DNA of 64,000 bases from Citricoccus sp. SGAir0253. GTDB lineage: Bacteria; Actinomycetota; Actinomycetes; Actinomycetales; Micrococcaceae. The stretch covers positions 1,984,001-2,048,000 of the forward strand of contig NZ_CP039424.1 of NCBI RefSeq assembly GCF_005877055.1, given 5' to 3'. The notes beneath the pieces are model-generated. The model was not told the DNA's origin. It ran no database searches and was given only the letters and a program-made list of their open reading frames with translations. This document shows, in pieces, positions 1 through 64,000 of this stretch (position 1 is its first letter; each line of letters opens with the position of its first letter). The position numbers and the translations under genes are program-made.

Positions 1-1290
<1,290 letters not shown>

Positions 1291-1391
1291 AGGATCACTT
1301 CTTCTTCGTCGGGGAGGTCCCGGCGGAGGAGGGCTTCCGCGGGGCGCACGCCCGCAGCGGTGCCGGCGGTGCCGGGAGGACCGTCCCAACT

Positions 1392-2525
1392 CTAGCCGAC
1401 GCCGGGCGGGCGGCGCCCCTCCCGGCCTGCGTCCGCCGGTCCGGCCGGCACCACGTGCACGACGGCACCGTGCAGGTGAGGGACCTCGCGGCGCAGGACG
1501 GCCGCCACCTGCTCGGCGATGCGGTGCCCCTCGCGGACGCTCAGGGCGCCGTCGACGGCGACGTCGAGGTCCGCCTCGAGGCGGTGCCCGCTCCATCGAG
1601 CCCGCGCCCGGGGCACGGACTCCACCCCCGCCACCGCGGCGGCGGCGCCCTCCACGCGGTCGAGGGTGCCGGCGTCGACCCCGTCCATGAGCCGGCGCAC
1701 GACCGTGCGCATGGACCCGGCCAGCACGGCGACGATGACGGCGGCGATCGCCAGGCCGACGACGGGGTCGACCCACGGCAGGCCGAGCCACGCCCCCACC
1801 ACCCCCAGGACCACGGCGAGGGAGGTCAGGGCGTCCGCGCGGGCGTGCTGGCCCTCGGCGACGAGGGCCGCCGAGCCGATCCGCCGGCCGGCCCGGATCC
1901 GGTAGACGGCCACCACCTCGTTGCCGGCCGCGCCGACGAGCGCGGCCGCCAGCACCCAGGGCAGGTGCGTCATGTCCCGCTGCTGCGTCAGCGCCCGGAC
2001 CGACTCCCAGACGATGAGGGCGGCGGACAGGGCGACCACCGCGCCGATGAACAGCCCCACGAGGTCCTCGGCCCGCCGGAAGCCGTGGCTGTAGCGCCGC
2101 GTGGGCGCCCGCCGGCCGAGGCGGAAGGCGATGATGAGCGGGATCGTGGTGGCCAGGTGCCCCAGGTTGTGCAGGGTGTCCGCGAGGAGCGCCACCGAGC
2201 CGCTCAGCGCCACGATGGCGACCTGCAGCAGCGCGGTGGCCCCCATCCCGGCCAGGCTGATCCAGGCGGCCCGGATGCCGATGGCGCTGGACTCCTCGGC
2301 GGTCCGGATCGCATCGGTGTGGTCGTGCGAGTGCGGCACGAGCGCGTGCCGGATCCGCGACCACCCCCCGCCGTGCCCGTGGCCGTGCGCGTGGTCGTGG
2401 CCGTGCGCGTGCTCGTGGTCATGGACGTGGTCATGGTCGTGCTCATGCGCCCCGGGGCGGTGGTGCTGCTCCCCCGCGGGGACGGTCGGGCCGGAGCGAG
2501 CGGAGGACGGGGATTCGGCGGTCAC
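1392..2525 (-). CDS. CDF family divalent metal cation exporter
   Basis: Cation diffusion facilitator, a proton-driven exporter of Zn, Co, Ni or similar ions across the cytoplasmic membrane. The 377-residue protein has a very His/Asp-rich cytoplasmic N-terminus (about residues 20-75), six predicted membrane helices and a C-terminal cytoplasmic domain. Helix 5 has the canonical HxxxD (HARAD). Helix 2 reads ADTLHNLGH, giving HxxxH where relatives normally have HxxxD. The GTG at 2525 is used. The gene diverges from an ArsR/SmtB regulator and shares with it a 54-bp gap containing a 10-bp inverted repeat, so metal-responsive derepression is likely. The metal is not determined by sequence; Zn, Ni or Co are plausible. 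Confidence 0.92.
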   Translation of the reverse strand: MTAESPSSARSGPTVPAGEQHHRPGAHEHDHDHVHDHEHAHGHDHAHGHGHGGGWSRIRHALVPHSHDHTDAIRTAEESSAIGIRAAWISLAGMGATALLQVAIVALSGSVALLADTLHNLGHLATTIPLIIAFRLGRRAPTRRYSHGFRRAEDLVGLFIGAVVALSAALIVWESVRALTQQRDMTHLPWVLAAALVGAAGNEVVAVYRIRAGRRIGSAALVAEGQHARADALTSLAVVLGVVGAWLGLPWVDPVVGLAIAAVIVAVLAGSMRTVVRRLMDGVDAGTLDRVEGAAAAVAGVESVPRARARWSGHRLEADLDVAVDGALSVREGHRIAEQVAAVLRREVPHLHGAVVHVVPAGPADAGREGRRPPGVG

Positions 2526-2533
2526 CCCCCGAG

Positions 2534-2559
2534 GCTATCTGCGTGCCTGCGCAGATAGC
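2534..2559. promoter_or_regulatory. ArsR/SmtB-type operator between CDF gene and regulator
   Basis: A perfect inverted repeat with arms GCTATCTGCG (2534-2543) and CGCAGATAGC (2550-2559) and a 6-bp spacer. Size and symmetry fit an ArsR/SmtB dimer operator. It ends 8 bp before the likely -10 element of arsR and 8 bp from the GTG of the CDF gene, so a bound repressor would block both promoters. Confidence 0.8.
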
Positions 2560-2567
2560 AACATGGG

Positions 2568-2573
2568 TAGAGT
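2568..2573 (+). promoter_or_regulatory. -10 element of arsR, probably leaderless
   Basis: TAGAGT followed by exactly 6 nt and then the GTG start at 2580. This spacing puts the transcription start on or next to the start codon, and no Shine-Dalgarno is visible. The operator occupies the -35 side. Confidence 0.5.
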
Positions 2574-2579
2574 GGCACC

Positions 2580-2918
2580 GTGCACGACCATCCCCTCCGC
2601 GCCGTTCCCGACGACGAGCACGCCCGGATCGCCGCCGACGCCTTCCGCATGCTCTCCGACCCCACGCGGGTCAAGATCCTCGCCGCCCTGTTCGGCGGCG
2701 AGTCCAGCGTGAACGCGCTGGCCGAGGCCGTGGGCGCCGCCGCCGCGACGGTGAGCCAGCACCTGTCCAAGCTGCGCCTGGCCGGACTGGTCCACAGCCG
2801 CCGCGAGGGCACCTTCGCCTACTACTCGGCCACGGACGCGCACGTGAACCGCCTGCTGGCGGAGGCGCTCTCCCACGCCGAGCACGTCACCGGAGCCGCG
2901 CCGGGCACGCGGCCCTGA
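2580..2918 (+). CDS. ArsR/SmtB family metal-sensing repressor
   Basis: Winged helix-turn-helix transcriptional repressor of 112 residues, the usual size for the family. The recognition region reads AATVSQHLSKLRLAGLV, followed by a wing with SRREGTFAYYS. The last helix carries D-x-H-x10-H-x2-H (from DAHVNRLL to HAEH), the classical alpha-5 Zn/Ni/Co-binding site of SmtB-like sensors; the alpha-3 cysteine motif of arsenic or cadmium sensors is absent. It is divergent from the CDF exporter, with a perfect palindrome between them, so it most likely represses that gene and itself until metal binds. The GTG at 2580 fits a leaderless transcript. Confidence 0.9.
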   Translation: MHDHPLRAVPDDEHARIAADAFRMLSDPTRVKILAALFGGESSVNALAEAVGAAAATVSQHLSKLRLAGLVHSRREGTFAYYSATDAHVNRLLAEALSHAEHVTGAAPGTRP

Positions 2919-2949
2919 TGCGGGCGACCACGCGGGGCCCGGGAACGCG

Positions 2950-2983
2950 GAAGGGCCCCTCCTCGATCGAGGAGGGGCCCTTC
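2950..2983. terminator. Bidirectional terminator, arsR / tRNA-Ala 1
   Basis: A 34-nt perfect palindrome, GAAGGGCCCCTCCTC with its complement around a GATC centre. It lies between arsR (plus) and the 3' end of tRNA-Ala (minus), so it can end both transcripts. There is no long T tract, as is common at this GC content. Confidence 0.75.
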
Positions 2984-2989
2984 GTCCGG

Positions 2990-3062
2990 TGGAGGTAAGG
3001 GGATTCGAACCCCTGACCTTCTCCATGCCATGGAGACGCGCTACCAACTGCGCCATACCCCC
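2990..3062 (-). tRNA. tRNA-Ala (GGC), copy 1
   Basis: A 73-nt cloverleaf: acceptor GGGGGTA/TACCTCC, D arm GCGCAGTTGGTAGCGC, anticodon stem TCTCC/GGAGA around loop ATGGCAT (anticodon GGC), and T arm AGGGGTTCGAATCCCCT. CCA is not encoded. The mature sequence is identical to the copy 252 bp further right. Confidence 0.97.
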
Positions 3063-3112
3063 GGAGTGGGTCGTCGTCCGGGTGGGAACTCCCCGCCCGT
3101 GGCGACCCGTTC

Positions 3113-3118
3113 ACTATA
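3113..3118 (-). promoter_or_regulatory. -10 element of tRNA-Ala copy 1
   Basis: TATAGT on the minus strand, about 50 bp upstream of the tRNA 5' end. GCGACA, 18 bp further upstream, is a weak -35. It stands out as AT-rich in a very GC-rich region. Confidence 0.55.
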
Positions 3119-3184
3119 CACGAGTCCAGACCGCCGTGTCGCATCGGCCCCGCGCGGCGCGGCGGCGCGGCGTCCCGGAACGCG

Positions 3185-3216
3185 GAAGGGCCCGGACCGT
3201 CCGGTCCGGGCCCTTC
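3185..3216 (-). terminator. Terminator of tRNA-Ala copy 2
   Basis: A hairpin with 14-bp arms GAAGGGCCCGGACC/GGTCCGGGCCCTTC and a 4-nt loop, immediately downstream of the second tRNA-Ala. The outer GAAGGGCCC is shared with the terminator of copy 1. Confidence 0.75.
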
Positions 3217-3241
3217 GCCAGTCTCCGAGGAGACTTCACCG

Positions 3242-3314
3242 TGGAGGTAAGGGGATTCGAACCCCTGACCTTCTCCATGCCATGGAGACGCGCTACCAAC
3301 TGCGCCATACCCCC
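3242..3314 (-). tRNA. tRNA-Ala (GGC), copy 2
   Basis: Identical over 73 nt to the copy at 2990-3062, with anticodon GGC in loop ATGGCAT and no encoded CCA. It has its own promoter and terminator, so the pair looks like a tandem duplication of a whole tRNA transcription unit. Confidence 0.97.
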
Positions 3315-3369
3315 GAGTGGGATGCCGTCCCGTCCGATCCGTTCCCGAACCGTCTGAGGCAACTCCCCA

Positions 3370-3375
3370 AATATA
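3370..3375 (-). promoter_or_regulatory. -10 element of tRNA-Ala copy 2
   Basis: TATATT on the minus strand within CTGTGTATATTTGG, 55 bp upstream of the tRNA. This matches the spacing and TGTATA context of the copy 1 promoter. Confidence 0.55.
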
Positions 3376-3462
3376 CACAGGCCGTCGGCGGCTCCGCAAA
3401 TCGGCGCCGGGGCCACGGTGCCGGACCCCGCGGGGCCCGGCACGCGCGGCGGGCCGGCGGCG

Positions 3463-3915
3463 TCAGGAGGCGTCCGGGTCCGTCCCCGGCGTCCAGTCGC
3501 GCCGCGGCTCGTCCGGGGAGATCGCCGAGCCCGCCTCGCCGGCGCCGACACCGTCGGTCAGCCCCAGGTCGATCACGGGCGCGTCCTTCCACAGCCGGTC
3601 CAGGGCGTAGAACACCCGCTCCTCCTCGTGCTGGACATGCACCACGAAGTGGCCGTAGTCCAGCAGCACCCAGCGGCCACCGGCCTTGCCCTCGCGGCGG
3701 GTCACGTCGAGCTTGAGCTGGCGGCTGAGCACCTCCTCGATCTCGTCGACCACGGAGAGCACCTGGCGCTCCGAGCCGGCCGAGGCGATGAGGAAGGCGT
3801 CCGTCAGCCCCATGCGCTCGGCCACGTCGACGGCCACGATGTCCGTGGCCTGCTTGTCCGCGGCGGCCTGGCCCGCGAGCTTCAGCGCGGTCAGGGTGGT
3901 CTCGGGAACGGTCAC
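3463..3915 (-). CDS. rsfS: Ribosome silencing factor RsfS
   Basis: RsfS (Iojap/DUF143) binds ribosomal protein L14 and stops the subunits joining when nutrients are scarce. The 150-residue protein has the complete domain: DIVAVDV, the LTDAFLIASAGSERQ segment, REGKAGGRWVLLDYGHFVVHV and the YALDRLW end, followed by a short acidic tail. I chose GTG 3915 because AGGAG lies 6 nt upstream; the TTG two codons earlier would sit almost on that site. It is the last gene of the nadD operon, 91 bp after the preceding membrane protein gene, and it faces two tRNA genes. Confidence 0.95.
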   Translation of the reverse strand: MTVPETTLTALKLAGQAAADKQATDIVAVDVAERMGLTDAFLIASAGSERQVLSVVDEIEEVLSRQLKLDVTRREGKAGGRWVLLDYGHFVVHVQHEEERVFYALDRLWKDAPVIDLGLTDGVGAGEAGSAISPDEPRRDWTPGTDPDAS

Positions 3916-4006
3916 GGGCAACTCCTGGGGGATGGTGCGGTCAAGGGGTGTGGAGGGTGGTCGGCCCCGGGCGGGACCGCCGGGACCTCGCGGCCGGCGG
4001 CGACGG

Positions 4007-4978
4007 TCAGGAGACCAACGCCAGGGCCAGGGCGATGAGCAGGACGGCGAAGGCCACGCCCGCCACGATCATGGGCGTGCGCTCCCGCGCGGTCCACTCC
4101 CGCGCGCTGAGCGAGTCGAGGCCGTGGGCGGAGCGGGCGCCCAGCGGCTCGTGCCGCAAGGGCTCCGGCACGGTCGCGGCGGCCCCGGCGGGCACCGGCG
4201 CGTCCTGCGCCGGGCCCGTCCGGACCGGGACCACCATGACGGGGTCCGTGGCGGGCGGCACGATGGCCATCGCGCCGGTCTCGTTGAGCCGACGGGCGGT
4301 GTCCGCGAGCCGCAGCTGCTCGCGGAGCAACTCCGGGTCCACGGCGGTGGGGTCCTCACCGCCCGTGGCCTCGACGCGTTCGGTGAGCGAGTCCGCCTCC
4401 CGGGCGAACGCGGCGGCCAGGGCGCGGTCGACATCGTCGGCGGGCGTCGCCGCGGCGTTCGCCGCTCCGCCCGCCTGGCCCGTCGCCTCGGGATCGGTGC
4501 CCTCGGCGAGGGCCCCGAGGGGCGCCCCCGCGGGGGCGTCCGCCCGCCGGGCCGGTGCGCCGGAGGAGGACGCGCCGTCGGCCCCGTGGACGACGTCCTC
4601 GGCACCCCCGCCGTCCCAGCGCTCGCGCAGGGCCCGCAGCTGCCGGCGGGTCAGCGGGCGACCGTCGGGTCCGACCGGGACGCCGTCGCGGTCCACGGTG
4701 AACGCCGCGGTGTCCCCCGGGGCGTCCTCGGCGGGCACCGCCCGCGCCGGGGCACCGGACGCCGGGACCTCCCCCGGCGCGAACGGCCAGCGGTACGCCC
4801 GGGGCAGCTGGCCGGTGAGCAGGCCGACGTCGGCCGGGCTCACCGAGGCGGCCGGCAGGTCCAGGATCGCGGCCCCCGACTCCCCCGCGGGAGTGCCCGC
4901 CGCGCTGTCCACGCGCCGGTGCTGGCGCAGCGCGCGGCGGCTCGGGAGCGGCTGCTCCGCCGGCCCGGACCCGCTCAC
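4007..4978 (-). CDS. Hypothetical tail-anchored membrane protein
   Basis: No recognised catalytic domain. The 323-residue protein is low-complexity, Ala/Pro/acidic and probably largely disordered. It contains a [20 protein letters not shown] segment near residue 100 (a basic, possibly helical patch) and a single hydrophobic helix at the extreme C-terminus (about 303-322), which suggests a tail anchor with the bulk in the cytoplasm. The GTG at 4978 overlaps the nadD stop by 4 bp (GTGA), so translation is coupled to nadD, and rsfS follows. Proteins of this sort occur at the same place in related actinobacteria as far as I recall, but no function is known to me. Confidence 0.8.
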
Positions 4979-5637
4979 GAGGCCGCCTCGGCGGTGTCCC
5001 GGGTGGCGTTGCCGCCCAGGCCGCCGGAGGGCTCGTGGGCGTCCGGCAGGTACAGGTGGTGCTTGGCGATGTACTGCACCACGCCGTCCGGCACGAGGTA
5101 CCAGACGGGCTGGTGCGCCTGGACCCGCTCGCGGCAGTCGGTCGAGGAGATCGCCATGGCGGGGATCTCCATGAGCATCACGCCGGTCTCCGGCCCGACG
5201 GCCACGAGGTCATGGCCGGGCCGGGTCACGCCCACGAACTGGGCCATGTCCCACAGCGTGTCCACGTCCTTCCAGGTCATGATCTGCGCGAGGGCATCGG
5301 CGCCGGTGATGAAGAACAGCTCCGCCTCGGGGCGCAGGATCCGCAGGTCGCGCAGGGTGTCCGCGGTGAAGGTGGGCCCGGGGCGGTCGATGTCCACGCG
5401 GGAGACCGTGAACTGCGGGTTCGAGGCGGTGGCGATCACCGTCATGAGGTAGCGGTGCTCGGCCGGGGAGACCTGCGCGTGGTTCTTCTGCCACGGCTGG
5501 CCGGTGGGCACGAACACCACCTCGTCCAGGTCCAGCTCGGCCGCCACCTCGGAGGCGGCGACCAGGTGGCCGTGGTGGATGGGGTCGAAGGTGCCGCCCA
5601 TGATGCCCAGGCGGAACCGCCGCCGCTCCCCGGTCAC
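4975..5637 (-). CDS. nadD: Nicotinate-nucleotide adenylyltransferase
   Basis: NadD transfers AMP from ATP to nicotinate mononucleotide to make deamido-NAD, an essential step of NAD synthesis. The nucleotidyltransferase signature [12 protein letters not shown] lies near the N-terminus, the adenine/ribose-binding ISSTDCRER near the C-terminal third, and the TGADAL and [11 protein letters not shown] segments between them. From the GTG at 5637 the product is 220 residues, ending in a slightly long Gly/Ala tail. The start is a judgement: no strong ribosome site is seen, and the frame is open further upstream but would overlap the small gene at 5730. The stop overlaps the next gene by 4 bp. Confidence 0.93.
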
Positions 5638-5729
5638 CGCGCCGGCCGCCGCCGGGGCGGACTCGGCACCGTCACGGGTGGCCGGCGTGGAGTCGGCCGC
5701 GGCGGGCGCGGACGTGGGCCGCGCCGGGC

Positions 5730-5972
5730 TCAGTGCCCGCCCCAGTGGCTGTGCTGGCGCTCGTCGTAGCCGCGGCCGGCGTGGTAGTCGTCGTGGGCCG
5801 GGACGTCGTGGCGCAGGCTCACCGAGCGCAGGGACATGGTGGCGGCCAGCAGCAGCAGGAAGAGGACGAACGCGCCGACGCCGAAGACCCACGCCGGGAA
5901 GATGAGCTCGTTGACCACGTGGTGGCCCCCCTCGGCGGCCAGGACGGTCACGGCGGTGGTGATGGTGTTCAT
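5730..5972 (-). CDS. Small membrane protein with His-rich tail
   Basis: An 80-residue protein with one clear membrane helix (about residues 28-48) after a short N-terminus, and a cytoplasmic or exposed tail rich in His, Asp and Tyr ([20 protein letters not shown], then SHWGGH). The ATG at 5972 has a GGGAGA ribosome site about 9 nt upstream. It lies between proA and nadD in the same orientation, which is a conserved place for a small hypothetical membrane protein in Micrococcaceae as far as I recall. The function is unknown. The tail could bind metal, but that is only suggested by composition. Confidence 0.75.
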
Positions 5973-6054
5973 CTGCTGGGTCTCCCTCGAATGGGCCGGT
6001 CGGCCGGCCTCGTCTGGCGGCGGTGTCTGGGCCCCATCCTAGTACGTCAGGCGC

Positions 6055-7365
6055 TCACATCCGGACCTGGCCGTCACCGCGCAACACCCACTTGGTGGTG
6101 GTCAGCTCCTCGAGTCCCATGGGGCCGCGGGCGTGCATCTTCTGCGTGGAGATGCCCACCTCCGCGCCCAGGCCGAGCTGGCCCCCGTCGGTGAAGCGGG
6201 TGGAGGCGTTGACGATCACGGCCGCGGAGTCGACCTCCTGGACGAAGCGGTCGGCGTTGGCCAGGTCGTTGGTGACGATGGCCTCGGTGTGGCCGGTGGA
6301 CCAGCGCTGGATGTGCTCGATCGCCTCGTCCAGCGAGCCCACGGTCCTCACCGCCATCTCCAGGGCCAGGTACTCCCGGCCCCAGTCCTCGTCCCCGGCG
6401 GCGGCGGCCTCGACGCCCTCCGGCAGCCAGGCGCGGGCGCCCTCGTCCACGTGCAGGACCACGCCGGTGCGGGACAGCGCCCGGAGCACCTCGCGGCCGG
6501 CCTGCTCGGCCTCGGCGTGGATCAGCAGCGTCTCGGCGGCGTTGCACACGGAGACGCGCTGGGTCTTGGCGTTCAGCGCGATGTCCACGGCCATCTGCAC
6601 GGGCGCGGTGGCGTCCAGGAACAGGTGGACGTTGCCCTCGCCGGTCTCGATGACGGGCACCCGGGCGTTGCGCACCACGGACTGGATCAGGTCGTGCCCG
6701 CCGCGCGGGATCAGCACGTCCACCCCGCCGCGCTCGGACATCAGGGCGGTGGCCCCGTCCCGGCCGTACTCGTCGATGCCCTGGATGACGTCCGCCTCGA
6801 AGCCCTGGTCCACCGCGACCTCGCGGAGGATGGCGATGAGCGCCGCGTTGGAGTTCCGCGCGGCGGAGCCGCCGCGCAGGACGACGGCGTTGCCGGACTT
6901 CAGCGCCAGGCCCGCGATGTCCACGGTGACATTGGGGCGGGCCTCGTAGATGGCGCCGACCGTGCCCAGCGGGACGCGGACCTGGGTCATGCGCAGCCCG
7001 TTGGGCAGGTTGCGTCCGCGCACCACGTTGCCCACCGGGTCCGGCAGGCCGGCCAGCTCCTCCAGGGCGACGGCCAGCGCCTCGACGCGGGCCTCGTCCA
7101 GGGCGAGCCGGTCCAGCATGGCCTCGCTCGTGCCGCCCTCGCGGCCCGCGGCCAGGTCCTTGGCGTTCTCGGCGATGAGGTGCCGGGCGTTGAGCCGCAG
7201 TTTCTCGGCCATGAGCCGCAGGGTCTCGTCCTTCCGGCCGCTGCCGGCGGTGGCGAGCTCGTGGCGGGCCCGGCGGGCGCGCTCGGTGACGCCGCGGACG
7301 GCCTGGCGCACCTCCTCGGACACGCCGGCGGCTGCGGGACTGTTCTCTACGGCACTCGTGGACAT
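6055..7365 (-). CDS. proA: Gamma-glutamyl phosphate reductase
   Basis: ProA reduces gamma-glutamyl phosphate to glutamate-5-semialdehyde with NADPH, the second step of proline synthesis. The 436-residue protein has the aldehyde dehydrogenase fold, with VPLGTVGAIYEARPNVT, the SGNAVVLRGGSAARNSN nucleotide-binding loop and the catalytic cysteine in RVSVCNAAETLL. The C-terminal FTDGGQLGLGAEVGISTQK segment is typical. The start is ATG 7365 (MSTSAVEN); a farther upstream frame would run into proB. It lies 10 bp after proB, so the two are surely cotranscribed. Confidence 0.97.
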   Translation of the reverse strand: MSTSAVENSPAAAGVSEEVRQAVRGVTERARRARHELATAGSGRKDETLRLMAEKLRLNARHLIAENAKDLAAGREGGTSEAMLDRLALDEARVEALAVALEELAGLPDPVGNVVRGRNLPNGLRMTQVRVPLGTVGAIYEARPNVTVDIAGLALKSGNAVVLRGGSAARNSNAALIAILREVAVDQGFEADVIQGIDEYGRDGATALMSERGGVDVLIPRGGHDLIQSVVRNARVPVIETGEGNVHLFLDATAPVQMAVDIALNAKTQRVSVCNAAETLLIHAEAEQAGREVLRALSRTGVVLHVDEGARAWLPEGVEAAAAGDEDWGREYLALEMAVRTVGSLDEAIEHIQRWSTGHTEAIVTNDLANADRFVQEVDSAAVIVNASTRFTDGGQLGLGAEVGISTQKMHARGPMGLEELTTTKWVLRGDGQVRM

Positions 7366-7375
7366 GACCGGAAGT

Positions 7376-8536
7376 CTACCGGCGGCGCTGGGCCCGCGCG
7401 GAGAGACGGACACAGTCGTCCGTGTGCACCACGGGCCGCTGGTACTCCGGGCCGAGTTCCTCGCGCAGGTCCGCGGTGGTGCGCCCGAGCATCTCGGGCA
7501 GCTCGGTCGAGGAGTAGTTCACGAAGCCGCGGGCCACCACGGTGCCGTGGGCGTCGGCCAGCTCGATCGCGTCCCCGGCGTCGAAGCGGCCCTCGACCGC
7601 GGTGACCCCGGCGGGCAGCAGGGAGCGCTTGTTCTTCACCACGGCGGTGACGGCGCCGTCGTCGAGCACCACCCGGCCGTGCACCTCGGCGAGCAGCCCG
7701 AGCCAGATGCTGCGGGCGGTCCGGCGCTTGCCGGAGGCCTGGAACCAGGTGCCCACGTCCTCGCCGGCCAGCGCCCGGTGGGCGTTGGCCGCGGAGGTGA
7801 CGAGGGCGTGGATGCCCGCGCCGGTGGCGATCCCGGCGGCCTCCACCTTGGTGACCATGCCCCCGGTCCCGACGCCGGCCGGGCCCGTGCGCCCGATCGT
7901 CACGTCCTCGAGCTCGGCCCGGGAGGTGACGGACGGGATCCGCCGCGAGCCCGGGCGGGAGGGCGGCCCGGTGTGCAGTCCGTCCACGTCCGTGAGCAGC
8001 AGCAGCGCGTCCGCGCGCAGCAGGTTCGCCACGAGGGCCGAGAGCCGGTCGTTGTCCCCGAAGCGGATCTCCGCGGTGGTCACGGTGTCGTTCTCGTTGA
8101 TGATCGGCACCACCGCCAGCGCGAGCAGCCGGTTCAGGGCCCGGAAGGCGTTCTTGTACTGGGTGCGGCGGATCAGGTCCTCCGCGGTGAGCAGCACCTG
8201 CGCCACCTCGGTCTGGTGCCGGGCGAAGGAGGCGGCGTAGTGCGCCAGCAGCTTGCCCTGCCCGACGGCGGCCGCCGCCTGCTGGGTGGCCAGGTCCCGC
8301 GGGCGCTTGCCGAGCCCGAGGGGGTGGATGCCCGCGGCGATCGTGCCCGAGGACACGAGCGCGACCTCGGTGCCCCGGGCGCGCGCGGCGGCGATGGTGT
8401 CCACGAGGGAGTTGATGGCCTCGTGGTTGAGCCCGGTGGGCGTGGTCAGCGACGAGGAGCCGATCTTGATGACCAGTCGCCGGGCACGGTGCAGCGTGTC
8501 CCGTCCCGTGACGGGGTTGACGACGGGCTCAGCCAT
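7376..8536 (-). CDS. proB: Glutamate 5-kinase
   Basis: ProB phosphorylates glutamate with ATP, the committed and proline-inhibited step of proline synthesis. The amino acid kinase domain covers about residues 1-265, with [37 protein letters not shown] and [16 protein letters not shown] domain follows (about 285-370; [24 protein letters not shown]). At 386 residues it is full length. The ATG at 8536 overlaps the end of obg by 8 bp, and proA follows after 10 bp. Confidence 0.97.
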
Positions 8537-10127
8537 CCACGGGCCCCCCGGCCTCCCCCGGGCGCTCCGCGTCCACCCCGGTCCCGCCGTCCGCGTCCCG
8601 GTAGCGCTCGGTCCAGATCCCGGCCCGGCGCTCGGCCTCGAGCTCGGCCTGCGTCCGGGCCCGGGCGGCCTTGCGGTCCTCCAGCTCCTGGCGCTTCTGC
8701 TCGCGCGTGGGGCGGGAGCGCTCCTCCATGCGCAGGTCCGAGCCGCGCGGCCCGGCCAGCAGCTCGGCGCCGGCGGCCATGGTGGGCTCCCAGTCGAAGA
8801 CCACGCCGTTGGCGTCCGAGCCGATCACCACGGCGTCGCCGGGCTTGGCGCCCTGCTTGAACAGCTCGTCCTCCACCCCGAGGCGGTTCAGCCGGTCGGC
8901 GAGGTAGCCCACCGCCTCGTCGTTGGTGAAGTCCGTCTGCGCGATCCAGCGCTCGGGCTTGGCCCCGCGCACGCGGAACAGCGGCTCGAGGTTGCGCTCC
9001 TCGCGCGTGATCTCGAACTCCCGCGCCCGCACGGAGCGCGGGCGCAGCACGACGGGCTCGGCCTGCTCGGTGGGCACCGGGGCCCGGTCGCGGGCCTCCT
9101 GGACCAGCGCGGCCATGGCGAACTTCAGCGGGTCCAGGCCCTGGTGGGACACGGCCGAGACCTCGAACACGCGCAGGCCGCGGGCCTCGAGGGAGGCGCG
9201 GACCATCTCGGCCATCTCCCGCCCGTCCGGCAGGTCGGTCTTGTTGAGCGCGACGATGCGCGGTCGCTCGTTGAGCGGGACCACGCCGTCCCCGCCCTGG
9301 GCGAAGGTGGGCTCCACGGCGTAGGCCGCGAGCTCCGCCTCGATCGCCTCGAAGTCGGACAGCGGGTCCCGGTCCGACTCGAGGGAGGCGCAGTCCAGCA
9401 CGTGCACGAGCGCGGCGCAGCGCTCCACGTGGCGCAGGAACTCCAGGCCCAGGCCCTTGCCCTCGGACGCGCCGGGGATCAGCCCGGGGACGTCCGCCAC
9501 GGTGAAGCGCACGTCCCCGGCCTGCACCACGCCGAGGTTGGGCACGAGCGTGGTGAACGGGTAGTCGGCGATCTTGGGCCGGGCCGCGGACAGGGCGGCG
9601 ATGAGCGAGGACTTGCCCGCGGAGGGGAAGCCGACCAGGGCGATGTCCGCCACGGACTTCAGCTCGAGCACGATGTCCAGCTCCTCGCCGGGCACGCCGA
9701 GCAGGGCGAAGCCGGGGGCCTTGCGCTTCTGCGAGGCCAGTGCCGCGTTGCCGAGCCCGCCCTGGCCGCCGTGGGCCACCACCACGGAGGCCCCGTGGCC
9801 CACGAGGTCGGCGAGGATGTTGCCCTCGGTGTCCTTGACCACGGTGCCGTCCGGGACCGAGAGCACGAGGGACTCCCCGTGCGCGCCGTGCCGGAAGTCT
9901 CCCTTGCCGGGCGCCCCGTTGCCGGCGTGCCGGTGGGGGGCGTGGTGGTAGGACAGCAGCGTGGTGGTCTGGGAGTCCACCAGCAGGGTGACGTCCCCGC
10001 CGTTGCCGCCGTTGCCGCCGTCGGGACCGCCCAGGGGCTTGAACTTCTCCCGCTTCACGGAGGCCACGCCGTGGCCCCCGTGCCCGCCGGATACGTGCAG
10101 GACCACCCGGTCCACGAATGCCGCCAT
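8529..10127 (-). CDS. obg: Obg family GTPase
   Basis: An essential GTPase associated with the 50S subunit that links ribosome assembly to the stringent response. It has three domains: the glycine-rich OBG fold (about 1-160; [20 protein letters not shown]), the G domain ([27 protein letters not shown]; about 161-340), and the C-terminal OCT domain (about 360-440) followed by a charged tail of about 90 residues ([16 protein letters not shown]). The 532-residue length is typical for actinobacteria. It lies downstream of rplU-rpmA and overlaps proB by 8 bp, the standard order. Confidence 0.97.
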
Positions 10128-10233
10128 GGCCGCCTCTCTGCCGTGATCCCCGGGCCGGTTCCCGGCCGCCGGGGAGGGACGCCGCGCCCGGTCCGCCGGG
10201 CCGGCGTGTTGCTGATGGTCTGTCTCCAGTGTG

Positions 10234-10259
10234 GCGCACGCCTGCTGCCGGGCGTGCGC
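10234..10259 (-). terminator. Possible hairpin in the rpmA-obg gap
   Basis: 9-bp arms GCGCACGCC/GGCGTGCGC with an 8-nt loop, about 110 bp upstream of obg. Together with the hairpin at 10319-10338 it may partly separate the ribosomal protein pair from obg; it could equally be a leader structure of obg. Confidence 0.4.
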
Positions 10260-10318
10260 GTTAACGACTCCGGCGGAGGCGGACCGTGCTGGCCCGCCCC
10301 CGCCGGGGCTGTTCAGGT

Positions 10319-10338
10319 CCGGGGGTTCACTCCCCCGG
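10319..10338 (-). terminator. Terminator or attenuator after rpmA
   Basis: A hairpin CCGGGGG-TTCACT-CCCCCGG, 17 bp downstream of the rpmA stop. It is short but perfect, and probably reduces read-through into obg. Confidence 0.55.
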
Positions 10339-10355
10339 TGCCGTCCCGCGAGTGG

Positions 10356-10616
10356 TCACTCGGCGGCGGCAGGAACGATGTTGACGACCTTGCGGCCGCG
10401 GCGGTTGCCGAACTCGACGGCGCCGGCGGACAGGGCGAACAGGGTGTCGTCCTTGCCGATGCCGACGTTGGCGCCCGGGTGGAACTTGGTGCCGCGCTGG
10501 CGGACCAGGATCTCGCCGGCGTTGACGGACTGGCCGCCGTAGCGCTTGACGCCGAGGAACTGCGGGTTGGAGTCGCGGCCGTTCTTCGAGGAACTACCGG
10601 CCTTCTTGTGTGCCAT
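10356..10616 (-). CDS. rpmA: 50S ribosomal protein L27
   Basis: L27 reaches the peptidyl transferase centre and helps position tRNA. The 86-residue protein is full length: [20 protein letters not shown] is the family start without the cleavable N-terminal extension found in Firmicutes, followed by [21 protein letters not shown] and the GRDDTLFA-like GKDDTLFA. The ATG at 10616 has AAGGA 8 nt upstream. It lies 95 bp after rplU and is cotranscribed with it. Confidence 0.98.
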
Positions 10617-10711
10617 TGTTCAATCCTTCGGTGTGGTGCGGCCGGTGGCGTCTCGCCAGGAACCGCGGGGTCTAGGGGGTGCGTGCCCGGAGGACTCCGG
10701 TGACGCCGGGA

Positions 10712-11020
10712 TCAGGCGATCGAGGTGACCTTGACGGTGGTCAGCTCGGACCGGTGGCCCTGGCGCTTCTTGTACCCGGTCTTGTTCTTGTACTTCTGGA
10801 TGACGATCTTCTTGCCACGGGAATGGTCGACCACCTCGGCGGTCACCGTGACCTTGGCCAGGTCATCGGCACCGGTGGTCACCTTGTCCCCGTCCACCAG
10901 CATGACGGCGGGCAGCTCCACGGAGCTTCCGGCCTCAGCGGCGACGCGGTCAAGGGTAACGAGGTCTCCGACGGAAACCTTTTCCTGGCGGCCGCCAGCG
11001 CGGACAATCGCGTACACCAC
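10712..11020 (-). CDS. rplU: 50S ribosomal protein L21
   Basis: L21 binds 23S rRNA in the large subunit. The 102-residue product contains [17 protein letters not shown] at the start and [16 protein letters not shown] near the end, both diagnostic. The start is the first of two adjacent GTG codons (MVYAIV), as in relatives. No good Shine-Dalgarno is visible beyond GAGAGAAGTGAG about 8-18 nt upstream. It is the first gene of the rplU-rpmA-obg-proBA run, with a long leader of about 190 nt from the likely promoter at 11215. Confidence 0.97.
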
Positions 11021-11214
11021 TTGGGACTCACTTCTCTCGACAATTGACGATTCTGTTCTGCTGCCCTCGGGCCTGCCCTGACCAGCGGTGTCCGGCCGCC
11101 GAAAGCGGACGGTCCCGGACAGCGGGGGCGATGCCTCGAGGCGGACCGGCGGGCTTTCCCATGCCCAGCTCGAGGGGCAGACAGAAAACGACGGCGGCGC
11201 AGCACCGAGTGTCC

Positions 11215-11220
11215 ATCCTA
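11215..11220 (-). promoter_or_regulatory. -10 element of rplU operon
   Basis: TAGGAT on the minus strand within CGGGTAGGATGGAC. It implies a leader of about 190 nt before the GTG of rplU, long enough for a regulatory fold. I could not recognise a known L21 leader in it. Confidence 0.4.
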
Positions 11221-11244
11221 CCCGCCGGGCCCCTGCTAGGCCAA

Positions 11245-11277
11245 ATGCCGCGACCGACGGCGCGCCGGTCGCGGCAT
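11245..11277 (-). terminator. Terminator of rne
   Basis: A perfect 12-bp stem ATGCCGCGACCG/CGGTCGCGGCAT with a 9-nt loop, 9 bp after the rne stop codon. Confidence 0.8.
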
Positions 11278-11285
11278 CCACCACC

Positions 11286-14200
11286 TCACTGGGTGCGGGT
11301 GATGTCCTCGGCCTTGACGCCCACGCCGATGATCATCGGCGCGGCGGCGGGTGCCCCGCCGCCGGCGGCCTCCGCCTCCCCGGCCGCCGGGGCCGGCGCC
11401 GCCGAGGCGCTGAACCGGTGACCCCCCGCGGCGGCCGCGGAGGCCTCCGCGGTGGCGTCCACGGTCTGGATCCGCCCCGAGGTGCCGTCCGAGGACGCGG
11501 CCCGGCGCCGGCGGCGCGCCGGGGCCTTCGGGGCGGCCGGAGCGGACTGCGCGGACGACGGGCCCGCACCGGCCGGTGCGGCCGGGGCGGACCGCTCGGC
11601 CGGCTCGGCGGCCGGCACGGAGGGGGCGGCCGGGACCGGCGCCGCCTCCCGGGCCTCCGGCGCGGACGGTGCCGACGTCTCGGGCCGCTCCTCGCCCGGC
11701 TCCCGGGGGGCACGCTGGTCCAGCGCGCTCTCGAGGGAGGACAGGTCCCGGCCCCCACCGGCCCGGCGCGGCGAGCGGCGGCCCCGCGGGACCTCCACGG
11801 CCTCGCCGCCGATCGTCAGCGTGGACCCGGTCCCGCGGCCCGCGGGCTCCGCCGTGGCCTCGTCCCGGCCGGCCCCGCTCCCGGCCTCGGACGCCGACCC
11901 GGCGGAATCGGAGGACCCCCCCTCGCGCGCCTCCGGACGCCCCTGGTCGCTGCCGGCGCGCCGGGACCGCTTGCGCCGCGGCCGGCCCGTCCGCTCGCTC
12001 TCCTCGTCCCCGGCGCCGCCCTGGTCGCCGGGCTGCTCGCCAGCCTGCACCCCGGCGTCCGTGCCGGCCGGACGGGCGGCACCCCGGGGGGCGCCGCCGT
12101 CGGGACCGGCGGACTCGCCGGCGGCCTGGGCACCGGCCGTGTCCGCGGCCGCGTCGGCGACCTGGGCCGCGGCCGGGGTGGACGGTGCCGGTTCGGGCAC
12201 CGCCTGGCCCTCGTGGCCCTCGTGGGCGTGCTGGGCGGCGGCGGCGATGCTCGCGAAGGCCGCCCGGGCCGCCTCGGCGCGGGCCTTGCGCTCGGCCTCC
12301 TCCTCGGGGCTCGGCGTGCGCTCCGCGGCGGGCTCCTGCTGGGCCTCCCGCTCGCGCTCGGCCTGGCGCTCCCGGCTGCGGCGGCGGCGCTCGCTGCGCG
12401 AGGACTTGCGGTTGCCGCCGTCGGTGGCCTCGGCGCCGGACCCGCCACCGGTTCCGCCGCCGGTTCCGCCACCGGTGCGCGGCTCGCCGTGCGCGGTGTG
12501 GGCGCGGCGGTGCTCGACCGGCACGTCGTGGATGATGATGCCGCGGCCGTTGCAGTGCTCGCACGTCTCGGAGAAGATCTCCACGAGCCCGGTGCCCATG
12601 CGCTTGCGCGTCATCTGGACCAGGCCCAGGGAGGTGACCTCGGCGACCTGGTGCTTGGTGCGGTCCCGGCCGAGGCACTCCACGAGCCGGCGCAGCACGA
12701 GGTCCCGGTTCGACTCGAGCACCATGTCGATGAAGTCGATGACGATGATGCCGCCGATGTCCCGCAGCCGCAGTTGGCGGACGATCTCCTCGGCGGCCTC
12801 CAGGTTGTTCTTGGTGACCGTCTCCTCGAGGTTGCCGCCCGAACCCGTGAACTTGCCGGTGTTGACGTCCACCACGGTCATCGCCTCGGTGCGGTCGATG
12901 ACCAGCGAGCCGCCGGAGGGCAGGAACACCTTGCGCTCCAGGGCCTTGTGCAGCTGCTCGTCGATCCGGTTCGAGGCGAACAGGTCCTCGCCGTCGTGGT
13001 CCTCGGGCTTCCACTGCTGGAGGCGGTCCAGCAGGTGCGGGGCCACGTACGTCACGTACGCCTCGATGTTGTCCCACACCTGGGGGCCCTGGACGACCAT
13101 GCCGGAGAAGTCCTCGTTGAAGACGTCCCGGACGACCTTGATGGTCAGGTCCGGCTCCGAGTACAGCAGCTCGGGGGCGAGCACCTTGGTGGAGGCGGCC
13201 TTGGCCTCGATCCCCTCCCACTGGGCGCGCAGGCGGTTGATGTCGTGCATCAGCTCCTGCTCCGAGGTGCCCTCGGCGGCGGTGCGTACGATCACGCCAG
13301 CGTTCTCCGGCAGGTGGTCCTTGAGGATCTTCTTCAGCCGGGAGCGCTCGACGTCCGGCAGCTTGCGGGAGATCCCGGTCATGGACCCGCCCGGCACGTA
13401 CACGAGGTACCGGCCCGGCAGGGACACCTGGCTGGTCAGCCGGGCGCCCTTGTGGCCCACCGGGTCCTTGGTGACCTGCACCAGCACGGAGTCCCCGGAC
13501 TTCAGCGCGTTCTCGATCTTGCGGGCCTTGCCCTCGAGGTTCGCGGCGTCCCAGTTGACCTCGCCGGCGTAGAGCACGGCGTTGCGGCCCCGGCCGATGT
13601 CCACGAAGGCGGCCTCCATGGACGGCAGGACGTTCTGGACCTTGCCCAGGTAGACGTTGCCGATCATCGAGTCCTGGGTGGTGTTGGAGACGAAGTGCTC
13701 GGCGAGCACGCCGTCCTCCATGACCGCGATCTGGATGCGCTGCTCGCGCTGGCGCACCAGCATCTTCCGGTCCACCGACTCGCGGCGGGCGAGGAACTCG
13801 GCCTCGGTGATGACGTGGCGGCGCTGGCGGCCCCCGGAGCGGGAGTCGCGGCGGCGCTGGCGCTTGGCCTCCAGCCGCGTGGAGCCCTTCAGGCTTGTGA
13901 CGCCCTGCGGTCCCGTGCTGCCGGACTGGCGCGGGGCGCGCACCCGGGTCACGGTGTTCTCCGGGTCGTCGTCCGCCCCGCCCTCCAGCTCCATGTCCAC
14001 GTCCCCGCGGCGGCGCTTGCGACGCCGGCGCGTGCCCATGCCCTCGGACCCGGCGGCGCGGTCCTCGCGGTCCGCCTCGTCCTGGCCGCCCTCGGCGGCC
14101 TCGCCTTCCTCGGTGCCGGCCTCGCCGGTCGCCTCGGCGCCCCGGTCGGCGCGGCTGCGGCTGCGGCGACGGCGGCGGGAGCCGCGCGAGGCGGTGCGGC

Positions 14201-14870
14201 CCGCCTCGTCCTGGTCGTCGTCCTCGCCTCGGGCCTCGCCGTCCTGGTGCTCGGCCTCCCCGGCCTCGGCGTCCTGGTCGTCGCGCTCACGGCGCCGGGA
14301 CAGTGCCGGCGGGATGGCCGAGAGGTCGGGGGCCTGGAAGATCAGGGCCAGCGGGTCCGCGGGCACCGCGAAGGGGTCGGCGACGGCGTCGTCGTCCTCG
14401 TCGGCCCGCGCCGGCTCCCCAGAGGCGTCCGACGCCGCGGCGTCCTCCGCGGGGGCGGCCGGCTCGGCAGGCGCGGCGTCGGGCTCGGCGGTCGCCGGCA
14501 CGTCCGTGACGGTGGCCTCGGCAGCGTCGGCGGGGGCGGCGTCGGCGGGGACCGTCGCGGGCACCGACGACTCCGGCCCCGCCCCGGCGGCGGTGTCGTC
14601 CGCGGGCGCCGCGTGCTGCTCGGCGGCGTCCGCCGTCGGGGTCTCGAGGGCGGCGGCGGAGTCCGCGCCCTCCCCCGCGGCCTCCGTCGGGTCCGCGTCC
14701 GCGGGCCCCTCGACGGTGTCTCCGGCGTCCTCGCCGGGGACGGTGCCCTGCTCGGCGGCGTCCGCCGTGGGGGTCTCGAGGGCCGTGGCGTCCTGCGCGG
14801 CGCCGGCCGGGACGGCCGTCTCCTCGACGGATCCTGCGGGTCCAGCGGTGTCTCGTTCGTTGGCTGCCAT
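11286..14870 (-). CDS. rne: Ribonuclease E/G
   Basis: Endoribonuclease central to mRNA decay and rRNA processing. The 1194-residue protein has a long acidic Ala/Glu/Pro N-terminal extension (about 1-365) with a 12-residue repeat ([12 protein letters not shown] twice), the catalytic core (about 365-790) and a disordered basic/acidic C-terminal arm (about 790-1194), probably the degradosome and RNA-binding scaffold. Visible core features are the S1 region, the Mg ligands in [10 protein letters not shown] and IIVIDFIDM, and the Zn-link CEHCNGRG. The end [14 protein letters not shown] is conserved in actinobacteria. ATG 14870 is chosen because AGGAGG lies 8 nt upstream. rplU follows downstream after a terminator. 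Confidence 0.96.
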
Positions 14871-15349
14871 GGACAGCACCTCCTGCCCTGCCGGCACGCC
14901 ACACTCGTGCCCCCAGGGCGGCCAGGTCCGTTCCCGGTGGCGTTTCCCCCGATCCGCCGCTGCGGTCCTCGGGGTGCCGCCGTCGACGGACTCCAGAAAG
15001 TCTCAGGTGAACCGGGCCGCGGCCTCCGCTGGTTGCGGGCGCCGAGGGCGGAACCATCGGACGCCTGCCCGGTGCCACGCGACATGGCGCGTGCCGGAGG
15101 CGGTGTTCGCGAGGCCGGGGACGCGTGGTCCGCGTCCCTCCGGCCGGACAGTCTTCCTACACTGCCCCAGTCCTGTGCCGCCGGCCCGGTGGCCGTCCGA
15201 TGGACCCTGCCGATGGTGTGGCCACCGGTGGGTCACCGATCATTCTCTCACATGGCGGCCCGGTCCACCGGGATCAGCCCGGCGGGCCGGGCCCCGGTCG
15301 GGGCGCCCGGGCTCGCCGGGGACGAGGGACGGGGACCTACCATGGTGCC
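14871..15349. other. Intergenic region between rne and VKOR gene
   Basis: A 479-bp divergent gap. I see the rne ribosome site at its left edge, a weak -10-like TAGGAA on the minus strand near 15160, and the leaderless promoter of the VKOR gene at its right edge. The rne leader may therefore be roughly 280 nt, which is reminiscent of autoregulated rne leaders elsewhere. No convincing gene or known RNA was recognised. Confidence 0.5.
15338..15343 (+). promoter_or_regulatory. -10 element of VKOR gene, probably leaderless
   Basis: TACCAT, then 6 nt, then the GTG at 15350. This is the same arrangement as at arsR, moeB and the amidohydrolase gene. Confidence 0.45.
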
Positions 15350-16060
15350 GTGAACTCCCGCGCAGCACAGACCCCCGGCACCGGTCCCGGACAGGACCAC
15401 GACCTCGACCTCGAGCTCGACCTGAGGTCCGGCGGCCCCGGCGGGCCCCCGGCAGCGGACGACGATGCCGCCCCGCGGGACCTGCCGTGGTACGCCCGGC
15501 CGCTGGGGACAGCGTGGATGCTGCTCGTCACGGGGCTCGGCGGGATGTTCGGCGCCGTCGTCCTCGTGGCCGAGCGGGTGATGCTGTGGAACGACCCGGA
15601 CCACGTCACCAGCTGTGACATCAACCCGTGGGTGTCCTGCGGCCAGGTGATGAAGACCTGGCAGTCCCAGCTGTTCGGCTTCCCCAACCAGTTCATCGGG
15701 CTCGTGGCGTTCTCGATCGTCATCACGATCGCCATGGCCCTGTTCGCCCGCGCGCGCTTCCAGCGCTGGTACTGGATCGGGATGAACATCGGCGTGTTCC
15801 TGGGCTTCGTGTTCTGCGTCTGGCTGTGGAGCCAGGCCGTCTACGTCATCAACATCCTGTGCCTGTACTGCATGGTCGTCTGGGCGATGATGATCCCGAT
15901 GTTCGTGCTGCTGACCTCGCGCAACCTCCAGCACGGCGTGATCCCGGCCTCCCCCGGCGTGCGTCGCTTCGCCGCCGAGTGGGCGTGGCCGGTCATCGTC
16001 ATCCTCTACGTGAGCGTGCTCGGCTCGATCATGCTGCGCTTCTCCAACGCCTTCTTCTAG
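15350..16060 (+). CDS. Vitamin K epoxide reductase (VKOR) family protein
   Basis: A membrane quinone reductase expected to reoxidise extracytoplasmic thiol oxidoreductases (DsbB role), passing electrons to menaquinone. The 236-residue protein has an acidic N-terminus (about 1-50) and five predicted helices. The loop cysteine pair is in SCDINPWVSCG, the conserved Ser/Asn segment in FGFPNQFIGL, and the active CxxC in NILCLYCMVVW. The GTG at 15350 lies 6 nt after a -10 element. No partner DsbA-like thioredoxin domain is fused. It converges on the urea transporter gene; the two stop codons share the bases CTAG. Confidence 0.93.
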   Translation: MNSRAAQTPGTGPGQDHDLDLELDLRSGGPGGPPAADDDAAPRDLPWYARPLGTAWMLLVTGLGGMFGAVVLVAERVMLWNDPDHVTSCDINPWVSCGQVMKTWQSQLFGFPNQFIGLVAFSIVITIAMALFARARFQRWYWIGMNIGVFLGFVFCVWLWSQAVYVINILCLYCMVVWAMMIPMFVLLTSRNLQHGVIPASPGVRRFAAEWAWPVIVILYVSVLGSIMLRFSNAFF

Positions 16061-17061
16061 GCCCGGAGCCGGCCCGGGCGTGGGCCGGACCTCGTCCCGG
16101 CACCGTCCGGGGCGGCCCGCCCGGCGGGCTCGCCCGCGCTCCGGCGCCGCGACCGCTCCAGGGCGGCCCCGGCCAGCAGCACCGCCCACATGGCCAGCAG
16201 GAAGGGCCACGTGAAGACGGGCACGGGCGTCAGGGAGAGCACCGGCTGCAGCACCATGGTCAGCGCCACGCCCGCCACCGCGCCCGCCAGCCGCTGCCAC
16301 CACGGCCGGCCCGTCCAGGCCACGGCCCCGATCCCGATCGCCGCCAGGACCGCCGAGTAGCCGAGCAGTCCGGAGGAGATCCGGACGATGCCCTCGCCGA
16401 CCGCCAGCGCCCCCAGCACCGCCAGCGCGCTGCCCAGCAGCCCGAACAGGCCGGTCGGCCGCGACCGGACCGCCAGGAGCAGCAGGACCAGGGCACCGGT
16501 CAGGGCCCCGTCCGCGAACATCACCTGGGAGACGTTGCGGACCGTCCCCAGTAGGAGCCCCGGCAGTGCGCCGTCGTCGGCGGGGGGCGGCGCCGGACCG
16601 GCCGGGGGAAGGAAGATCACCGTGAGCGCCCCCGCGACGAGGCAGAACGGTGCCGTGGACACGGGCAGCCGGGCGGCCCGGAGCGCACGGAGCGCGAACA
16701 CCCGGCGGACCAGCTCGTGGACCGGGACACACGCCACCGCCCCGAGGACCGTCAGCGGCACGGAGGCCGTCCAGTCCCGCGGGCCCAGCGCCATCGCGGC
16801 ACCCACGAGCGCGCCGTTGTAGCCCATCAGCCCGTCACGGGCCCGCTCGGTGGGGCCGAGCAGCCGACCCGCGCCCGTCTGGACCGCTGCGCCCAGCACG
16901 ACGAGCGCCGCCAGCCACGGGTCCTCGACCGCCAGCACCAGGAGCAGGAGCGCGCCCAGCGGGGCGTCGCGCAGGAAGAAGACCTGGGAGACGCCGTGCA
17001 GGACGGAACGCAGGGCGCGGGCCGTGCCCGGGCGCCACGGGAGGAGCGTGGCCCCCGTCAC
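16057..17061 (-). CDS. Urea transporter (UT family)
   Basis: A channel-like urea carrier in the cytoplasmic membrane. The 334-residue protein shows the internal duplication of the family: SQVFFLRDAPLGALLLL with DGLMGYNGALVGAAMAL in the first half, and SQVMFADGALTGALVLLL with SGLLGYSAVLAAIGIG in the second. About ten hydrophobic segments are visible, and the C-terminus is basic. The GTG at 17061 overlaps the stop of the upstream GyrI-like gene by 4 bp (GTGA). No urease genes are in the window. The 3' end overlaps the convergent VKOR gene by 4 bp, with no terminator between them. Confidence 0.9.
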   Translation of the reverse strand: MTGATLLPWRPGTARALRSVLHGVSQVFFLRDAPLGALLLLVLAVEDPWLAALVVLGAAVQTGAGRLLGPTERARDGLMGYNGALVGAAMALGPRDWTASVPLTVLGAVACVPVHELVRRVFALRALRAARLPVSTAPFCLVAGALTVIFLPPAGPAPPPADDGALPGLLLGTVRNVSQVMFADGALTGALVLLLLAVRSRPTGLFGLLGSALAVLGALAVGEGIVRISSGLLGYSAVLAAIGIGAVAWTGRPWWQRLAGAVAGVALTMVLQPVLSLTPVPVFTWPFLLAMWAVLLAGAALERSRRRSAGEPAGRAAPDGAGTRSGPRPGRLRA

Positions 17062-17579
17062 GCCAGGAGCGTCACGAGGTCCGTGCGCATCGCGGCGGGG
17101 TCCGCCTCCGGGCTCGGCTCGGTCACGTAGACCTCCCAGAAGGGCAGGACGGGGCGGTGGCCCGCGGAGGCCACCGCGTCCATGAACCGCGCCCATGCCT
17201 CGCCGAGCCCGTCGTAGGAGCCGCGGTGGGTGACGATCGCAACGCGTCCGCCGGGCAGCCGGGACGGGCGCAGCACCATGCCGGAGTCCGTGCCGACCGG
17301 GCCCTCGAGCGGCCGGTCCACGGGCAGGCCGACCTCGAAGTCCACCGTCTCCGTGGGCATCCTGCGATGCAGGGAGAAGGCGGGCCCCACTGGCTGCAGG
17401 CCGTGCACGGCCAGGACGGGCAGCAGGGCGCCGAACGTGGCGTCGAAGACCTCGCGCATCCGCTCCAGCGGGTAGTCCGCGGCCACGTTGACGACCGTGG
17501 CGACCTCCGGCACCTCCAGGACGGTGGGCTCGGGGTAGGGGCCGGCGAGGAAGTAGGGCGCGTCGGGTTCGATGCTCAC
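17058..17579 (-). CDS. GyrI-like small-molecule-binding domain protein
   Basis: A free-standing GyrI/AraC effector-binding domain of 173 residues, without a DNA-binding domain. Typical features are the two beta-alpha-beta repeats, FSLHRRMPTETVDFEVGLPV in the middle, the late THRGSYDGLGEAWARF helix (the family's G.Y..l...w) and the FWEVYVTEPSPEADP end. It probably binds a small amphiphilic or cationic ligand. The GTG at 17579 has AGGAG 6 nt upstream. It is translationally coupled to the urea transporter; how the two cooperate cannot be read from the sequence. Confidence 0.85.
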   Translation of the reverse strand: MSIEPDAPYFLAGPYPEPTVLEVPEVATVVNVAADYPLERMREVFDATFGALLPVLAVHGLQPVGPAFSLHRRMPTETVDFEVGLPVDRPLEGPVGTDSGMVLRPSRLPGGRVAIVTHRGSYDGLGEAWARFMDAVASAGHRPVLPFWEVYVTEPSPEADPAAMRTDLVTLLA

Positions 17580-17740
17580 GGGGGGCTCCTGTGCTCGGGC
17601 GGGCTCGGGTGCCGGGGCTGCTGGGGTGCCCGGGACGTCGGGAGGCCGGGCCGGCCGGGGGCCGGGACGCCCCCGGGACGACGTCGACCCCGGCCTCCCG
17701 CCCCGATCCTAGGGAGCGGGAGGGCACCGGGGCCATGTCC

Positions 17741-17782
17741 GGTCCGCGCGATCGGTACCGGCCGGTGGCCGGGACGCGGACC
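17741..17782 (-). terminator. Terminator of ndk
   Basis: Outer arms GGTCCGCG/CGCGGACC enclose a second inverted segment CGGTACCGGCCGGTGGCCG. It ends 12 bp after the ndk stop. Confidence 0.55.
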
Positions 17783-17794
17783 GGGGGGTGTGGC

Positions 17795-18217
17795 TCAGCC
17801 GAACCAGATGGCGAGCTCGCGCTCGGCCGAGAGCGTGGAGTCGGAGCCGTGCACGAGGTTCTTCTGCACCGCCTCGCCCCAGTCGCGGCCGAGGTCGCCG
17901 CGGATGGTGCCGGGGGCCGCCGTCGTGGGCTCGGTGGCCCCGGCCAGCGAGCGGAAGCCCTCGATGACGCGCTGGCCGCGCACGCGCACGGCGACGACGG
18001 GCCCGGAGCCCATGAACTCCACGAGGGGCTCGAAGAACGGCTTGCCCTCGTGCTCCTCGTAGTGCCGCACGAGCATCTCTCGCGTGGGCACCAGCATGCG
18101 CAGGTCCGTGATGGTGTAGCCCTTGGCCTCGATCCGGGCCAGGACCTGCCCGGTGAGGTTGCGGGCGACGCCGTCCGGCTTGACGAGGACGAGGGTCTCT
18201 TCGACGTGAGAGGTCAT
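17795..18217 (-). CDS. ndk: Nucleoside-diphosphate kinase
   Basis: Equilibrates nucleoside di- and triphosphates with ATP via a phosphohistidine. The 140-residue product is full length: ETLVLVKPDGVARNL at the start, the GPVVAVRVRGQRVIEGFR region, and the active-site histidine in the NLVHGSDSTLSAERE segment. ATG 18217 (MTSHVEETL) is preceded by AAGGAG at ideal spacing; a longer upstream frame lacks family similarity. It stands alone between two hairpins, downstream of the ileS-folC-DUF4233 unit, the same order as in mycobacteria. Confidence 0.97.
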   Translation of the reverse strand: MTSHVEETLVLVKPDGVARNLTGQVLARIEAKGYTITDLRMLVPTREMLVRHYEEHEGKPFFEPLVEFMGSGPVVAVRVRGQRVIEGFRSLAGATEPTTAAPGTIRGDLGRDWGEAVQKNLVHGSDSTLSAERELAIWFG

Positions 18218-18372
18218 GGTGACTCCTTGGGGACTCTGTCGGTGACGTGGTCGGTCACGCGGTCGGGACGGGTGATCGGGGACAGGGGCCGGCGGCGCCG
18301 GGCACGCCGGCCATCGGGTCAACCCTAGCGTCCGGTCCGCAGTCCCCGGCGCGCGGGTCCCCGCCGGTGGCC

Positions 18373-18429
18373 GGTCCCGACGACGGCCCGGCGGGGGTGC
18401 GCGGCCCCCGAGGCCGGGCCGTCGGGACC
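18373..18429 (-). terminator. Terminator of the ileS-folC-DUF4233 unit
   Basis: A strong imperfect hairpin. GGTCCCGACGACGGCCCGGC (18373-18392) pairs with GCCGGGCCGTCGGGACC (18413-18429) with one 3-nt bulge. It is immediately downstream of the DUF4233 stop. Confidence 0.7.
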
Positions 18430-18430
18430 C

Positions 18431-18892
18431 TCAGGCCTGTTCCGGGTGCTCGGCGCGCCAGCGCGCCTCGGCGGCGGCGCGGGCCCGGTTCACCCGGTCC
18501 AGCTCGCCGCCCTTGGTGACGGCGTACCACCAGGCGAGGCCGAAGCCGGCGGCCACGATCACCATCGTGTACTCGAGGAACATCCCCGCCACCAGGGCCA
18601 CCTGGATGGCCCAGCCGATGGCGATGCCCAGCGGCCGCGTCACGAGCGCGCAGTCCAGGACGGCCACGAGCGCCAGGAGCAGGGCCAGGCCCAGGGCCCA
18701 CGGGGCCATCGCGTCGCCGCGGTTGAGGTTGTACACGCCCAGGCCGAAGAAGACCAGCACGATCGCCTCCATGACGAGCACGGAGGAGCAGAACGTGGCC
18801 CGCACGGACCGCGCCCTCTTCGGCTGCCCCGGGCGCCACCGGCGCTGCGCCCTGGTCTCCCGCGCCGGCCGCCAGGACTCCCCGCCGCTCAT
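18431..18892 (-). CDS. DUF4233 membrane protein
   Basis: A 153-residue actinobacterial membrane protein of unknown function that regularly follows folC. It has a basic N-terminal 35 residues (RETRAQRRWRPGQPKR), four hydrophobic helices (about 38-60, 66-88, 93-110, 112-130) and a charged C-terminus. RSVRATFCSSVLVMEAIVLV and the GGELDRVNRARA tail are the recognisable family features. The ATG overlaps the folC stop by 4 bp (ATGA), so it is translated with folC. Confidence 0.9.
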   Translation of the reverse strand: MSGGESWRPARETRAQRRWRPGQPKRARSVRATFCSSVLVMEAIVLVFFGLGVYNLNRGDAMAPWALGLALLLALVAVLDCALVTRPLGIAIGWAIQVALVAGMFLEYTMVIVAAGFGLAWWYAVTKGGELDRVNRARAAAEARWRAEHPEQA

Positions 18893-20496
18893 CGCGCTCC
18901 CCCGTTCCCGCGGCGGCCCGCGGCGCCGCCGCCATCCGCGTCCCCTGCGTCCTCCGAGTCCTCGGAGTCCTCGGCGAAGATGTCCTCGAACTCCTCCTCG
19001 TCCTCGTCCAGACCGTCCCCGAGCTCGAGCCCGAGGTCCCGGAACACCTCCACGCCCGGGGCCACCGGCACCACCGACGGCGGGCCCTCCACGGCGGCGC
19101 CCGCGGCGGGGGCGCCGAGCAGGTCCCGGACCTCGGCGACGAGCGTGATGGACCCGGTGACGAGGACCCCGCCGCCGGTGCCGGCGCCGGCCCCCTCGGT
19201 GGCCTCGGCCCGGCCGACCGCCCACTCCAGGGCGTCCGGCACGGACTCGGTGGCGTGCACGTCCTCCTCGGGCCAGCCGGCGTCGAGCGCCAGCTGGGCG
19301 AGCTCCCCGGCGGGGATGGCCCGCGGCGAGGAGGACTGGGTCAGGCACAGGTCCTCCACGAGGTCGCCGAACTCGCGGTACAGCACGGTGAGCATCTCGA
19401 GGGCGTCCTTCTCGGCGAGCACCCCCACCACGAGAACGAGCCGCTCGAAGCCGAACGCCTCCTGCAGGGCCCGGGCGGAGACCCGCACGCCGTCCGGGTT
19501 GTGCGCGGCGTCCACCACGATCGTGGGGGCGGTGCGCACCACCTCGAGCCGGCCCGGGGCGGACGCCTCGGCCACGCCCTGCTGCAGCAGCGCGTGCTCG
19601 AGCTCCCGCTCGCCGCCGAAGAAGGCCTCCAGGGCGGCGATCGCCACCGCGAGGTTCTCGGCCTGGTGCTCGCCGTGCAGCGGCAGGGTCAGCTCCGGGT
19701 AGCGCCCGGCGATGCCCCGCACCGTGACCTGCTGGCCGCCCACGGCCACGGACCGCGACTCCACGCCGAAGTCCACGCCCTCGAAGCGGAACGGGACGCC
19801 GGCGGCGCGCGCCGCGTCCAGCAGGACCTGGGCCGCGTCGGGGTCCTGGGCGGCGGACACCAGGAAGCCGCCGGGCTTGATGATCCCGGCCTTCTCGGCG
19901 GCGATCTCGGCCTCGGTCTCCCCCAGCAGGTCGGTGTGGTCCAGCGAGATCGGCGTCACCACGGACACCGCCCCGTCGGCCACGTTGGTGGCGTCGGTGA
20001 TCCCGCCGAGGCCGACCTCGAGGACCACCACGTCCACCGGCTCGTCCGCGAACACCGCGAAGCCCAGGATGGTGACGCACTCGAAGTAGGTCAGCCGGTT
20101 CTGCCCGGCCGCGGTGAGCTCGGCGTCGACCACCTCGAGGACCGGCAGGATCTCGTTCCAGACCCGCACGAACGTCTCGTCCGGCACCGGCGCGCCGTCC
20201 AGGCTGATCCGCTCCGTCACGCTGGACAGGTGCGGCGAGGTGTACCGGCCGGTCCGCAGGCCGTAGGCGCGCAGCACCGACTCGATGATCCGCGCCGTGG
20301 AGGTCTTGCCGTTGGTGCCGGTCAGGTGGATCACCGGCGCGGCACGCTGCGGCTCGCCGAGCAGCTCCATGGCCCGCCACAGCGGGTCCATCCGCGGCTC
20401 CATCTTGTTCTCCGGCGCCCGGGCCAGCAGGTCCCGGTACACGGCCGCCACGGTGCGCGGGCCCTTGCCCGGCGCGGTGGGGTGCCCGGCGCTCAC
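18889..20496 (-). CDS. folC: Folylpolyglutamate/dihydrofolate synthase
   Basis: Adds glutamate to dihydropteroate and folates (ATP-dependent Mur-ligase fold). The 535-residue protein has the P-loop region [14 protein letters not shown], the omega loop [32 protein letters not shown] and the C-terminal VDAAHNPDG. The last 50 or so residues are an acidic extension ([20 protein letters not shown]) beyond the usual family end. The GTG at 20496 overlaps the ileS stop by 4 bp (GTGA) and the folC stop overlaps the DUF4233 start, so all three are translationally coupled. Placing folC behind ileS puts it under the T-box as well. Confidence 0.96.
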
Positions 20497-23400
20497 GCGG
20501 CACCCCCGTCCGCGGCACCCGCGGCGCCGGCCGGCTGGGGCGACGCGGCACCCTCGGCGCGGGCCACGGTCACCCGCACGGTGCGGGTGGCGTCGTCCGC
20601 GGGGTCCTTCCGCGGGTCCGGCGCCCCGGAGTCCTCCAGCACGAGCTCCACGGTCAGGGTCTCCCCCGCCACGAGCCCGCGGTGGGCCTCGACGGCGGCC
20701 ACGACGGCGGCCGGGCCGCTGACCACGGTGCGGACCCGGTCCGAGACGTCCAGGCCGGCGTCCTTGCGCGCGGCCTGGATCGCGCGGACCACGTCCCGGG
20801 CGGTGCCCTCGGCGGCCAGCTCGGCCGGGACGGCGGTGTCCAGGACGAGGAACCCGCCGGGCACGACGGTGACGGCGCGCTCGGCGGCCGCGCCGTCGTC
20901 GGCCTCGGCGGCGCCGTCCGCCCCGGCCGGCGGGCCCACGGTCGTCTCGAGGGAGTACTCCCCCTCGACCAGGGCGATGCCCCCGGCCACCACGGTGCCG
21001 TCCTCGGCCTGGGACCAGTCGCCGGCCTTGGCGGCCTTGATGACGGCCTGGACCTGCTTGCCCAGCCGCGGGCCGGCGGCCCGCGCGTTGACGGCGAGGG
21101 ACTGGCTGATGCCGAAGTCCGCGGCGGACACCGCGGCGGCGTCCTGCAGGTCCACGGACTTCAGGTTCAGCTCGTCCCGGATGATGTCCGCGTACGCTCC
21201 GGCCAGCCCCGCGGCGTCCGGCACCACCACGGTCATGGACCGCAGCGGCAGGCGCACCCGCCGCTTGGCGCCCTTGCGCAGGGAGGACCCGGCCGAGGCG
21301 ATGCGCCGCACCGCCTCCATCCGCTCCACGAGCTGCTCGGCCTCGGCCTCGGAGGCGAAGCCGGACAGGAACGGGGCGGCGTCCGGGTAGTCGGTCAGGT
21401 GCACGGAGCGGCCCCCCGTCAGCCCACGCCAGATCTCCTCGGCGATGAGCGGCATGAGCGGCGCGGCGGCGCGGCAGAACGCCTCCAGGCACGTGTACAG
21501 CACGTCCAGGGCCTGGGTGTCCTCGTCGAAGAACCGCTGGCGGGACCGGCGGACGTACCAGTTGGTCATGGTGTCCATGTAGGTGCGCAGCGCGTCCGTT
21601 GCGTCGGAGACCTCGTAGGCGTCCAGCGCGGCCTTGACCTCGCGGACCATCCGGGCGGTGGCCGCCAGGGCGTACTGGTCCAGCGGGTCCGTGGAGGAGT
21701 ACCGGGCCCGGGCGCGGTAGCCCTCCGGGCGGGCGCCGCCGTCCGTGGCCGAGTTCGCGTAGAGGCTGAAGAAGTGCCACACGTTCCAGGCCGGCAGCAG
21801 CACCTGGCGGGCGCCCTCCCGGATGCCCTCCTCGGTCACCACGAGGTTGCCGCCGCGCAGGATCGGGGAGGCCATGAGGAACCAGCGCATGGCGTCCGAG
21901 CCGTCCCGGTCCAGGACCTCGGAGACGTCCGGGTAGTTCTTCAGGGACTTGGACATCTTCTGCCCGTCCGAGCCCAGCACGATCCCGTGGCTGATGACGT
22001 TGGAGAAGGCCGGGCGGTCGAACAGGGCGGTGGCCAGCACGTGCATGGTGTAGAACCAGCCGCGGGTCTGGCCGATGTACTCGACGATGAAGTCCGCGGG
22101 GTTGTGGGTCTCGAACCAGTCCTTCGCCTCGAAGGGGTAGTGCACCTGGGCGTACGGCATGGACCCGGAGTCGAACCACACGTCCAGCACGTCCTCCACG
22201 CGGCGCATCACGGCGCCGGCGGCCGCGGCCTCCGGGTCCGGGTGCGGGCGGACGAGGTCGTCGATCCACGGGCGGTGCAGGTCCACCTCGCCCGCGGCGT
22301 TGCGCGGCAGCCGGCCGAAGGCCTCCTCGAGCTCGGCGAGCGAGCCGTAGACCTCCTGGCGCGGGAAGTCGGGGTGGTCGGACTCCCACACGGGGATGGG
22401 CGAGCCCCAGTACCGGTTGCGGGAGATCGACCAGTCGCGGGCGTTCTCCAGCCACTTGCCGAACTGGCCGTCCTTGACGTTGTCCGGGATCCAGTTGATC
22501 TGCTGGTTCAGCTCCACCATCCGGTCCTTGAACGCGGTCACGGAGACGTACCAGCTCGTGATGGCCCGGTAGACCAGCGGGGTGCGGCAGCGCCAGCAGT
22601 GCGGGTAGGAGTGCTCGTAGGAGGCCTCCCGCACCAGCTTCCCGGCCGCGCGCAGGGCGCGGATGATGGTCCGGTTGGCCTCGAAGGCCTGCACGCCGGC
22701 GATGTCCTTGAGCACCCCGCCGCCGCGGCCCTCGTCGCCGAACAGCGGCAGGAACCGCGCGCCGGAGTCCACGGAGAGGATCACCGGGATCCCGTTCGCC
22801 TCGCAGACCCGCTGGTCGTCCTCGCCGTAGGCCGGGGCCTGGTGGACCACGCCGGTGCCGTCGTCGGTGCTGACGTAGTCGTCCACGAGCAGGCGCCACG
22901 CGCGGGCGGTGCCGTACGCCTCCTCGTCGGTGAAGTAGGTGAACAGCGGTTCGTAGGACAGCCCGGCCAGGCGGGCGCCGGGGAAGGTGGCCTCGACGGC
23001 CCCGGCGAGGGCGCCGGCGTCGGGGTAGCCCAGTTCCTTGGCGTGCGGGGCGAGCAGGTCCTGGGCGAGCAGGTAGCGGTGCCCGGCGACGTCCTCGGCC
23101 GCGTCCGGGCCGGCCGGCACCACCGCGTAGGTGATCTCGGGGCCGACGGCGAGCGCCTCGTTGGTCGGCAGGGTCCACGGCGTGGTGGTCCAGGCCAGCA
23201 CGCGCACGCCGGTGAGCTCGGCGGCCAGCGCGGCGTCCGCGCCGCCGGCGGGCACGAGCTCCGGGTCCGCGGGCAGTCCGGTGATCGGGAAGGCGACGGT
23301 GACCGAGGGGTCCTGCCGGGACTTGTAGACGTCCTCGTCCATGCGCAGCTCGTGGTTGGACAGCGGGGTCTCGTCCTTCCAGCAGTACGGCAGGACGCGG

Positions 23401-23981
23401 AATCCGCGGTAGGTGAGGCCCTTCTCGTGCAGCGTCTTGAACGCCCACAGCACGGACTCCATGAACTCGGGGTTCAGGGTCTTGTAGTCGTTCTCGAAGT
23501 CGACCCACCGGGCCTGGCGGTTGACGTAGTCCTTCCACTCCTCCGTGTACTTCAGCACGGAGGCGCGGCAGGCGTCGTTGAACCTGTCGATGCCCATCGT
23601 CTCGATGTGCGCCTTGTCCGTCATGCCGAGCTGCTTCATCGCCTCCAGCTCGGCCGGCAGGCCGTGGGTGTCCCAGCCGAAGCGGCGCTCCACGCGCCGG
23701 CCCTGCTGGGTCTGGTAGCGGGCCACGAGGTCCTTGACGTAGCCGGTGAGCAGGTGGCCGTAGTGCGGCAGGCCGTTGGCGAAGGGAGGGCCGTCGTAGA
23801 AGACGAACTCGTTGCCGGTGCCGTCCTCGTGCTGGGCCGGGCGGTTGTCCACGGACGCCTGGAAGGTGCCGTCCTCGTCCCAGTACCGGAGGATGCGCTC
23901 CTCGATCTCGGGGAAGCGCGGCGAGGCCGGGGTCCCGTCCGGGGTCTCCGCGGCGGGGGCTGAACTGGCGAGGGGGTACAC
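20493..23981 (-). CDS. ileS: Isoleucyl-tRNA synthetase (long, eukaryote-like type)
   Basis: Class I synthetase charging tRNA-Ile, with an editing domain that removes valine. At 1162 residues it is of the longer type found in actinobacteria and eukaryotes. The HIGH-type motif is GLPHYGHLL (about residue 72), preceded by FYDGPPFAN; the KMSKS motif is [10 protein letters not shown]. The CP1 editing domain includes [12 protein letters not shown] and the [17 protein letters not shown] region. The C-terminal part (ARAEG, LVLED) is the type-specific extension. The GTG at 23981 (MYPLASS) has AAAGGA 11 nt upstream. Expression is expected to be controlled by the T-box leader directly upstream. Confidence 0.97.
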
Positions 23982-24010
23982 GGTGGGGACCGTCCTTTAC
24001 GTCCTGGCGT

Positions 24011-24285
24011 CGTCCTTGCGGGCATCGACTGGGCTGCGGGCTGCTGTCTGCAAGGACGCCGGACCCCGCCCCGGTGCTCCCGGGGTCGACGGCGGCGCGG
24101 TACCACCCTGCTTGCCGTCCCCCTCCGGCGGGGTCCCGGCCGGCGCGCCGGTGGGACCTCCCGGGCGGCGGACGACCGCTCGAGACCGCTGTGACGGGCG
24201 TACCCGTCCGGTTCTACTGGGGCCGGGGCGCCGGGGGCGCGGGCCTGTTCTTCCGGAAGCTCGCCGGTGATGGCCGGGTCGGTGC
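24011..24285 (-). promoter_or_regulatory. T-box riboswitch of ileS (translational, short Stem I type)
   Basis: On the minus strand, 24109-24096 reads AGGGTGGTACCGCG, the T-box consensus whose bulge pairs with the uncharged tRNA acceptor end. Upstream of it is a short Stem I region containing CCATCACC, with ATC (24271-24269) as the probable isoleucine specifier, then GCTTCCGGAAGAAC and AGTAGAACCGGACGGGT, which resemble actinobacterial ileS leaders as I remember them. Downstream, GTCCTTGC (24057-24050) can pair either with GCAAGGAC (24019-24012) or with the ileS ribosome site AAAGGAC (23998-23992). This fits control of translation start rather than termination. Uncharged tRNA-Ile should raise ileS-folC-DUF4233 expression. 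Confidence 0.92.
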
Positions 24286-24431
24286 TTTGGGGGTGATTCT
24301 ACGCCACGGCCCGGCCCCGCGCAGTCCCGGCACCCGCCCCCGGCCGGCGGCGGAGTGCGGCGCCGGCGTGGGCGCGGCCGGGGCCCGGGCGTGGTGCGGC
24401 CGGAGTGTGGACGGGGGTACTGCCGGGGCTC

Positions 24432-25235
24432 CTAGCGGCCGGCGCGGATGACCTTGTGCTGCGCGGCCTGGGCCACCGGGCGCAGCACCACCTGGTCGAG
24501 GTTGACGTGGTGCGGCAGGCCGACGGCGTAGGCGCACACGTCCGCCACGTCCTCCGCGGTGAGCGGCTCCTCCACGCCGGCGTAGACGCGGTCCGCCGCG
24601 GCCTGGTCCCCGCGCAGGCGGTTGCGGGTGAACTCCTCGGTGTGCACCATCCCGGGCAGCACCTCCACCACGCGCACGCCGTGCTCCGCCTCCTCCAGGC
24701 GCAGCGCGCCGACGAGGCCGTGCTGGCCCATCTTCGCCGCGTTGTACCCGGCCCCGCCCTCGTAGCTGGCCAGCGCCGCCGTGGACGTCAGCACGAGCAC
24801 GGTGCCCCGGCCGGTGGCCCGCACCATCGGCAGGAACGCCTGCAGGGTGGTGAGCGTGCCCTGGACGTTGACGCGGTACATCCACTCCCAGTCGCCCAGG
24901 CGGCCCTCGGCCACGCGGTCGGTGCCCAGGGCGCCGCCCGCGATGCACAGCACGGTGTCCGCTCCCCCCAGTTCGGCGACCCGGTCGCGGACCGCGGCCA
25001 CCTGGGCCGCGTCGGTGACGTCGGCCGGGAGCGGCACGATCCGCCCGGTGCCGGCGGGCACCGCGGCGGCGAGGGACTCCAGCCGCTCGGCGCGGCGCGC
25101 CACGGCGAAGACGGTCCAGCCGTCCGCCGCGAGCCGGGCGGCGGTGGCCCGGCCGATGCCGGAGGACGCGCCGGTCACGACGGCGGCGCGGGACGGGGTG
25201 CGGTCGGGCTGGGGCGTGGTCCGGGTCTCGGTCAT
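24432..25235 (-). CDS. Short-chain dehydrogenase/reductase
   Basis: Classical SDR of 267 residues, an NAD(P)-dependent oxidoreductase with unknown substrate. The cofactor loop is VTGASSGIGRATA (about residue 22), with VARRAERLE after beta 2, which favours NADP(H). The middle has ADVTD and a CIAGGALG in place of NNAG. The catalytic residues are the Ser in LVLTSTAALAS and Tyr/Lys in GYNAAKMG. The closest general resemblance is to the YdfG/serine-dehydrogenase-like group. ATG 25235 is chosen as the only start before the SDR core. It is divergent from valS across a 44-bp palindrome and has no obvious operon partner. Confidence 0.92.
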   Translation of the reverse strand: MTETRTTPQPDRTPSRAAVVTGASSGIGRATAARLAADGWTVFAVARRAERLESLAAAVPAGTGRIVPLPADVTDAAQVAAVRDRVAELGGADTVLCIAGGALGTDRVAEGRLGDWEWMYRVNVQGTLTTLQAFLPMVRATGRGTVLVLTSTAALASYEGGAGYNAAKMGQHGLVGALRLEEAEHGVRVVEVLPGMVHTEEFTRNRLRGDQAAADRVYAGVEEPLTAEDVADVCAYAVGLPHHVNLDQVVLRPVAQAAQHKVIRAGR

Positions 25236-25302
25236 GGCCCCACTGTAGGACGCGTCCGGGGCCGCCGCGCAGGGTGCGGGTGGCCGCCCGCTCCCCTCAC
25301 CC

Positions 25303-25346
25303 GACTTTGCGGGCAGGACCCACCGGTGGGTCCTGCCCGCAAAGTC
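25303..25346. repeat. 44-bp perfect palindrome upstream of valS
   Basis: From GACTTTGCGGGCAGGACCCA through a CCGG centre to its exact reverse complement, 44 bp without a mismatch. Outside a few unpaired C bases, the flanks CCCCTCACCC and GGGTGGGGGG extend the stem with one mismatch. It lies in the gap between the divergent SDR and valS genes, where no transcript should need to end. It may be a dispersed repeat, an operator for a dimer, or a structural element. Confidence 0.85.
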
Positions 25347-25387
25347 CCCGGGTGGGGGGCGGTGCGGGAGGGGGGTGGTCGACATGG

Positions 25388-25393
25388 GACAAT
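25388..25393 (+). promoter_or_regulatory. -10 element of valS, probably leaderless
   Basis: GACAAT, then 7 nt, then the ATG at 25401. The identical hexamer and spacing occur before the hypothetical gene that starts at 51219. There is no T-box upstream of valS. Confidence 0.4.
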
Positions 25394-25400
25394 CGAGGGC

Positions 25401-28070
25401 ATGGCTGAACAGATCCCGGGCACAGACACGCCCGCCTCCCCGACCCCCGCCGTCACCGTCCCGGACAGGCCCGCCCTCGAGGGCCTGGAGGACAAGCTCT
25501 CCGCCCGCTGGCGCGAGCAGGGCACCTACGCCTTCGACGAGGACACGGTCCGCGGCGAGGTCTACTCGATCGACACCCCGCCGCCCACCGCGTCCGGGTC
25601 GCTGCACGTGGGGCACATGTTCTCCTACACCCAGACCGACGTGCTGGCCCGCTACCAGCGGATGACCGGCAAGAACGTGTTCTACCCCATGGGCTGGGAC
25701 GACAACGGCCTGCCCACCGAGCGGCGCGTGCAGAACTTCTACGGCGTGCGCTGCGATCCCACGAAGCCGTACGTCGAGGGCTACCGCCCGCCGGAGAAGC
25801 CGGCGAAGAACCAGCGGGACTGGGACGTGGTGTCCCGGCGCAACTTCATCGAGCTGTGCGAGGAGCTCGCCGTCCAGGACGAGAAGGTCTTCGAGGACCT
25901 GTTCACCCGGCTCGGGCTCTCCGTGGACTGGTCGCTGACCTACCGCACGATCGACGACACCTCCCGCGCCGTCTCCCAGCGCGCCTTCCTGCAGAACCTG
26001 GCCGACGGCGACGCCTACCTCGCCGAGGCCCCGACGCTGTGGGACGTGACCTTCCGCACCGCCGTGGCCCAGGCCGAGCTCGAGGACCGCGAGGTCCCCG
26101 GCGCCTACCACCGCTACCCGTTCACCACCGCCTCCGGCGAGCAGGTGTTCATCGAGACCACCCGTCCCGAGCTGCTGCCGGCCTGCTCGGCCCTCGTGGC
26201 CCATCCCGACGACGAGCGGTACCAGCCGCTGTTCGGCACCTTCGTGACCTCCCCCCTCTTCGAGGTCCCGGTGGAGGTCAGGGCCCACCCGTTGGCCCAG
26301 CCGGACAAGGGCTCCGGCATCGCCATGGTCTGCACCTTCGGCGACCTGACCGACGTCACGTGGTGGCGTGAGCTGGACCTGCCGACCCGCACCGTGGTGG
26401 GCCGCGACGGCCGGTTCCACGCCGAGACCCCGGAGTGGATCACCACCGAGGCCGGGCGCGAGCAGTACGCGAGGCTGGCCGGCAAGACCGTGTTCTCCGC
26501 CAAGGAGACCGTGGTGGCCGCCCTCACCGAGGCCGGGCTCCTGGACGGCGAGCCGAAGACGATCATGCACGCCGTGAACTTCTACGAGAAGGGGGACAAG
26601 CCCCTCGAGGTCATCTCCTCCCGCCAGTGGTACATCCGCAACGGCGGCCGGGACGAGCACCGCCGCGAGCAGCTGCTCGCCCGCGGCCGGAAGGTCGCCT
26701 GGCATCCGGAGCACATGCGCCACCGCTACGAGAACTGGGTGGAGGGGCTCAACGGCGACTGGCTCGTCTCCCGCCAGCGCTTCTTCGGCGTGCCGATCCC
26801 CGTCTGGTACCCGCTGGACGAGGACGGCGAGCCGGACTACGAGCACCCGGTGCTGCCCGCCCACGACCAGCTGCCCGTGGACCCGGCGGCGGAGCCCGCA
26901 CCGGGCTACGAGGAGTCCCAGCGGGACGTGCCCGGGGGGTTCACCGGCGACCCGGACGTGCTCGACACGTGGGCCACGTCCTCGCTGACCCCGCAGATCG
27001 TGGGCCGGTGGAGCCGTGACGAGGAGTTCTTCGGCAAGGTCTTCCCCTTCGACCTGCGCCCGCAGGGCCACGACATCATCCGGACCTGGCTGTTCTCCAC
27101 GGTCGTCCGCGCGGACGCGCTCAACGACTCGGTGCCGTGGACGGACACCGCCCTGTCCGGCTGGATCCTGGACCCGGACCGGAAGAAGATGTCCAAGTCC
27201 AAGGGCAACGTGGTGGTCCCCACCGACGTGCTGGACGAATACGGCTCGGACGCCGTGCGCTACTGGGCGGCCTCGGCCAAGCTCGGCGCGGACACCGCCT
27301 ACGAGGTGGCGCAGATGAAGATCGGCCGCCGCCTGGCCATCAAGCTGCTCAATGCCTCGAAGTTCGCGCTGAACCTCGGCGCCACCCAGCAGGACGTGGT
27401 GACCGACGCCGCCTCGGCCGCCGTCATCACCAATCCGCTGGACCGCTCGCTCATGGTCCGCCTGAACGACACGGTGGCCCAGTCCACCCGGGCGTTCGAG
27501 GCCTACGACTACGCCCGCGCGCTGAACCTGACCGAGTCCTTCTTCTGGCAGTTCACCGACGACTACGTGGAGCTCATCAAGGACCGCGCCTACGGCGGCC
27601 ACGGCGAGGCCGAGCAGGCCTCGGTGCGCGCCACCCTGGCCACCACGCTCGACGCCCTGCTGCGGCTGCTGGCCCCGTTCCAGCCCTTCGCCACGGACGA
27701 GGTCTGGGGCTGGTGGCGCTCCGGCTCCGTGCACCGCGCCCCGTGGCCGGGCCTGGCCGAGGAGGTCGCCGGGATCGAGGCGGCCGCGGACGGCGCCACC
27801 GCGGACGTGCTGGCCACGGTCGCCCTGGCCCTCGGCGGGATCCGCAAGGCCAAGTCCGAGGCCAAGGTGAAGCAGCGCACCGAGGTGCTCTCCGCCGTCG
27901 TGACCGCCCCGGAGAACCGCCTGGGCGCCCTGCGCGGCGGCCTCGCCGACCTCAAGGCCGCCGGCAACGTCCGGGACCTCGTCCTCGAGGCGGGCACCCC
28001 GGCGTCGGACGCGGAGGTCACCGTCTCCGCGGTCGAGCTGGCCGTCCCCGAGGAGTCCCCGACCGCCTGA
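25401..28070 (+). CDS. valS: Valyl-tRNA synthetase
   Basis: Class I synthetase charging tRNA-Val, with a CP1 domain that edits threonine. At 889 residues it is full length for the actinobacterial type. The HIGH-type motif is GSLHVGHMFSYTQ (about residue 70), followed by MGWDDNGLPTERRVQ; the editing domain begins at FIETTRPELLPACSALVAHP; the KMSKS motif is RKKMSKSKGNVV; the anticodon-binding domain follows. The ATG at 25401 lies 7 nt from a -10 element. In mycobacteria valS sits next to folC; here ileS and an SDR gene lie between them and valS is inverted. Confidence 0.97.
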   Translation: MAEQIPGTDTPASPTPAVTVPDRPALEGLEDKLSARWREQGTYAFDEDTVRGEVYSIDTPPPTASGSLHVGHMFSYTQTDVLARYQRMTGKNVFYPMGWDDNGLPTERRVQNFYGVRCDPTKPYVEGYRPPEKPAKNQRDWDVVSRRNFIELCEELAVQDEKVFEDLFTRLGLSVDWSLTYRTIDDTSRAVSQRAFLQNLADGDAYLAEAPTLWDVTFRTAVAQAELEDREVPGAYHRYPFTTASGEQVFIETTRPELLPACSALVAHPDDERYQPLFGTFVTSPLFEVPVEVRAHPLAQPDKGSGIAMVCTFGDLTDVTWWRELDLPTRTVVGRDGRFHAETPEWITTEAGREQYARLAGKTVFSAKETVVAALTEAGLLDGEPKTIMHAVNFYEKGDKPLEVISSRQWYIRNGGRDEHRREQLLARGRKVAWHPEHMRHRYENWVEGLNGDWLVSRQRFFGVPIPVWYPLDEDGEPDYEHPVLPAHDQLPVDPAAEPAPGYEESQRDVPGGFTGDPDVLDTWATSSLTPQIVGRWSRDEEFFGKVFPFDLRPQGHDIIRTWLFSTVVRADALNDSVPWTDTALSGWILDPDRKKMSKSKGNVVVPTDVLDEYGSDAVRYWAASAKLGADTAYEVAQMKIGRRLAIKLLNASKFALNLGATQQDVVTDAASAAVITNPLDRSLMVRLNDTVAQSTRAFEAYDYARALNLTESFFWQFTDDYVELIKDRAYGGHGEAEQASVRATLATTLDALLRLLAPFQPFATDEVWGWWRSGSVHRAPWPGLAEEVAGIEAAADGATADVLATVALALGGIRKAKSEAKVKQRTEVLSAVVTAPENRLGALRGGLADLKAAGNVRDLVLEAGTPASDAEVTVSAVELAVPEESPTA

Positions 28071-28086
28071 GGGTCCCCCGCGGACA

Positions 28087-28128
28087 GCACGACGCCCCCG
28101 GAACCGCGAGGTTCCGGGGGCGTCGTGC
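28087..28128. terminator. Terminator between valS and the DsbA-like gene
   Basis: 19-bp perfect arms GCACGACGCCCCCGGAACC/GGTTCCGGGGGCGTCGTGC closed by a GCGA tetraloop (GNRA type). It is between convergent genes, so it serves both. Confidence 0.85.
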
Positions 28129-28174
28129 CGTGGTCCGGGCGTGCCGGCCCGCGCCGCGGCGTCGGCCGAGGGCC

Positions 28175-28798
28175 TCAGTCGAACTCGGGGCTCGTGGTCC
28201 GGGAGCGCTTGAGCTCGTAGAAGTACGGGAAGTCGGCCATCGCCACGGCGCCGTCGAAGATGCGGCCGGCGTCCTCCCCGCGCGGGATGCGGGTCATGAC
28301 CGGGCCGAAGAACGCGGTGCCCCCGAAGGCCACGACGGGGGTGCCGACGTCATCGCCCACCTTGTCGATGCCCTCCTGGTGGGAGGCGCGCATCCTCTCG
28401 TCCAGGGCATCGGTCCGTGCGGCCTCGAGGATCCCCGGCTCGAGGTCCAGCTCGGCCAGCGCCTCGGCGATCACCGCCTCGAAGTCCTTGTTGCCCTGGT
28501 CGTGGATGCGGGTGCCCACGGCGGTGTAGTACCGGCCGAGCACCTCGTCGCCGTGGCGGTCCCAGACCTGGGTCGCCGCGCGGGCGGGCAGCCACGCGCG
28601 GTCCATCGCCTTCCGGTAGCCGGGGTCCAGGTCACGGTCCTCGTTGAGCACGGACAGGGACATGACGTGCCAGTGCACCGTGACGGGGCGGACCTTCTCC
28701 ACCTCCAGCATCCACCGGGAGGTGATCCAGGCGAACGGGCAGGTGGAGTCGAACCAGAAGTCGACGGTCTGGACCTCGGCGGCGGGGGTCTGGGTCAC
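28175..28798 (-). CDS. DsbA-like mycothiol-dependent oxidoreductase (Rv2466c family)
   Basis: A thioredoxin-fold protein with an alpha-helical insertion, 207 residues, clearly of the M. tuberculosis Rv2466c type (mycothiol-dependent reductase that activates nitro-compounds there). Shared segments are [62 protein letters not shown] and the [13 protein letters not shown] end. The active site is CPFA, not CPWC, so the resolving cysteine is missing and turnover probably relies on mycothiol alone. The GTG at 28798 has AGGAGG upstream. It lies just downstream of clpX; in mycobacteria it neighbours rpiB and pepN. Confidence 0.9.
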
Positions 28799-28830
28799 GG
28801 GGTGGTTCCTCCTGGGAGTCGGGTGCGGTG

Positions 28831-30132
28831 TCAGGCGGACTTGGTCCGGCGCTTGCGCTGGACCTCGCGGGAGATCAGGGTGGGCTCGGCGCCGTGGCGG
28901 ACCACGTCCCCGGTGATGACCACGGTGCCGATGTCCTCGCGGGAGGGCAGGTCGAACATCACCGGCTTGAGGACCTCCTCCATGATGGAGCGCAGCCCCC
29001 GGGCCCCGGTCCCCCGCTCCTCGGCCTGGTCCACCACGGCGTCCAGTGCGTCCTGGTCGAACTCCAGTTCCACGCCGTCCATGAGGAACATCTTCTGGTA
29101 CTGCTTCAGCAGCGCGTTCCGCGGGCGGGTGAGGATGTTGACCAGCTGCGCGTGGTCGAGGTTGTCCACGGTGGTGATGACGGGCAGGCGGCCGATGAAC
29201 TCGGGGATCAGGCCGAACTTGAGCAGGTCCTCGGGGCGGACGTCCGCGTAGGACACGTCCCGCTTGCCGATCGTGTTCAGGGGGGCGCCGAAGCCGATGC
29301 CCTTGCTGCCGGCCCGCGAGGAGATGATGTCCTCGAGGCCCGCGAAGGCCCCGGCCACGATGAACAGCACGTTGGAGGTGTCGATCTGCAGGAACTCCTG
29401 GTGCGGGTGCTTGCGCCCGCCCTGGGGCGGCACCGCGGCCGTGGTCCCCTCGAGGATCTTCAGCAGGGCCTGCTGCACGCCCTCGCCGGAGACGTCCCGG
29501 GTGATGGACGGGTTCTCCGACTTGCGCGAGATCTTGTCGATCTCGTCGATGTAGATGATGCCCTGCTCGGCCTTCTTGACGTCGTAGTCCGCGGCCTGGA
29601 TGAGCTTGAGCAGGATGTTCTCCACGTCCTCGCCCACGTAGCCGGCCTCGGTGAGCGAGGTGGCGTCCGCGACGGCGAAGGGCACGTTGAGCTTGCGGGC
29701 CAGCGTCTGGGCCAGGTAGGTCTTGCCGGAGCCGGTGGGCCCCACGAGCAGGATGTTGGACTTGCCGACCTCGACGTCGGCCAGCTCCGAGTCCTCCCCC
29801 TGGCGGTCCAGCAGGGCGTTCTCCTTGGTCTGCTGACCGGTGCGGATCCGCTTGTAGTGGTTGTACACGGCGACGGCCAGGGACCGCTTGGCCTCCGTCT
29901 GGCCGATCACGTACTCCTCGAGGAAGTCGTAGATCTCCCGCGGCTTGGGCAACTCGACCTCGGCCGTCTCCGCGACCTCGGAGAGCTCCTCCTCGATGAT
30001 CTCGTTGCACAGCTCGATGCACTCGTCGCAGATGTAGACGCCGGGTCCGGCGATCAGTTTCCGGACCTGCTTCTGGCTCTTTCCGCAGAACGAGCACTTG
30101 AGCAGGTCGGCGCTCTCACCGATGCGGGCCAT
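28831..30132 (-). CDS. clpX: ATP-dependent protease ATP-binding subunit ClpX
   Basis: AAA+ unfoldase that feeds substrates to ClpP. The 433-residue protein is complete: N-terminal zinc domain (CSFCGKSQ and CDECIELC), Walker A GPTGSGKT, pore-1 loop GYVGED, Walker [10 protein letters not shown], pore-2 region GGRKHPH, the ClpP-docking IGF loop in KGIGFGAP, and sensor 2 [13 protein letters not shown] 30132. It lies 215 bp after clpP2 with a strong hairpin between them, so it may have its own promoter. Confidence 0.98.
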
Positions 30133-30305
30133 GCGGGAATCTCCTCGATAGGGGACTGGATCCGGACCGGATCCCAGGTACTGCCATTACAGCTTAGGGG
30201 GTGGACGCCCTAGGCCGGGTGATTGCAACGGCGGCCCGCACCCCGCCGCCGGTCGCGGGAGGGTGCGGGCCGCCGTCGGGACGCCGCGGAACGGCCGGCG
30301 CCGGG

Positions 30306-30341
30306 CCCGGCCGCGGCCCCCGCGGAGGGGCCGCGGCCGGG
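30306..30341 (-). terminator. Terminator of clpP1-clpP2
   Basis: 15-bp perfect arms CCCGGCCGCGGCCCC/GGGGCCGCGGCCGGG with a 6-nt loop, 6 bp after the clpP2 stop. Confidence 0.8.
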
Positions 30342-30347
30342 CGGCGA

Positions 30348-31013
30348 TCAGTTGCTGAGCTGGGGCCGGGTGATCTTGCGGGGAGCCAGGACCTCGTCCA
30401 CGAGGCCGTACTCCTTGGCGCCCTCCGCGGAGAGGAACTTGTCCCGGTCGATGTCCAGGCGGACCTGGTCGGCGGTCTTGTTCGTGTGCGCGGCGAGCGT
30501 CTCCTCCATCCAGGTGCGGATGCGCAGCAGCTCGTCGGCGTGGATCTGGAGGTCCGTGGCGGTGCCCCGGTCCCCGCCCATGGACGGCTGGTGGATCAGC
30601 ACGCGCGCGTTCGGCAGCGCCAGCCGCTTGCCCGGGGCGCCGGCGGCCAGCAGCACCGCGGCGGCCGAGGCGGCCTGCCCCAGGCACACCGTCTGCACCT
30701 CGGGGCGGATGAACTGCATGGTGTCGTAGATCGCCGTCATGGCGGTGAAGGAACCGCCCGGGGAGTTGATGTAGAGGGTGATGTCCCGCTCGGAGTCCAT
30801 GGACTCCAGCACGAGCAGCTGGGCCATGATGTCGTCCGCCGAGGCGTCGTCCACCTGGGCGCCGAGGAACACGATGCGGTCCTCGAACAGCTTGGCGTAG
30901 GGGTCCTGGCGCTTGAAGCCGTAGGGCGTGCGCTCCTCGAACTGGGGCAGGATGTAGCGGGAGCTCGGGGCCGTGGTGCCGGCGGGCGTCCCGACGGGGA
31001 ACTGGTGGTTCAT
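30348..31013 (-). CDS. clpP2: ATP-dependent Clp protease proteolytic subunit 2
   Basis: Serine peptidase subunit; in actinobacteria ClpP1 and ClpP2 form a mixed tetradecamer with ClpX or ClpC. The 221-residue protein has the catalytic Ser in [12 protein letters not shown], His in HQPSMGG and Asp in the [10 protein letters not shown] region, plus [13 protein letters not shown] 31013 (MNHQFPVG) is preferred, with GGAGAG upstream; the open frame further upstream has no family similarity. The N-terminal about 20 residues are probably processed. It follows clpP1 by 61 bp and is cotranscribed with it. Confidence 0.97.
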
Positions 31014-31074
31014 GAGTGGTCTCTCCTGGGCGAGGGGTCTGAGGGAGTGGGGCGGACGGGCCGATCCGGGCGGA

Positions 31075-31698
31075 TCAGGAGTTGTCCACGCCTCCGCCGC
31101 CGGACACGGAGCCGGCACGCTCGGCGATGTGGTCGAAGAACCCGTACTCCAGGCCCTCCTGCGCGGTGAACCACTTGTCCCGCTCGTTGTCCTTGAGGAT
31201 GGTCTCCACCGTCTGGCCGGTCTGCTCCGCGGTGAGCTCGGCCATGACCTGCTTCATGTGCAGGATCAGCTGGGCCTGGATGCGGATGTCCGACTCCGTG
31301 CCGCCGATGCCGCCCGAGGGCTGGTGCATGAGGATGCGCGCGTGCGGGGTGGCGTAGCGCTTGCCCGGGGTGCCGGAGGACAGCAGGAACTGGCCCATCG
31401 AGGCGGCCATGCCGGTGGCCACGGTCACCACGTCGTTCGGGATGTACTTCATCGTGTCGTAGATGGCCATGCCCGCGGTGATGGAGCCGCCCGGGGAGTT
31501 GATGTACAGGTAGATGTCCTTCTCCGGGTCCTCGGCGGAGAGCAGGAGCATCTGGGAGCAGATCGCGTTCGCGTTCTCGTCCATCACCTCGGAACCGAGC
31601 CAGATGATGCGTTCCTTGAGCAGGCGGTTGTAGATGTAGTCCTCGCGGGCCGCCGGGTCAACCGACGCCATACGGGGAGCAGTGGACGATGCGGACAT
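31075..31698 (-). CDS. clpP1: ATP-dependent Clp protease proteolytic subunit 1
   Basis: Partner subunit of ClpP2. The 207-residue protein has [20 protein letters not shown], the catalytic Ser in [13 protein letters not shown], His in LMHQPSGG and Asp in [14 protein letters not shown] 31698 ([10 protein letters not shown]) has AAGGAAGG upstream. It is the first gene of clpP1-clpP2, with a likely -10 at 31782-31787, a leader hairpin at 31730-31767 and a putative ClgR box further upstream. The catalytic residues are intact, unlike the degenerate second ClpP of some bacteria. Confidence 0.97.
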
Positions 31699-31729
31699 GG
31701 CGCCCTGCCTTCCTTCTGGGGGACTTCGG

Positions 31730-31767
31730 GTGCCGTGCGGCGGACCGGTCGGCCCACCGCACGGCAC
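31730..31767 (-). other. Hairpin in the clpP1 5' leader
   Basis: 11-bp arms GTGCCGTGCGG/CCGCACGGCAC enclose a GC-rich inner segment. It lies between the likely -10 element and the clpP1 start, so it would be in the untranslated leader and could stabilise or attenuate the transcript. Confidence 0.5.
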
Positions 31768-31781
31768 GGGGTCTTGGGTCG

Positions 31782-31787
31782 AGACTA
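31782..31787 (-). promoter_or_regulatory. -10 element of clpP1-clpP2
   Basis: TAGTCT on the minus strand within GACAGTAGTCTCGACC. It implies a leader of roughly 75 nt. The putative ClgR box begins about 40 bp upstream of it, a position expected for an activator. Confidence 0.45.
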
Positions 31788-31825
31788 CTGTCCCGGCAAG
31801 ACGCCCGGGCGGTTCTGACCCGGCT

Positions 31826-31843
31826 GTTCGCTGTTGGCGTGGA
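31826..31843 (-). promoter_or_regulatory. Putative ClgR activator box upstream of clpP1
   Basis: The minus strand reads TCCACGCCAACAGCGAAC. It fits every position of the ClgR consensus WNNWCGCYNANRGCGWWS as I remember it from corynebacteria. It lies upstream of the clpP1 -10 element. ClgR activates clpP operons in several actinobacteria, so the placement makes sense; a clgR gene is not in this window. Confidence 0.6.
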
Positions 31844-31893
31844 TGCCCCGGCGGCGGCGGACGGCGGCGTCCCGACGGCCCCGGAACGCACGA

Positions 31894-31937
31894 CGCCCGG
31901 GCCGCGAGGACGGTCTCCCGTCGTCGCGGCCCGGGCG
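31894..31937 (-). terminator. Terminator of tig
   Basis: 14-bp perfect arms CGCCCGGGCCGCGA/TCGCGGCCCGGGCG with a 16-nt loop, about 80 bp after the tig stop. The stretch from 31699 to 32016 otherwise holds only the clpP1 promoter region described here. Confidence 0.7.
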
Positions 31938-32016
31938 GTCAGCTCCCGGAGGGAAGGTCAATCCGGCAGGCTCGGCCCGCCAGGCTCATCCCTGGGTGGT
32001 GTGGTGGTCCCGGGGC

Positions 32017-33879
32017 TCAGGCCTCGGTGGACTCCGCGGCCGGGGCCTCGGCGGCCTCGGCCGTCTCGTCCTTGGCGGCGGCCTTGGCGGCCGTGGTCTT
32101 GGCGGCGGTCTTGGCCGGGGCCTTCTTCGCCGGGGCGCGCTTGGCCGGGGCCTTCTTGGCCGGGGCCTCGCCCGCCTCACCCGACTCGGCGGCCTCGGCC
32201 GTCTCGTCCTTGGCGGCGGCCTTGGCGGCCGTGGTCTTGGCGGCGGTCTTGGCCGGGGCCTTCTTCGCCGGGGCGCGCTTGGCCGGGGCCTTCTTCGCCG
32301 GGGCCTCGCCCGCCTCACCCGACTCGGCGGCCTCGGCCGTCTCGTCCTTGGCGGCGGCCTTGGCGGCCGTGGTCTTGGCAGCGGTCTTGGCCGGGGCCTT
32401 CTTCGCCGGGGCGCGCTTGGCCGGGGCCTTCTTCGCCGGGGCCTCGGCGGTCTCGCCCGACTCGCCCGACTCCTCGCCGGCCTCGGCCGGGGAGGCGGCC
32501 GAATCGGCGGAGTCGGCAGAGTCGGCGCTGTCGGCCGAGTCGGCGCTGTCGGCCGAGTCGGCGGACTCGCCCTCGACGGCGCCGCCCGGGGTGACGAACG
32601 CGGTCAGGTCCACGGCGTTGCCCTCGGTGTCGGTGACGACGGCGTACTCGAGGACCTTGGCCAGCGCCTTGCGGCGGCGGACCTCGCCCATGATCATCGG
32701 CACCTGGCCGGCCTGGTCCAGCATCTGGGCGAACTGGTTCGGGTCCATGCCGTACTGCTGGGAGGTGGAGATGATGTACTCGATCAGCTCGCCCTGGTCC
32801 ACGCCGAGCTCCTCGGCGTCGGCGACGGCGTCGAGGATGATCTCGTTGCGGAACGCGTCGCGGGCGTTCTGCTCCACCTCGGCGCGGTGCTCGGCGGTGT
32901 CGTGGTCATCGCCCTCGGCGTGGCCGCCCTGGCTGAAGTGCTGCTCGACCTGCTCGGCGACGACCGAGTCCGGCACCGGCACCTCGACGAGCTTGACCAG
33001 CTCCTCCAGGACCTTGTCCCGGGCCTCGAGGCCCTGGCCGGTGACGGCGCCCTCGGCGGCCTTCTCCTTGAGGTCGGCCTTGAGCTCCTCGATGGTGTCG
33101 AACTCGGAGGCCAGCTGGGCGAACTCGTCGTCGGCCTCCGGCAGCTCGCGCTCCTTGACGGCCACCAGCAGGACCTTGACGGTGGCGGTCTGCCCGGAGT
33201 GCTCGCCCCCGGCCAGCGTGGTCTCGAAGACCGCGTCCTCGCCGGCGGACAGGCCCTCGAGGGCCTCGTCCATGCCCTCGAGCATGGTGCCCGCGCCCAC
33301 CTGGTAGGACAGGTCCTCGGCGTGGTCGACCTGCTCCTCGCCGATGGTGGCGGTCAGGGTGATGGTGACGAAGTCGTCCTGCGCGGCGGGACGCTCCACG
33401 GCCTTGAGGGTGCCGAAGCGCGAGCGCAGCTCGTCGAGGGCCTTCTGCTCGTCCTCCTCGGAGGCGGCGGCGGGCTCCACGGTGACCTTCAGGCCCTTGT
33501 AATCCGGCAGCTCGATGGAGGGGCGCACGTCCACCTCGACGGTGAAGGTCAGCGGGCCCTCGGGGTCGCCGTCGACGCCCGGCATGGAGGTGATCTCGAC
33601 CTCGGGGCGGGCCATCGGCGTGGTCTCCGTCTCGATGAGCGCCTGCTGGTAGAAGTCGTTCAGGCCCTCGTTGACGGCGGTCTCCACCACGTAGCCGCGG
33701 CCGATGCGCTGGTCGATGATGCGCGCAGGAACCTTGCCCTTGCGGAAGCCGGGGACCTGGATCTGGTTCGCCACGGTCTTGTAGGCATCATCCAGGCGTG
33801 GCTTGAGGTCCTCGAAGGGGACCTCGACGTCCAGCTTGACCCGGGTCGGGCTGAGGTTTTCTGCGGTGCTCTTGACCAC
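32017..33879 (-). CDS. tig: Trigger factor with repeat-rich C-terminal tail
   Basis: Ribosome-associated chaperone and prolyl isomerase. Residues about 1-430 are a normal trigger factor: ribosome-docking [10 protein letters not shown] (near 43), an FKBP-like domain (about 155-240) and the chaperone arms. The remaining 190 residues are unusual: a Ser-Ala-Asp run (about 432-460), then three 46-residue repeats rich in Lys, Ala and Pro ([17 protein letters not shown], then [20 protein letters not shown]) resembling histone H1-like tails. The total of 620 residues exceeds the usual 430-530. The start is GTG 33879 (MVKSTAEN). It lies upstream of clpP1-clpP2, as in many bacteria. The tail may bind nucleic acid or ribosomes. 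Confidence 0.95.
32051..32447. repeat. 138-bp tandem repeats inside tig
   Basis: Units start at 32051, 32189 and 32327, exactly 138 bp apart. The first two are nearly identical (one clear difference, CTTGGCC versus CTTCGCC, near 32157), and the third is the same except at its far end. Each encodes 46 residues, so copy number can change without breaking the frame. Confidence 0.9.
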
Positions 33880-33978
33880 TTCGGACTCCTGTGTGGATTG
33901 CTTGTCTCGTCTAACGGGCGCGGATGTGCCCGGCCGCCGGGCATCCGGTGAATCAGGCCCCAGCAGGGGACCATGACG

Positions 33979-34052
33979 TCGGGGTGACAGGATTTGAACC
34001 TGCGGCCTCACGCTCCCAAAGCGCGCGCTCTACCAAGCTGAGCTACACCCCG
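33979..34052 (-). tRNA. tRNA-Pro (TGG)
   Basis: A 74-nt cloverleaf with acceptor CGGGGTG/CACCCCG, anticodon stem CGCGC/GCGTG, loop TTTGGGA (anticodon TGG), and T arm GCAGGTTCAAATCCTGT. CCA is not encoded. It lies 99 bp upstream of tig in the same orientation. Confidence 0.96.
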
Positions 34053-34225
34053 CAGACGGCCCTGGCCGTTTCTGGCCAGAGACCAGTGTACGCATTCCGG
34101 CGCACTACTCCGCATTCCCGCGGGGTCCGGGGCGGGTTCCGGCTCCCGCCGCGCTTTGCGGCGGTGACGCGTTCCTTGGTACGCTGTCCCACGCTGTCCC
34201 GGCCGATCGCCGGTGACCGCACTGC

Positions 34226-34296
34226 GGGGATGTAGCTCAATGGTAGAGCCCCAGTCTTCCAAACTGGCTACGCGGGTTCGATTCCCGTCATCCCCT
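34226..34296 (+). tRNA. tRNA-Gly (TCC)
   Basis: A 71-nt cloverleaf with acceptor GGGGATG/CATCCCC, D arm GCTCAATGGTAGAGC, anticodon stem CCAGT/ACTGG with loop CTTCCAA (anticodon TCC), and T arm GCGGGTTCGATTCCCGT. CCA is not encoded. It diverges from tRNA-Pro; TTGCGG (34156) and TACGCT (34180) are a plausible promoter with 18-bp spacing. Confidence 0.97.
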
Positions 34297-34324
34297 CGCG
34301 CGTGACGAGTGGCCGCAGCGTCCA

Positions 34325-34365
34325 CGGAAGGCCCCCGGACCGGGAACGGTTCCGGGGGCCTTCCG
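34325..34365. terminator. Terminator between tRNA-Gly and gltS
   Basis: A strong hairpin pairing CGGAAGGCCCCCGGA with TCCGGGGGCCTTCCG around a short loop. It lies between convergent units, so it can act on both. Confidence 0.8.
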
Positions 34366-34400
34366 TCGCTCCGGGGACGGGGCCCCGGAGCGACGGACGC

Positions 34401-35774
34401 TCAGGACACCGCGTCGGCGGGCTGGCGCGCGGGCTCCCCGGCCCCCGTCCGGCCGCCGGTCCGGACGAGGTAGACCGCCACCACGGCGGCCACGACGGCC
34501 ACGGCCCCCCAGATCCCCACCACGGACCACGCGGCCCCGGCCACCACGAGGGTGGGCACGAAGGTCACCGCGGCGATCTCGACCGGGACCACCGGGATGT
34601 AGGCCACGCCGAACTCCTCCATGGTGCCCGAGCGCAGCTTGGGATCCACGATGCGCAGCATCGCGATGCCGGTGGCCACGGCGCCGGTCGCCCAGCCCCA
34701 CGTGAACAGCTGCTTCTCGAACCACCCGTCCCGCAGCAGGCGGGGCGCCACGCGCAGGCCGAGCGCGAGGCAGACCACGAGCCCGAACACGAACAGCAGC
34801 AGCAGCGGCAGCCAGTTGTCGGCGACGACCGAGGGCACGATCGAGGCGATGCCGCACAGGATGAGGAAGTCGGTCGCCGTGCCGGACAGCGACTGCAGGG
34901 ACGGGGTGTCGACGAACCGGGAGGCGCGGGTGGCGGTCATCAGGGCGCGCACCACCAGGCCCACGATGAAGGCGATGGAGAAGACCGGGAAGGCCACGTC
35001 CGGCAGGACGCCCCCGAGCCACACGCTGACCCCGTAGGCCGCGGCGCCCACGGCGCCGATGATGCCGACGTGGAAGGCCAGCGACTCGATGGACGCGGCG
35101 GAGAAGGTGTGCGTGCCGATCGCCGGACGGCGCCCGGACGGGTCCAGCAGGCCCGTGCGCAGGTCCCGCGGGATCGCGTGCAGGCCCGCGAACTCGCGGG
35201 CCCAGCCTCGACGGGCGCCGATCCGGGCCTGGATGATCCCGCCGACGATGCCGGCGAGCATGCCCACCGTCGCGGAGGTGTAGGCCAGGGACATCATCGT
35301 CGGGTCCCCGCCCTCCTGGAAGGCGGCGCCCATGGCCGCGGCGGTGCCGAAGCCACCGGCCCAGCCGGCGAACAGCAGGGCGCCGAAGGAGTCGGGCACG
35401 CCGAAGAGCGGCTGGAGCAGGAGCAGGACGAAGAGCATGCCGAGCGCGACCTGCACGGCATAGACCAGGACGCCGTAGGAGGCGAAGGAGGCCACGCCGC
35501 GGCCGATCTTGCGCAGGTCGAAGTCGTCGGTCATGGCCACGCAGGCGAAGACCACGACGATCAGGACCGAGGCGTAGGTGCCGAGCTGGTCGGAGAACGG
35601 CAGCACGCCGAGGCCGTGGGGGCCCAGGGCCAGGCCGATGAACCCCCCGAGGACGGAGGCGGGGACCATCAGGGCCTGCAGGGGCCGGATGACGGCCCGC
35701 AGCAGGGTGCCGACGGCCAGCAGCAGGCCGATGAGGCCGGCGTCGACCAGCAATGACCACGGGGTGAACTCCAC
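34401..35774 (-). CDS. Sodium/glutamate symporter family protein
   Basis: A GltS-family Na+-coupled glutamate carrier in the cytoplasmic membrane. The 457-residue protein has about 12 hydrophobic segments in two inverted halves. The two glycine-rich hairpin loops are visible as AGWAGGFGTAAAMGAAF and TWGWATGAVATGIAML. The GTG at 35774 (MEFTPWSLL) is preceded by AAAGGA. It is slightly longer than E. coli GltS owing to a mid-protein cytoplasmic loop (about 185-230). It is a single gene between hairpin-bounded regions, and substrate specificity is not proven. Confidence 0.87.
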   Translation of the reverse strand: MEFTPWSLLVDAGLIGLLLAVGTLLRAVIRPLQALMVPASVLGGFIGLALGPHGLGVLPFSDQLGTYASVLIVVVFACVAMTDDFDLRKIGRGVASFASYGVLVYAVQVALGMLFVLLLLQPLFGVPDSFGALLFAGWAGGFGTAAAMGAAFQEGGDPTMMSLAYTSATVGMLAGIVGGIIQARIGARRGWAREFAGLHAIPRDLRTGLLDPSGRRPAIGTHTFSAASIESLAFHVGIIGAVGAAAYGVSVWLGGVLPDVAFPVFSIAFIVGLVVRALMTATRASRFVDTPSLQSLSGTATDFLILCGIASIVPSVVADNWLPLLLLFVFGLVVCLALGLRVAPRLLRDGWFEKQLFTWGWATGAVATGIAMLRIVDPKLRSGTMEEFGVAYIPVVPVEIAAVTFVPTLVVAGAAWSVVGIWGAVAVVAAVVAVYLVRTGGRTGAGEPARQPADAVS

Positions 35775-35892
35775 GAGGGGGTCCTTTCGACGGGGATCGG
35801 GGCGGTGTCGCCGATCGGGCAACCCGGGGATACTACCCAGTAGCCCGGGGGCGGGGCCAAACCGTCCCCGCAGGTGGCGAGGGGAACCCGGC

Positions 35893-36843
35893 TCAGCCGG
35901 GGGCGCCGTCGGACCCCGGGGCCTGGCAGCGGGGACACCAGAACAGGGTGCGGGACTGCAGTTGCGCCGCCCGCACCGGCTCGCCGCACACGCGGCAGTC
36001 CAGGCCCTCGCGCTGGTACACGTAGTGCGCGTTGTCCGGCCACAGCGGGGCGGGCACCCCGTGGGCGTCCACGGCGCCCCGGTGCCGCGGCCGCGTGGTG
36101 ATGATCCGGCCGGCGCGCACGCCGTCCGCCATCAGCTCCGCGATGTCCTCCCACAGCCGGGCGCCGGCGTCCGGGCCCAGGCGCCGGCCCGGCAACCACG
36201 GGTCCAGTCCGGCGCGGAACAGGGCCTCGGCGCGGTAGATGTTCCCCACCCCGGCCAGCACCGCCTGGTCCATCAGCAGCTGGCCCAGCGCCACGGAGCG
36301 CCGGCAGACGCGCGCCAGGAACTCCTCCGGCCCGGTCCCGGGCACGAGCGGGTCCGGGCCCAGGCGCCCGACGACGGCCGCGGCCTCCGCGGGCGTGAGC
36401 ACCTCGCACGCGGTGGGGCCGCGCAGGTCGGCCCAGCCGTGGGCGGAGACGAGCCGGGCGCGCACCTGGCCCACCGGCTCGGGCGGGCCGGCGTACGCGG
36501 GGGCGGCGCCGCCGTCGGGCTCGGGGAAGGCGTCCGTCTCCCCCATCCGCCGGGGCGCGCCGATCGAGGACGCGCCGCGGAAGGTCTCGTCCCCGCCGAA
36601 GCTCCACGCCCCGTAGAGCCCCAGGTGCACGCGCAGCACGCGCTCGGCCGCGGCGCCGGGGCCCTCCCCGAAGTCGAGGAACAGCTGCTTGCCGTGGGCC
36701 CGGGCGGCCACGAGCGTGGCGCCGTCCAGCAGCCGGGCGCCGGCGTCGAAGCGGCCCTGCGGGGAGCTGACGCGCAGGCGCCGGCCGGCGAAGACGTCCG
36801 TGAACTGCCGGGCGAGCCGGTGGATGGAGTGGCCCTCAGGCAC
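35893..36843 (-). CDS. nei: Fpg/Nei family DNA glycosylase, Nei1-like
   Basis: A bifunctional glycosylase/AP lyase that removes oxidised bases. The 316-residue protein starts MPEGHSIHRLA, with the catalytic Pro after Met removal and Glu next to it. The helix-two-turn-helix LLMDQAVLAGVGNIYRAEAL is typical. The zinc finger CRVCG...CPRCQ is complete, with the lesion-binding Arg in LQSRTLFWC. The sequence resembles M. tuberculosis Nei1 (Rv2464c) more than Fpg. An insertion of about 25 residues rich in Gly, Ala and Pro follows LGLYGAWSF. It lies 33 bp after rpiB, the same pair order as in mycobacteria. Confidence 0.94.
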   Translation of the reverse strand: MPEGHSIHRLARQFTDVFAGRRLRVSSPQGRFDAGARLLDGATLVAARAHGKQLFLDFGEGPGAAAERVLRVHLGLYGAWSFGGDETFRGASSIGAPRRMGETDAFPEPDGGAAPAYAGPPEPVGQVRARLVSAHGWADLRGPTACEVLTPAEAAAVVGRLGPDPLVPGTGPEEFLARVCRRSVALGQLLMDQAVLAGVGNIYRAEALFRAGLDPWLPGRRLGPDAGARLWEDIAELMADGVRAGRIITTRPRHRGAVDAHGVPAPLWPDNAHYVYQREGLDCRVCGEPVRAAQLQSRTLFWCPRCQAPGSDGAPG

Positions 36844-36876
36844 GCCCGGCCTCCCGTGCGCCGTGGCCCGTGCCGG

Positions 36877-37350
36877 TCAGTCCAGCACCTCGCGGGTGGA
36901 CTCGTAGTGGACGATCTTGCCGATGCGGCGCACGTGGCGCTCGTCCCCGGAGAACGGCTCGGCGAGGAACGCCTCGATGATCGCGGTGGCCTCCTCGAGC
37001 GAGTGCTGGCGCCCGCCCACGGCCACCACGTTGGCGTCGTTGTGCTGGCGCGCCAGCCGCGCGGTGTCCAGGTTCCAGGCCAGGGCGGCACGGATGCCGC
37101 GGACCTTGTTCGCGGCGATCTGCTCGCCGTTGCCGGAGCCGCCCAGCACGATCCCGAGGGCCTCCACGCCGGACTGCTGGTCCACGACCACCGCGTGGGC
37201 CGCGTTGATGCAGAAGGCCGGGTAGTCGTCCTGCGGGTCGTAGGACTGCGGGCCGTGGTCCACCATCTCGTAGCCCCGGGACCCCAGGTGCTCGATGAGG
37301 TGGGCGCTGAGCTCGAGGCCGGCGTGGTCGGTGGCGATGTGGACGCGCAT
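36877..37350 (-). CDS. rpiB: Ribose-5-phosphate isomerase B
   Basis: Interconverts ribose-5-phosphate and ribulose-5-phosphate in the pentose phosphate pathway. The 157-residue protein is full length: MRVHIATDHAGLELSAHL at the start, the GIVLGGSGNGEQIAANKV active-site and phosphate loop, and HNDANVVAVGGR. The actinobacterial type lacks the catalytic cysteine of E. coli RpiB and is thought to use a Glu near the GSGNGEQ loop. It lies upstream of nei and is divergent from pepN. Confidence 0.96.
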   Translation of the reverse strand: MRVHIATDHAGLELSAHLIEHLGSRGYEMVDHGPQSYDPQDDYPAFCINAAHAVVVDQQSGVEALGIVLGGSGNGEQIAANKVRGIRAALAWNLDTARLARQHNDANVVAVGGRQHSLEEATAIIEAFLAEPFSGDERHVRRIGKIVHYESTREVLD

Positions 37351-37532
37351 GGTCTGCTCCTGCGGGACGGTCGGGGGAGATCGGTCGGGGTGGCACGGAT
37401 CGGGCCAGCGAACAGCCTAGCGGGGTGGTGCCGCACGGTCCCGGCGCCCCCCTGTGCCCGGTACGGTGACGAGTGGCACAATGGCCGGATAGCCAACACT
37501 CGTTTCACATACCCGTCCCCACCGGAGGTCCC

Positions 37533-40130
37533 GTGTCCACCCTGAACATCACCCGCGACGAGGCGGCCGCGCGCGCCGCCGTCCTGAGCGTCGAGTCCTA
37601 CGCGGTCGAGCTGGACCTGGCCCTCGAGGGGGCCCACTTCGGCTCGCGGACCACGGTCACCTTCACCGCGGCCCCGGAGGCGGAGGGCAGGCCCACCTTC
37701 ATCGACTTCGTCTCGAGCCAGGCGCCCACGGTGACCCTCAACGGCACGGCCCTGCCCGCGGACGCCTTCGACGGCACCCGGATCACCCTGGCCCCGCGGG
37801 CCGGCCGGAACACCCTCGTGGTGGACGGGCTGGGCGACTACATGAACACGGGCGAGGGCCTGCACCGCTTCGTGGACCCGGTGGACGGGGAGACCTACCT
37901 CTACACGCAGTTCGAGGTCCCGGACTCCCGGCGCATGTTCGCCGTCTTCGAGCAGCCGGACCTCAAGGCGAGCTTCACGTTCACCGTGACCGCCCCGGAG
38001 CACTGGACCGTGGTGTCCAACTCCCCCACCCCCGAGCCGGTGCCGGCCACGGACGGCGCCGGCGGCGCGGGCGGGCGGTCCACCTGGGCCTTCTCCCCCA
38101 CCCCGCGCATCTCCTCCTACATCACCGCGCTCATCGCCGGCCCGTACCGGTCCACCCACGCGGAGCTGACGAGCGCCGACGGCCGGACCATCCCGCTGGG
38201 GGCCTACTGCCGCGCCTCGCTGTTCGAGTACCTGGACGCGGAGAACATCTTCGAGCTGACCCGCCGGGGCTTCGAGTTCTTCGAGGCCCAGTTCGGCACC
38301 CCGTACCCGTTCGAGAAGTACGACCAGCTCTTCGTGCCCGAGTTCAACGCCGGGGCCATGGAGAACGCCGGGGCCGTGACGTTCCTGGAGAACTACGTCT
38401 TCCGCTCCACCGTGCCCGAGGCCATGGTCGAGCGGCGCGCCATCACGGTGCTGCACGAGCTGGCGCACATGTGGTTCGGGGACCTGGTGACGATGCGCTG
38501 GTGGAACGACCTGTGGCTCAACGAGTCCTTCGCCGAGTTCATGTCCACGCTGGCCGCCGCGGAGAACACCCGCTACACCGGGGCCTGGACCACCTTCTCC
38601 TCCATGGAGAAGAACTGGGCCTACCGCCAGGACCAGCTCTCCACCACCCACCCCATCAAGGCCGAGATCCGGGACCTGGACGACGTGCTGGTGAACTTCG
38701 ACGGCATCACCTATGCCAAGGGCGCCTCCGTGCTGCGCCAGCTCGTGGCCTGGGTCGGCCAGGAGAACTTCATGGCCGGGGTGCGCGAGTACTTCGGCAA
38801 GCACGCCTGGTCCAACACCGAGCTGCCGGACCTGATGCGCGAGCTGGAGGCCTCCTCCGGCCGGGACCTGTCCGCGTGGACCCACCAGTGGCTGGAGACC
38901 TCCGGGGTCAACACGCTCGCCGTGGAGGTGGACGCCGAGGAGTCCGACGACGGCGCCATCACCTCCCTGCGCCTGCACCAGTCCGCGCCGGGGGACGGCA
39001 CCCCCGGGGACCCCGTGCTGCGCCCGCACCGCATGGCCGTGGGCTTCTACTCCGAGGACGGCTCGGGACGGCTGGTGCGCACGGACCGCTTCGAGCTGGA
39101 CGTGCACGGGGCCGTCACCGAGGTCGCCGAGGCCGCGGGCCGGCCGCGGCCCGACCTCATCCTGCCCAACGACGACGACCTGGCCTACGCGAAGATCCGC
39201 CTGGACTCCGGGTCCTGGCACACGGCGGCCACCCGGCTGAAGGACGTGGCCGAGTCGCTGCCGCGCACCCTGCTGTGGGGGGCGGCCTGGGACACCACGC
39301 GGGACGCCGACGCCACCGCCGTGTGGTTCACCGACCTGGTGCTGGCCAACATCGGCCACGAGCGCGACTCCTCCGTGGTCCAGACCCTCCTGCGCCAGCT
39401 GGCCACCACGCTCTCCCAGTACGCGGCCCCGTCCCACGCCCCCGCGCTGCGGGCCGCCGCCGCCGACCGCCTGCTCGAGCTGGCCCGGCAGGCCGAGGCC
39501 GGCTCCGACAACCAGCTGCAGTTCGTCAAGGCCTTCGCCCTGCACGCCCGCTCCGGCGCGCAGCTGGACACCCTCGCGGCGCTGCATGCCGGCGCGGAGG
39601 AGCTGCCGGGGCTGGACCTCAACACGGACCTGCGGTGGGAGATGCTCACCGGGCTGGTGGCCGGCGGCCGCGCCGGGGAGCCGGAGATCGCCTCGGCCGA
39701 GGCCGAGGACGCCACCGCCACGGGCGCCCTGGCCGCGGCCCAGGCGCGCGCCGCCGTCCCGGCCGCCGAGGCCAAGGAGGCCGCCTGGCAGCAGGTGGTC
39801 TCCGGCGCCCTGTCCAACATGACCCAGCGCAACGTGCTGCTCGGCTACAACCGGGTCCACGAGCCGGAGCTGCTGGCCCCGTTCGCCGAGCGGTACTTCG
39901 GCACCGTGGAGCAGCTGTGGGCCTCGCGCTCGCACGAGATGGCCGAGTCCGCGGCGGTGGGGCTGTTCCCCGGCGCCCAGGTCTCGCAGCGGTCCATCGA
40001 CGCGGCGAACGCCCTCGTGGAGCGCACGCGCAGCGCGCAGCCCGCGCTGTCCCGGACGGTCGCCGAGGCCCGCGACGAGATGGTGCGCGCCCTGGCGGCC
40101 CGCCACGCGGACGCCGCCGCCCGCCGCTGA
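37533..40130 (+). CDS. pepN: Aminopeptidase N
   Basis: An M1 family zinc aminopeptidase, cytoplasmic. The 865-residue protein has the substrate-anchoring FNAGAMENAGAVTF (about residue 274), the zinc site HELAHMWFGD with the third ligand in NESFAEF (about 307-331), and the ERAP1_C-type helical C-terminal domain, as in Streptomyces and mycobacterial PepN. GTG 37533 (MSTLNITRDEAAA) has GGAGG at good spacing, and the open frame upstream is not conserved. It is divergent from rpiB-nei, as in mycobacteria. Confidence 0.97.
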   Translation: MSTLNITRDEAAARAAVLSVESYAVELDLALEGAHFGSRTTVTFTAAPEAEGRPTFIDFVSSQAPTVTLNGTALPADAFDGTRITLAPRAGRNTLVVDGLGDYMNTGEGLHRFVDPVDGETYLYTQFEVPDSRRMFAVFEQPDLKASFTFTVTAPEHWTVVSNSPTPEPVPATDGAGGAGGRSTWAFSPTPRISSYITALIAGPYRSTHAELTSADGRTIPLGAYCRASLFEYLDAENIFELTRRGFEFFEAQFGTPYPFEKYDQLFVPEFNAGAMENAGAVTFLENYVFRSTVPEAMVERRAITVLHELAHMWFGDLVTMRWWNDLWLNESFAEFMSTLAAAENTRYTGAWTTFSSMEKNWAYRQDQLSTTHPIKAEIRDLDDVLVNFDGITYAKGASVLRQLVAWVGQENFMAGVREYFGKHAWSNTELPDLMRELEASSGRDLSAWTHQWLETSGVNTLAVEVDAEESDDGAITSLRLHQSAPGDGTPGDPVLRPHRMAVGFYSEDGSGRLVRTDRFELDVHGAVTEVAEAAGRPRPDLILPNDDDLAYAKIRLDSGSWHTAATRLKDVAESLPRTLLWGAAWDTTRDADATAVWFTDLVLANIGHERDSSVVQTLLRQLATTLSQYAAPSHAPALRAAAADRLLELARQAEAGSDNQLQFVKAFALHARSGAQLDTLAALHAGAEELPGLDLNTDLRWEMLTGLVAGGRAGEPEIASAEAEDATATGALAAAQARAAVPAAEAKEAAWQQVVSGALSNMTQRNVLLGYNRVHEPELLAPFAERYFGTVEQLWASRSHEMAESAAVGLFPGAQVSQRSIDAANALVERTRSAQPALSRTVAEARDEMVRALAARHADAAARR

Positions 40131-40203
40131 GCGGCGGGGTCACCGCCCCCACGCAGGGCCCCGCGGGCCAGGTCACCCACAACGGCAGGACCGCGCGTCC
40201 TCC

Positions 40204-40278
40204 GGGGTCGCATCCGATGGACACCAGGCGAGGGCACCCATCGGAGGCGACCCCGGGACCGGACGGGGTCCCGGGGTC
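40204..40278. terminator. Two overlapping hairpins between pepN and FG-GAP gene
   Basis: GGGGTCGCATCCGATGG (40204-40220) pairs with CCATCGGAGGCGACCCC (40239-40255) with one mismatch. GACCCCGGGACC (40249-40260) pairs with GGTCCCGGGGTC (40267-40278). They share bases 40249-40255 and so are mutually exclusive. One suits the pepN transcript, the other the convergent FG-GAP gene. Confidence 0.65.
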
Positions 40279-40294
40279 GGCTCCGGGGCCGGGG

Positions 40295-41530
40295 TCAGGA
40301 CAGTCGCACCGTGGTGGCCGAGTGGCCGAACCCCACGATGTCGTCCCGCCCGTCGCCGTTGACGTCCCCGAGCAGCCGCGGGTACTTGTCGGGCACCCAG
40401 CCGGCGGCGTACCCGAACTGGGTGGTCAGCCGCTGCGGGCCGAACAGGAAGTTGTCGTCCCCGTAGGCCACGTAGGTACCGGCGTGGCCGAAGCCCACCA
40501 CGTCCGCGATCCCGTCGCCGTTGACGTCGGCCGTCGTCCGCGGGTGACGGTCCACCCGCCAGCCCTGGTCGGTGCCGAAGTCGCGCAGCTCCAGGGACGT
40601 GGCGAAGAACTTCGGCTCCCCGGGATCGAAGGCCCGCGAGTACGCGGCGTAGACCCCGCGCCCGCCGACGCCGAGGATGTCGGCGCGCTGGTCGCCGTTG
40701 GCATCGGCGACGGCCCGCGGATGGCGGTCGACCCGCCAGCCCTGGGCGTACCCGAAGTTGCGGACCTCGAGCGCGGCCTGGGTGAAGGTGTCGCCGAGGG
40801 CGGAGAAGTACGAGACGTACACCCCGGCGTCGCCGAAGCCGACGATGTCGGCCGTCCCGTTGCCGTCCACGTCCGCGAGCATCCGCGGGTGCTTGTCCAC
40901 CCGCCAGCCCCGGTCGTAGCCGTAGCTGTCGCTCCGCTTGCCCGTCCCGACGAAGGTGCGGTTGGCCAGGCCGTGGGAGATGGTCACCCCGGAATAGCCG
41001 AAGCCCACGATGTCGGCGGTGCCGTTGCCGTTGAGGTCGGCCAGCTGCCGCGGATGCACCCCCACCCGCCAGCCCTGGGCGTAGCCGAAGTCCCGCACCT
41101 TCAGGGCCGCGGGGGTGAAGGAGCCGTCGGGCTGGGCGTAGGAGACGTAGACCCCGGCGTGGCCGAAGCCCACGAGGTCCCCGCGCCCGTCCCCGTCGAC
41201 GTCGGCGACCGTGCGCACGTGCCGGGCGTTGGACCAGCCTTGGGCGGCGCCCATGTTGCGCAGCTTCAGCCGCGGGGCGCTGAACGTCCCGTCGGCCCGG
41301 CCGTAGGCGACGAAGACGCCCGGGTCGCCGAAGCCGACCACGTCCTCGCGGCCGTCCCCGTTGACGTCGGCCAGTTCGCGCACGTGCTGGTCGACCCGCC
41401 AGCCCTGGGAGTAGGAGAACATCGGCTGGGACGCGGCGTGGGCCGGTGCACCCAGGGCCAGTGCGGTCACGGCCAGGGCCGCCGCACAACTGCCGCCGAC
41501 CACGCGGCGGGAGATCGAACGCTTCATCAT
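40295..41530 (-). CDS. Secreted FG-GAP (VCBS) repeat beta-propeller protein
   Basis: A 411-residue exported protein. The N-terminus (MMKRSISRR then about 20 hydrophobic residues ending PAHAAS) is a Sec signal peptide with cleavage after AHA. The rest is seven repeats of about 53 residues built as GWRVDxHPR, ADVNGDGxxDIVGFG and GVYVSY, the last one shortened. DxNGDGxxD is a calcium-binding loop of the integrin alpha/FG-GAP type, so a seven-bladed propeller is expected outside the cell. There is no enzyme or anchor domain. ATG 41530 or the next codon is the start. It stands alone between hairpins and fdhD. Function is unknown; such domains often bind carbohydrate or protein. Confidence 0.88.
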   Translation of the reverse strand: MMKRSISRRVVGGSCAAALAVTALALGAPAHAASQPMFSYSQGWRVDQHVRELADVNGDGREDVVGFGDPGVFVAYGRADGTFSAPRLKLRNMGAAQGWSNARHVRTVADVDGDGRGDLVGFGHAGVYVSYAQPDGSFTPAALKVRDFGYAQGWRVGVHPRQLADLNGNGTADIVGFGYSGVTISHGLANRTFVGTGKRSDSYGYDRGWRVDKHPRMLADVDGNGTADIVGFGDAGVYVSYFSALGDTFTQAALEVRNFGYAQGWRVDRHPRAVADANGDQRADILGVGGRGVYAAYSRAFDPGEPKFFATSLELRDFGTDQGWRVDRHPRTTADVNGDGIADVVGFGHAGTYVAYGDDNFLFGPQRLTTQFGYAAGWVPDKYPRLLGDVNGDGRDDIVGFGHSATTVRLS

Positions 41531-41702
41531 GAACCCCTGTCCGGTAATGGATCGTCTCGCGCACCATCACCTGGCCGTCCGCGGAGGAGCGTGGTCCTCG
41601 ACCGGGTGCTCGAGGGGTTCCGCGCCTTCCGGGCTGCGGAGGCGTCGGTGCCGGCCAGGGCAGCGCCGCCGAGGGGGTCGGGGCTGCTCCGGTGACGGGA
41701 TT

Positions 41703-42584
41703 CTAGGTCTCGGCGCGCGCAGCCGAGAAGGGCTGCGGTGCCCCCGCCCGCCCGCCGGGGACGATGCGCTGGTCCCCCGCGTAGATGACGAACCGCTCGC
41801 CGCGGACGAACCCGGCGAGCGTCATGCCGGACTCCCGGGCGAGGTCCACGGCCAGGGACGAGGGCGCAGAGACCGAGGCGAGCATCGGCACCCCGGCCAT
41901 CAGGGCCTTCTGGGTCAGCTCGAAGCTCGCGCGGCCGGAGACCATGAGCACGTGCCCGGCCAGCGGCAGCATGTCCTGCAGCAGCGCCCAGCCGAGCACC
42001 TTGTCCACCGCGTTGTGCCGGCCCACGTCCTCGCGGACGGCCAGCAGCTCCCCGGTGGCGGCCTCGAACAGCCCGGCGGCGTGCAGTCCGCCGGTCCGGT
42101 CGAAGACCTTCTGGCGCTCGCGCAGCACCTCGGGCAGGGACAGCACGAGCTCCTCGCTCACCGTCATGCGGTCCCCCGCCACGGGATGGCGCGTGGTGGT
42201 GCGCACCGAGTCGATGCTCGTGCGCCCGCACAGCCCGCACGCGCTCGTCATCAGCACGTACCGCTCGAGCGCCGGGGCGGGGGCGGCCACGCCCGGGGAC
42301 AGCACCACGTCCACGGTGTTGTCCGTCTCCTCCGCCCCCGGGCCGAAGTCCCGGCCGCAGTAGCGGACGGAGGACACGTCCGCGGCCGAGGAGATGAGCC
42401 CCTCGCTGAGCAGGAAGCCGACGGCGAGGGAGAAGTCCTCGGTCGGGGTGCGCATGGTCACCGCCAGGCGCCGGCCGTTCACCCGGATCTCGAGCGGCTC
42501 CTCGGCGGCCAGCACGTCGGCCCTCGCCTCGCGCCGGCCGTCCCTGACCCGTACCACGCGCACGCGTGACTCACTCCTGCCCAT
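41703..42584 (-). CDS. fdhD: Formate dehydrogenase accessory sulfurtransferase FdhD
   Basis: FdhD passes sulfur from a cysteine desulfurase to the molybdenum cofactor before it enters formate dehydrogenase. The 293-residue protein has MTSACGLCGRTS with the two required cysteines, RTPTEDFSLAVGFLLSEGLI, the DVGRHNAVDKVLG segment and the SGRASFELTQKAL end of the fold. ATG 42584 (MGRSESRVR) is chosen. It diverges from the moco cluster by 84 bp. No formate dehydrogenase structural gene is in the window. Confidence 0.95.
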   Translation of the reverse strand: MGRSESRVRVVRVRDGRREARADVLAAEEPLEIRVNGRRLAVTMRTPTEDFSLAVGFLLSEGLISSAADVSSVRYCGRDFGPGAEETDNTVDVVLSPGVAAPAPALERYVLMTSACGLCGRTSIDSVRTTTRHPVAGDRMTVSEELVLSLPEVLRERQKVFDRTGGLHAAGLFEAATGELLAVREDVGRHNAVDKVLGWALLQDMLPLAGHVLMVSGRASFELTQKALMAGVPMLASVSAPSSLAVDLARESGMTLAGFVRGERFVIYAGDQRIVPGGRAGAPQPFSAARAET

Positions 42585-42656
42585 GCCCCCATGATCCACG
42601 CCCCGGCGCCGTGCGCGCCACCGCCGTCGCGGACCGCGTGCCGCGCACCCGGGCAC

Positions 42657-42662
42657 TAGGGT
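42657..42662 (+). promoter_or_regulatory. -10 element of the moeB operon, probably leaderless
   Basis: TAGGGT, then 6 nt (GGGGGC), then the ATG at 42669. Confidence 0.45.
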
Positions 42663-42668
42663 GGGGGC

Positions 42669-43811
42669 ATGTCCAGCGAACCGTCGTCCGCCCGCACGCT
42701 GCGCCAGCGCACGCTGCCGCAGGTCGGGGAGTCGGGCCAGGAGCTGCTCGCCGCGGCCACGGTCGCCGTGGTCGGGGCCGGCGGGCTGGGCTCGCCCGTC
42801 ATCCAGTACCTGGCCGCCGCCGGGATCGGCACCCTGCACGTGATCGACGACGACCACGTGGAGCTGAGCAACCTCAACCGCCAGACCCTCCACGGGGTGG
42901 ACACCCTGGGCCGGCCCAAGACGGAGGGCGCCGTGGCCGCCGCGGCCCGGCTGTCCCCCGAGACCACCGTCGTCCCGCACCGCCTGCGCCTCACCGACGC
43001 CAACGCCGCGGAGCTGCTGGGTGCCGCCGACGTCATCGTCGACGGCTCGGACTCCTTCGCCACCCGGTTCACGGTGCACCGGGCGGCCACGGCCCTCGGC
43101 CTCCCCGTGGTCTTCGGCGCCCTGTTCCAGTGGAACGCGCAGGTCACGGTCTTCTGGTCCGCCCCGCCCGCCGCCTCCGGCCTGGCCCCCGTCGTGCTGA
43201 CGGACGTCTTCCCGGACACCGCCGCCACCCACGCCTCCCCCGGCTGCGCCGAGGCGGGGGTGCTCGGCGCCGTCGTCGGGATCGCCGGATCCTTCCTGGC
43301 ACTCGAGACGGTCAAGCTCGTCCTGGGCACCGGCCGGCCCCTCCTGGGCCGCGTGCTGCTCGTGGACGGGCTCGCCGGGACCACCACCGAGGTCCCGCTG
43401 GCTCCGTCCCCCGCCTCCGCGCCGCCGGCCCGCGCGGCGGGCCTCCCGACGGCGGTCCCGGCCGGCCCCCGCACCGCCGCTCCCCGGCCGGTGGCCCGGG
43501 GCGAGGTGGGCCCGGACGCGGTGTGGCTGGACGTGCGGCGACCCGAGGAGAGCCGGGAGCGGCCCGGCCCGGCCGGGACCGTGCGGCTGCCCCTGGACCG
43601 CCTGCTGCGCCTGGAGGACGGGCCGGGCGGCGGCCTGCCCTCGGGCCACCCGCTCGCCGGGGTGGACCCGGCGCGCCCGCTGCTGCCGTTCTGCGCCGCC
43701 GGCCCCCGCAGCGCCGCCGCGGCCCGGCACCTGGAGCGCCTGGGCTGGACCGTGGCCGGCTACCTCGACGGCGGCCTGCCGGGGCCGGGCACGGGGGACG
43801 GCCGTGCCTGA
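42669..43811 (+). CDS. moeB: MoeB/MoeZ-type adenylyltransferase with rhodanese domain
   Basis: Activates the C-terminal glycine of MoaD by adenylation and, through its rhodanese domain, can donate the sulfur. Residues about 1-245 are the ThiF/E1 domain: VVGAGGLGSPVIQYLAAAG, the SNLNRQTLHG ATP site and SPGCAEAGVLGAVVG with the conserved cysteine. The paired CxxC zinc motifs of E. coli MoeB are missing, as in MoeZ. Residues about 285-375 are a rhodanese domain with active-site CAAGPRS. The linker is Ala/Pro-rich. It overlaps moeA by 8 bp and is first in the plus-strand moco operon. Confidence 0.93.
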   Translation: MSSEPSSARTLRQRTLPQVGESGQELLAAATVAVVGAGGLGSPVIQYLAAAGIGTLHVIDDDHVELSNLNRQTLHGVDTLGRPKTEGAVAAAARLSPETTVVPHRLRLTDANAAELLGAADVIVDGSDSFATRFTVHRAATALGLPVVFGALFQWNAQVTVFWSAPPAASGLAPVVLTDVFPDTAATHASPGCAEAGVLGAVVGIAGSFLALETVKLVLGTGRPLLGRVLLVDGLAGTTTEVPLAPSPASAPPARAAGLPTAVPAGPRTAAPRPVARGEVGPDAVWLDVRRPEESRERPGPAGTVRLPLDRLLRLEDGPGGGLPSGHPLAGVDPARPLLPFCAAGPRSAAAARHLERLGWTVAGYLDGGLPGPGTGDGRA

Positions 43812-45150
43812 GTTCCGCTACCTCCCGGTCGACGCCCACCGCGACCGCGTCCTCGCCACCGTGCCCGTGCTGCCGGCGGAGACCCTGCCCCTGGACCGCG
43901 CGCCGGGCCGCACGCTGGCCGCCCCCGCCGTCGCGGCCCTGGACCTGCCGCCGTGGGACAACTCGGCCATGGACGGCTACGCCGTGCGGTCGCGGGACAC
44001 CGTCGATGCCGCGGCCGGCGTCCCGGTCCGGCTCGAGGTGGTGGCCGAGCTGCCCGCCGGCACCGCCGAGGACCCCGCGCTCGGGCCGGGCCGGGCGGCC
44101 CGGATCATGACCGGCGCGCCGATGCCGACGGCGGCGGACGCCGTCGTGCCCCTCGAGGACACCGTGGGCTGGGACCCCGCCGCGCCCACCGCCGGCACGG
44201 CCGCCCCCGCGCACGTGGACCTGGACCGGCCCGCGACCGCCGGGCGGCACGTGCGCCGCCGCGGCGAGGACGTGCGGGCCGGGGACCGGGTCGCCGCGGC
44301 GGGCGAGGCGCTCACCGCGCACCGGCTCTCCGCCGTGGCCGCCGCCGGCGTCGCCGAGGTGGCGGTGCACCGGGCGCCGCGCGTGGTCGTGGTCAGCACG
44401 GGCAGCGAGCTCGTCGCGCCCGGCCGGCCGGTGCGCCGTGGCCAGATCCCGGACTCGAACAGCCACCTGCTCGCCGCCCTCGTGCGCGGCGCCGGCGGCG
44501 AGGTCGTCCACCGGGGACAGGTCTCCGACGACCCGGCCGGCTTGCGCCGCCTGCTGGCCGCCACGGCCGCGGAGTCGGACGCCGTGGTCGTCACCGGCGG
44601 GGCCAGCGTGGGCGCGCACGACGTGGCGCGCCTGGTGCTCGCCCCGGACGCCGCGGGCGGCGTCCCGCTCACGGACGCCGCCGCCTCCCCCGCCCCCGGC
44701 CCGGACGGGTCCCGGGCGGCGGCCGGCGTCGCCGTGCGCTTCGACCGCGTGGCCGTGCAGCCGGGCAAGCCACAGGGCTTCGGGCTGCTGCCGGACGGCC
44801 GGCCCGTGTGGTCGCTGCCCGGGAACCCGGTCAGCGCGTGGGTGGGCTTCGTGCTGTTCGTCGAGCCCGGGCTGCTGGCGATGCAGGGCCGGGCGCGTCC
44901 GGTGACGCCGTGGCAGCCCGTCACCGCCGAGGACGGCTGGCGCTCCCCGCCGCGCCGCGAGCAGTACGTCCCGGTCCGGGTGGTGTCCGACCCGGGCGAG
45001 CCGCTGCGCGTGGCCCAGGCCACCGAGCGCGGCTCCGGTTCCCACCTGGCCGGGCGCATGGCCCGGGCCACCGGCCTGGCGCGCGTCCCGGCCGCGACCA
45101 CCGAGGTGTCCCCCGGGGACACCGTCCTCTACCGCTCCCTGGAGGCCTGA
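43804..45150 (+). CDS. moeA: Molybdopterin molybdotransferase
   Basis: Inserts molybdate into adenylylated molybdopterin, in cooperation with the MogA/MoaB protein. The 448-residue protein has the four-domain layout: PPWDNSAMDGYAV near residue 50, RIMTGAPMPTAADAVVP, the RRRGEDVRAG segment, the MoCF domain with VVVSTGSEL, DSNSHLLAA and TGGASVGAHD, and SLPGNPVSAWVGF near the C-terminal domain. The GTG at 43804 lies within the end of moeB, and the stop overlaps the moaC start by one base, so translation is coupled on both sides. Confidence 0.96.
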   Translation: MPEFRYLPVDAHRDRVLATVPVLPAETLPLDRAPGRTLAAPAVAALDLPPWDNSAMDGYAVRSRDTVDAAAGVPVRLEVVAELPAGTAEDPALGPGRAARIMTGAPMPTAADAVVPLEDTVGWDPAAPTAGTAAPAHVDLDRPATAGRHVRRRGEDVRAGDRVAAAGEALTAHRLSAVAAAGVAEVAVHRAPRVVVVSTGSELVAPGRPVRRGQIPDSNSHLLAALVRGAGGEVVHRGQVSDDPAGLRRLLAATAAESDAVVVTGGASVGAHDVARLVLAPDAAGGVPLTDAAASPAPGPDGSRAAAGVAVRFDRVAVQPGKPQGFGLLPDGRPVWSLPGNPVSAWVGFVLFVEPGLLAMQGRARPVTPWQPVTAEDGWRSPPRREQYVPVRVVSDPGEPLRVAQATERGSGSHLAGRMARATGLARVPAATTEVSPGDTVLYRSLEA

Positions 45151-45755
45151 TGGAGTCCACCGACCGCACCGCCCGCACCGGTCCCGCCCCCGTGGTCCCG
45201 GAACCCGGGCCCGTCGCCATCCCCGGCCCCGAGCCGGTCGCCCAGCCCCTCCCGTCCGCTGCCGCCGGCAGCGGTGCGGACGGCTTCACCCACCTGTCCG
45301 GCGACGGCTCGGCCCGCATGGTGGACGTCACGGCCAAGTCCCCCACCGTGCGCAGCGCGACCGCGGAGGCCACCGTGCTCGTGGCCCCGGCGGTCCTGGC
45401 CGCCCTCACGGGCGGCACCGTGCCCAAGGGCGACGTGTGGGCCGTGGCCCGCATCGCCGGGATCCAGGCGGCCAAGCGCTGCGCCGAGCTGCTGCCGCTG
45501 GCCCACGTGATCGGCGTGCACGGGGCCACCGTGGACTTCGAGGTCGGCGAGGACCGGATCCGCGTGGTGGCCACCGCCCGCACGGCCGACCGCACGGGCG
45601 TGGAGATGGAGGCCATGACCGCGGCCTCGGTGGCCGGGCTGGCCATGGTGGACATGGTCAAGGGCCTGGACCGTTCCGTGGAGCTCACCGGGATCCGGCT
45701 GCTGGAGAAGACCGGCGGGCGCTCCGGCACGTGGCGCCGCGAGGGGCACGCCTGA
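45150..45755 (+). CDS. moaC: Cyclic pyranopterin monophosphate synthase
   Basis: Works after MoaA to convert the GTP-derived 3',8-cyclo intermediate to cyclic pyranopterin monophosphate. The 201-residue protein carries a Pro-rich N-terminal extension of about 45 residues absent from most MoaC proteins. The core then starts at [18 protein letters not shown] and continues with [24 protein letters not shown], the DMVKGLDR active-site region and [13 protein letters not shown] 45150 overlaps the moeA stop (TGATG). If translation instead began nearer the core, no better start codon is visible. Confidence 0.95.
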
Positions 45756-45756
45756 C

Positions 45757-46764
45757 GTGCCGGACCCCCAGCTGACCGCCGTGATCCTCGCCGGCGGCGC
45801 GTCCCGGCGGATGGGGCGGGACAAGGCGTCCCTCGAGCTCGACGGCGTGAGCCTCCTGGAGCGCACCGCCGCGGCGGCACGGGCGGCGGGGGCCTCGCGG
45901 GTCGTCGTGGCCGGCCCGGCGCCGGCGGCGCCCGCCCCCGCGCTGGACGGCGCCCGGTTCGTGCGAGAGGACCCGTCCCTCTCCGGCCCGGTCGCCGCGC
46001 TGGAGGCCGCGCTGGCCGCCGTCGACACCGACTGGGTGTTGCTCGTGCCCTGCGACCTGGCCCGGCCGGAGGAGGCCTGCCGCGCCCTGGTGGGCGGGAC
46101 GCGCGGGCCCCACGGCGTCGTGGCCGTGGACGCCACCGGCCACCGCCAGCACCTGACCGCGCTGCTGGAGACGGCCGCGGTCCGCGCCGGCGCCCGGCCG
46201 GGCACCACGCGGGTCCGCGAGCGGCTCGCCGGCCTGGACCTCGCCGAACGGCCCGAGCCGGCCGGGGCGCCCGGGCTCTGGGAGGACATGGACACCCCCG
46301 ACGACGTGGCCCGGGTCCGGGCCGGGAGAGGAGGCGCCGTGAGCGGCGACCGGGAGGACGAGAGCGGGCCGCGCGGCGAGCGGGAGACGCCCCGGACCCC
46401 ACCCCGCGACAACGAGATACCGGGGCTGCGGGCGTGGATGGCCGCCGTCGTGGCCGAGCTGGGCCTGCCCGGGGAGGTGATCGTGCCGGGGCCGCTGCTG
46501 GACACGGCCCGGGACGTCGCCACCCACGTGGTGCGCCCCGGCGCCCCGATGAGCACCTACCTCATCGGGGTGGCCCTGGGCCTGCAGTTGGCGGAGGCCG
46601 GCGCCGCCTCGCCCGCGGACTCGACGCCGCGGGACGGCACCCCGGCCGGCGCCGACCGGCCGGACGCCGGGCGCCCCGACACGGAGCGGCGGGTCCGGGA
46701 GCTGGCCGCCCGCGTGCAGGACCTGGCCCTGCGGTACGGCGAGGCCCCGGGCGGGGACCGCTGA
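45757..46764 (+). CDS. mobA: MobA-like molybdenum cofactor guanylyltransferase fused to DUF6457
   Basis: The N-terminal domain (about 1-190) links GMP to molybdopterin: [29 protein letters not shown] and the [15 protein letters not shown] end are typical of MobA. After an acidic, Arg-rich linker (about 190-220), a second domain (about 222-335; [36 protein letters not shown]) matches the small actinobacterial family DUF6457, which is often a separate gene beside moco genes. The GTG start is 1 bp after moaC, and the stop overlaps moaD. The role of the added domain is unknown; a helper for cofactor delivery is an inference. Confidence 0.9.
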
Positions 46765-47003
46765 TGGCCCGCGTCCGGCTCTTCGCGGGTGCCGCGGACA
46801 TCCTGGGGACCACCGAGCTCGAGGTGCCGGCCGCCACGGCGGGCGAGCTGCGCGCCGCCCTCGTGGCCGGCCACGGCGTGAGCGCCCAGCGGGTCATCGA
46901 CCGGTGCTCGCTGCTCGTGGACGGCGTGCGCGCCGCGGGCGACGATCACCCCGTGGGCGCCGACTCCCTCGTGGACGTGCTGCCGCCATTCGCGGGGGGC
47001 TGA
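46764..47003 (+). CDS. moaD: Molybdopterin synthase small subunit
   Basis: A ubiquitin-like sulfur carrier of 79 residues whose C-terminal Gly-Gly (PPFAGG) is adenylated by MoeB and then thiocarboxylated. It starts [15 protein letters not shown], and VDVLPPFAGG at the end is diagnostic. ATG 46764 overlaps the mobA stop. It is the last gene of the plus-strand operon and converges on moaA across 86 bp without an obvious hairpin. Confidence 0.93.
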   Translation: MARVRLFAGAADILGTTELEVPAATAGELRAALVAGHGVSAQRVIDRCSLLVDGVRAAGDDHPVGADSLVDVLPPFAGG

Positions 47004-47089
47004 GCCGCCGGTCCCGGGCCGGCGCTCGCGGCCGCGGGGCCGTAGGTGGCCTCCGGACCGTCCGTGGGAGTACCCGCCGCGGGAGGGCG

Positions 47090-48229
47090 TCAGCCGCCGA
47101 TCGCGTTCATGCCGCGGCCGGGCTGGACGAAGCCGGGGTCGTCGATCCCGTGGCCGGCCCGCTTCGCCGCGACGGACAGCTGCAGGGCGGCGGCCAGCTC
47201 CCCGTCCGTGGCCCCCTCGCGCAGGAGCGTGCGCAGGTCCGTCTCCTCGCGCGCGAACAGGCAGTTGCGCACCTGCCCGTCGGCGGTGAGGCGCAACCGG
47301 TCGCAGTCCCCGCAGAACGGGGCCGAGACCGAGGCGATGACGCCCACCGTGTGGGGCCCGCCGTCGACCGTGTACAGGGCCGCCGGGGAGGATCCGCGGC
47401 CGGGCACCGGGGCGAGCGTGAAGCGCTCGGCGAGCCGCTCGAGGATCTCCTCGCCCGAGACGAGGTGGTCCCGGCGCCACGTGTGCCCGGCGTCGAGCGG
47501 CATCTGCTCGATGAAGCGCATCTGGGCGTCCTGCGACACGGCGAAGGCGACGAGGTCGGCGAGCTCGTCGTCGTTCACCCCGCGCAGGGCCACCGCGTTG
47601 ATCTTCAGCGGGCGCAGCCCGGACGCGCGGACCGCCGCGATCCCGGCGAGCACGTCCGCGTGCCGGTCCCGGCGGGTCAGCTCCCGGAAGCGCTCCGGGC
47701 GCAGCGTGTCCAGGGAGACGTTGACGCGGGAGAGCCCGGCCGCCCGCAGGGCCGGCAGCCGCCGGTCCAGGGAGATGCCGTTGGTGGTCATCGCCACCGG
47801 AAGCCGACCGCCGCCGGGCAGCCCGATCGCGGCCAGCCGGGCGACGACGTCCTCGAGGTCCGGGCGCAGCAGCGGCTCGCCGCCCGTGAGCCGGACGCCG
47901 GTGATCCCGTGGTCCACGGCGATCCGCACGAGCCGCTCGATGTCCCCGGCCCGCAGCAGCTGGTCGCCCGGCGTGAACGGGCCGGCGTCCTCCGGCATGC
48001 AGTACGTGCAGCGCAGGGAGCACTTGTCCGTCAGGGACACCCGCAGGTCCCGGTGCACCCGGCCGAAGCCGTCGGCCATCACGGGCCCGGTGGCGACGGC
48101 GGCCAGCTCGGCCCGGGTGGGCAGGTGCCGGAGGGCCTCGGGACCGGCGGACGGGTCCGCCGCCGCGCCCGGGCGGGCGCCCGGCGCCGAGACCGTCCGC
48201 GTCGAGAGGGTCACCGGCACCCGGCTCAC
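47090..48229 (-). CDS. moaA: GTP 3',8-cyclase
   Basis: Radical SAM enzyme for the first step of molybdenum cofactor synthesis. The N-terminal cluster motif is CSLRCTYCMPE (about residue 70), the C-terminal cluster cysteines are in APFCGDCDRLR and NCLF, and the essential Gly-Gly ends the protein (GMNAIGG). TGGEPLLR and NVSLDTLRPERF are typical. The N-terminus is about 50 residues longer than in E. coli. GTG 48229 overlaps the moaE stop by 4 bp (GTGA), so moaB-moaE-moaA form a coupled minus-strand operon. Confidence 0.96.
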   Translation of the reverse strand: MSRVPVTLSTRTVSAPGARPGAAADPSAGPEALRHLPTRAELAAVATGPVMADGFGRVHRDLRVSLTDKCSLRCTYCMPEDAGPFTPGDQLLRAGDIERLVRIAVDHGITGVRLTGGEPLLRPDLEDVVARLAAIGLPGGGRLPVAMTTNGISLDRRLPALRAAGLSRVNVSLDTLRPERFRELTRRDRHADVLAGIAAVRASGLRPLKINAVALRGVNDDELADLVAFAVSQDAQMRFIEQMPLDAGHTWRRDHLVSGEEILERLAERFTLAPVPGRGSSPAALYTVDGGPHTVGVIASVSAPFCGDCDRLRLTADGQVRNCLFAREETDLRTLLREGATDGELAAALQLSVAAKRAGHGIDDPGFVQPGRGMNAIGG

Positions 48230-48762
48230 GGCAGGCCCACCCAGTGCGGCGCGCCGGAGGCGGTGTGCTGGCGCTTCCAGATCGGCACCTCGGCCTTGAT
48301 GTCCTCCACCACGGCCCGGCAGGCCTCGAAGGCCTCGGCGCGGTGGGCCGACGCCACGGACACCACGAGCGCCAGGTCGCCCACCGCGAGCGGCCCGGTC
48401 CGGTGCACCGCGGCCACGCGCACCTCCCCGTCCGGGTGGCCCGGGCCGCGGGCGTGCCGGGCGACGATCCCGTCCAGGATCGCCCCGGCGTCCGGGTGCG
48501 AGGTGTACTCCAGGGCGGTGACGGTGCCGTCCGCCTCCGGGTCGTGGTCCCGGACGACGCCGGTGAACGTCAGCGCGGCCCCGCACCGGGCGGTGACCAC
48601 GGACGCCTCGATCGCCGACGCGTCCAGCGGCGCCGCGGACACGCCCGCGAGCGCCGGCCCGGGGTCGGCGGCCGTGCCCCGGGCGGCGCCGGGGACCCGC
48701 TCGGCGGGGTCCGCGGTGACGTGCCCGCTGGCGTGCCCGGTCGCGTGCTCAGTGGCGGACAT
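48226..48762 (-). CDS. moaE: Molybdopterin synthase catalytic subunit
   Basis: MoaE converts cyclic pyranopterin monophosphate to molybdopterin with thiocarboxylated MoaD. The 178-residue protein has a non-conserved N-terminal extension of about 45 residues rich in His, Ala and Pro, then the core: GAALTFTGVVRDHDPEADG, LEYTSHPDAG, VHRTGPLAVGDLALVVSVAS, AHRAEAFEACR and the active-site Lys/Arg in VPIWKRQHTASG. ATG 48762 overlaps the end of moaB by 14 bp, and its stop overlaps moaA. Confidence 0.95.
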   Translation of the reverse strand: MSATEHATGHASGHVTADPAERVPGAARGTAADPGPALAGVSAAPLDASAIEASVVTARCGAALTFTGVVRDHDPEADGTVTALEYTSHPDAGAILDGIVARHARGPGHPDGEVRVAAVHRTGPLAVGDLALVVSVASAHRAEAFEACRAVVEDIKAEVPIWKRQHTASGAPHWVGLP

Positions 48763-49258
48763 GGTCTCCCCCGTCCAGCTGGTCCACGAGGTGGGGCAGC
48801 AGGGGGGCCAGCAGCGGCACGGCCTGCTCGGCCGCCCGGCGCGAGCCCGGCAGGGTCACCACGACGGCCGGGCGGTGCGCCTCCGGGTCCCCCGGGTCCA
48901 CCACCCCGGCGCGGCCCCGGGAGAGCACCGCCGTGGGGGTCTGCTCCTGCCCCGCGCGGCGCAGCATCTCCGGGATCCCCGGCAGGTCCCGGGTGATCAG
49001 CTGGTCCACCGCCTCGGGGGTGCGGTCCCGCGGGCCCACGCCGGTGCCCCCGAGGGTCAGCACCACGCGGGCGCCCAGCGCACAGGCCTCCGCGACGGCC
49101 GCGCTGACGGGACGGACGCCGTCGGGCACCACGGCGTGGCGCACGGGCCATCCGGGCAGCCCCTCGGCCACCAGCGCGCGCACCGCCGGGCCGGCGGTGT
49201 CCTCGGCGGTCCCGGCGGAGACCCGGTCGGAGACCGTGAGGATGTGAATGGTGTGCAT
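48749..49258 (-). CDS. moaB: MogA/MoaB family molybdenum cofactor protein
   Basis: Adenylylates molybdopterin so that MoeA can insert molybdate (MogA-type activity). The 169-residue protein has the MoCF-binding fold with [39 protein letters not shown] and the [16 protein letters not shown] end. ATG 49258 is followed by MHTIHILTV. It is first in the minus-strand arm moaB-moaE-moaA, 62 bp from the divergent OsmC-globin gene. Confidence 0.93.
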
Positions 49259-49307
49259 GTTCCCTCCCGTTCCGCCAGTCTACGGACCCGGTCAACACCG
49301 CGGGCGG

Positions 49308-49313
49308 TAGCGT
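49308..49313 (+). promoter_or_regulatory. -10 element of the OsmC-globin gene, probably leaderless
   Basis: TAGCGT, then 7 nt, then the GTG at 49321. No Shine-Dalgarno is visible. Confidence 0.45.
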
Positions 49314-49320
49314 AGACGCC

Positions 49321-50433
49321 GTGGAACACACCTTCTCTCTGCGCGCCGAATGGACGGGGAACCGGGGCACCGGGACCTCCGGGTACAAGGACTACGCCCG
49401 CGACCTCGTGGTCCAGGCCGAGGGTCCCGGGGAGCTCACCGGCTCCGCCGCCCGCGCCTTCCACGGCGACGAGTCCCGCTGGAACCCCGAGCAACTGCTG
49501 CTGGCCGCCCTGGCCGAGTGCCACCTGCTGTCCTACCTGCAGGCCGCCACGGCCGCCGGCGTGGTGGTCACGGGCGCCTCCTGCCGGGCCGAGTGCGTGC
49601 TCACCCACGGTCGCGACGGCGGCGCCGTCACCTCCGCGACGCTGTTCCCGGAGGTGTGGCTCGCCGACGAGTCGCAGCGCGAGGCGGCCGAGGCCCTGCA
49701 CCAGCCGGCCCACGAGGCGTGCTTCATCGCCCGCTCGGTCGCCTTCCCCGTGACCGTCGTCCCGCAGGAGGCCCGGCAGATGCGGCACCTGCCCGACTTC
49801 GGCAGCCGGCTCGGCGCGCCGGTCGCGGTGCTGAGGCCCAGCCGGGGCAAGGCGCCCAGCCGGGTCACCGGGCTGGAGGACCGGCCGGGGATGATGCCGG
49901 CGCCGTCCGCCGCTCCCGGCAGCCCCGCGAGTGCGGCGCCGACCGCCGCGGGAGCGACGGCACCGGCCACCGGGGCGGGGTCCTCCCCGGGCGGCGGCAC
50001 CGCCCCGGGTGCCGGCACCCCGGGGGGCGCGGCGCCGTCGTCGGCACCCGCCGCGCCGGACACCGCGAGTTTCTACGAGCAGGTCGGCGGGCACGAGACG
50101 TTCGCCCGGCTGTGCCGCGTGTTCTACGAGGGCGTGGCGGCGGACCCGGGTTTCCGGGCCATGTACCCGGAGGAGGACCTCGGCCCCGCGGAGGAGCGGC
50201 TGCGGATGTTCCTGGAGCAGTACTGGGGCGGCCCGCGCACCTACGGCGAGCAGCGGGGGCACCCCCGCCTGCGGATGCGCCACGCCCCGTTCACCATCGA
50301 CTTCGCGGCGCGGGACACCTGGCTGCGGCACATGCGCGCGGCCGTGGACTCGCTCGGGCTCGCGCCGCTGCACGAGCAGACGCTCTGGGACTACCTCGAG
50401 CGCGCGGCCCACTCGATGGTGAACTCCGCCTGA
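49321..50433 (+). CDS. OsmC-family / group II truncated hemoglobin fusion protein
   Basis: One 370-residue frame with two redox modules. Residues about 1-145 are an OsmC/Ohr-type domain with both peroxidatic-type cysteines (C67 in LAECHLL, C134 in HEACFIARS). Residues about 190-248 are an Ala/Pro/Gly linker. Residues 249-370 are a GlbO-type truncated hemoglobin: proximal His 321 (RLRMRHAPF), Trp G8 334, Tyr 269 and Tyr 282 at B10 and CD1, and [18 protein letters not shown], nearly identical to M. tuberculosis GlbO. The linkage suggests coupled peroxide or organic hydroperoxide reduction and O2/NO chemistry. It is cytoplasmic and has a monocistronic promoter. I know the two families as separate genes. 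Confidence 0.93.
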
Positions 50434-50462
50434 GCCGGCCCGGCCCGTCCTCCCGGGCCGGC
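50434..50462. terminator. Terminator after the OsmC-globin gene
   Basis: 10-bp arms GCCGGCCCGG/CCGGGCCGGC with a 9-nt loop, starting right after the stop codon. It lies between convergent genes. Confidence 0.7.
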
Positions 50463-50505
50463 GGTGCGGGGGCCGAGGGCGCGGGACCGCGCCGACGGCG
50501 CGGGG

Positions 50506-51219
50506 TCAGAGGGCCATCGGCCGGCGGCACAGCACGAACCCCGAGGGGCCGGACAGGCGTACCCACGGGCCGGCGGCGTGCACCGCCGTCGAGCCGCCCG
50601 GGCGCAGGAAGCCCAGGCCGTGGGCGGCGAGGGCCGCCCCGGCCGGCAGCACGCCGTCGTCCGGGCCCGCCCCGCCGAGCAGGCGCCCCCACACCGCGGC
50701 GCGCGCCTGGGCGACCATCGAGGCCCCCGGGTCCTGCGGCAGCGCCTCCCCCAGCTCGCGGATGCCCTCCTGGGCCACCTGCTGCAGCTCGTCGTCGGCC
50801 ACGGTGGCCACGGGCCGCCATCCGGCGCGCGGCGGGGTCACGGCCGTCCAGGCCGCCTGCTCGGTGACCGGCGGCAGGGCGAGGGCCGGCGTCCCGGTGG
50901 ACGCCATGCGGGCCAGCCGCTCCAGGACCGAGGACAGCGCGTAGACGGCGTCCCAGCCGTCCAGCCCCGCGCGGCCGAGCCGGAACGTGCGCAGCCCCAG
51001 GGCGACCGGCACCCCGTCCCCCAGGCCCCGGGGCTGCAGCACGGACACCCATGCCGCCAGCACCGTGCCGGCCACCTGCAGGCGCATCCCCGTGTCCGCC
51101 ATCGTGCGGGCACGGGTGGCGTAGCGCTCGAGGTCCGCGACCGCCTCGAGGTCCTCGAGCACGAGTTCCGGGCGGGTGGCGGAGGACGGGGCGGTGGTGT
51201 CGCGGGGCGTGGGGGGCAT
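50506..51219 (-). CDS. Hypothetical actinobacterial protein
   Basis: A 237-residue protein with no domain I recognise. It has no signal peptide or membrane helix, is Ala/Leu-rich with a mostly helical pattern (LEDLEAVADLERYATRARTM, QQVAQEGIRELGEALPQ), and ends in a glycine-rich beta-like segment (GPWVRLSGPSGFVLCRR). ATG 51219 is preferred over the one 9 nt upstream because a GACAAT -10 lies 7 nt before it, exactly as at valS. It converges on the globin gene and is divergent from tesB. It is plausibly a conserved cytoplasmic protein, with no functional clue in the context. Confidence 0.75.
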   Translation of the reverse strand: MPPTPRDTTAPSSATRPELVLEDLEAVADLERYATRARTMADTGMRLQVAGTVLAAWVSVLQPRGLGDGVPVALGLRTFRLGRAGLDGWDAVYALSSVLERLARMASTGTPALALPPVTEQAAWTAVTPPRAGWRPVATVADDELQQVAQEGIRELGEALPQDPGASMVAQARAAVWGRLLGGAGPDDGVLPAGAALAAHGLGFLRPGGSTAVHAAGPWVRLSGPSGFVLCRRPMAL

Positions 51220-51226
51220 GCCCACC

Positions 51227-51232
51227 ATTGTC
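51227..51232 (-). promoter_or_regulatory. -10 element of the hypothetical gene, probably leaderless
   Basis: GACAAT on the minus strand, 7 nt before the ATG at 51219. Hexamer and spacing are identical to the valS promoter. Confidence 0.4.
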
Positions 51233-51275
51233 CCACCGGGGGCGGCCCGCCCGCGGCGGCCCCCGGTCGGCGGGC

Positions 51276-51306
51276 TAGAATGAGCCGCAGGTTACCAACA
51301 GGTAGC
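51276..51306 (+). promoter_or_regulatory. tesB promoter with candidate operator
   Basis: TAGAAT (51276-51281) is a good -10. Just downstream is the near-perfect inverted repeat GTTACC-AACA-GGTAGC (51291-51306), over the expected transcription start. A TetR/FadR-type repressor could bind here. This is suggested by symmetry only. Confidence 0.35.
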
Positions 51307-51338
51307 GTGAGCGGTGGTCACGGACGGAGGGACGGTCC

Positions 51339-52328
51339 ATGGGGTCTGACAGGGTGCGACGGCTGCGCGAGAACTTCCCCGAGGACCCCACCGACGTCCT
51401 GCGCCGCGTCCTGTCGCTCACCCCGGAGGGCTCCGACGAGCGCACCGGGGAGGCCCTCTTCACCGGCCTCACGCCCCCGCAGGCCCGCGGCCGCGTGTTC
51501 GGCGGCCAGGTCATGGCCCAGTCGCTCATGGCGGCGATCCACACGGTGGACGCGGGCCGGGCCATCCACTCGATGCACGGCTACTTCATCCGCCCCGGCG
51601 ACGCCCTGCAGCCGATCCGGTTCGCGGTGGAGGACCTGCGCGACGGGCGGTCATTCTCCGTGCGCCGGGTCCATGCCGACCAGGACGGCAAGACGATCCT
51701 GTCCCTCATGTGCTCCTTCCAGGAGCCCTCCCCCGGGCTCGACCACCAGTCGCCCATGCCGAACGGGGTGCCCGAGCCGGAGTCCCTGCCGGCCACGTCC
51801 CAGCGGCTGGGCCACGTCCAGCACCCGGTGGCCCAGGAATGGGCCTGGGCCCGCCCCTTCGACATCCGCCACGTCGACTCCCCGCTCGAGGCCACCCCCG
51901 GCAAGGAGCGCGTGGCCACCAACATGGTCTGGATGAAGACGTTCTCCGGGCTGGAGGGGGACGCCAACGTGCACCGGGCCGCGCTCGCGTACGCCTCCGA
52001 CTACACGCTCCTGGAGCCGGTGCTGCGCCGCCACGGCCTCGCCTGGGTCCGCCCCGGCATGAGCGTGGCCTCGCTGGACCACGCCATGTGGTGGCACCGG
52101 CCGGCCCGCGTGGACGAGTGGCTGCTGTACGTCCAGACGAGCCACTCCGCGCAGGGCGCCCGCGGACTCAGCCACGGGCGGATCTACTCCCGCGAGGGCG
52201 AGCTCGTGGCCTCGGTGGCGCAGGAGGGCATGATCCGCGTGCCGAACGACGCGCGGAACCGGGTCCGCGGGGCCGTACAGGACCTGTTCGTCAAGACCGC
52301 CTGGCGGCCGCCCCGGCAGTCCCGCTGA
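51339..52328 (+). CDS. tesB: Acyl-CoA thioesterase II
   Basis: A double hot-dog thioesterase that hydrolyses acyl-CoA to free fatty acid and CoA. The 329-residue protein has GRVFGGQVMAQSLMAA and the SMHGYFIRPGD segment in the first hot-dog, and the catalytic Asp in SLDHAMWWHRP with the Gln/Thr region in VAQEGMIR in the second. It is somewhat longer than E. coli TesB owing to a charged N-terminus and C-terminus. A GGAGGGA ribosome site precedes ATG 51339. It is separated from the amidohydrolase gene by about 70 bp that contains the latter's own promoter. Confidence 0.92.
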   Translation: MGSDRVRRLRENFPEDPTDVLRRVLSLTPEGSDERTGEALFTGLTPPQARGRVFGGQVMAQSLMAAIHTVDAGRAIHSMHGYFIRPGDALQPIRFAVEDLRDGRSFSVRRVHADQDGKTILSLMCSFQEPSPGLDHQSPMPNGVPEPESLPATSQRLGHVQHPVAQEWAWARPFDIRHVDSPLEATPGKERVATNMVWMKTFSGLEGDANVHRAALAYASDYTLLEPVLRRHGLAWVRPGMSVASLDHAMWWHRPARVDEWLLYVQTSHSAQGARGLSHGRIYSREGELVASVAQEGMIRVPNDARNRVRGAVQDLFVKTAWRPPRQSR

Positions 52329-52387
52329 GCCTCCCGGGCGGCCACCCGCCTGCCCCGGGGCCGTGGCCCGCCGCACCGGGGGTGGTC

Positions 52388-52393
52388 TACGTT
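52388..52393 (+). promoter_or_regulatory. -10 element of the amidohydrolase/DUF1704/ATP-grasp cassette
   Basis: TACGTT, then 6 nt (GGGATC), then the ATG at 52400. This indicates a separate, probably leaderless transcript for the cassette. Confidence 0.45.
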
Positions 52394-52399
52394 GGGATC

Positions 52400-53302
52400 A
52401 TGGACAACGACGTGGACACGGGCAAGGACACGGGCGAGGCCACCGATGGGCACGCGGGCGGGCCCAGCACCCCGGGACGGGGCACCGCCCAGGACGGCGG
52501 CGGGCAGATCCTCACGGTCGTGGGGCCGTGGGAGGAGCAGGTCGTGTTCACCGCCGTCCACGCCGGCCACGACCTGCGCCCCGAGGTCCGCGAGCTCATG
52601 GTGCTGGACGAGGCCACGCGGCTGCGCGAGGAGGACCCGCACTCCGACCGGATCGGCGCCCGGCTGGCCTCCGGGATGGTCATGCACCGCTCGCGCTTCG
52701 AGACGGACCTGAACCGGCCGCGCGAGCGCAGCGTCTACTCCTCGCCCGAGGACAGCTGGGGACTGCAGGTGTGGCGGGACGGGCAGCTGCCGGACGAGGT
52801 GGCCGCCGGCAGCCGCCAGGTCCACGACGCCTGGTACGAGGAGCTGGAGAAGCGCATCGCGCGCCTGGCGGCCCGCGGTCCCTTCGTCGTCTTCGACCTG
52901 CACACGTACAACCACCGACGGGACGGGCCCGACGCGCCGCCCGCGCCCCAGGAGGGCAACCCGGACGTCAACGTGGGCACGGGGACGCTGGACCGCGAGC
53001 CCTGGGCGCCCGTGGTGGACGCCTTCATGGAGGCGATGGCCGCCCCGGTCATCCCCGCCACCGGACAGCGCCTGGACGTGCGCGAGAACGTGCGGTTCTG
53101 GGGCCAGAACGAGGGCCGCTGGGTGCACCGCAACTTCCCGGACACCGCGTGCGTGCTCGCCCTGGAGTTCAAGAAGACCTTCATGGACGAGTGGACGGGC
53201 GAGGTGGACGAGGCCCACCTGGCCCAGCTCGCGGACGCCCTGGCCGGCACGGTGCCCGCGGTCACCGAGGCGCTGCGGCACGTGCGGGTGCCCTCGCCGT
53301 GA
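52400..53302 (+). CDS. N-formylglutamate amidohydrolase-like protein
   Basis: A metal-dependent amidohydrolase of the FGase family (carboxypeptidase-like fold). The 300-residue protein has an acidic, Gly-rich N-terminus (about 1-35), then VVFTAVHAGHDLRPE (expected metal ligand His), EEDPHSDRIGARLASG, SRFETDLNRPRERSVY and VFDLHTYNHRR (near residue 165). No histidine degradation genes are nearby, so the substrate is probably not N-formylglutamate but another N-acyl or isopeptide-type amide. Its TGA overlaps the GTG of the DUF1704 gene (GTGA), so the two are translated together. Confidence 0.87.
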   Translation: MDNDVDTGKDTGEATDGHAGGPSTPGRGTAQDGGGQILTVVGPWEEQVVFTAVHAGHDLRPEVRELMVLDEATRLREEDPHSDRIGARLASGMVMHRSRFETDLNRPRERSVYSSPEDSWGLQVWRDGQLPDEVAAGSRQVHDAWYEELEKRIARLAARGPFVVFDLHTYNHRRDGPDAPPAPQEGNPDVNVGTGTLDREPWAPVVDAFMEAMAAPVIPATGQRLDVRENVRFWGQNEGRWVHRNFPDTACVLALEFKKTFMDEWTGEVDEAHLAQLADALAGTVPAVTEALRHVRVPSP

Positions 53303-54465
53303 GCGCCACCGGCACGGGGCTGTCCACGCGGGACCGGGCGATCGACCACGAGCTCGCCCTGCTCTCCCGCACCTTCCGCTTCCTGCTGGACGTCACCCCC
53401 GTCAACGTCGAGGACGCGCGCCGGGAGTTCCTGTCCTCCGGCCGCCTGCCGGAGTTCCTCTACCGGGACCTGGAGGACGACCCCGAGGTGCTCAAGCAGG
53501 TCCTGGCGGACGTGCCCATCCACGAGGTGGACGACACCGTGCTGGGCACCCTGCTGCGCAACAAGCACCGCGAGATGTCCCTGCAGATCGACATGCTCTC
53601 CGTGCGGGACACCGAGGACTTCATGCCCCTGAGCATCGACCTCTACGGGGCGATCACCCCGGACCTGCGCCGCTCGGCGGAGTCCATCCTGGAGACCGTG
53701 ACGGTCACGGAGTCCACCTCGGCCGGGACCCTCGACGCGAAGCGGTTCCTCGACCGGGCGCACGAGGAGATCGAGTACTACCGCGAGCAGGACCCCGACA
53801 TCGACCTGCACGCCGAGGTGCGCCCGGACGTCTCCGGGGTGATGGTCGCCGGGGACACCCTGCTGATCGGGCAGGAGTCCAAGGTGCAGAAGGTCCGGGC
53901 CCACGCGCTGCTCCAGCACGAGGTGGGCACGCACCTGGTCACGCACGTCAACGGCGCCGCCCAGCCGGTCAAGGTGCTCGGCAGCGGCCTGGCCGGATAT
54001 GACGAGACGCAGGAGGGACTGGCGGTGCTGGCCGAGGTGGCGTGCGGCGGCCTCACCCGGTTCCGGCTGCGCCAGCTGGCCGCGCGCGTCCTGACCGTCC
54101 AGCGCATGGTCACCGGCGCCAGCTTCCAGGAGGCGCACGAGGCGCTCGTGGAGGACGGCGTCCCGGCCTCCTCCGCGTTCACCACCACCATGCGTGCCTT
54201 CCGCGCCGGCGGGCTGACGAAGGACGCCATCTACCTGCGCGGCATGCTGGACCTGCTCGCCCACCTGCGCCACGGCGGCACCCTGGACCTGCTGCTGCTG
54301 GGCAAGTTCTCCCTCGAGGACCTCCCCATGGTCCGCGACCTCCAGGAGCGCGGAGTGCTCGAGCCGCCCGTGCTGCGGCCGCGATGGCTCGAGGACGAGG
54401 ACGCGCCCGGACGGCTCGCGCGCGCGGCCGCCGTCGACGACCCCTGGGAGGACATCCTCCGGTGA
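53299..54465 (+). CDS. DUF1704 / QEGLA-motif metallopeptidase (MATCAP-like)
   Basis: A putative zinc carboxypeptidase of 388 residues. The zinc/catalytic motif is HEVGTH (about residue 206, in LLQHEVGTHLVT), and the family's QEGLA follows about 31 residues later (about 237-241), its Glu being the likely third ligand. The region is annotated in databases as flavohemoglobin expression-modulating QEGLA protein; eukaryotic relatives remove C-terminal tyrosine from tubulin. It probably trims a C-terminal residue from a peptide or conjugate. It is translationally coupled to the amidohydrolase and 97 bp upstream of the ATP-grasp gene. The N-terminal 140 residues are helical and family-typical. Confidence 0.88.
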   Translation: MSATGTGLSTRDRAIDHELALLSRTFRFLLDVTPVNVEDARREFLSSGRLPEFLYRDLEDDPEVLKQVLADVPIHEVDDTVLGTLLRNKHREMSLQIDMLSVRDTEDFMPLSIDLYGAITPDLRRSAESILETVTVTESTSAGTLDAKRFLDRAHEEIEYYREQDPDIDLHAEVRPDVSGVMVAGDTLLIGQESKVQKVRAHALLQHEVGTHLVTHVNGAAQPVKVLGSGLAGYDETQEGLAVLAEVACGGLTRFRLRQLAARVLTVQRMVTGASFQEAHEALVEDGVPASSAFTTTMRAFRAGGLTKDAIYLRGMLDLLAHLRHGGTLDLLLLGKFSLEDLPMVRDLQERGVLEPPVLRPRWLEDEDAPGRLARAAAVDDPWEDILR

Positions 54466-54562
54466 GCCGGCCCCGCGCCCCGGCGCCCCCTGCCGCCCCG
54501 CCGCCCCGGCCCCGCGCCGCCGGGGCCCCGCACGCCGCCCCACCGACCGAACGGAGCACCGC

Positions 54563-55606
54563 ATGAAGATCGGATTCGTCGTCAACGACGTCGCCACCGA
54601 GAAGGCCCACTACACCACCAATCGCCTGGCGCTGGCCGCCAGCCAGCGCGGCCACGAGGTCTGGCTGACCGGGGCGGGCGACTTCGCCTACGAGCCGGAC
54701 GGCACCCTGTCCGTCCTCGCCCGCGGTCCCGGCGACAAGGGATACCGCTCCCTCGAGCGGTTCCTGGACGACGTGCAGAAGCCGGAGACGGAGCGCCACG
54801 TCTCCGTCAACGACTTCGACGTGGTGATGCTGCGCAACGACCCGGCCGACGACGCCACCGAGCGCCCCTGGGCTCCCACGGCCGCCGTCGCCTTCGGCCA
54901 GCTGATCGCCAGCACCGGCGTGCTCGTGGTCAACGACCCGCACACGCTGGCCAACGCCCTCTCCAAGGCCTACTTCCAGCACTTCCCCGAGGCGGTCCGG
55001 CCACGGACCCTCATCACGCGGGACCAGGACATGATCTCGGGGTTCATCGACGAGATGGGCGGCCGGGCGGTGCTCAAGCCGCTGCAGGGCTCGGGCGGGT
55101 CCGGGGTGTTCCTCGTGGACCGCAAGGAGTCGCCCAACCTGTCCCAGATCGTGGAGGCGATCGCCCGCGACGGCTACGTGGTGGCCCAGGAGTACCTGCC
55201 CCAGGCCAAGGACGGGGACGTCCGCCTGTTCCTCATGAACGGCCGCCCGCTCGTGGTCGACGGCCAGGTGGCGGCCTTCCGCCGCCGCGCCAAGGCCGGG
55301 GAGGCCCGGTCCAACATGTCCGCCGGTGGCACCGCCGAACGCGTCCAGGTCACGGACGAGATGCTGGGCCTGGTCGAGGCCGTGCACCCGAAGCTCGCCG
55401 CCGACGGGATGTTCCTCGTGGGCCTGGACATCGTGGGCGACAAGCTGATGGAGATCAACGTCTTCTCCCCCGGCGGCCTGGGGTCGTGCCAGCAGCTGTA
55501 CGGGGTCGACTTCGCCCCGGCGGTCATCGCCGACCTCGAGCGGAAGCTGGAGGTCCGCGGCCACTACGGCGGCGCCCTGGAGAACGCCCGCCTGGCCACG
55601 ACCTGA
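54563..55606 (+). CDS. GshB-like ATP-grasp ligase
   Basis: An ATP-grasp amide ligase of 347 residues resembling prokaryotic glutathione synthetase. It shows the N-terminal MKIGFVVNDV fold, a substrate-loop segment VMLRNDPADD, ATP-binding Lys in AVLKPLQGSGGSGVFLVD, QEYLPQAKDGDVRLFLMNG and the metal site LMEINVFSPGG. Actinobacteria of this kind are expected to use mycothiol and no gshA is nearby, so true glutathione synthesis is unlikely; joining an amino acid to another acyl acceptor is the better guess. ATG 54563 has CGGAGC upstream. It is the last gene of the cassette, followed by a terminator. Confidence 0.88.
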   Translation: MKIGFVVNDVATEKAHYTTNRLALAASQRGHEVWLTGAGDFAYEPDGTLSVLARGPGDKGYRSLERFLDDVQKPETERHVSVNDFDVVMLRNDPADDATERPWAPTAAVAFGQLIASTGVLVVNDPHTLANALSKAYFQHFPEAVRPRTLITRDQDMISGFIDEMGGRAVLKPLQGSGGSGVFLVDRKESPNLSQIVEAIARDGYVVAQEYLPQAKDGDVRLFLMNGRPLVVDGQVAAFRRRAKAGEARSNMSAGGTAERVQVTDEMLGLVEAVHPKLAADGMFLVGLDIVGDKLMEINVFSPGGLGSCQQLYGVDFAPAVIADLERKLEVRGHYGGALENARLATT

Positions 55607-55619
55607 CGCCGGCCGGCCT

Positions 55620-55647
55620 CGCCGTCCCGGAGGGGTCCGGGACGGCG
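55620..55647. terminator. Terminator between the ATP-grasp gene and ettA
   Basis: 12-bp perfect arms CGCCGTCCCGGA/TCCGGGACGGCG with a GGGG loop, between convergent genes. Confidence 0.8.
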
Positions 55648-55656
55648 GGACCGCGG

Positions 55657-57339
<1,683 letters not shown>

Positions 57340-57353
57340 GCGCCAAGGCTAGT

Positions 57354-57399
57354 CGGTGGCCGCCGCATTTCCCGCATCGAGGGGAGTCGGCGGCCACCG
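57354..57399 (-). terminator. Terminator of ssb
   Basis: 12-bp perfect arms CGGTGGCCGCCG/CGGCGGCCACCG with a 22-nt loop, 15 bp after the ssb stop. Confidence 0.6.
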
Positions 57400-57414
57400 C
57401 GACGCTCCCGGTCC

Positions 57415-57954
57415 TCAGGCCGCGGCCGGCTGCTCGTCGTCCTCGCCCGGGGCCGGCTCCCCCTCCTCGTCCAGCACCTCGCCGGTGTGGGGGTCCACCC
57501 GCCGGCCCTCGTGGTCCACGGCGAATCCGCCGTCCGCCTCGTCAGCCTCCCCCGCCGGGCCCGCCGCGGCCGGGGACGCACCGCCCTCGCCGCCCCGGGC
57601 CGAGGAGCGGGAGAAGTCGGCCGTGCCGAGCGCGAGGTCGTGGCCGATCGACTCGGCCTCGATCTCCACGGCGGTGCCCGAGCGCTCCCCCGACTCCCAC
57701 GGGCGGACCCGGAGCCGGCCGGTGACGACCACGGGCTGGCCCTTCTCCAGGGAGGCGCCCGCATTGAGGGCCAGGGCGCGGAACATGTTGACGGTGAACC
57801 AGTTGGTCCGCCCGTCCACCCAGGAGTTCGACTCCCGGTCGAAGCGGCGGTCGGTGGCGGCGAGCCGGAAGTTGCCGACGGACAGCCCGCCCTGGACCAC
57901 GCGGGTCTGCGGGTCGGTGGCCACGAAGCCACGGACGGTGATGTGTTCGCTCAT
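57415..57954 (-). CDS. ssb: Single-stranded DNA-binding protein (paralogue)
   Basis: A 179-residue SSB with one OB fold (about 1-110): ITVRGFVATDPQTRV, NFRLAATDRRFD, TNWFTVNMFRALA and GQPVVVTGRLRVRPWE. The tail is acidic and Ala-rich but lacks the usual DDDIPF-type end, finishing GEDDEQPAAA. This suggests the second SSB paralogue of actinobacteria, which lacks the protein-interaction tip, rather than the replicative one linked to rpsF and rpsR. ATG 57954 (MSEHITVRG) has GAAAGG upstream. Confidence 0.9.
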   Translation of the reverse strand: MSEHITVRGFVATDPQTRVVQGGLSVGNFRLAATDRRFDRESNSWVDGRTNWFTVNMFRALALNAGASLEKGQPVVVTGRLRVRPWESGERSGTAVEIEAESIGHDLALGTADFSRSSARGGEGGASPAAAGPAGEADEADGGFAVDHEGRRVDPHTGEVLDEEGEPAPGEDDEQPAAA

Positions 57955-58160
57955 GAGGGGGCCTTTCGGTGGGCCGGCCGCGGCCGGCGGGGGACGGCGT
58001 CGGACCCTGCCGGCCCGGTGCCCACCGGGCGGGGTGCCCGGTTCCTCCAGCACACCCCCAGCGTGCGCGGCGGGCCAGTGCCCCGGGCTCGGGGAGGGTT
58101 CACCCCGCCGGTCACCGTGCGCTGTGCAGTTCCGGGCGGCCGGTAGACTGGCCGGGCCCA

Positions 58161-58233
58161 GCCCCAGTAGCTCAGTGGATAGAGCAGGAGCCTTCTAATC
58201 TCTTGGTCGGGGGTTCGACTCCCTCCTGGGGCG
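58161..58233 (+). tRNA. tRNA-Arg (TCT)
   Basis: A 73-nt cloverleaf with acceptor GCCCCAG/CTGGGGC, D arm GCTCAGTGGATAGAGC, anticodon loop CTTCTAA (anticodon TCT), and T arm GGGGGTTCGACTCCCTC. The top pair of the anticodon stem next to the loop is a C/T mismatch. CCA is not encoded. TAGACT, 11 bp upstream, is a likely -10 element. Confidence 0.95.
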
Positions 58234-58286
58234 CCGAGACGAGCGCCGTGGACCCGCGCGAAAGGTGGACTGTGCAGGAGACGACG

Positions 58287-59942
58287 ATGAGCGTCCGCCG
58301 CCCGCCGCGCTGGGTCATCGGCCACCAGCCGGAGCGCCGCGACGGCGCCGTCACCGTCGGGCCGGCCACCACCGGGCGCCAGTGGCTCCAGCTGGGGGCC
58401 GTGATGGCCGCGGCGGCCGTGCTGTACCTGGTGCACTCGTTCCTGCGCTTCCGCAACTACGAGGCCAAGGGCTACGACCTCGGGATCTTCGACCAGGCGG
58501 TGCGCCAGTACGCGCTGCTGCGCGAGCCGATCGTGCCGATCAAGGGCGTGGACTTCAACATCCTGGGCGACCACTTCCACCCGGTCCTGGCGCTGCTGGC
58601 CCCGCTGTACTGGATCTGGGACGACCCGCGGATGCTCAACTTCGCCATGACGGCGCTGCTGGTCTCCACCGCCGTGCCCGTCTACCTCTTCGCCCGCCGG
58701 CGCTTCAGGCACGCGACCGCCCTGGTCGGCGCGGCCGCCCTGCTGCTGTGGTGGCCGTTCCAGGCGATGGTGAACTGGGACTTCCACGAGATCGCCTTCG
58801 GCGTGCCGGTCCTCGCCTGGGTGGCCTGGGCCGTGGACGGGCGCCGCTACTGGCTGGCCACGGGCCTCGCCGCGATCCTGCTGGCGGTGCGCGAGGACAT
58901 GGGGATCACCCTGCTGGCCGTGGCGCTCCTCCTCGCCCTCAAGCGCGCCTGGGCGCCCGCCGTCGTGACCGCCGTGCTGGGGGTGGCCGGCTACCTCTTC
59001 GCGACCTCCGTGGTCATCCCGCACTTCTCGCCCGAGGGCGAGTTCGGCTACTGGCAGTTCACCGCCCTGGGCCCGGACATGGGCTCCTCGATTGCGTTCA
59101 TCCTGACCCGGCCGCTGGAGGCGGCGGCCGTGCTGTTCGACCACCCGCTCAAGGTGGCCCTGTGGCTGCTGCACCTCGTGCCCCTGTGGCTGCTGCCGCT
59201 CCTCTCCCCCTACGCGCTCCTCGCCGCGCCCGTCCTGCTCTCGCGCCTGTTCAACGACCGGCTGAACGTGTGGAGCCCGGTCTACCAGTACGACGCCATC
59301 CTGGCGCCCGTCCTCCTGCTGGCCGCGCTGGAGGCACTCGCCCGGATCGAGGCGTGGCGGGTGCGGCGGCGCGCGGACGCCGGCGGCGCGAAGGTGCCGG
59401 CGGACCCGGCGGGCGGCGCCGAGGGCGCCGGTGCGGATCCCGACGCCGGCCCGGCGGCCCCCGCGGGCCCGTCCCCGCGGGCGCGGCGCCCCCGCGCCCC
59501 CGGCCGGCTCCCGCTCGCCTTCGTCTCGGTGCTGCTGGGCTGCGGCGTGGTGGGCACGCTCGCCTTCCCGCAGGTCTTCCCCTTCCAGCGCACCGTGACG
59601 GGCCAGGACTGGCGGATGACCGAGTGGGCCCACGCCCTGGACCGCGCCGTGGGGACGATCCCGGACGACGTGTGCGTCGAGGCCGCCGACAACGCGGTGC
59701 CGCACCTGGTGGACCGCACCTACGTGGGGCTGCACGGGGACATGGGCGATGATCTGGCCACGTGGATGATCATCGACACCACGGTCGAGGAGCTCGGCGG
59801 CTGGGACCCGCTGACGCCCGCGCAGGCGCTGGAGCGCGCCGAGCGCCTCGGCTACGAGGTGGTCCGCGAGGACGACCACGGCATCTGGGTGCTGCACCGG
59901 GACCGCCCGGTGGATCCGGTGTGCGCCGACTACGTGCCGTAG
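58287..59942 (+). CDS. DUF2079 multi-pass membrane protein
   Basis: A 551-residue integral membrane protein of the DUF2079 family, related to GT-C glycosyltransferases. It has about nine to ten hydrophobic helices, the family's early NYEAKGYDLGIFDQAVRQYA and FHPVLALLAPLYWIW segments, and NWDFHEIAFGVP. A long Ala/Pro/Gly loop (about 365-415) precedes the last helix and an exported C-terminal domain (EAADNAVPHLVDR). ATG 58287 has AGGAG 6 nt upstream. It probably transfers sugars from polyprenyl donors outside the membrane, but the substrate is unknown. It is 53 bp downstream of tRNA-Arg. Confidence 0.87.
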   Translation: MSVRRPPRWVIGHQPERRDGAVTVGPATTGRQWLQLGAVMAAAAVLYLVHSFLRFRNYEAKGYDLGIFDQAVRQYALLREPIVPIKGVDFNILGDHFHPVLALLAPLYWIWDDPRMLNFAMTALLVSTAVPVYLFARRRFRHATALVGAAALLLWWPFQAMVNWDFHEIAFGVPVLAWVAWAVDGRRYWLATGLAAILLAVREDMGITLLAVALLLALKRAWAPAVVTAVLGVAGYLFATSVVIPHFSPEGEFGYWQFTALGPDMGSSIAFILTRPLEAAAVLFDHPLKVALWLLHLVPLWLLPLLSPYALLAAPVLLSRLFNDRLNVWSPVYQYDAILAPVLLLAALEALARIEAWRVRRRADAGGAKVPADPAGGAEGAGADPDAGPAAPAGPSPRARRPRAPGRLPLAFVSVLLGCGVVGTLAFPQVFPFQRTVTGQDWRMTEWAHALDRAVGTIPDDVCVEAADNAVPHLVDRTYVGLHGDMGDDLATWMIIDTTVEELGGWDPLTPAQALERAERLGYEVVREDDHGIWVLHRDRPVDPVCADYVP

Positions 59943-60039
59943 CGCGGGGTCCGGCCCGGCGGCGTCGTCCACGTCTGGCGGCGGACTCCCGGCGCCCATA
60001 TCGTGGGGCCCATCCGTGGAGGTGCCCCGAGGAGGACCG

Positions 60040-61581
60040 ATGGCCAGGACCTTGCCCATCGTCTACGTCCGTGGGTTCGGCGGGGGGCAGGCCGGGATCG
60101 ACTCCCTCGTGGAGGACCCCTTCTACGGGTTCAACGTCGGCTCCACCCACGTGCGCGTCGGCGGGGGCGGCGAGCCGGCCTTCTACCAGTTCGAGAGCCC
60201 GCTGCTGCGCCTGATGCTGGACCACGGCTACACGCTCCACGTCAAGGGCGGACAGCTGTCCTGGCTGCGGGCCCAGCCGGACGGCACGGTGCCCGAGGCC
60301 TCGGTCTGGATCCACCGCTTCTACGACGAGGCCGCCTCGACGTTCGGCAGGGACCCCCAGCGGTACCGCCTGGAGGGGGCCGCCGAGGACCTGCTGGACC
60401 TCGTCGAGCTGGTGCGGCGCAAGACCGGCGCGCCCCGGGTGCACCTGGTGGCGCACTCGATGGGCGGGCTGGTCTGCCGCAGCCTGCTCCAGAAGGTCGT
60501 CCCCGAGCGCGGTGGCCGGGCCACCGACCTCGTCGACCGGCTCTTCACGTACGCGACGCCGCACGGCGGCATCGAGTTCGCCGTCGGGTTCGGCCTGCTG
60601 GAGCGGGCCCGGGACCTCCTGGGCGTCCAGGGCGCGGACATCTTCGGCCCGGCCCGGATGTGGGAGTACCTCCACCCCTCCGGTGCCGGCGAGGCACCCC
60701 CGGACTGGGACCCCCGGGACATCCCCGAGGCCGCGTTCCCGAGGGACCGGGTCTTCACCCTCGTGGGCACCAACCCGGAGGACTACGACGTGGCCCTGGG
60801 ACTGTCCTCGAAGGCGGTGGGGGTCAAGAGCGACGGGCTGGTGCAGATCGAGAACGCCTACGTGCCGGGGGCCCGGTTCGCCTACGTCCACCGCTCGCAC
60901 TCCGGCCGGTACGGCATCGTGAACTCCGAGGAGGGCTACCAGAACCTGCGCCGGTTCCTGCTGGGAGACCTGGAGGTCACCGCCGACCTCGTCGGCCTGC
61001 GCCTGCCGGCCGCCGGGGCCGGTGGGCCGGAGGACCTCGTCTGGCAGGCCGACGTCGAGCTCGCGGTGCGGGGCCTGCCGGTCCTCATGCACCAGCAGGT
61101 CGCCGCCCACCACTGCCCGGTCATCCTCGACCTGCCCGCGGACGAGGCGGACCGCCCGCAGCCGTTGGTGACGACCTTCCTCATCGCCGATCCCGCGGTC
61201 CGGCCCGAGGACGCGGGGACCGTCCGGTACACCCTCCACGTCAGGCTCTTCTCGGTCCGCCAGCACCGGGGCATCTTCGACTTCGGCGACCACCTCGAGC
61301 AGACGGCCGACTTCGACGACTGGCTGGTCGTGGACATCGGCGTGCTGGACGAGGGCCTCGCGGCGTGGGCGGCGTGGGTCTCCGAGCTGCCGGTGACGCT
61401 GCGCGACTACGTCCCGGACGGGCCGCCGCTCGCCGACGAGGACGCTGCCCCGGGACGCTGGGTCAAGCGACTGCCCCTGCCGCCGGCGGCCCGGCGCATC
61501 TTCGGCGAGGCGGCCGCCCTGCAGCTCACCGTGCGCGCGCGGGCGGGGCAGGACGCCGCCGCGCCGGACGCTCCCGCCTGA
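60040..61581 (+). CDS. Alpha/beta hydrolase, lipase-like
   Basis: A 513-residue hydrolase. The nucleophile elbow is AHSMGGLVCRSLL (Ser about residue 141) after HLV, and YATPHGG follows as in GPI-inositol deacylase and PGAP1-like lipases. The acid and His are probably in the stretch to HRSHSGRYGIVNSEEG (about 285-305), which ends the hydrolase domain. About 200 C-terminal residues form a second beta-rich domain I do not recognise (LEVTADLVGLRLP to AALQLTVRARAG). No signal peptide is visible, so the substrate is cytoplasmic. ATG 60040 has GAGGAGG at good distance. It converges on the DJ-1-like gene. The substrate is unknown. Confidence 0.82.
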   Translation: MARTLPIVYVRGFGGGQAGIDSLVEDPFYGFNVGSTHVRVGGGGEPAFYQFESPLLRLMLDHGYTLHVKGGQLSWLRAQPDGTVPEASVWIHRFYDEAASTFGRDPQRYRLEGAAEDLLDLVELVRRKTGAPRVHLVAHSMGGLVCRSLLQKVVPERGGRATDLVDRLFTYATPHGGIEFAVGFGLLERARDLLGVQGADIFGPARMWEYLHPSGAGEAPPDWDPRDIPEAAFPRDRVFTLVGTNPEDYDVALGLSSKAVGVKSDGLVQIENAYVPGARFAYVHRSHSGRYGIVNSEEGYQNLRRFLLGDLEVTADLVGLRLPAAGAGGPEDLVWQADVELAVRGLPVLMHQQVAAHHCPVILDLPADEADRPQPLVTTFLIADPAVRPEDAGTVRYTLHVRLFSVRQHRGIFDFGDHLEQTADFDDWLVVDIGVLDEGLAAWAAWVSELPVTLRDYVPDGPPLADEDAAPGRWVKRLPLPPAARRIFGEAAALQLTVRARAGQDAAAPDAPA

Positions 61582-61652
61582 GCCGCCCGCCCGGGGACCT
61601 GCCACGGGGTCCCGGTGCGCCCGCGCGATGGTGGCCGGGGCGCCCGCCGGGA

Positions 61653-62354
61653 TCAGGAGGACAGGGCCCTGATGACCTCCCGGGCGACGTCCTCGCTGGA
61701 CTGGGGGTTCTGTCCGGTGATGAGGTTGCCGTCACGGACCACGTGCGAGGACCAGTCGGGTCCCAGGTCCAGCACCGCCCCGCGCTCGCGCAGCACGGTC
61801 TCGACGAACCACGGGGTGGCCTCGCCGGTGCCCCCGGAGAGCTCCTCGCCGTTCGTGAACACGGTCATGCGCCGTCCGGCGAAGGCGAAGCCGCCGTCGC
61901 CGTCCGCCGCGCTGAGCAGCCCCGCCGGCCCGTGGCAGAACGGGGCGATGATGCGTCCGTCACGGTCCGAGTCGGCCAGGATCCGCCCCAGGTCGGCGTC
62001 CCGGTACAGGTCGGCCATGGGACCGTGCCCGCCCGGCAGGACGACGGCGTCATAGCCGGAGACGTCCACGTCGGCCAGCACCAGGGGGTGGGCGAGCTCC
62101 TCGTCGATCGAGTCGATGTAGGCCCGGAAGTCGTCCGCCCGGTCCTGTCCCCCCGCCATCTCGGCGGCCAGGCTCACCGGGTCGACCGTGGGCCGCGCCC
62201 CGCCCGGGGACGCGAGGTCCACCGTGTGCCCGGCCTCGCGCAGGGTCCGGTGGGCGACCACCAGTTCCTCGGCCCACACCCCCGTGGGGTGCCGGCTGCC
62301 GTCCTTCATCTCGAGCGAGTCGGCCGCCGAGACGACCATCAGGATCCGTGCCAT
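61653..62354 (-). CDS. DJ-1/PfpI family protein (class I GAT-like, Hsp31 type)
   Basis: A 233-residue protein of the DJ-1/PfpI superfamily. The nucleophile cysteine is in APFCHGPAGLL, the conserved Glu is replaced by the GGHGPMADL elbow, and the EELVVAHRTLREAGHTVDLASP opening is Hsp31-like. Members act as glyoxalase III, chaperone or redox-stress proteins. ATG 62354 (MARILMVVS) has AAGGGA upstream. It lies about 100 bp after katG in the same orientation, with a hairpin between, which hints at a stress role. Confidence 0.9.
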   Translation of the reverse strand: MARILMVVSAADSLEMKDGSRHPTGVWAEELVVAHRTLREAGHTVDLASPGGARPTVDPVSLAAEMAGGQDRADDFRAYIDSIDEELAHPLVLADVDVSGYDAVVLPGGHGPMADLYRDADLGRILADSDRDGRIIAPFCHGPAGLLSAADGDGGFAFAGRRMTVFTNGEELSGGTGEATPWFVETVLRERGAVLDLGPDWSSHVVRDGNLITGQNPQSSEDVAREVIRALSS

Positions 62355-62417
62355 CGTGCGTGTCCCTTCGTCGGGGTCTTCCGTCGGTCCGTCCTGTCTA
62401 CCACCCCGGTCGCACCG

Positions 62418-62448
62418 GGACACCCCGCCCGGGGGGGACGGGGTGTCC
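62418..62448 (-). terminator. Terminator of katG
   Basis: 9-bp perfect arms GGACACCCC/GGGGTGTCC with a 13-nt loop, 13 bp after the katG stop. Confidence 0.65.
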
Positions 62449-62460
62449 GTGGCGCCGGGC

Positions 62461-64000
<1,540 letters not shown>

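Follow-up and report, generated by a model that had tools for sequence, protein, structure and literature searches.

What does a cassette do that joins a gene for an FGase-family amidohydrolase, a gene of the former DUF1704 family and a gene for a GshB-like ATP-grasp ligase? The cassette lies in a 64,000-nucleotide stretch of the Citricoccus sp. SGAir0253 genome (contig NZ_CP039424.1, positions 1,984,001 to 2,048,000 of the forward strand; hereafter the window), and a first-pass annotation had read it as a make-and-unmake system for a peptide-like metabolite or a protein C-terminal modification.

Layout and boundaries of the cassette

The three-gene cassette is real, as are the GTGA overlap between its first two genes (53299–53302) and the 97-bp gap between the MATCAP and ligase genes (54466–54562), with the small correction that the feature starts at 52400. 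By window position, the features are as follows.

52388–52393, + strand: −10-like element TACGTT, ending 6 nt ahead of the first ATG, of leaderless-promoter type by sequence
52400–55606, + strand: three-gene cassette (FGase-family amidohydrolase, PF08014 protein, PRK12458 ATP-grasp ligase)
52400–53302, + strand: FGase-family amidohydrolase, 300 aa, start ATG (PF05013, E = 8e-21)
53299–54465, + strand: homologue of MATCAP-family (PF08014, formerly DUF1704) metallocarboxypeptidases, 388 aa, start GTG (PF08014, 271.9 bits, above the curated cut-off of 27)
53917–53934, + strand: HEVGTH (residues 207–212), the HExxxH metal-binding and catalytic motif, with H207, E208 and H212 aligned to human H280, E281 and H285
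54010–54024, + strand: QEGLA (residues 238–242), with E239 aligned to the human metal ligand E316
54220–54243, + strand: KDAIYLRG, counterpart of KDQVYLDG in human MATCAP
54563–55606, + strand: ATP-grasp ligase of the GshB-like PRK12458 subfamily, 347 aa (NF009110, 444.4 bits, above the cut-off of 408)
55618–55649, + strand: GC-rich hairpin of 14 bp, between the last cassette gene and the EttA gene that converges on it, a possible terminator with no T-run

At the 5′ end, the private −10 element proposed earlier is present, and a TANNNT box ending 6–7 nt upstream of the ATG recurs in the five closest loci of the scan (L017–L021), consistent with a leaderless promoter in the window clade. However, no promoter came out of a sigma-70 scan, and only 8 of 79 loci have such a box ending 4–10 nt upstream of some in-frame start (background 0.0005 per position). 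At the 3′ end, the terminator said to close the unit has a counterpart in the hairpin (the fold of 55603–55665 has a z of −2.5, with 4 of 200 shuffles equally stable), but a terminator scan found no T-run terminator.

Family membership and catalytic residues

PF08014 is now named the MATCAP family, the human members of which are tubulin tyrosine/glutamate carboxypeptidases, so that the initial 'carboxypeptidase-like' label for the middle protein, given for its HEVGTH and QEGLA motifs, is apt. By sequence profile, the protein matches the human KIAA0895L entry (7z5g; E = 4.5e-13, positions 115–383 of 391), and H207, E208, H212 and E239 provide the HExxxH and distal metal-ligand glutamate that characterize MATCAP (human E281, aligned to E208, is Q in structure 7z6s). 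Across 47 aligned relatives, all positions of HEVGTH and QEGLA are invariant or at least 90% conserved (V209, at ≥90%, is the one HEVGTH position that is not invariant), and K308, D309, Y312, L313 and G315 of KDAIYLRG are invariant. According to PMC10499314, human MATCAP enzymes cleave C-terminal Tyr and Glu, the E281A and E316A substitutions strongly lower activity in cells, and E281A is inactive in vitro. The window protein scores below the cut-off of the QEGLA family TIGR02421 (304 versus 338.65 bits), which the Sinorhizobium (S.) meliloti member exceeds (353.1). With human MATCAP/TMCP (KIAA0895L and KIAA0895), the cassette member shares the Pfam family, the HExxxH motif, the glutamate of (Q/E)EGLA and KDxxYLxG; it differs in being bacterial and in sharing its operon with genes for an ATP-grasp ligase and an FGase, and is a putative enzyme by sequence likeness.

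The ligase carries both GshB domains, GSH-S_N included (Pfam), and matches the E. coli GshB structure 1gsa (E = 1.5e-34). Ten columns, presumed to be GshB catalytic or ligand positions (R91, K135, K172, R221, R241, R249, N251, D289, E297 and N299), are identical in 5 canonical GshB and 26 PRK12458-clade sequences. Unlike GshB, however, the cassette ligase has a MATCAP partner, scores below both GshB equivalog cut-offs (TIGR01380, 196.9 versus 299.05 bits; NF003573, 210 versus 272) and belongs to a PRK12458 clade that is separate from the five canonical GshB (support 100/99); the only specificity differences between the two (L112G, G237A and V290I) are uninformative. RimK Pfam and PDB entries are also among its matches, and the TTL family is not (Pfam and NCBIfam at E ≤ 0.01; PDB).

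In the FGase-family protein, H54, H57, D166, H168, N171, N191 and E256 are invariant in the alignment columns of 49 sequences. The protein shares PF05013 with the N-formylglutamate deformylase HutG but falls far below the equivalog cut-off of the latter (TIGR02017, 26.8 versus 278.75 bits) and sits in a MATCAP operon; a role in histidine degradation was rejected on this non-HutG score. Separately, a long form of MATCAP has an N-terminal domain of ~250 aa, and the idea that this domain is an FGase in degenerate form was unsupported (probability 0.4%).

Distribution and neighbourhood of the unit

The first-pass annotation had named absence of co-occurrence beyond close relatives as grounds for giving up its proposal, and the genes do co-occur more broadly. 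The order FGase–MATCAP–ligase is kept in 78 of the 80 loci of one scan, including a Chloroflexota contig, and plasmids of Rhizobiaceae and Phyllobacteriaceae hold the three-gene unit too. In a sample of 198 genomes from the order, the six with MATCAP are also the six with above-cut-off PRK12458, and the two genes adjoin in every one of them; all six PRK12458 matches among 296 genomes of the phylum likewise adjoin MATCAP. A second search, in Chloroflexota, found PRK12458 in 1 of 251 genomes, which was the starting genome. The FGase and MATCAP genes could overlap by 4 bases, start over stop, in 64 of 79 loci (when the start codon closest to the preceding stop is taken), and the MATCAP and ligase genes do so in 56 of 79. 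Distances co-vary (r = 0.90 for MATCAP and ligase), as expected for any co-inherited genes, and in one decayed locus (L085) the ligase is lost and the MATCAP match ends at residue 330.

Neither MATCAP nor the ligase strictly requires the other, because MATCAP occurs without the ligase in 7 of the 13 PF08014 genomes of the phylum sample and in Pseudoalteromonas, and the ligase occurs without an adjoining MATCAP on two Ensifer plasmids. FGase is missing from two actinobacterial MATCAP–ligase versions and is therefore accessory: the core of the unit is the MATCAP–ligase pair, with FGase optional.

No conserved fourth gene emerged from 956 crudely called open reading frames (ORFs; at least 40 aa) around 82 loci (the 80 of the scan plus two plasmid loci): among the 25 largest groups, no family was present in more than 22 of the 82 loci, and thus no protein-substrate gene of this size was seen travelling with the unit. 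The largest group (22 loci) was mostly from Nocardioides in the rows inspected; the next, UvrA-like by eye, occupied 15 loci from several genera, with no fixed side or strand, and a SIR2-like group occupied 14. A known defence system was rejected, with no PADLOC match for four proteins.

Of the 17 rhizobial loci, 7 have an EcfG/RpoE2-type (general stress) promoter match upstream, against a mean of 0.2 and a maximum of 2 in shuffles; two of the seven are one identical site, and the other 10 loci have no such match. In the portions of PMC3616915 and PMC6180224 covered, the rhizobial cassette is not named among RpoE2 targets. Stress-looking genes were also observed next to the rhizobial loci.

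Candidate reactions and their implications

The explanation that we favour, at slightly short of an even chance, is that the ligase and the carboxypeptidase work as a pair, helped by an accessory amidase, and that all three share a single peptide-like substrate. Our best reading is an ATP-dependent C-terminal amino-acid ligase with an opposing carboxypeptidase, the substrate peptide being probably small and stress-linked. Like GshB with gamma-Glu-Cys, the ATP-grasp enzyme would activate the carboxylate at a C-terminus and then couple an amino acid there; the MATCAP-family enzyme would take off the C-terminal residue, most likely as the opposite or a proof-reading step; and the FGase-family enzyme would open a second amide, probably of N-acyl or glutamate type, allowing full recycling of the product. 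A small glutamyl or N-acyl peptide, rather than glutathione, is the probable substrate, and in rhizobia it may be made under the general stress response. Against such a cycle, co-expressed antagonists would lead to futile cycling unless regulated, and against a small-peptide substrate, human MATCAP enzymes work on protein tails. The NAGGN osmolyte operon (asnO–ngg plus a peptidase) also yields a small peptide from an ATP-grasp enzyme, includes a peptidase gene and is stress-linked, with enzyme families that differ from those of the cassette. ATP-grasp amidoligase neighbourhoods were reportedly surveyed by Iyer et al. in 2009, and the FGase–MATCAP–ligase unit may already be included there.

Rather unlikely, in our judgement, is reversible protein tagging, in which the ligase would add an amino acid to a protein C-terminus or side chain and MATCAP would remove it, making the pair a bacterial analogue of tubulin tyrosination and its reversal. 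The membership of the middle protein in a family of tubulin tail carboxypeptidases favours this possibility, as do the RimK matches of the ligase and the existence of ATP-grasp enzymes that tag proteins, RimK and TTL (PMC4431377). However, the GshB architecture of the ligase is complete, GSH-S_N included, and its tested GshB columns are kept, no linked substrate-protein gene was seen (82 loci, ORFs of at least 40 aa), and FGase would be left unexplained. The tubulin tyrosine ligase/detyrosinase cycle likewise pairs an ATP-grasp ligase with a MATCAP-family carboxypeptidase, but the bacterial genes are physically linked and include no TTL-family ligase, TTL being a different ATP-grasp family from the cassette ligase.

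A biosynthetic line with no cycle, in which a precursor peptide would be trimmed by FGase and MATCAP and then capped by the ligase, yielding a novel peptide natural product or an osmolyte, appears improbable: the fixed gene order, the overlapping starts and stops and, in rhizobia, the stress-type promoter matches and stress-looking neighbours are consistent with it, but no precursor, transporter or regulator family is found in more than 22 of the 82 neighbourhoods, and two-gene MATCAP–ligase versions exist without FGase.

Quite improbable is that the unit makes and turns over glutathione, or a different tripeptide built on gamma-Glu-Cys, the function implied by the database name 'glutathione synthetase'. 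Glutathione synthesis had been called unexpected here. In an S. meliloti 2011 gshB (SMc00419) mutant, HPLC showed glutathione to be absent (PMC7063052), although the pSymB replicon of that strain carries the FGase–MATCAP–ligase unit (pSymB 1122900–1126750); the ligase of this unit did not stand in for GshB in the mutant, in which, however, the unit may have gone unexpressed. In the Ornithinimicrobium genome of L047, of unstated completeness, the cassette is present and neither PF04107 nor PF04262 has a match; PF04262 is found in none of six cassette genomes tested, and the mycothiol ligase MshC is above cut-off in five of the six. On the other side stand the NCBIfam subfamily name, the ten GshB-identical columns and at least one GCS2-family gene in five of the six cassette genomes, and with three GCS2-family genes and no PF02955 ligase besides that of the cassette, the window genome may still make glutathione. 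The initial proposal was to fall if the ligase made glutathione and the amidohydrolase acted on N-formylglutamate; the FGase is non-HutG by score, and in the S. meliloti mutant the unit's ligase did not replace GshB.

Within the listings and passages covered on DUF1704/MATCAP, QEGLA, COG3930 and ATP-grasp/FGase (PMC10308900 and PMC3091676, which contain the words QEGLA and COG3930, at listing level), no role was described for bacterial members, nor was the three-gene unit. The DUF1704 family lacked an explanation before its human representatives proved to be tubulin carboxypeptidases, and the recurrent operon now provides a testable hypothesis, that a bacterial MATCAP should act on the product of the neighbouring ligase. 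The operon also suggests that it is misleading to call members of the unit 'glutathione synthetase', 'N-formylglutamate amidohydrolase' or 'flavohemoglobin expression-modulating'. It is also conceivable, if unlikely, that bacteria add and remove C-terminal amino acids in a cycle complete in itself, with a GshB-type ligase and a MATCAP carboxypeptidase, and that the animal and ciliate tubulin-tail enzyme came from the 'eraser' half of this older bacterial writer/eraser pair, in which case the pair's own target would be a protein tail or a signal-like peptide.

A linked three-gene unit

The cassette of the first-pass annotation was recovered in the window, with all three genes in the arrangement first described:

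52400–53302: FGase-family amidohydrolase
53299–54465: PF08014 (MATCAP) protein, overlapping the FGase gene by GTGA
54563–55606: ATP-grasp ligase, 97 bp after the PF08014 gene

The proposed −10-like box is also present (TACGTT, ending 6 nt 5′ of the first ATG), and TANNNT lies 6–7 nt 5′ of the ATG in the five closest scan loci (Citricoccus and Micrococcus). Across the whole set, just 8 of 79 loci have such a box close to an in-frame start, which makes a leaderless promoter likely in the window's clade only. The predicted terminator held in part: a 14-bp hairpin separates the cassette from a convergent EttA gene, but its T-run is absent. The gene upstream is acyl-CoA thioesterase II-like; the window also holds MoaA-, MoaE- and MogA-like molybdenum-cofactor ORFs (47090–49258, minus strand; named by eye).

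Genome contigs were scanned with a six-sequence MATCAP profile. Among the best 80 of 298 relatives, which were ranked by closeness and are thus not a random sample, FGase and ligase were each found at 79 loci, and all three genes shared strand and a single order at 78. Going by record titles, the 80 loci belong to Actinomycetota, with one Anaerolineae contig (L096) as the exception. Annotation (several records) and tblastn (17 of 17 loci) placed the same unit on Rhizobiaceae and Phyllobacteriaceae plasmids. These 17 were hand-picked from a larger pool, in which MATCAP was matched in 127 plasmid records, and the ligase or its GshB relatives in 163; the co-occurrence suggested from the window therefore extends past close relatives. 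An annotated unit also occurs on a record labelled Roseateles (label only). At one locus (L078), merely 204 bases precede MATCAP, so FGase may lie off the contig; at another (L079), the FGase match is spread over two frames. The Tetrasphaera australiensis copy (L085, 7206–8968) looks decayed: the matches of FGase and of MATCAP are each divided between two frames, that of the frameshifted MATCAP stops at residue 330, and the ligase is gone; on a Phyllobacterium zundukense plasmid (L105, 9–3657), all three genes are broken into several frames.

Evenly drawn genomes gave a fairer test than ranked loci. Across 296 genomes of the phylum, PF08014 occurred in 13 (seven without the ligase). PRK12458, counted up to E 1e-30, occurred in 6 and passed its own cut-off in three of them; it adjoined PF08014 in 6 of 6, with FGase adjacent in 4 and the MATCAP–ligase pair alone in the others (G039 and G052). 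Across 198 genomes of the order, PF08014 and above-cut-off PRK12458 occurred in the identical 6, adjacent each time; four weaker PRK12458 matches had no adjoining MATCAP (G605, G645, G715 and a second place in G716). PF08014 was found in 7 of 8 genomes of the window's genus. In the phylum to which L096 belongs, PRK12458 was confined to the starting genome among 251. Pseudoalteromonas carries MATCAP without the other two genes nearby, and two Ensifer plasmids carry the ligase without MATCAP beside it. This distribution is patchy and marks the unit as either ancient or mobile. Because Iyer et al. 2009 may include a prediction for this neighbourhood, we do not claim to describe it first.

On those Ensifer plasmids (L118, 4501–5991; L119, 4206–5547), the PRK12458-clade ligase lies near a gene for an 82-aa small membrane-like protein; EcfG-type promoter matches stand 5′ of the small gene in both and 5′ of the ligase in L118.

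The MATCAP and FGase proteins

Pfam now names PF08014, to which the middle protein belongs, MATCAP (microtubule-associated tyrosine carboxypeptidase). Structures of human KIAA0895L were matched at E 2.8e-6 (single-sequence search) and 4.5e-13 (47-sequence profile); the longer S. meliloti MATCAP matched none at E up to 1. Three features align between the bacterial and human proteins: HExxxH, the QEGLA glutamate (E316 in the human enzyme) and KDxxYLxG. In human cells, the substitutions E281A and E316A strongly lowered activity, and the two human enzymes removed C-terminal Tyr, Glu and polyglutamate (PMC10499314). Protein tagging, in which the unit would act on proteins, is unlikely, though more probable than the other alternatives to the reading favoured below. 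A longer MATCAP form, seen in rhizobia, some Actinomycetota and one Chloroflexota contig, carries an N-terminal domain that the window's protein lacks. This extra domain (~250 aa) bears a GGRLHIDRPLPFL motif (L097, 5257–6080; L096, 1003–1830; L109; L110) and had no Pfam match in L097 or L096.

The first protein falls in PF05013, yet scores far under the HutG cut-off, and sequence search found no PDB relative. In Tessaracoccus antarcticus (L052, 6345–7992), two tandem FGase copies precede MATCAP. That the three enzymes form a biosynthetic line is improbable.

The ligase and glutathione

The third protein scores above the PRK12458 subfamily cut-off and under the glutathione synthase equivalog cut-offs. 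In a tree of 31 ligases, 26 PRK12458-clade members split from 5 canonical GshB at 100/99 (L139 and L108 on long branches), and the two groups do not differ in the ten catalytic and ligand columns that were compared; the natural reading of this separation with unchanged columns is that the clade carries out a related reaction, similar to that of GshB, with a different substrate.

A glutathione role is the least probable alternative. The window genome encodes the mycothiol ligase MshC (above cut-off) and three PF04107 genes, with no PF04262 and no PF02955 ligase besides that of the cassette, so it could make gamma-Glu-Cys, even glutathione. PF04107 is present in 5 of 6 cassette genomes; neither GCL family was matched in the genome of L047 (completeness not stated). 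More telling is S. meliloti 2011, whose gshB mutant (SMc00419) lacked glutathione as validated by HPLC (PMC7063052). Its pSymB carries FGase–MATCAP–ligase at 99–100% identity to the annotated RCAM1750 unit; the cassette ligase probably does not supply glutathione, though the unit may have been unexpressed in that mutant. In a further S. meliloti isolate, Ak57, CP090106.1 bears a canonical gshB and the ligase of the cassette lies on CP090105.1; both records presumably come from one strain. CP090106.1 (L136), a 3.7-Mb S. meliloti record titled 'plasmid pSymB', is probably a mislabelled chromosome, since it carries canonical gshB.

Surroundings and a possible role

GGAAC-N16/17-nGTT occurs within 450 bp 5′ of FGase at 7 of 17 rhizobial loci (CGTT version, 5 of 17), whereas 500 mononucleotide shuffles gave 0.2 on average and 2 at most; these matches are not independent, since several of the loci are closely related and one site recurs unchanged in two of them. 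The form agrees with RpoE2 promoters given in PMC6180224. In S. meliloti, a 70-aa ORF sits between the match and FGase. Rhizobial neighbours include DUF2934, glycogen genes, BA14K, Ku and a Na+/H+ antiporter, and by impression rather than count these surroundings look like stress islands; the commonest neighbouring family reached 22 of 82 loci. The unit of one actinobacterium (L109, 9315–12426) adjoins a GH65-family gene and a gene for a HAD hydrolase, a further case of sugar- or stress-type surroundings.

Together, these comparisons demonstrate gene linkage, conservation and conserved active-site residues. By family, the ligase would convert a carboxylate to an acyl phosphate and then couple an amino acid. 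As a carboxypeptidase, MATCAP could take off a C-terminal residue, and FGase would hydrolyse another amide. We tentatively favour, at somewhat under even chances, a reading in which the opposing ligase and MATCAP reactions would meet on one substrate, which would be a small peptide, and would do so under stress.
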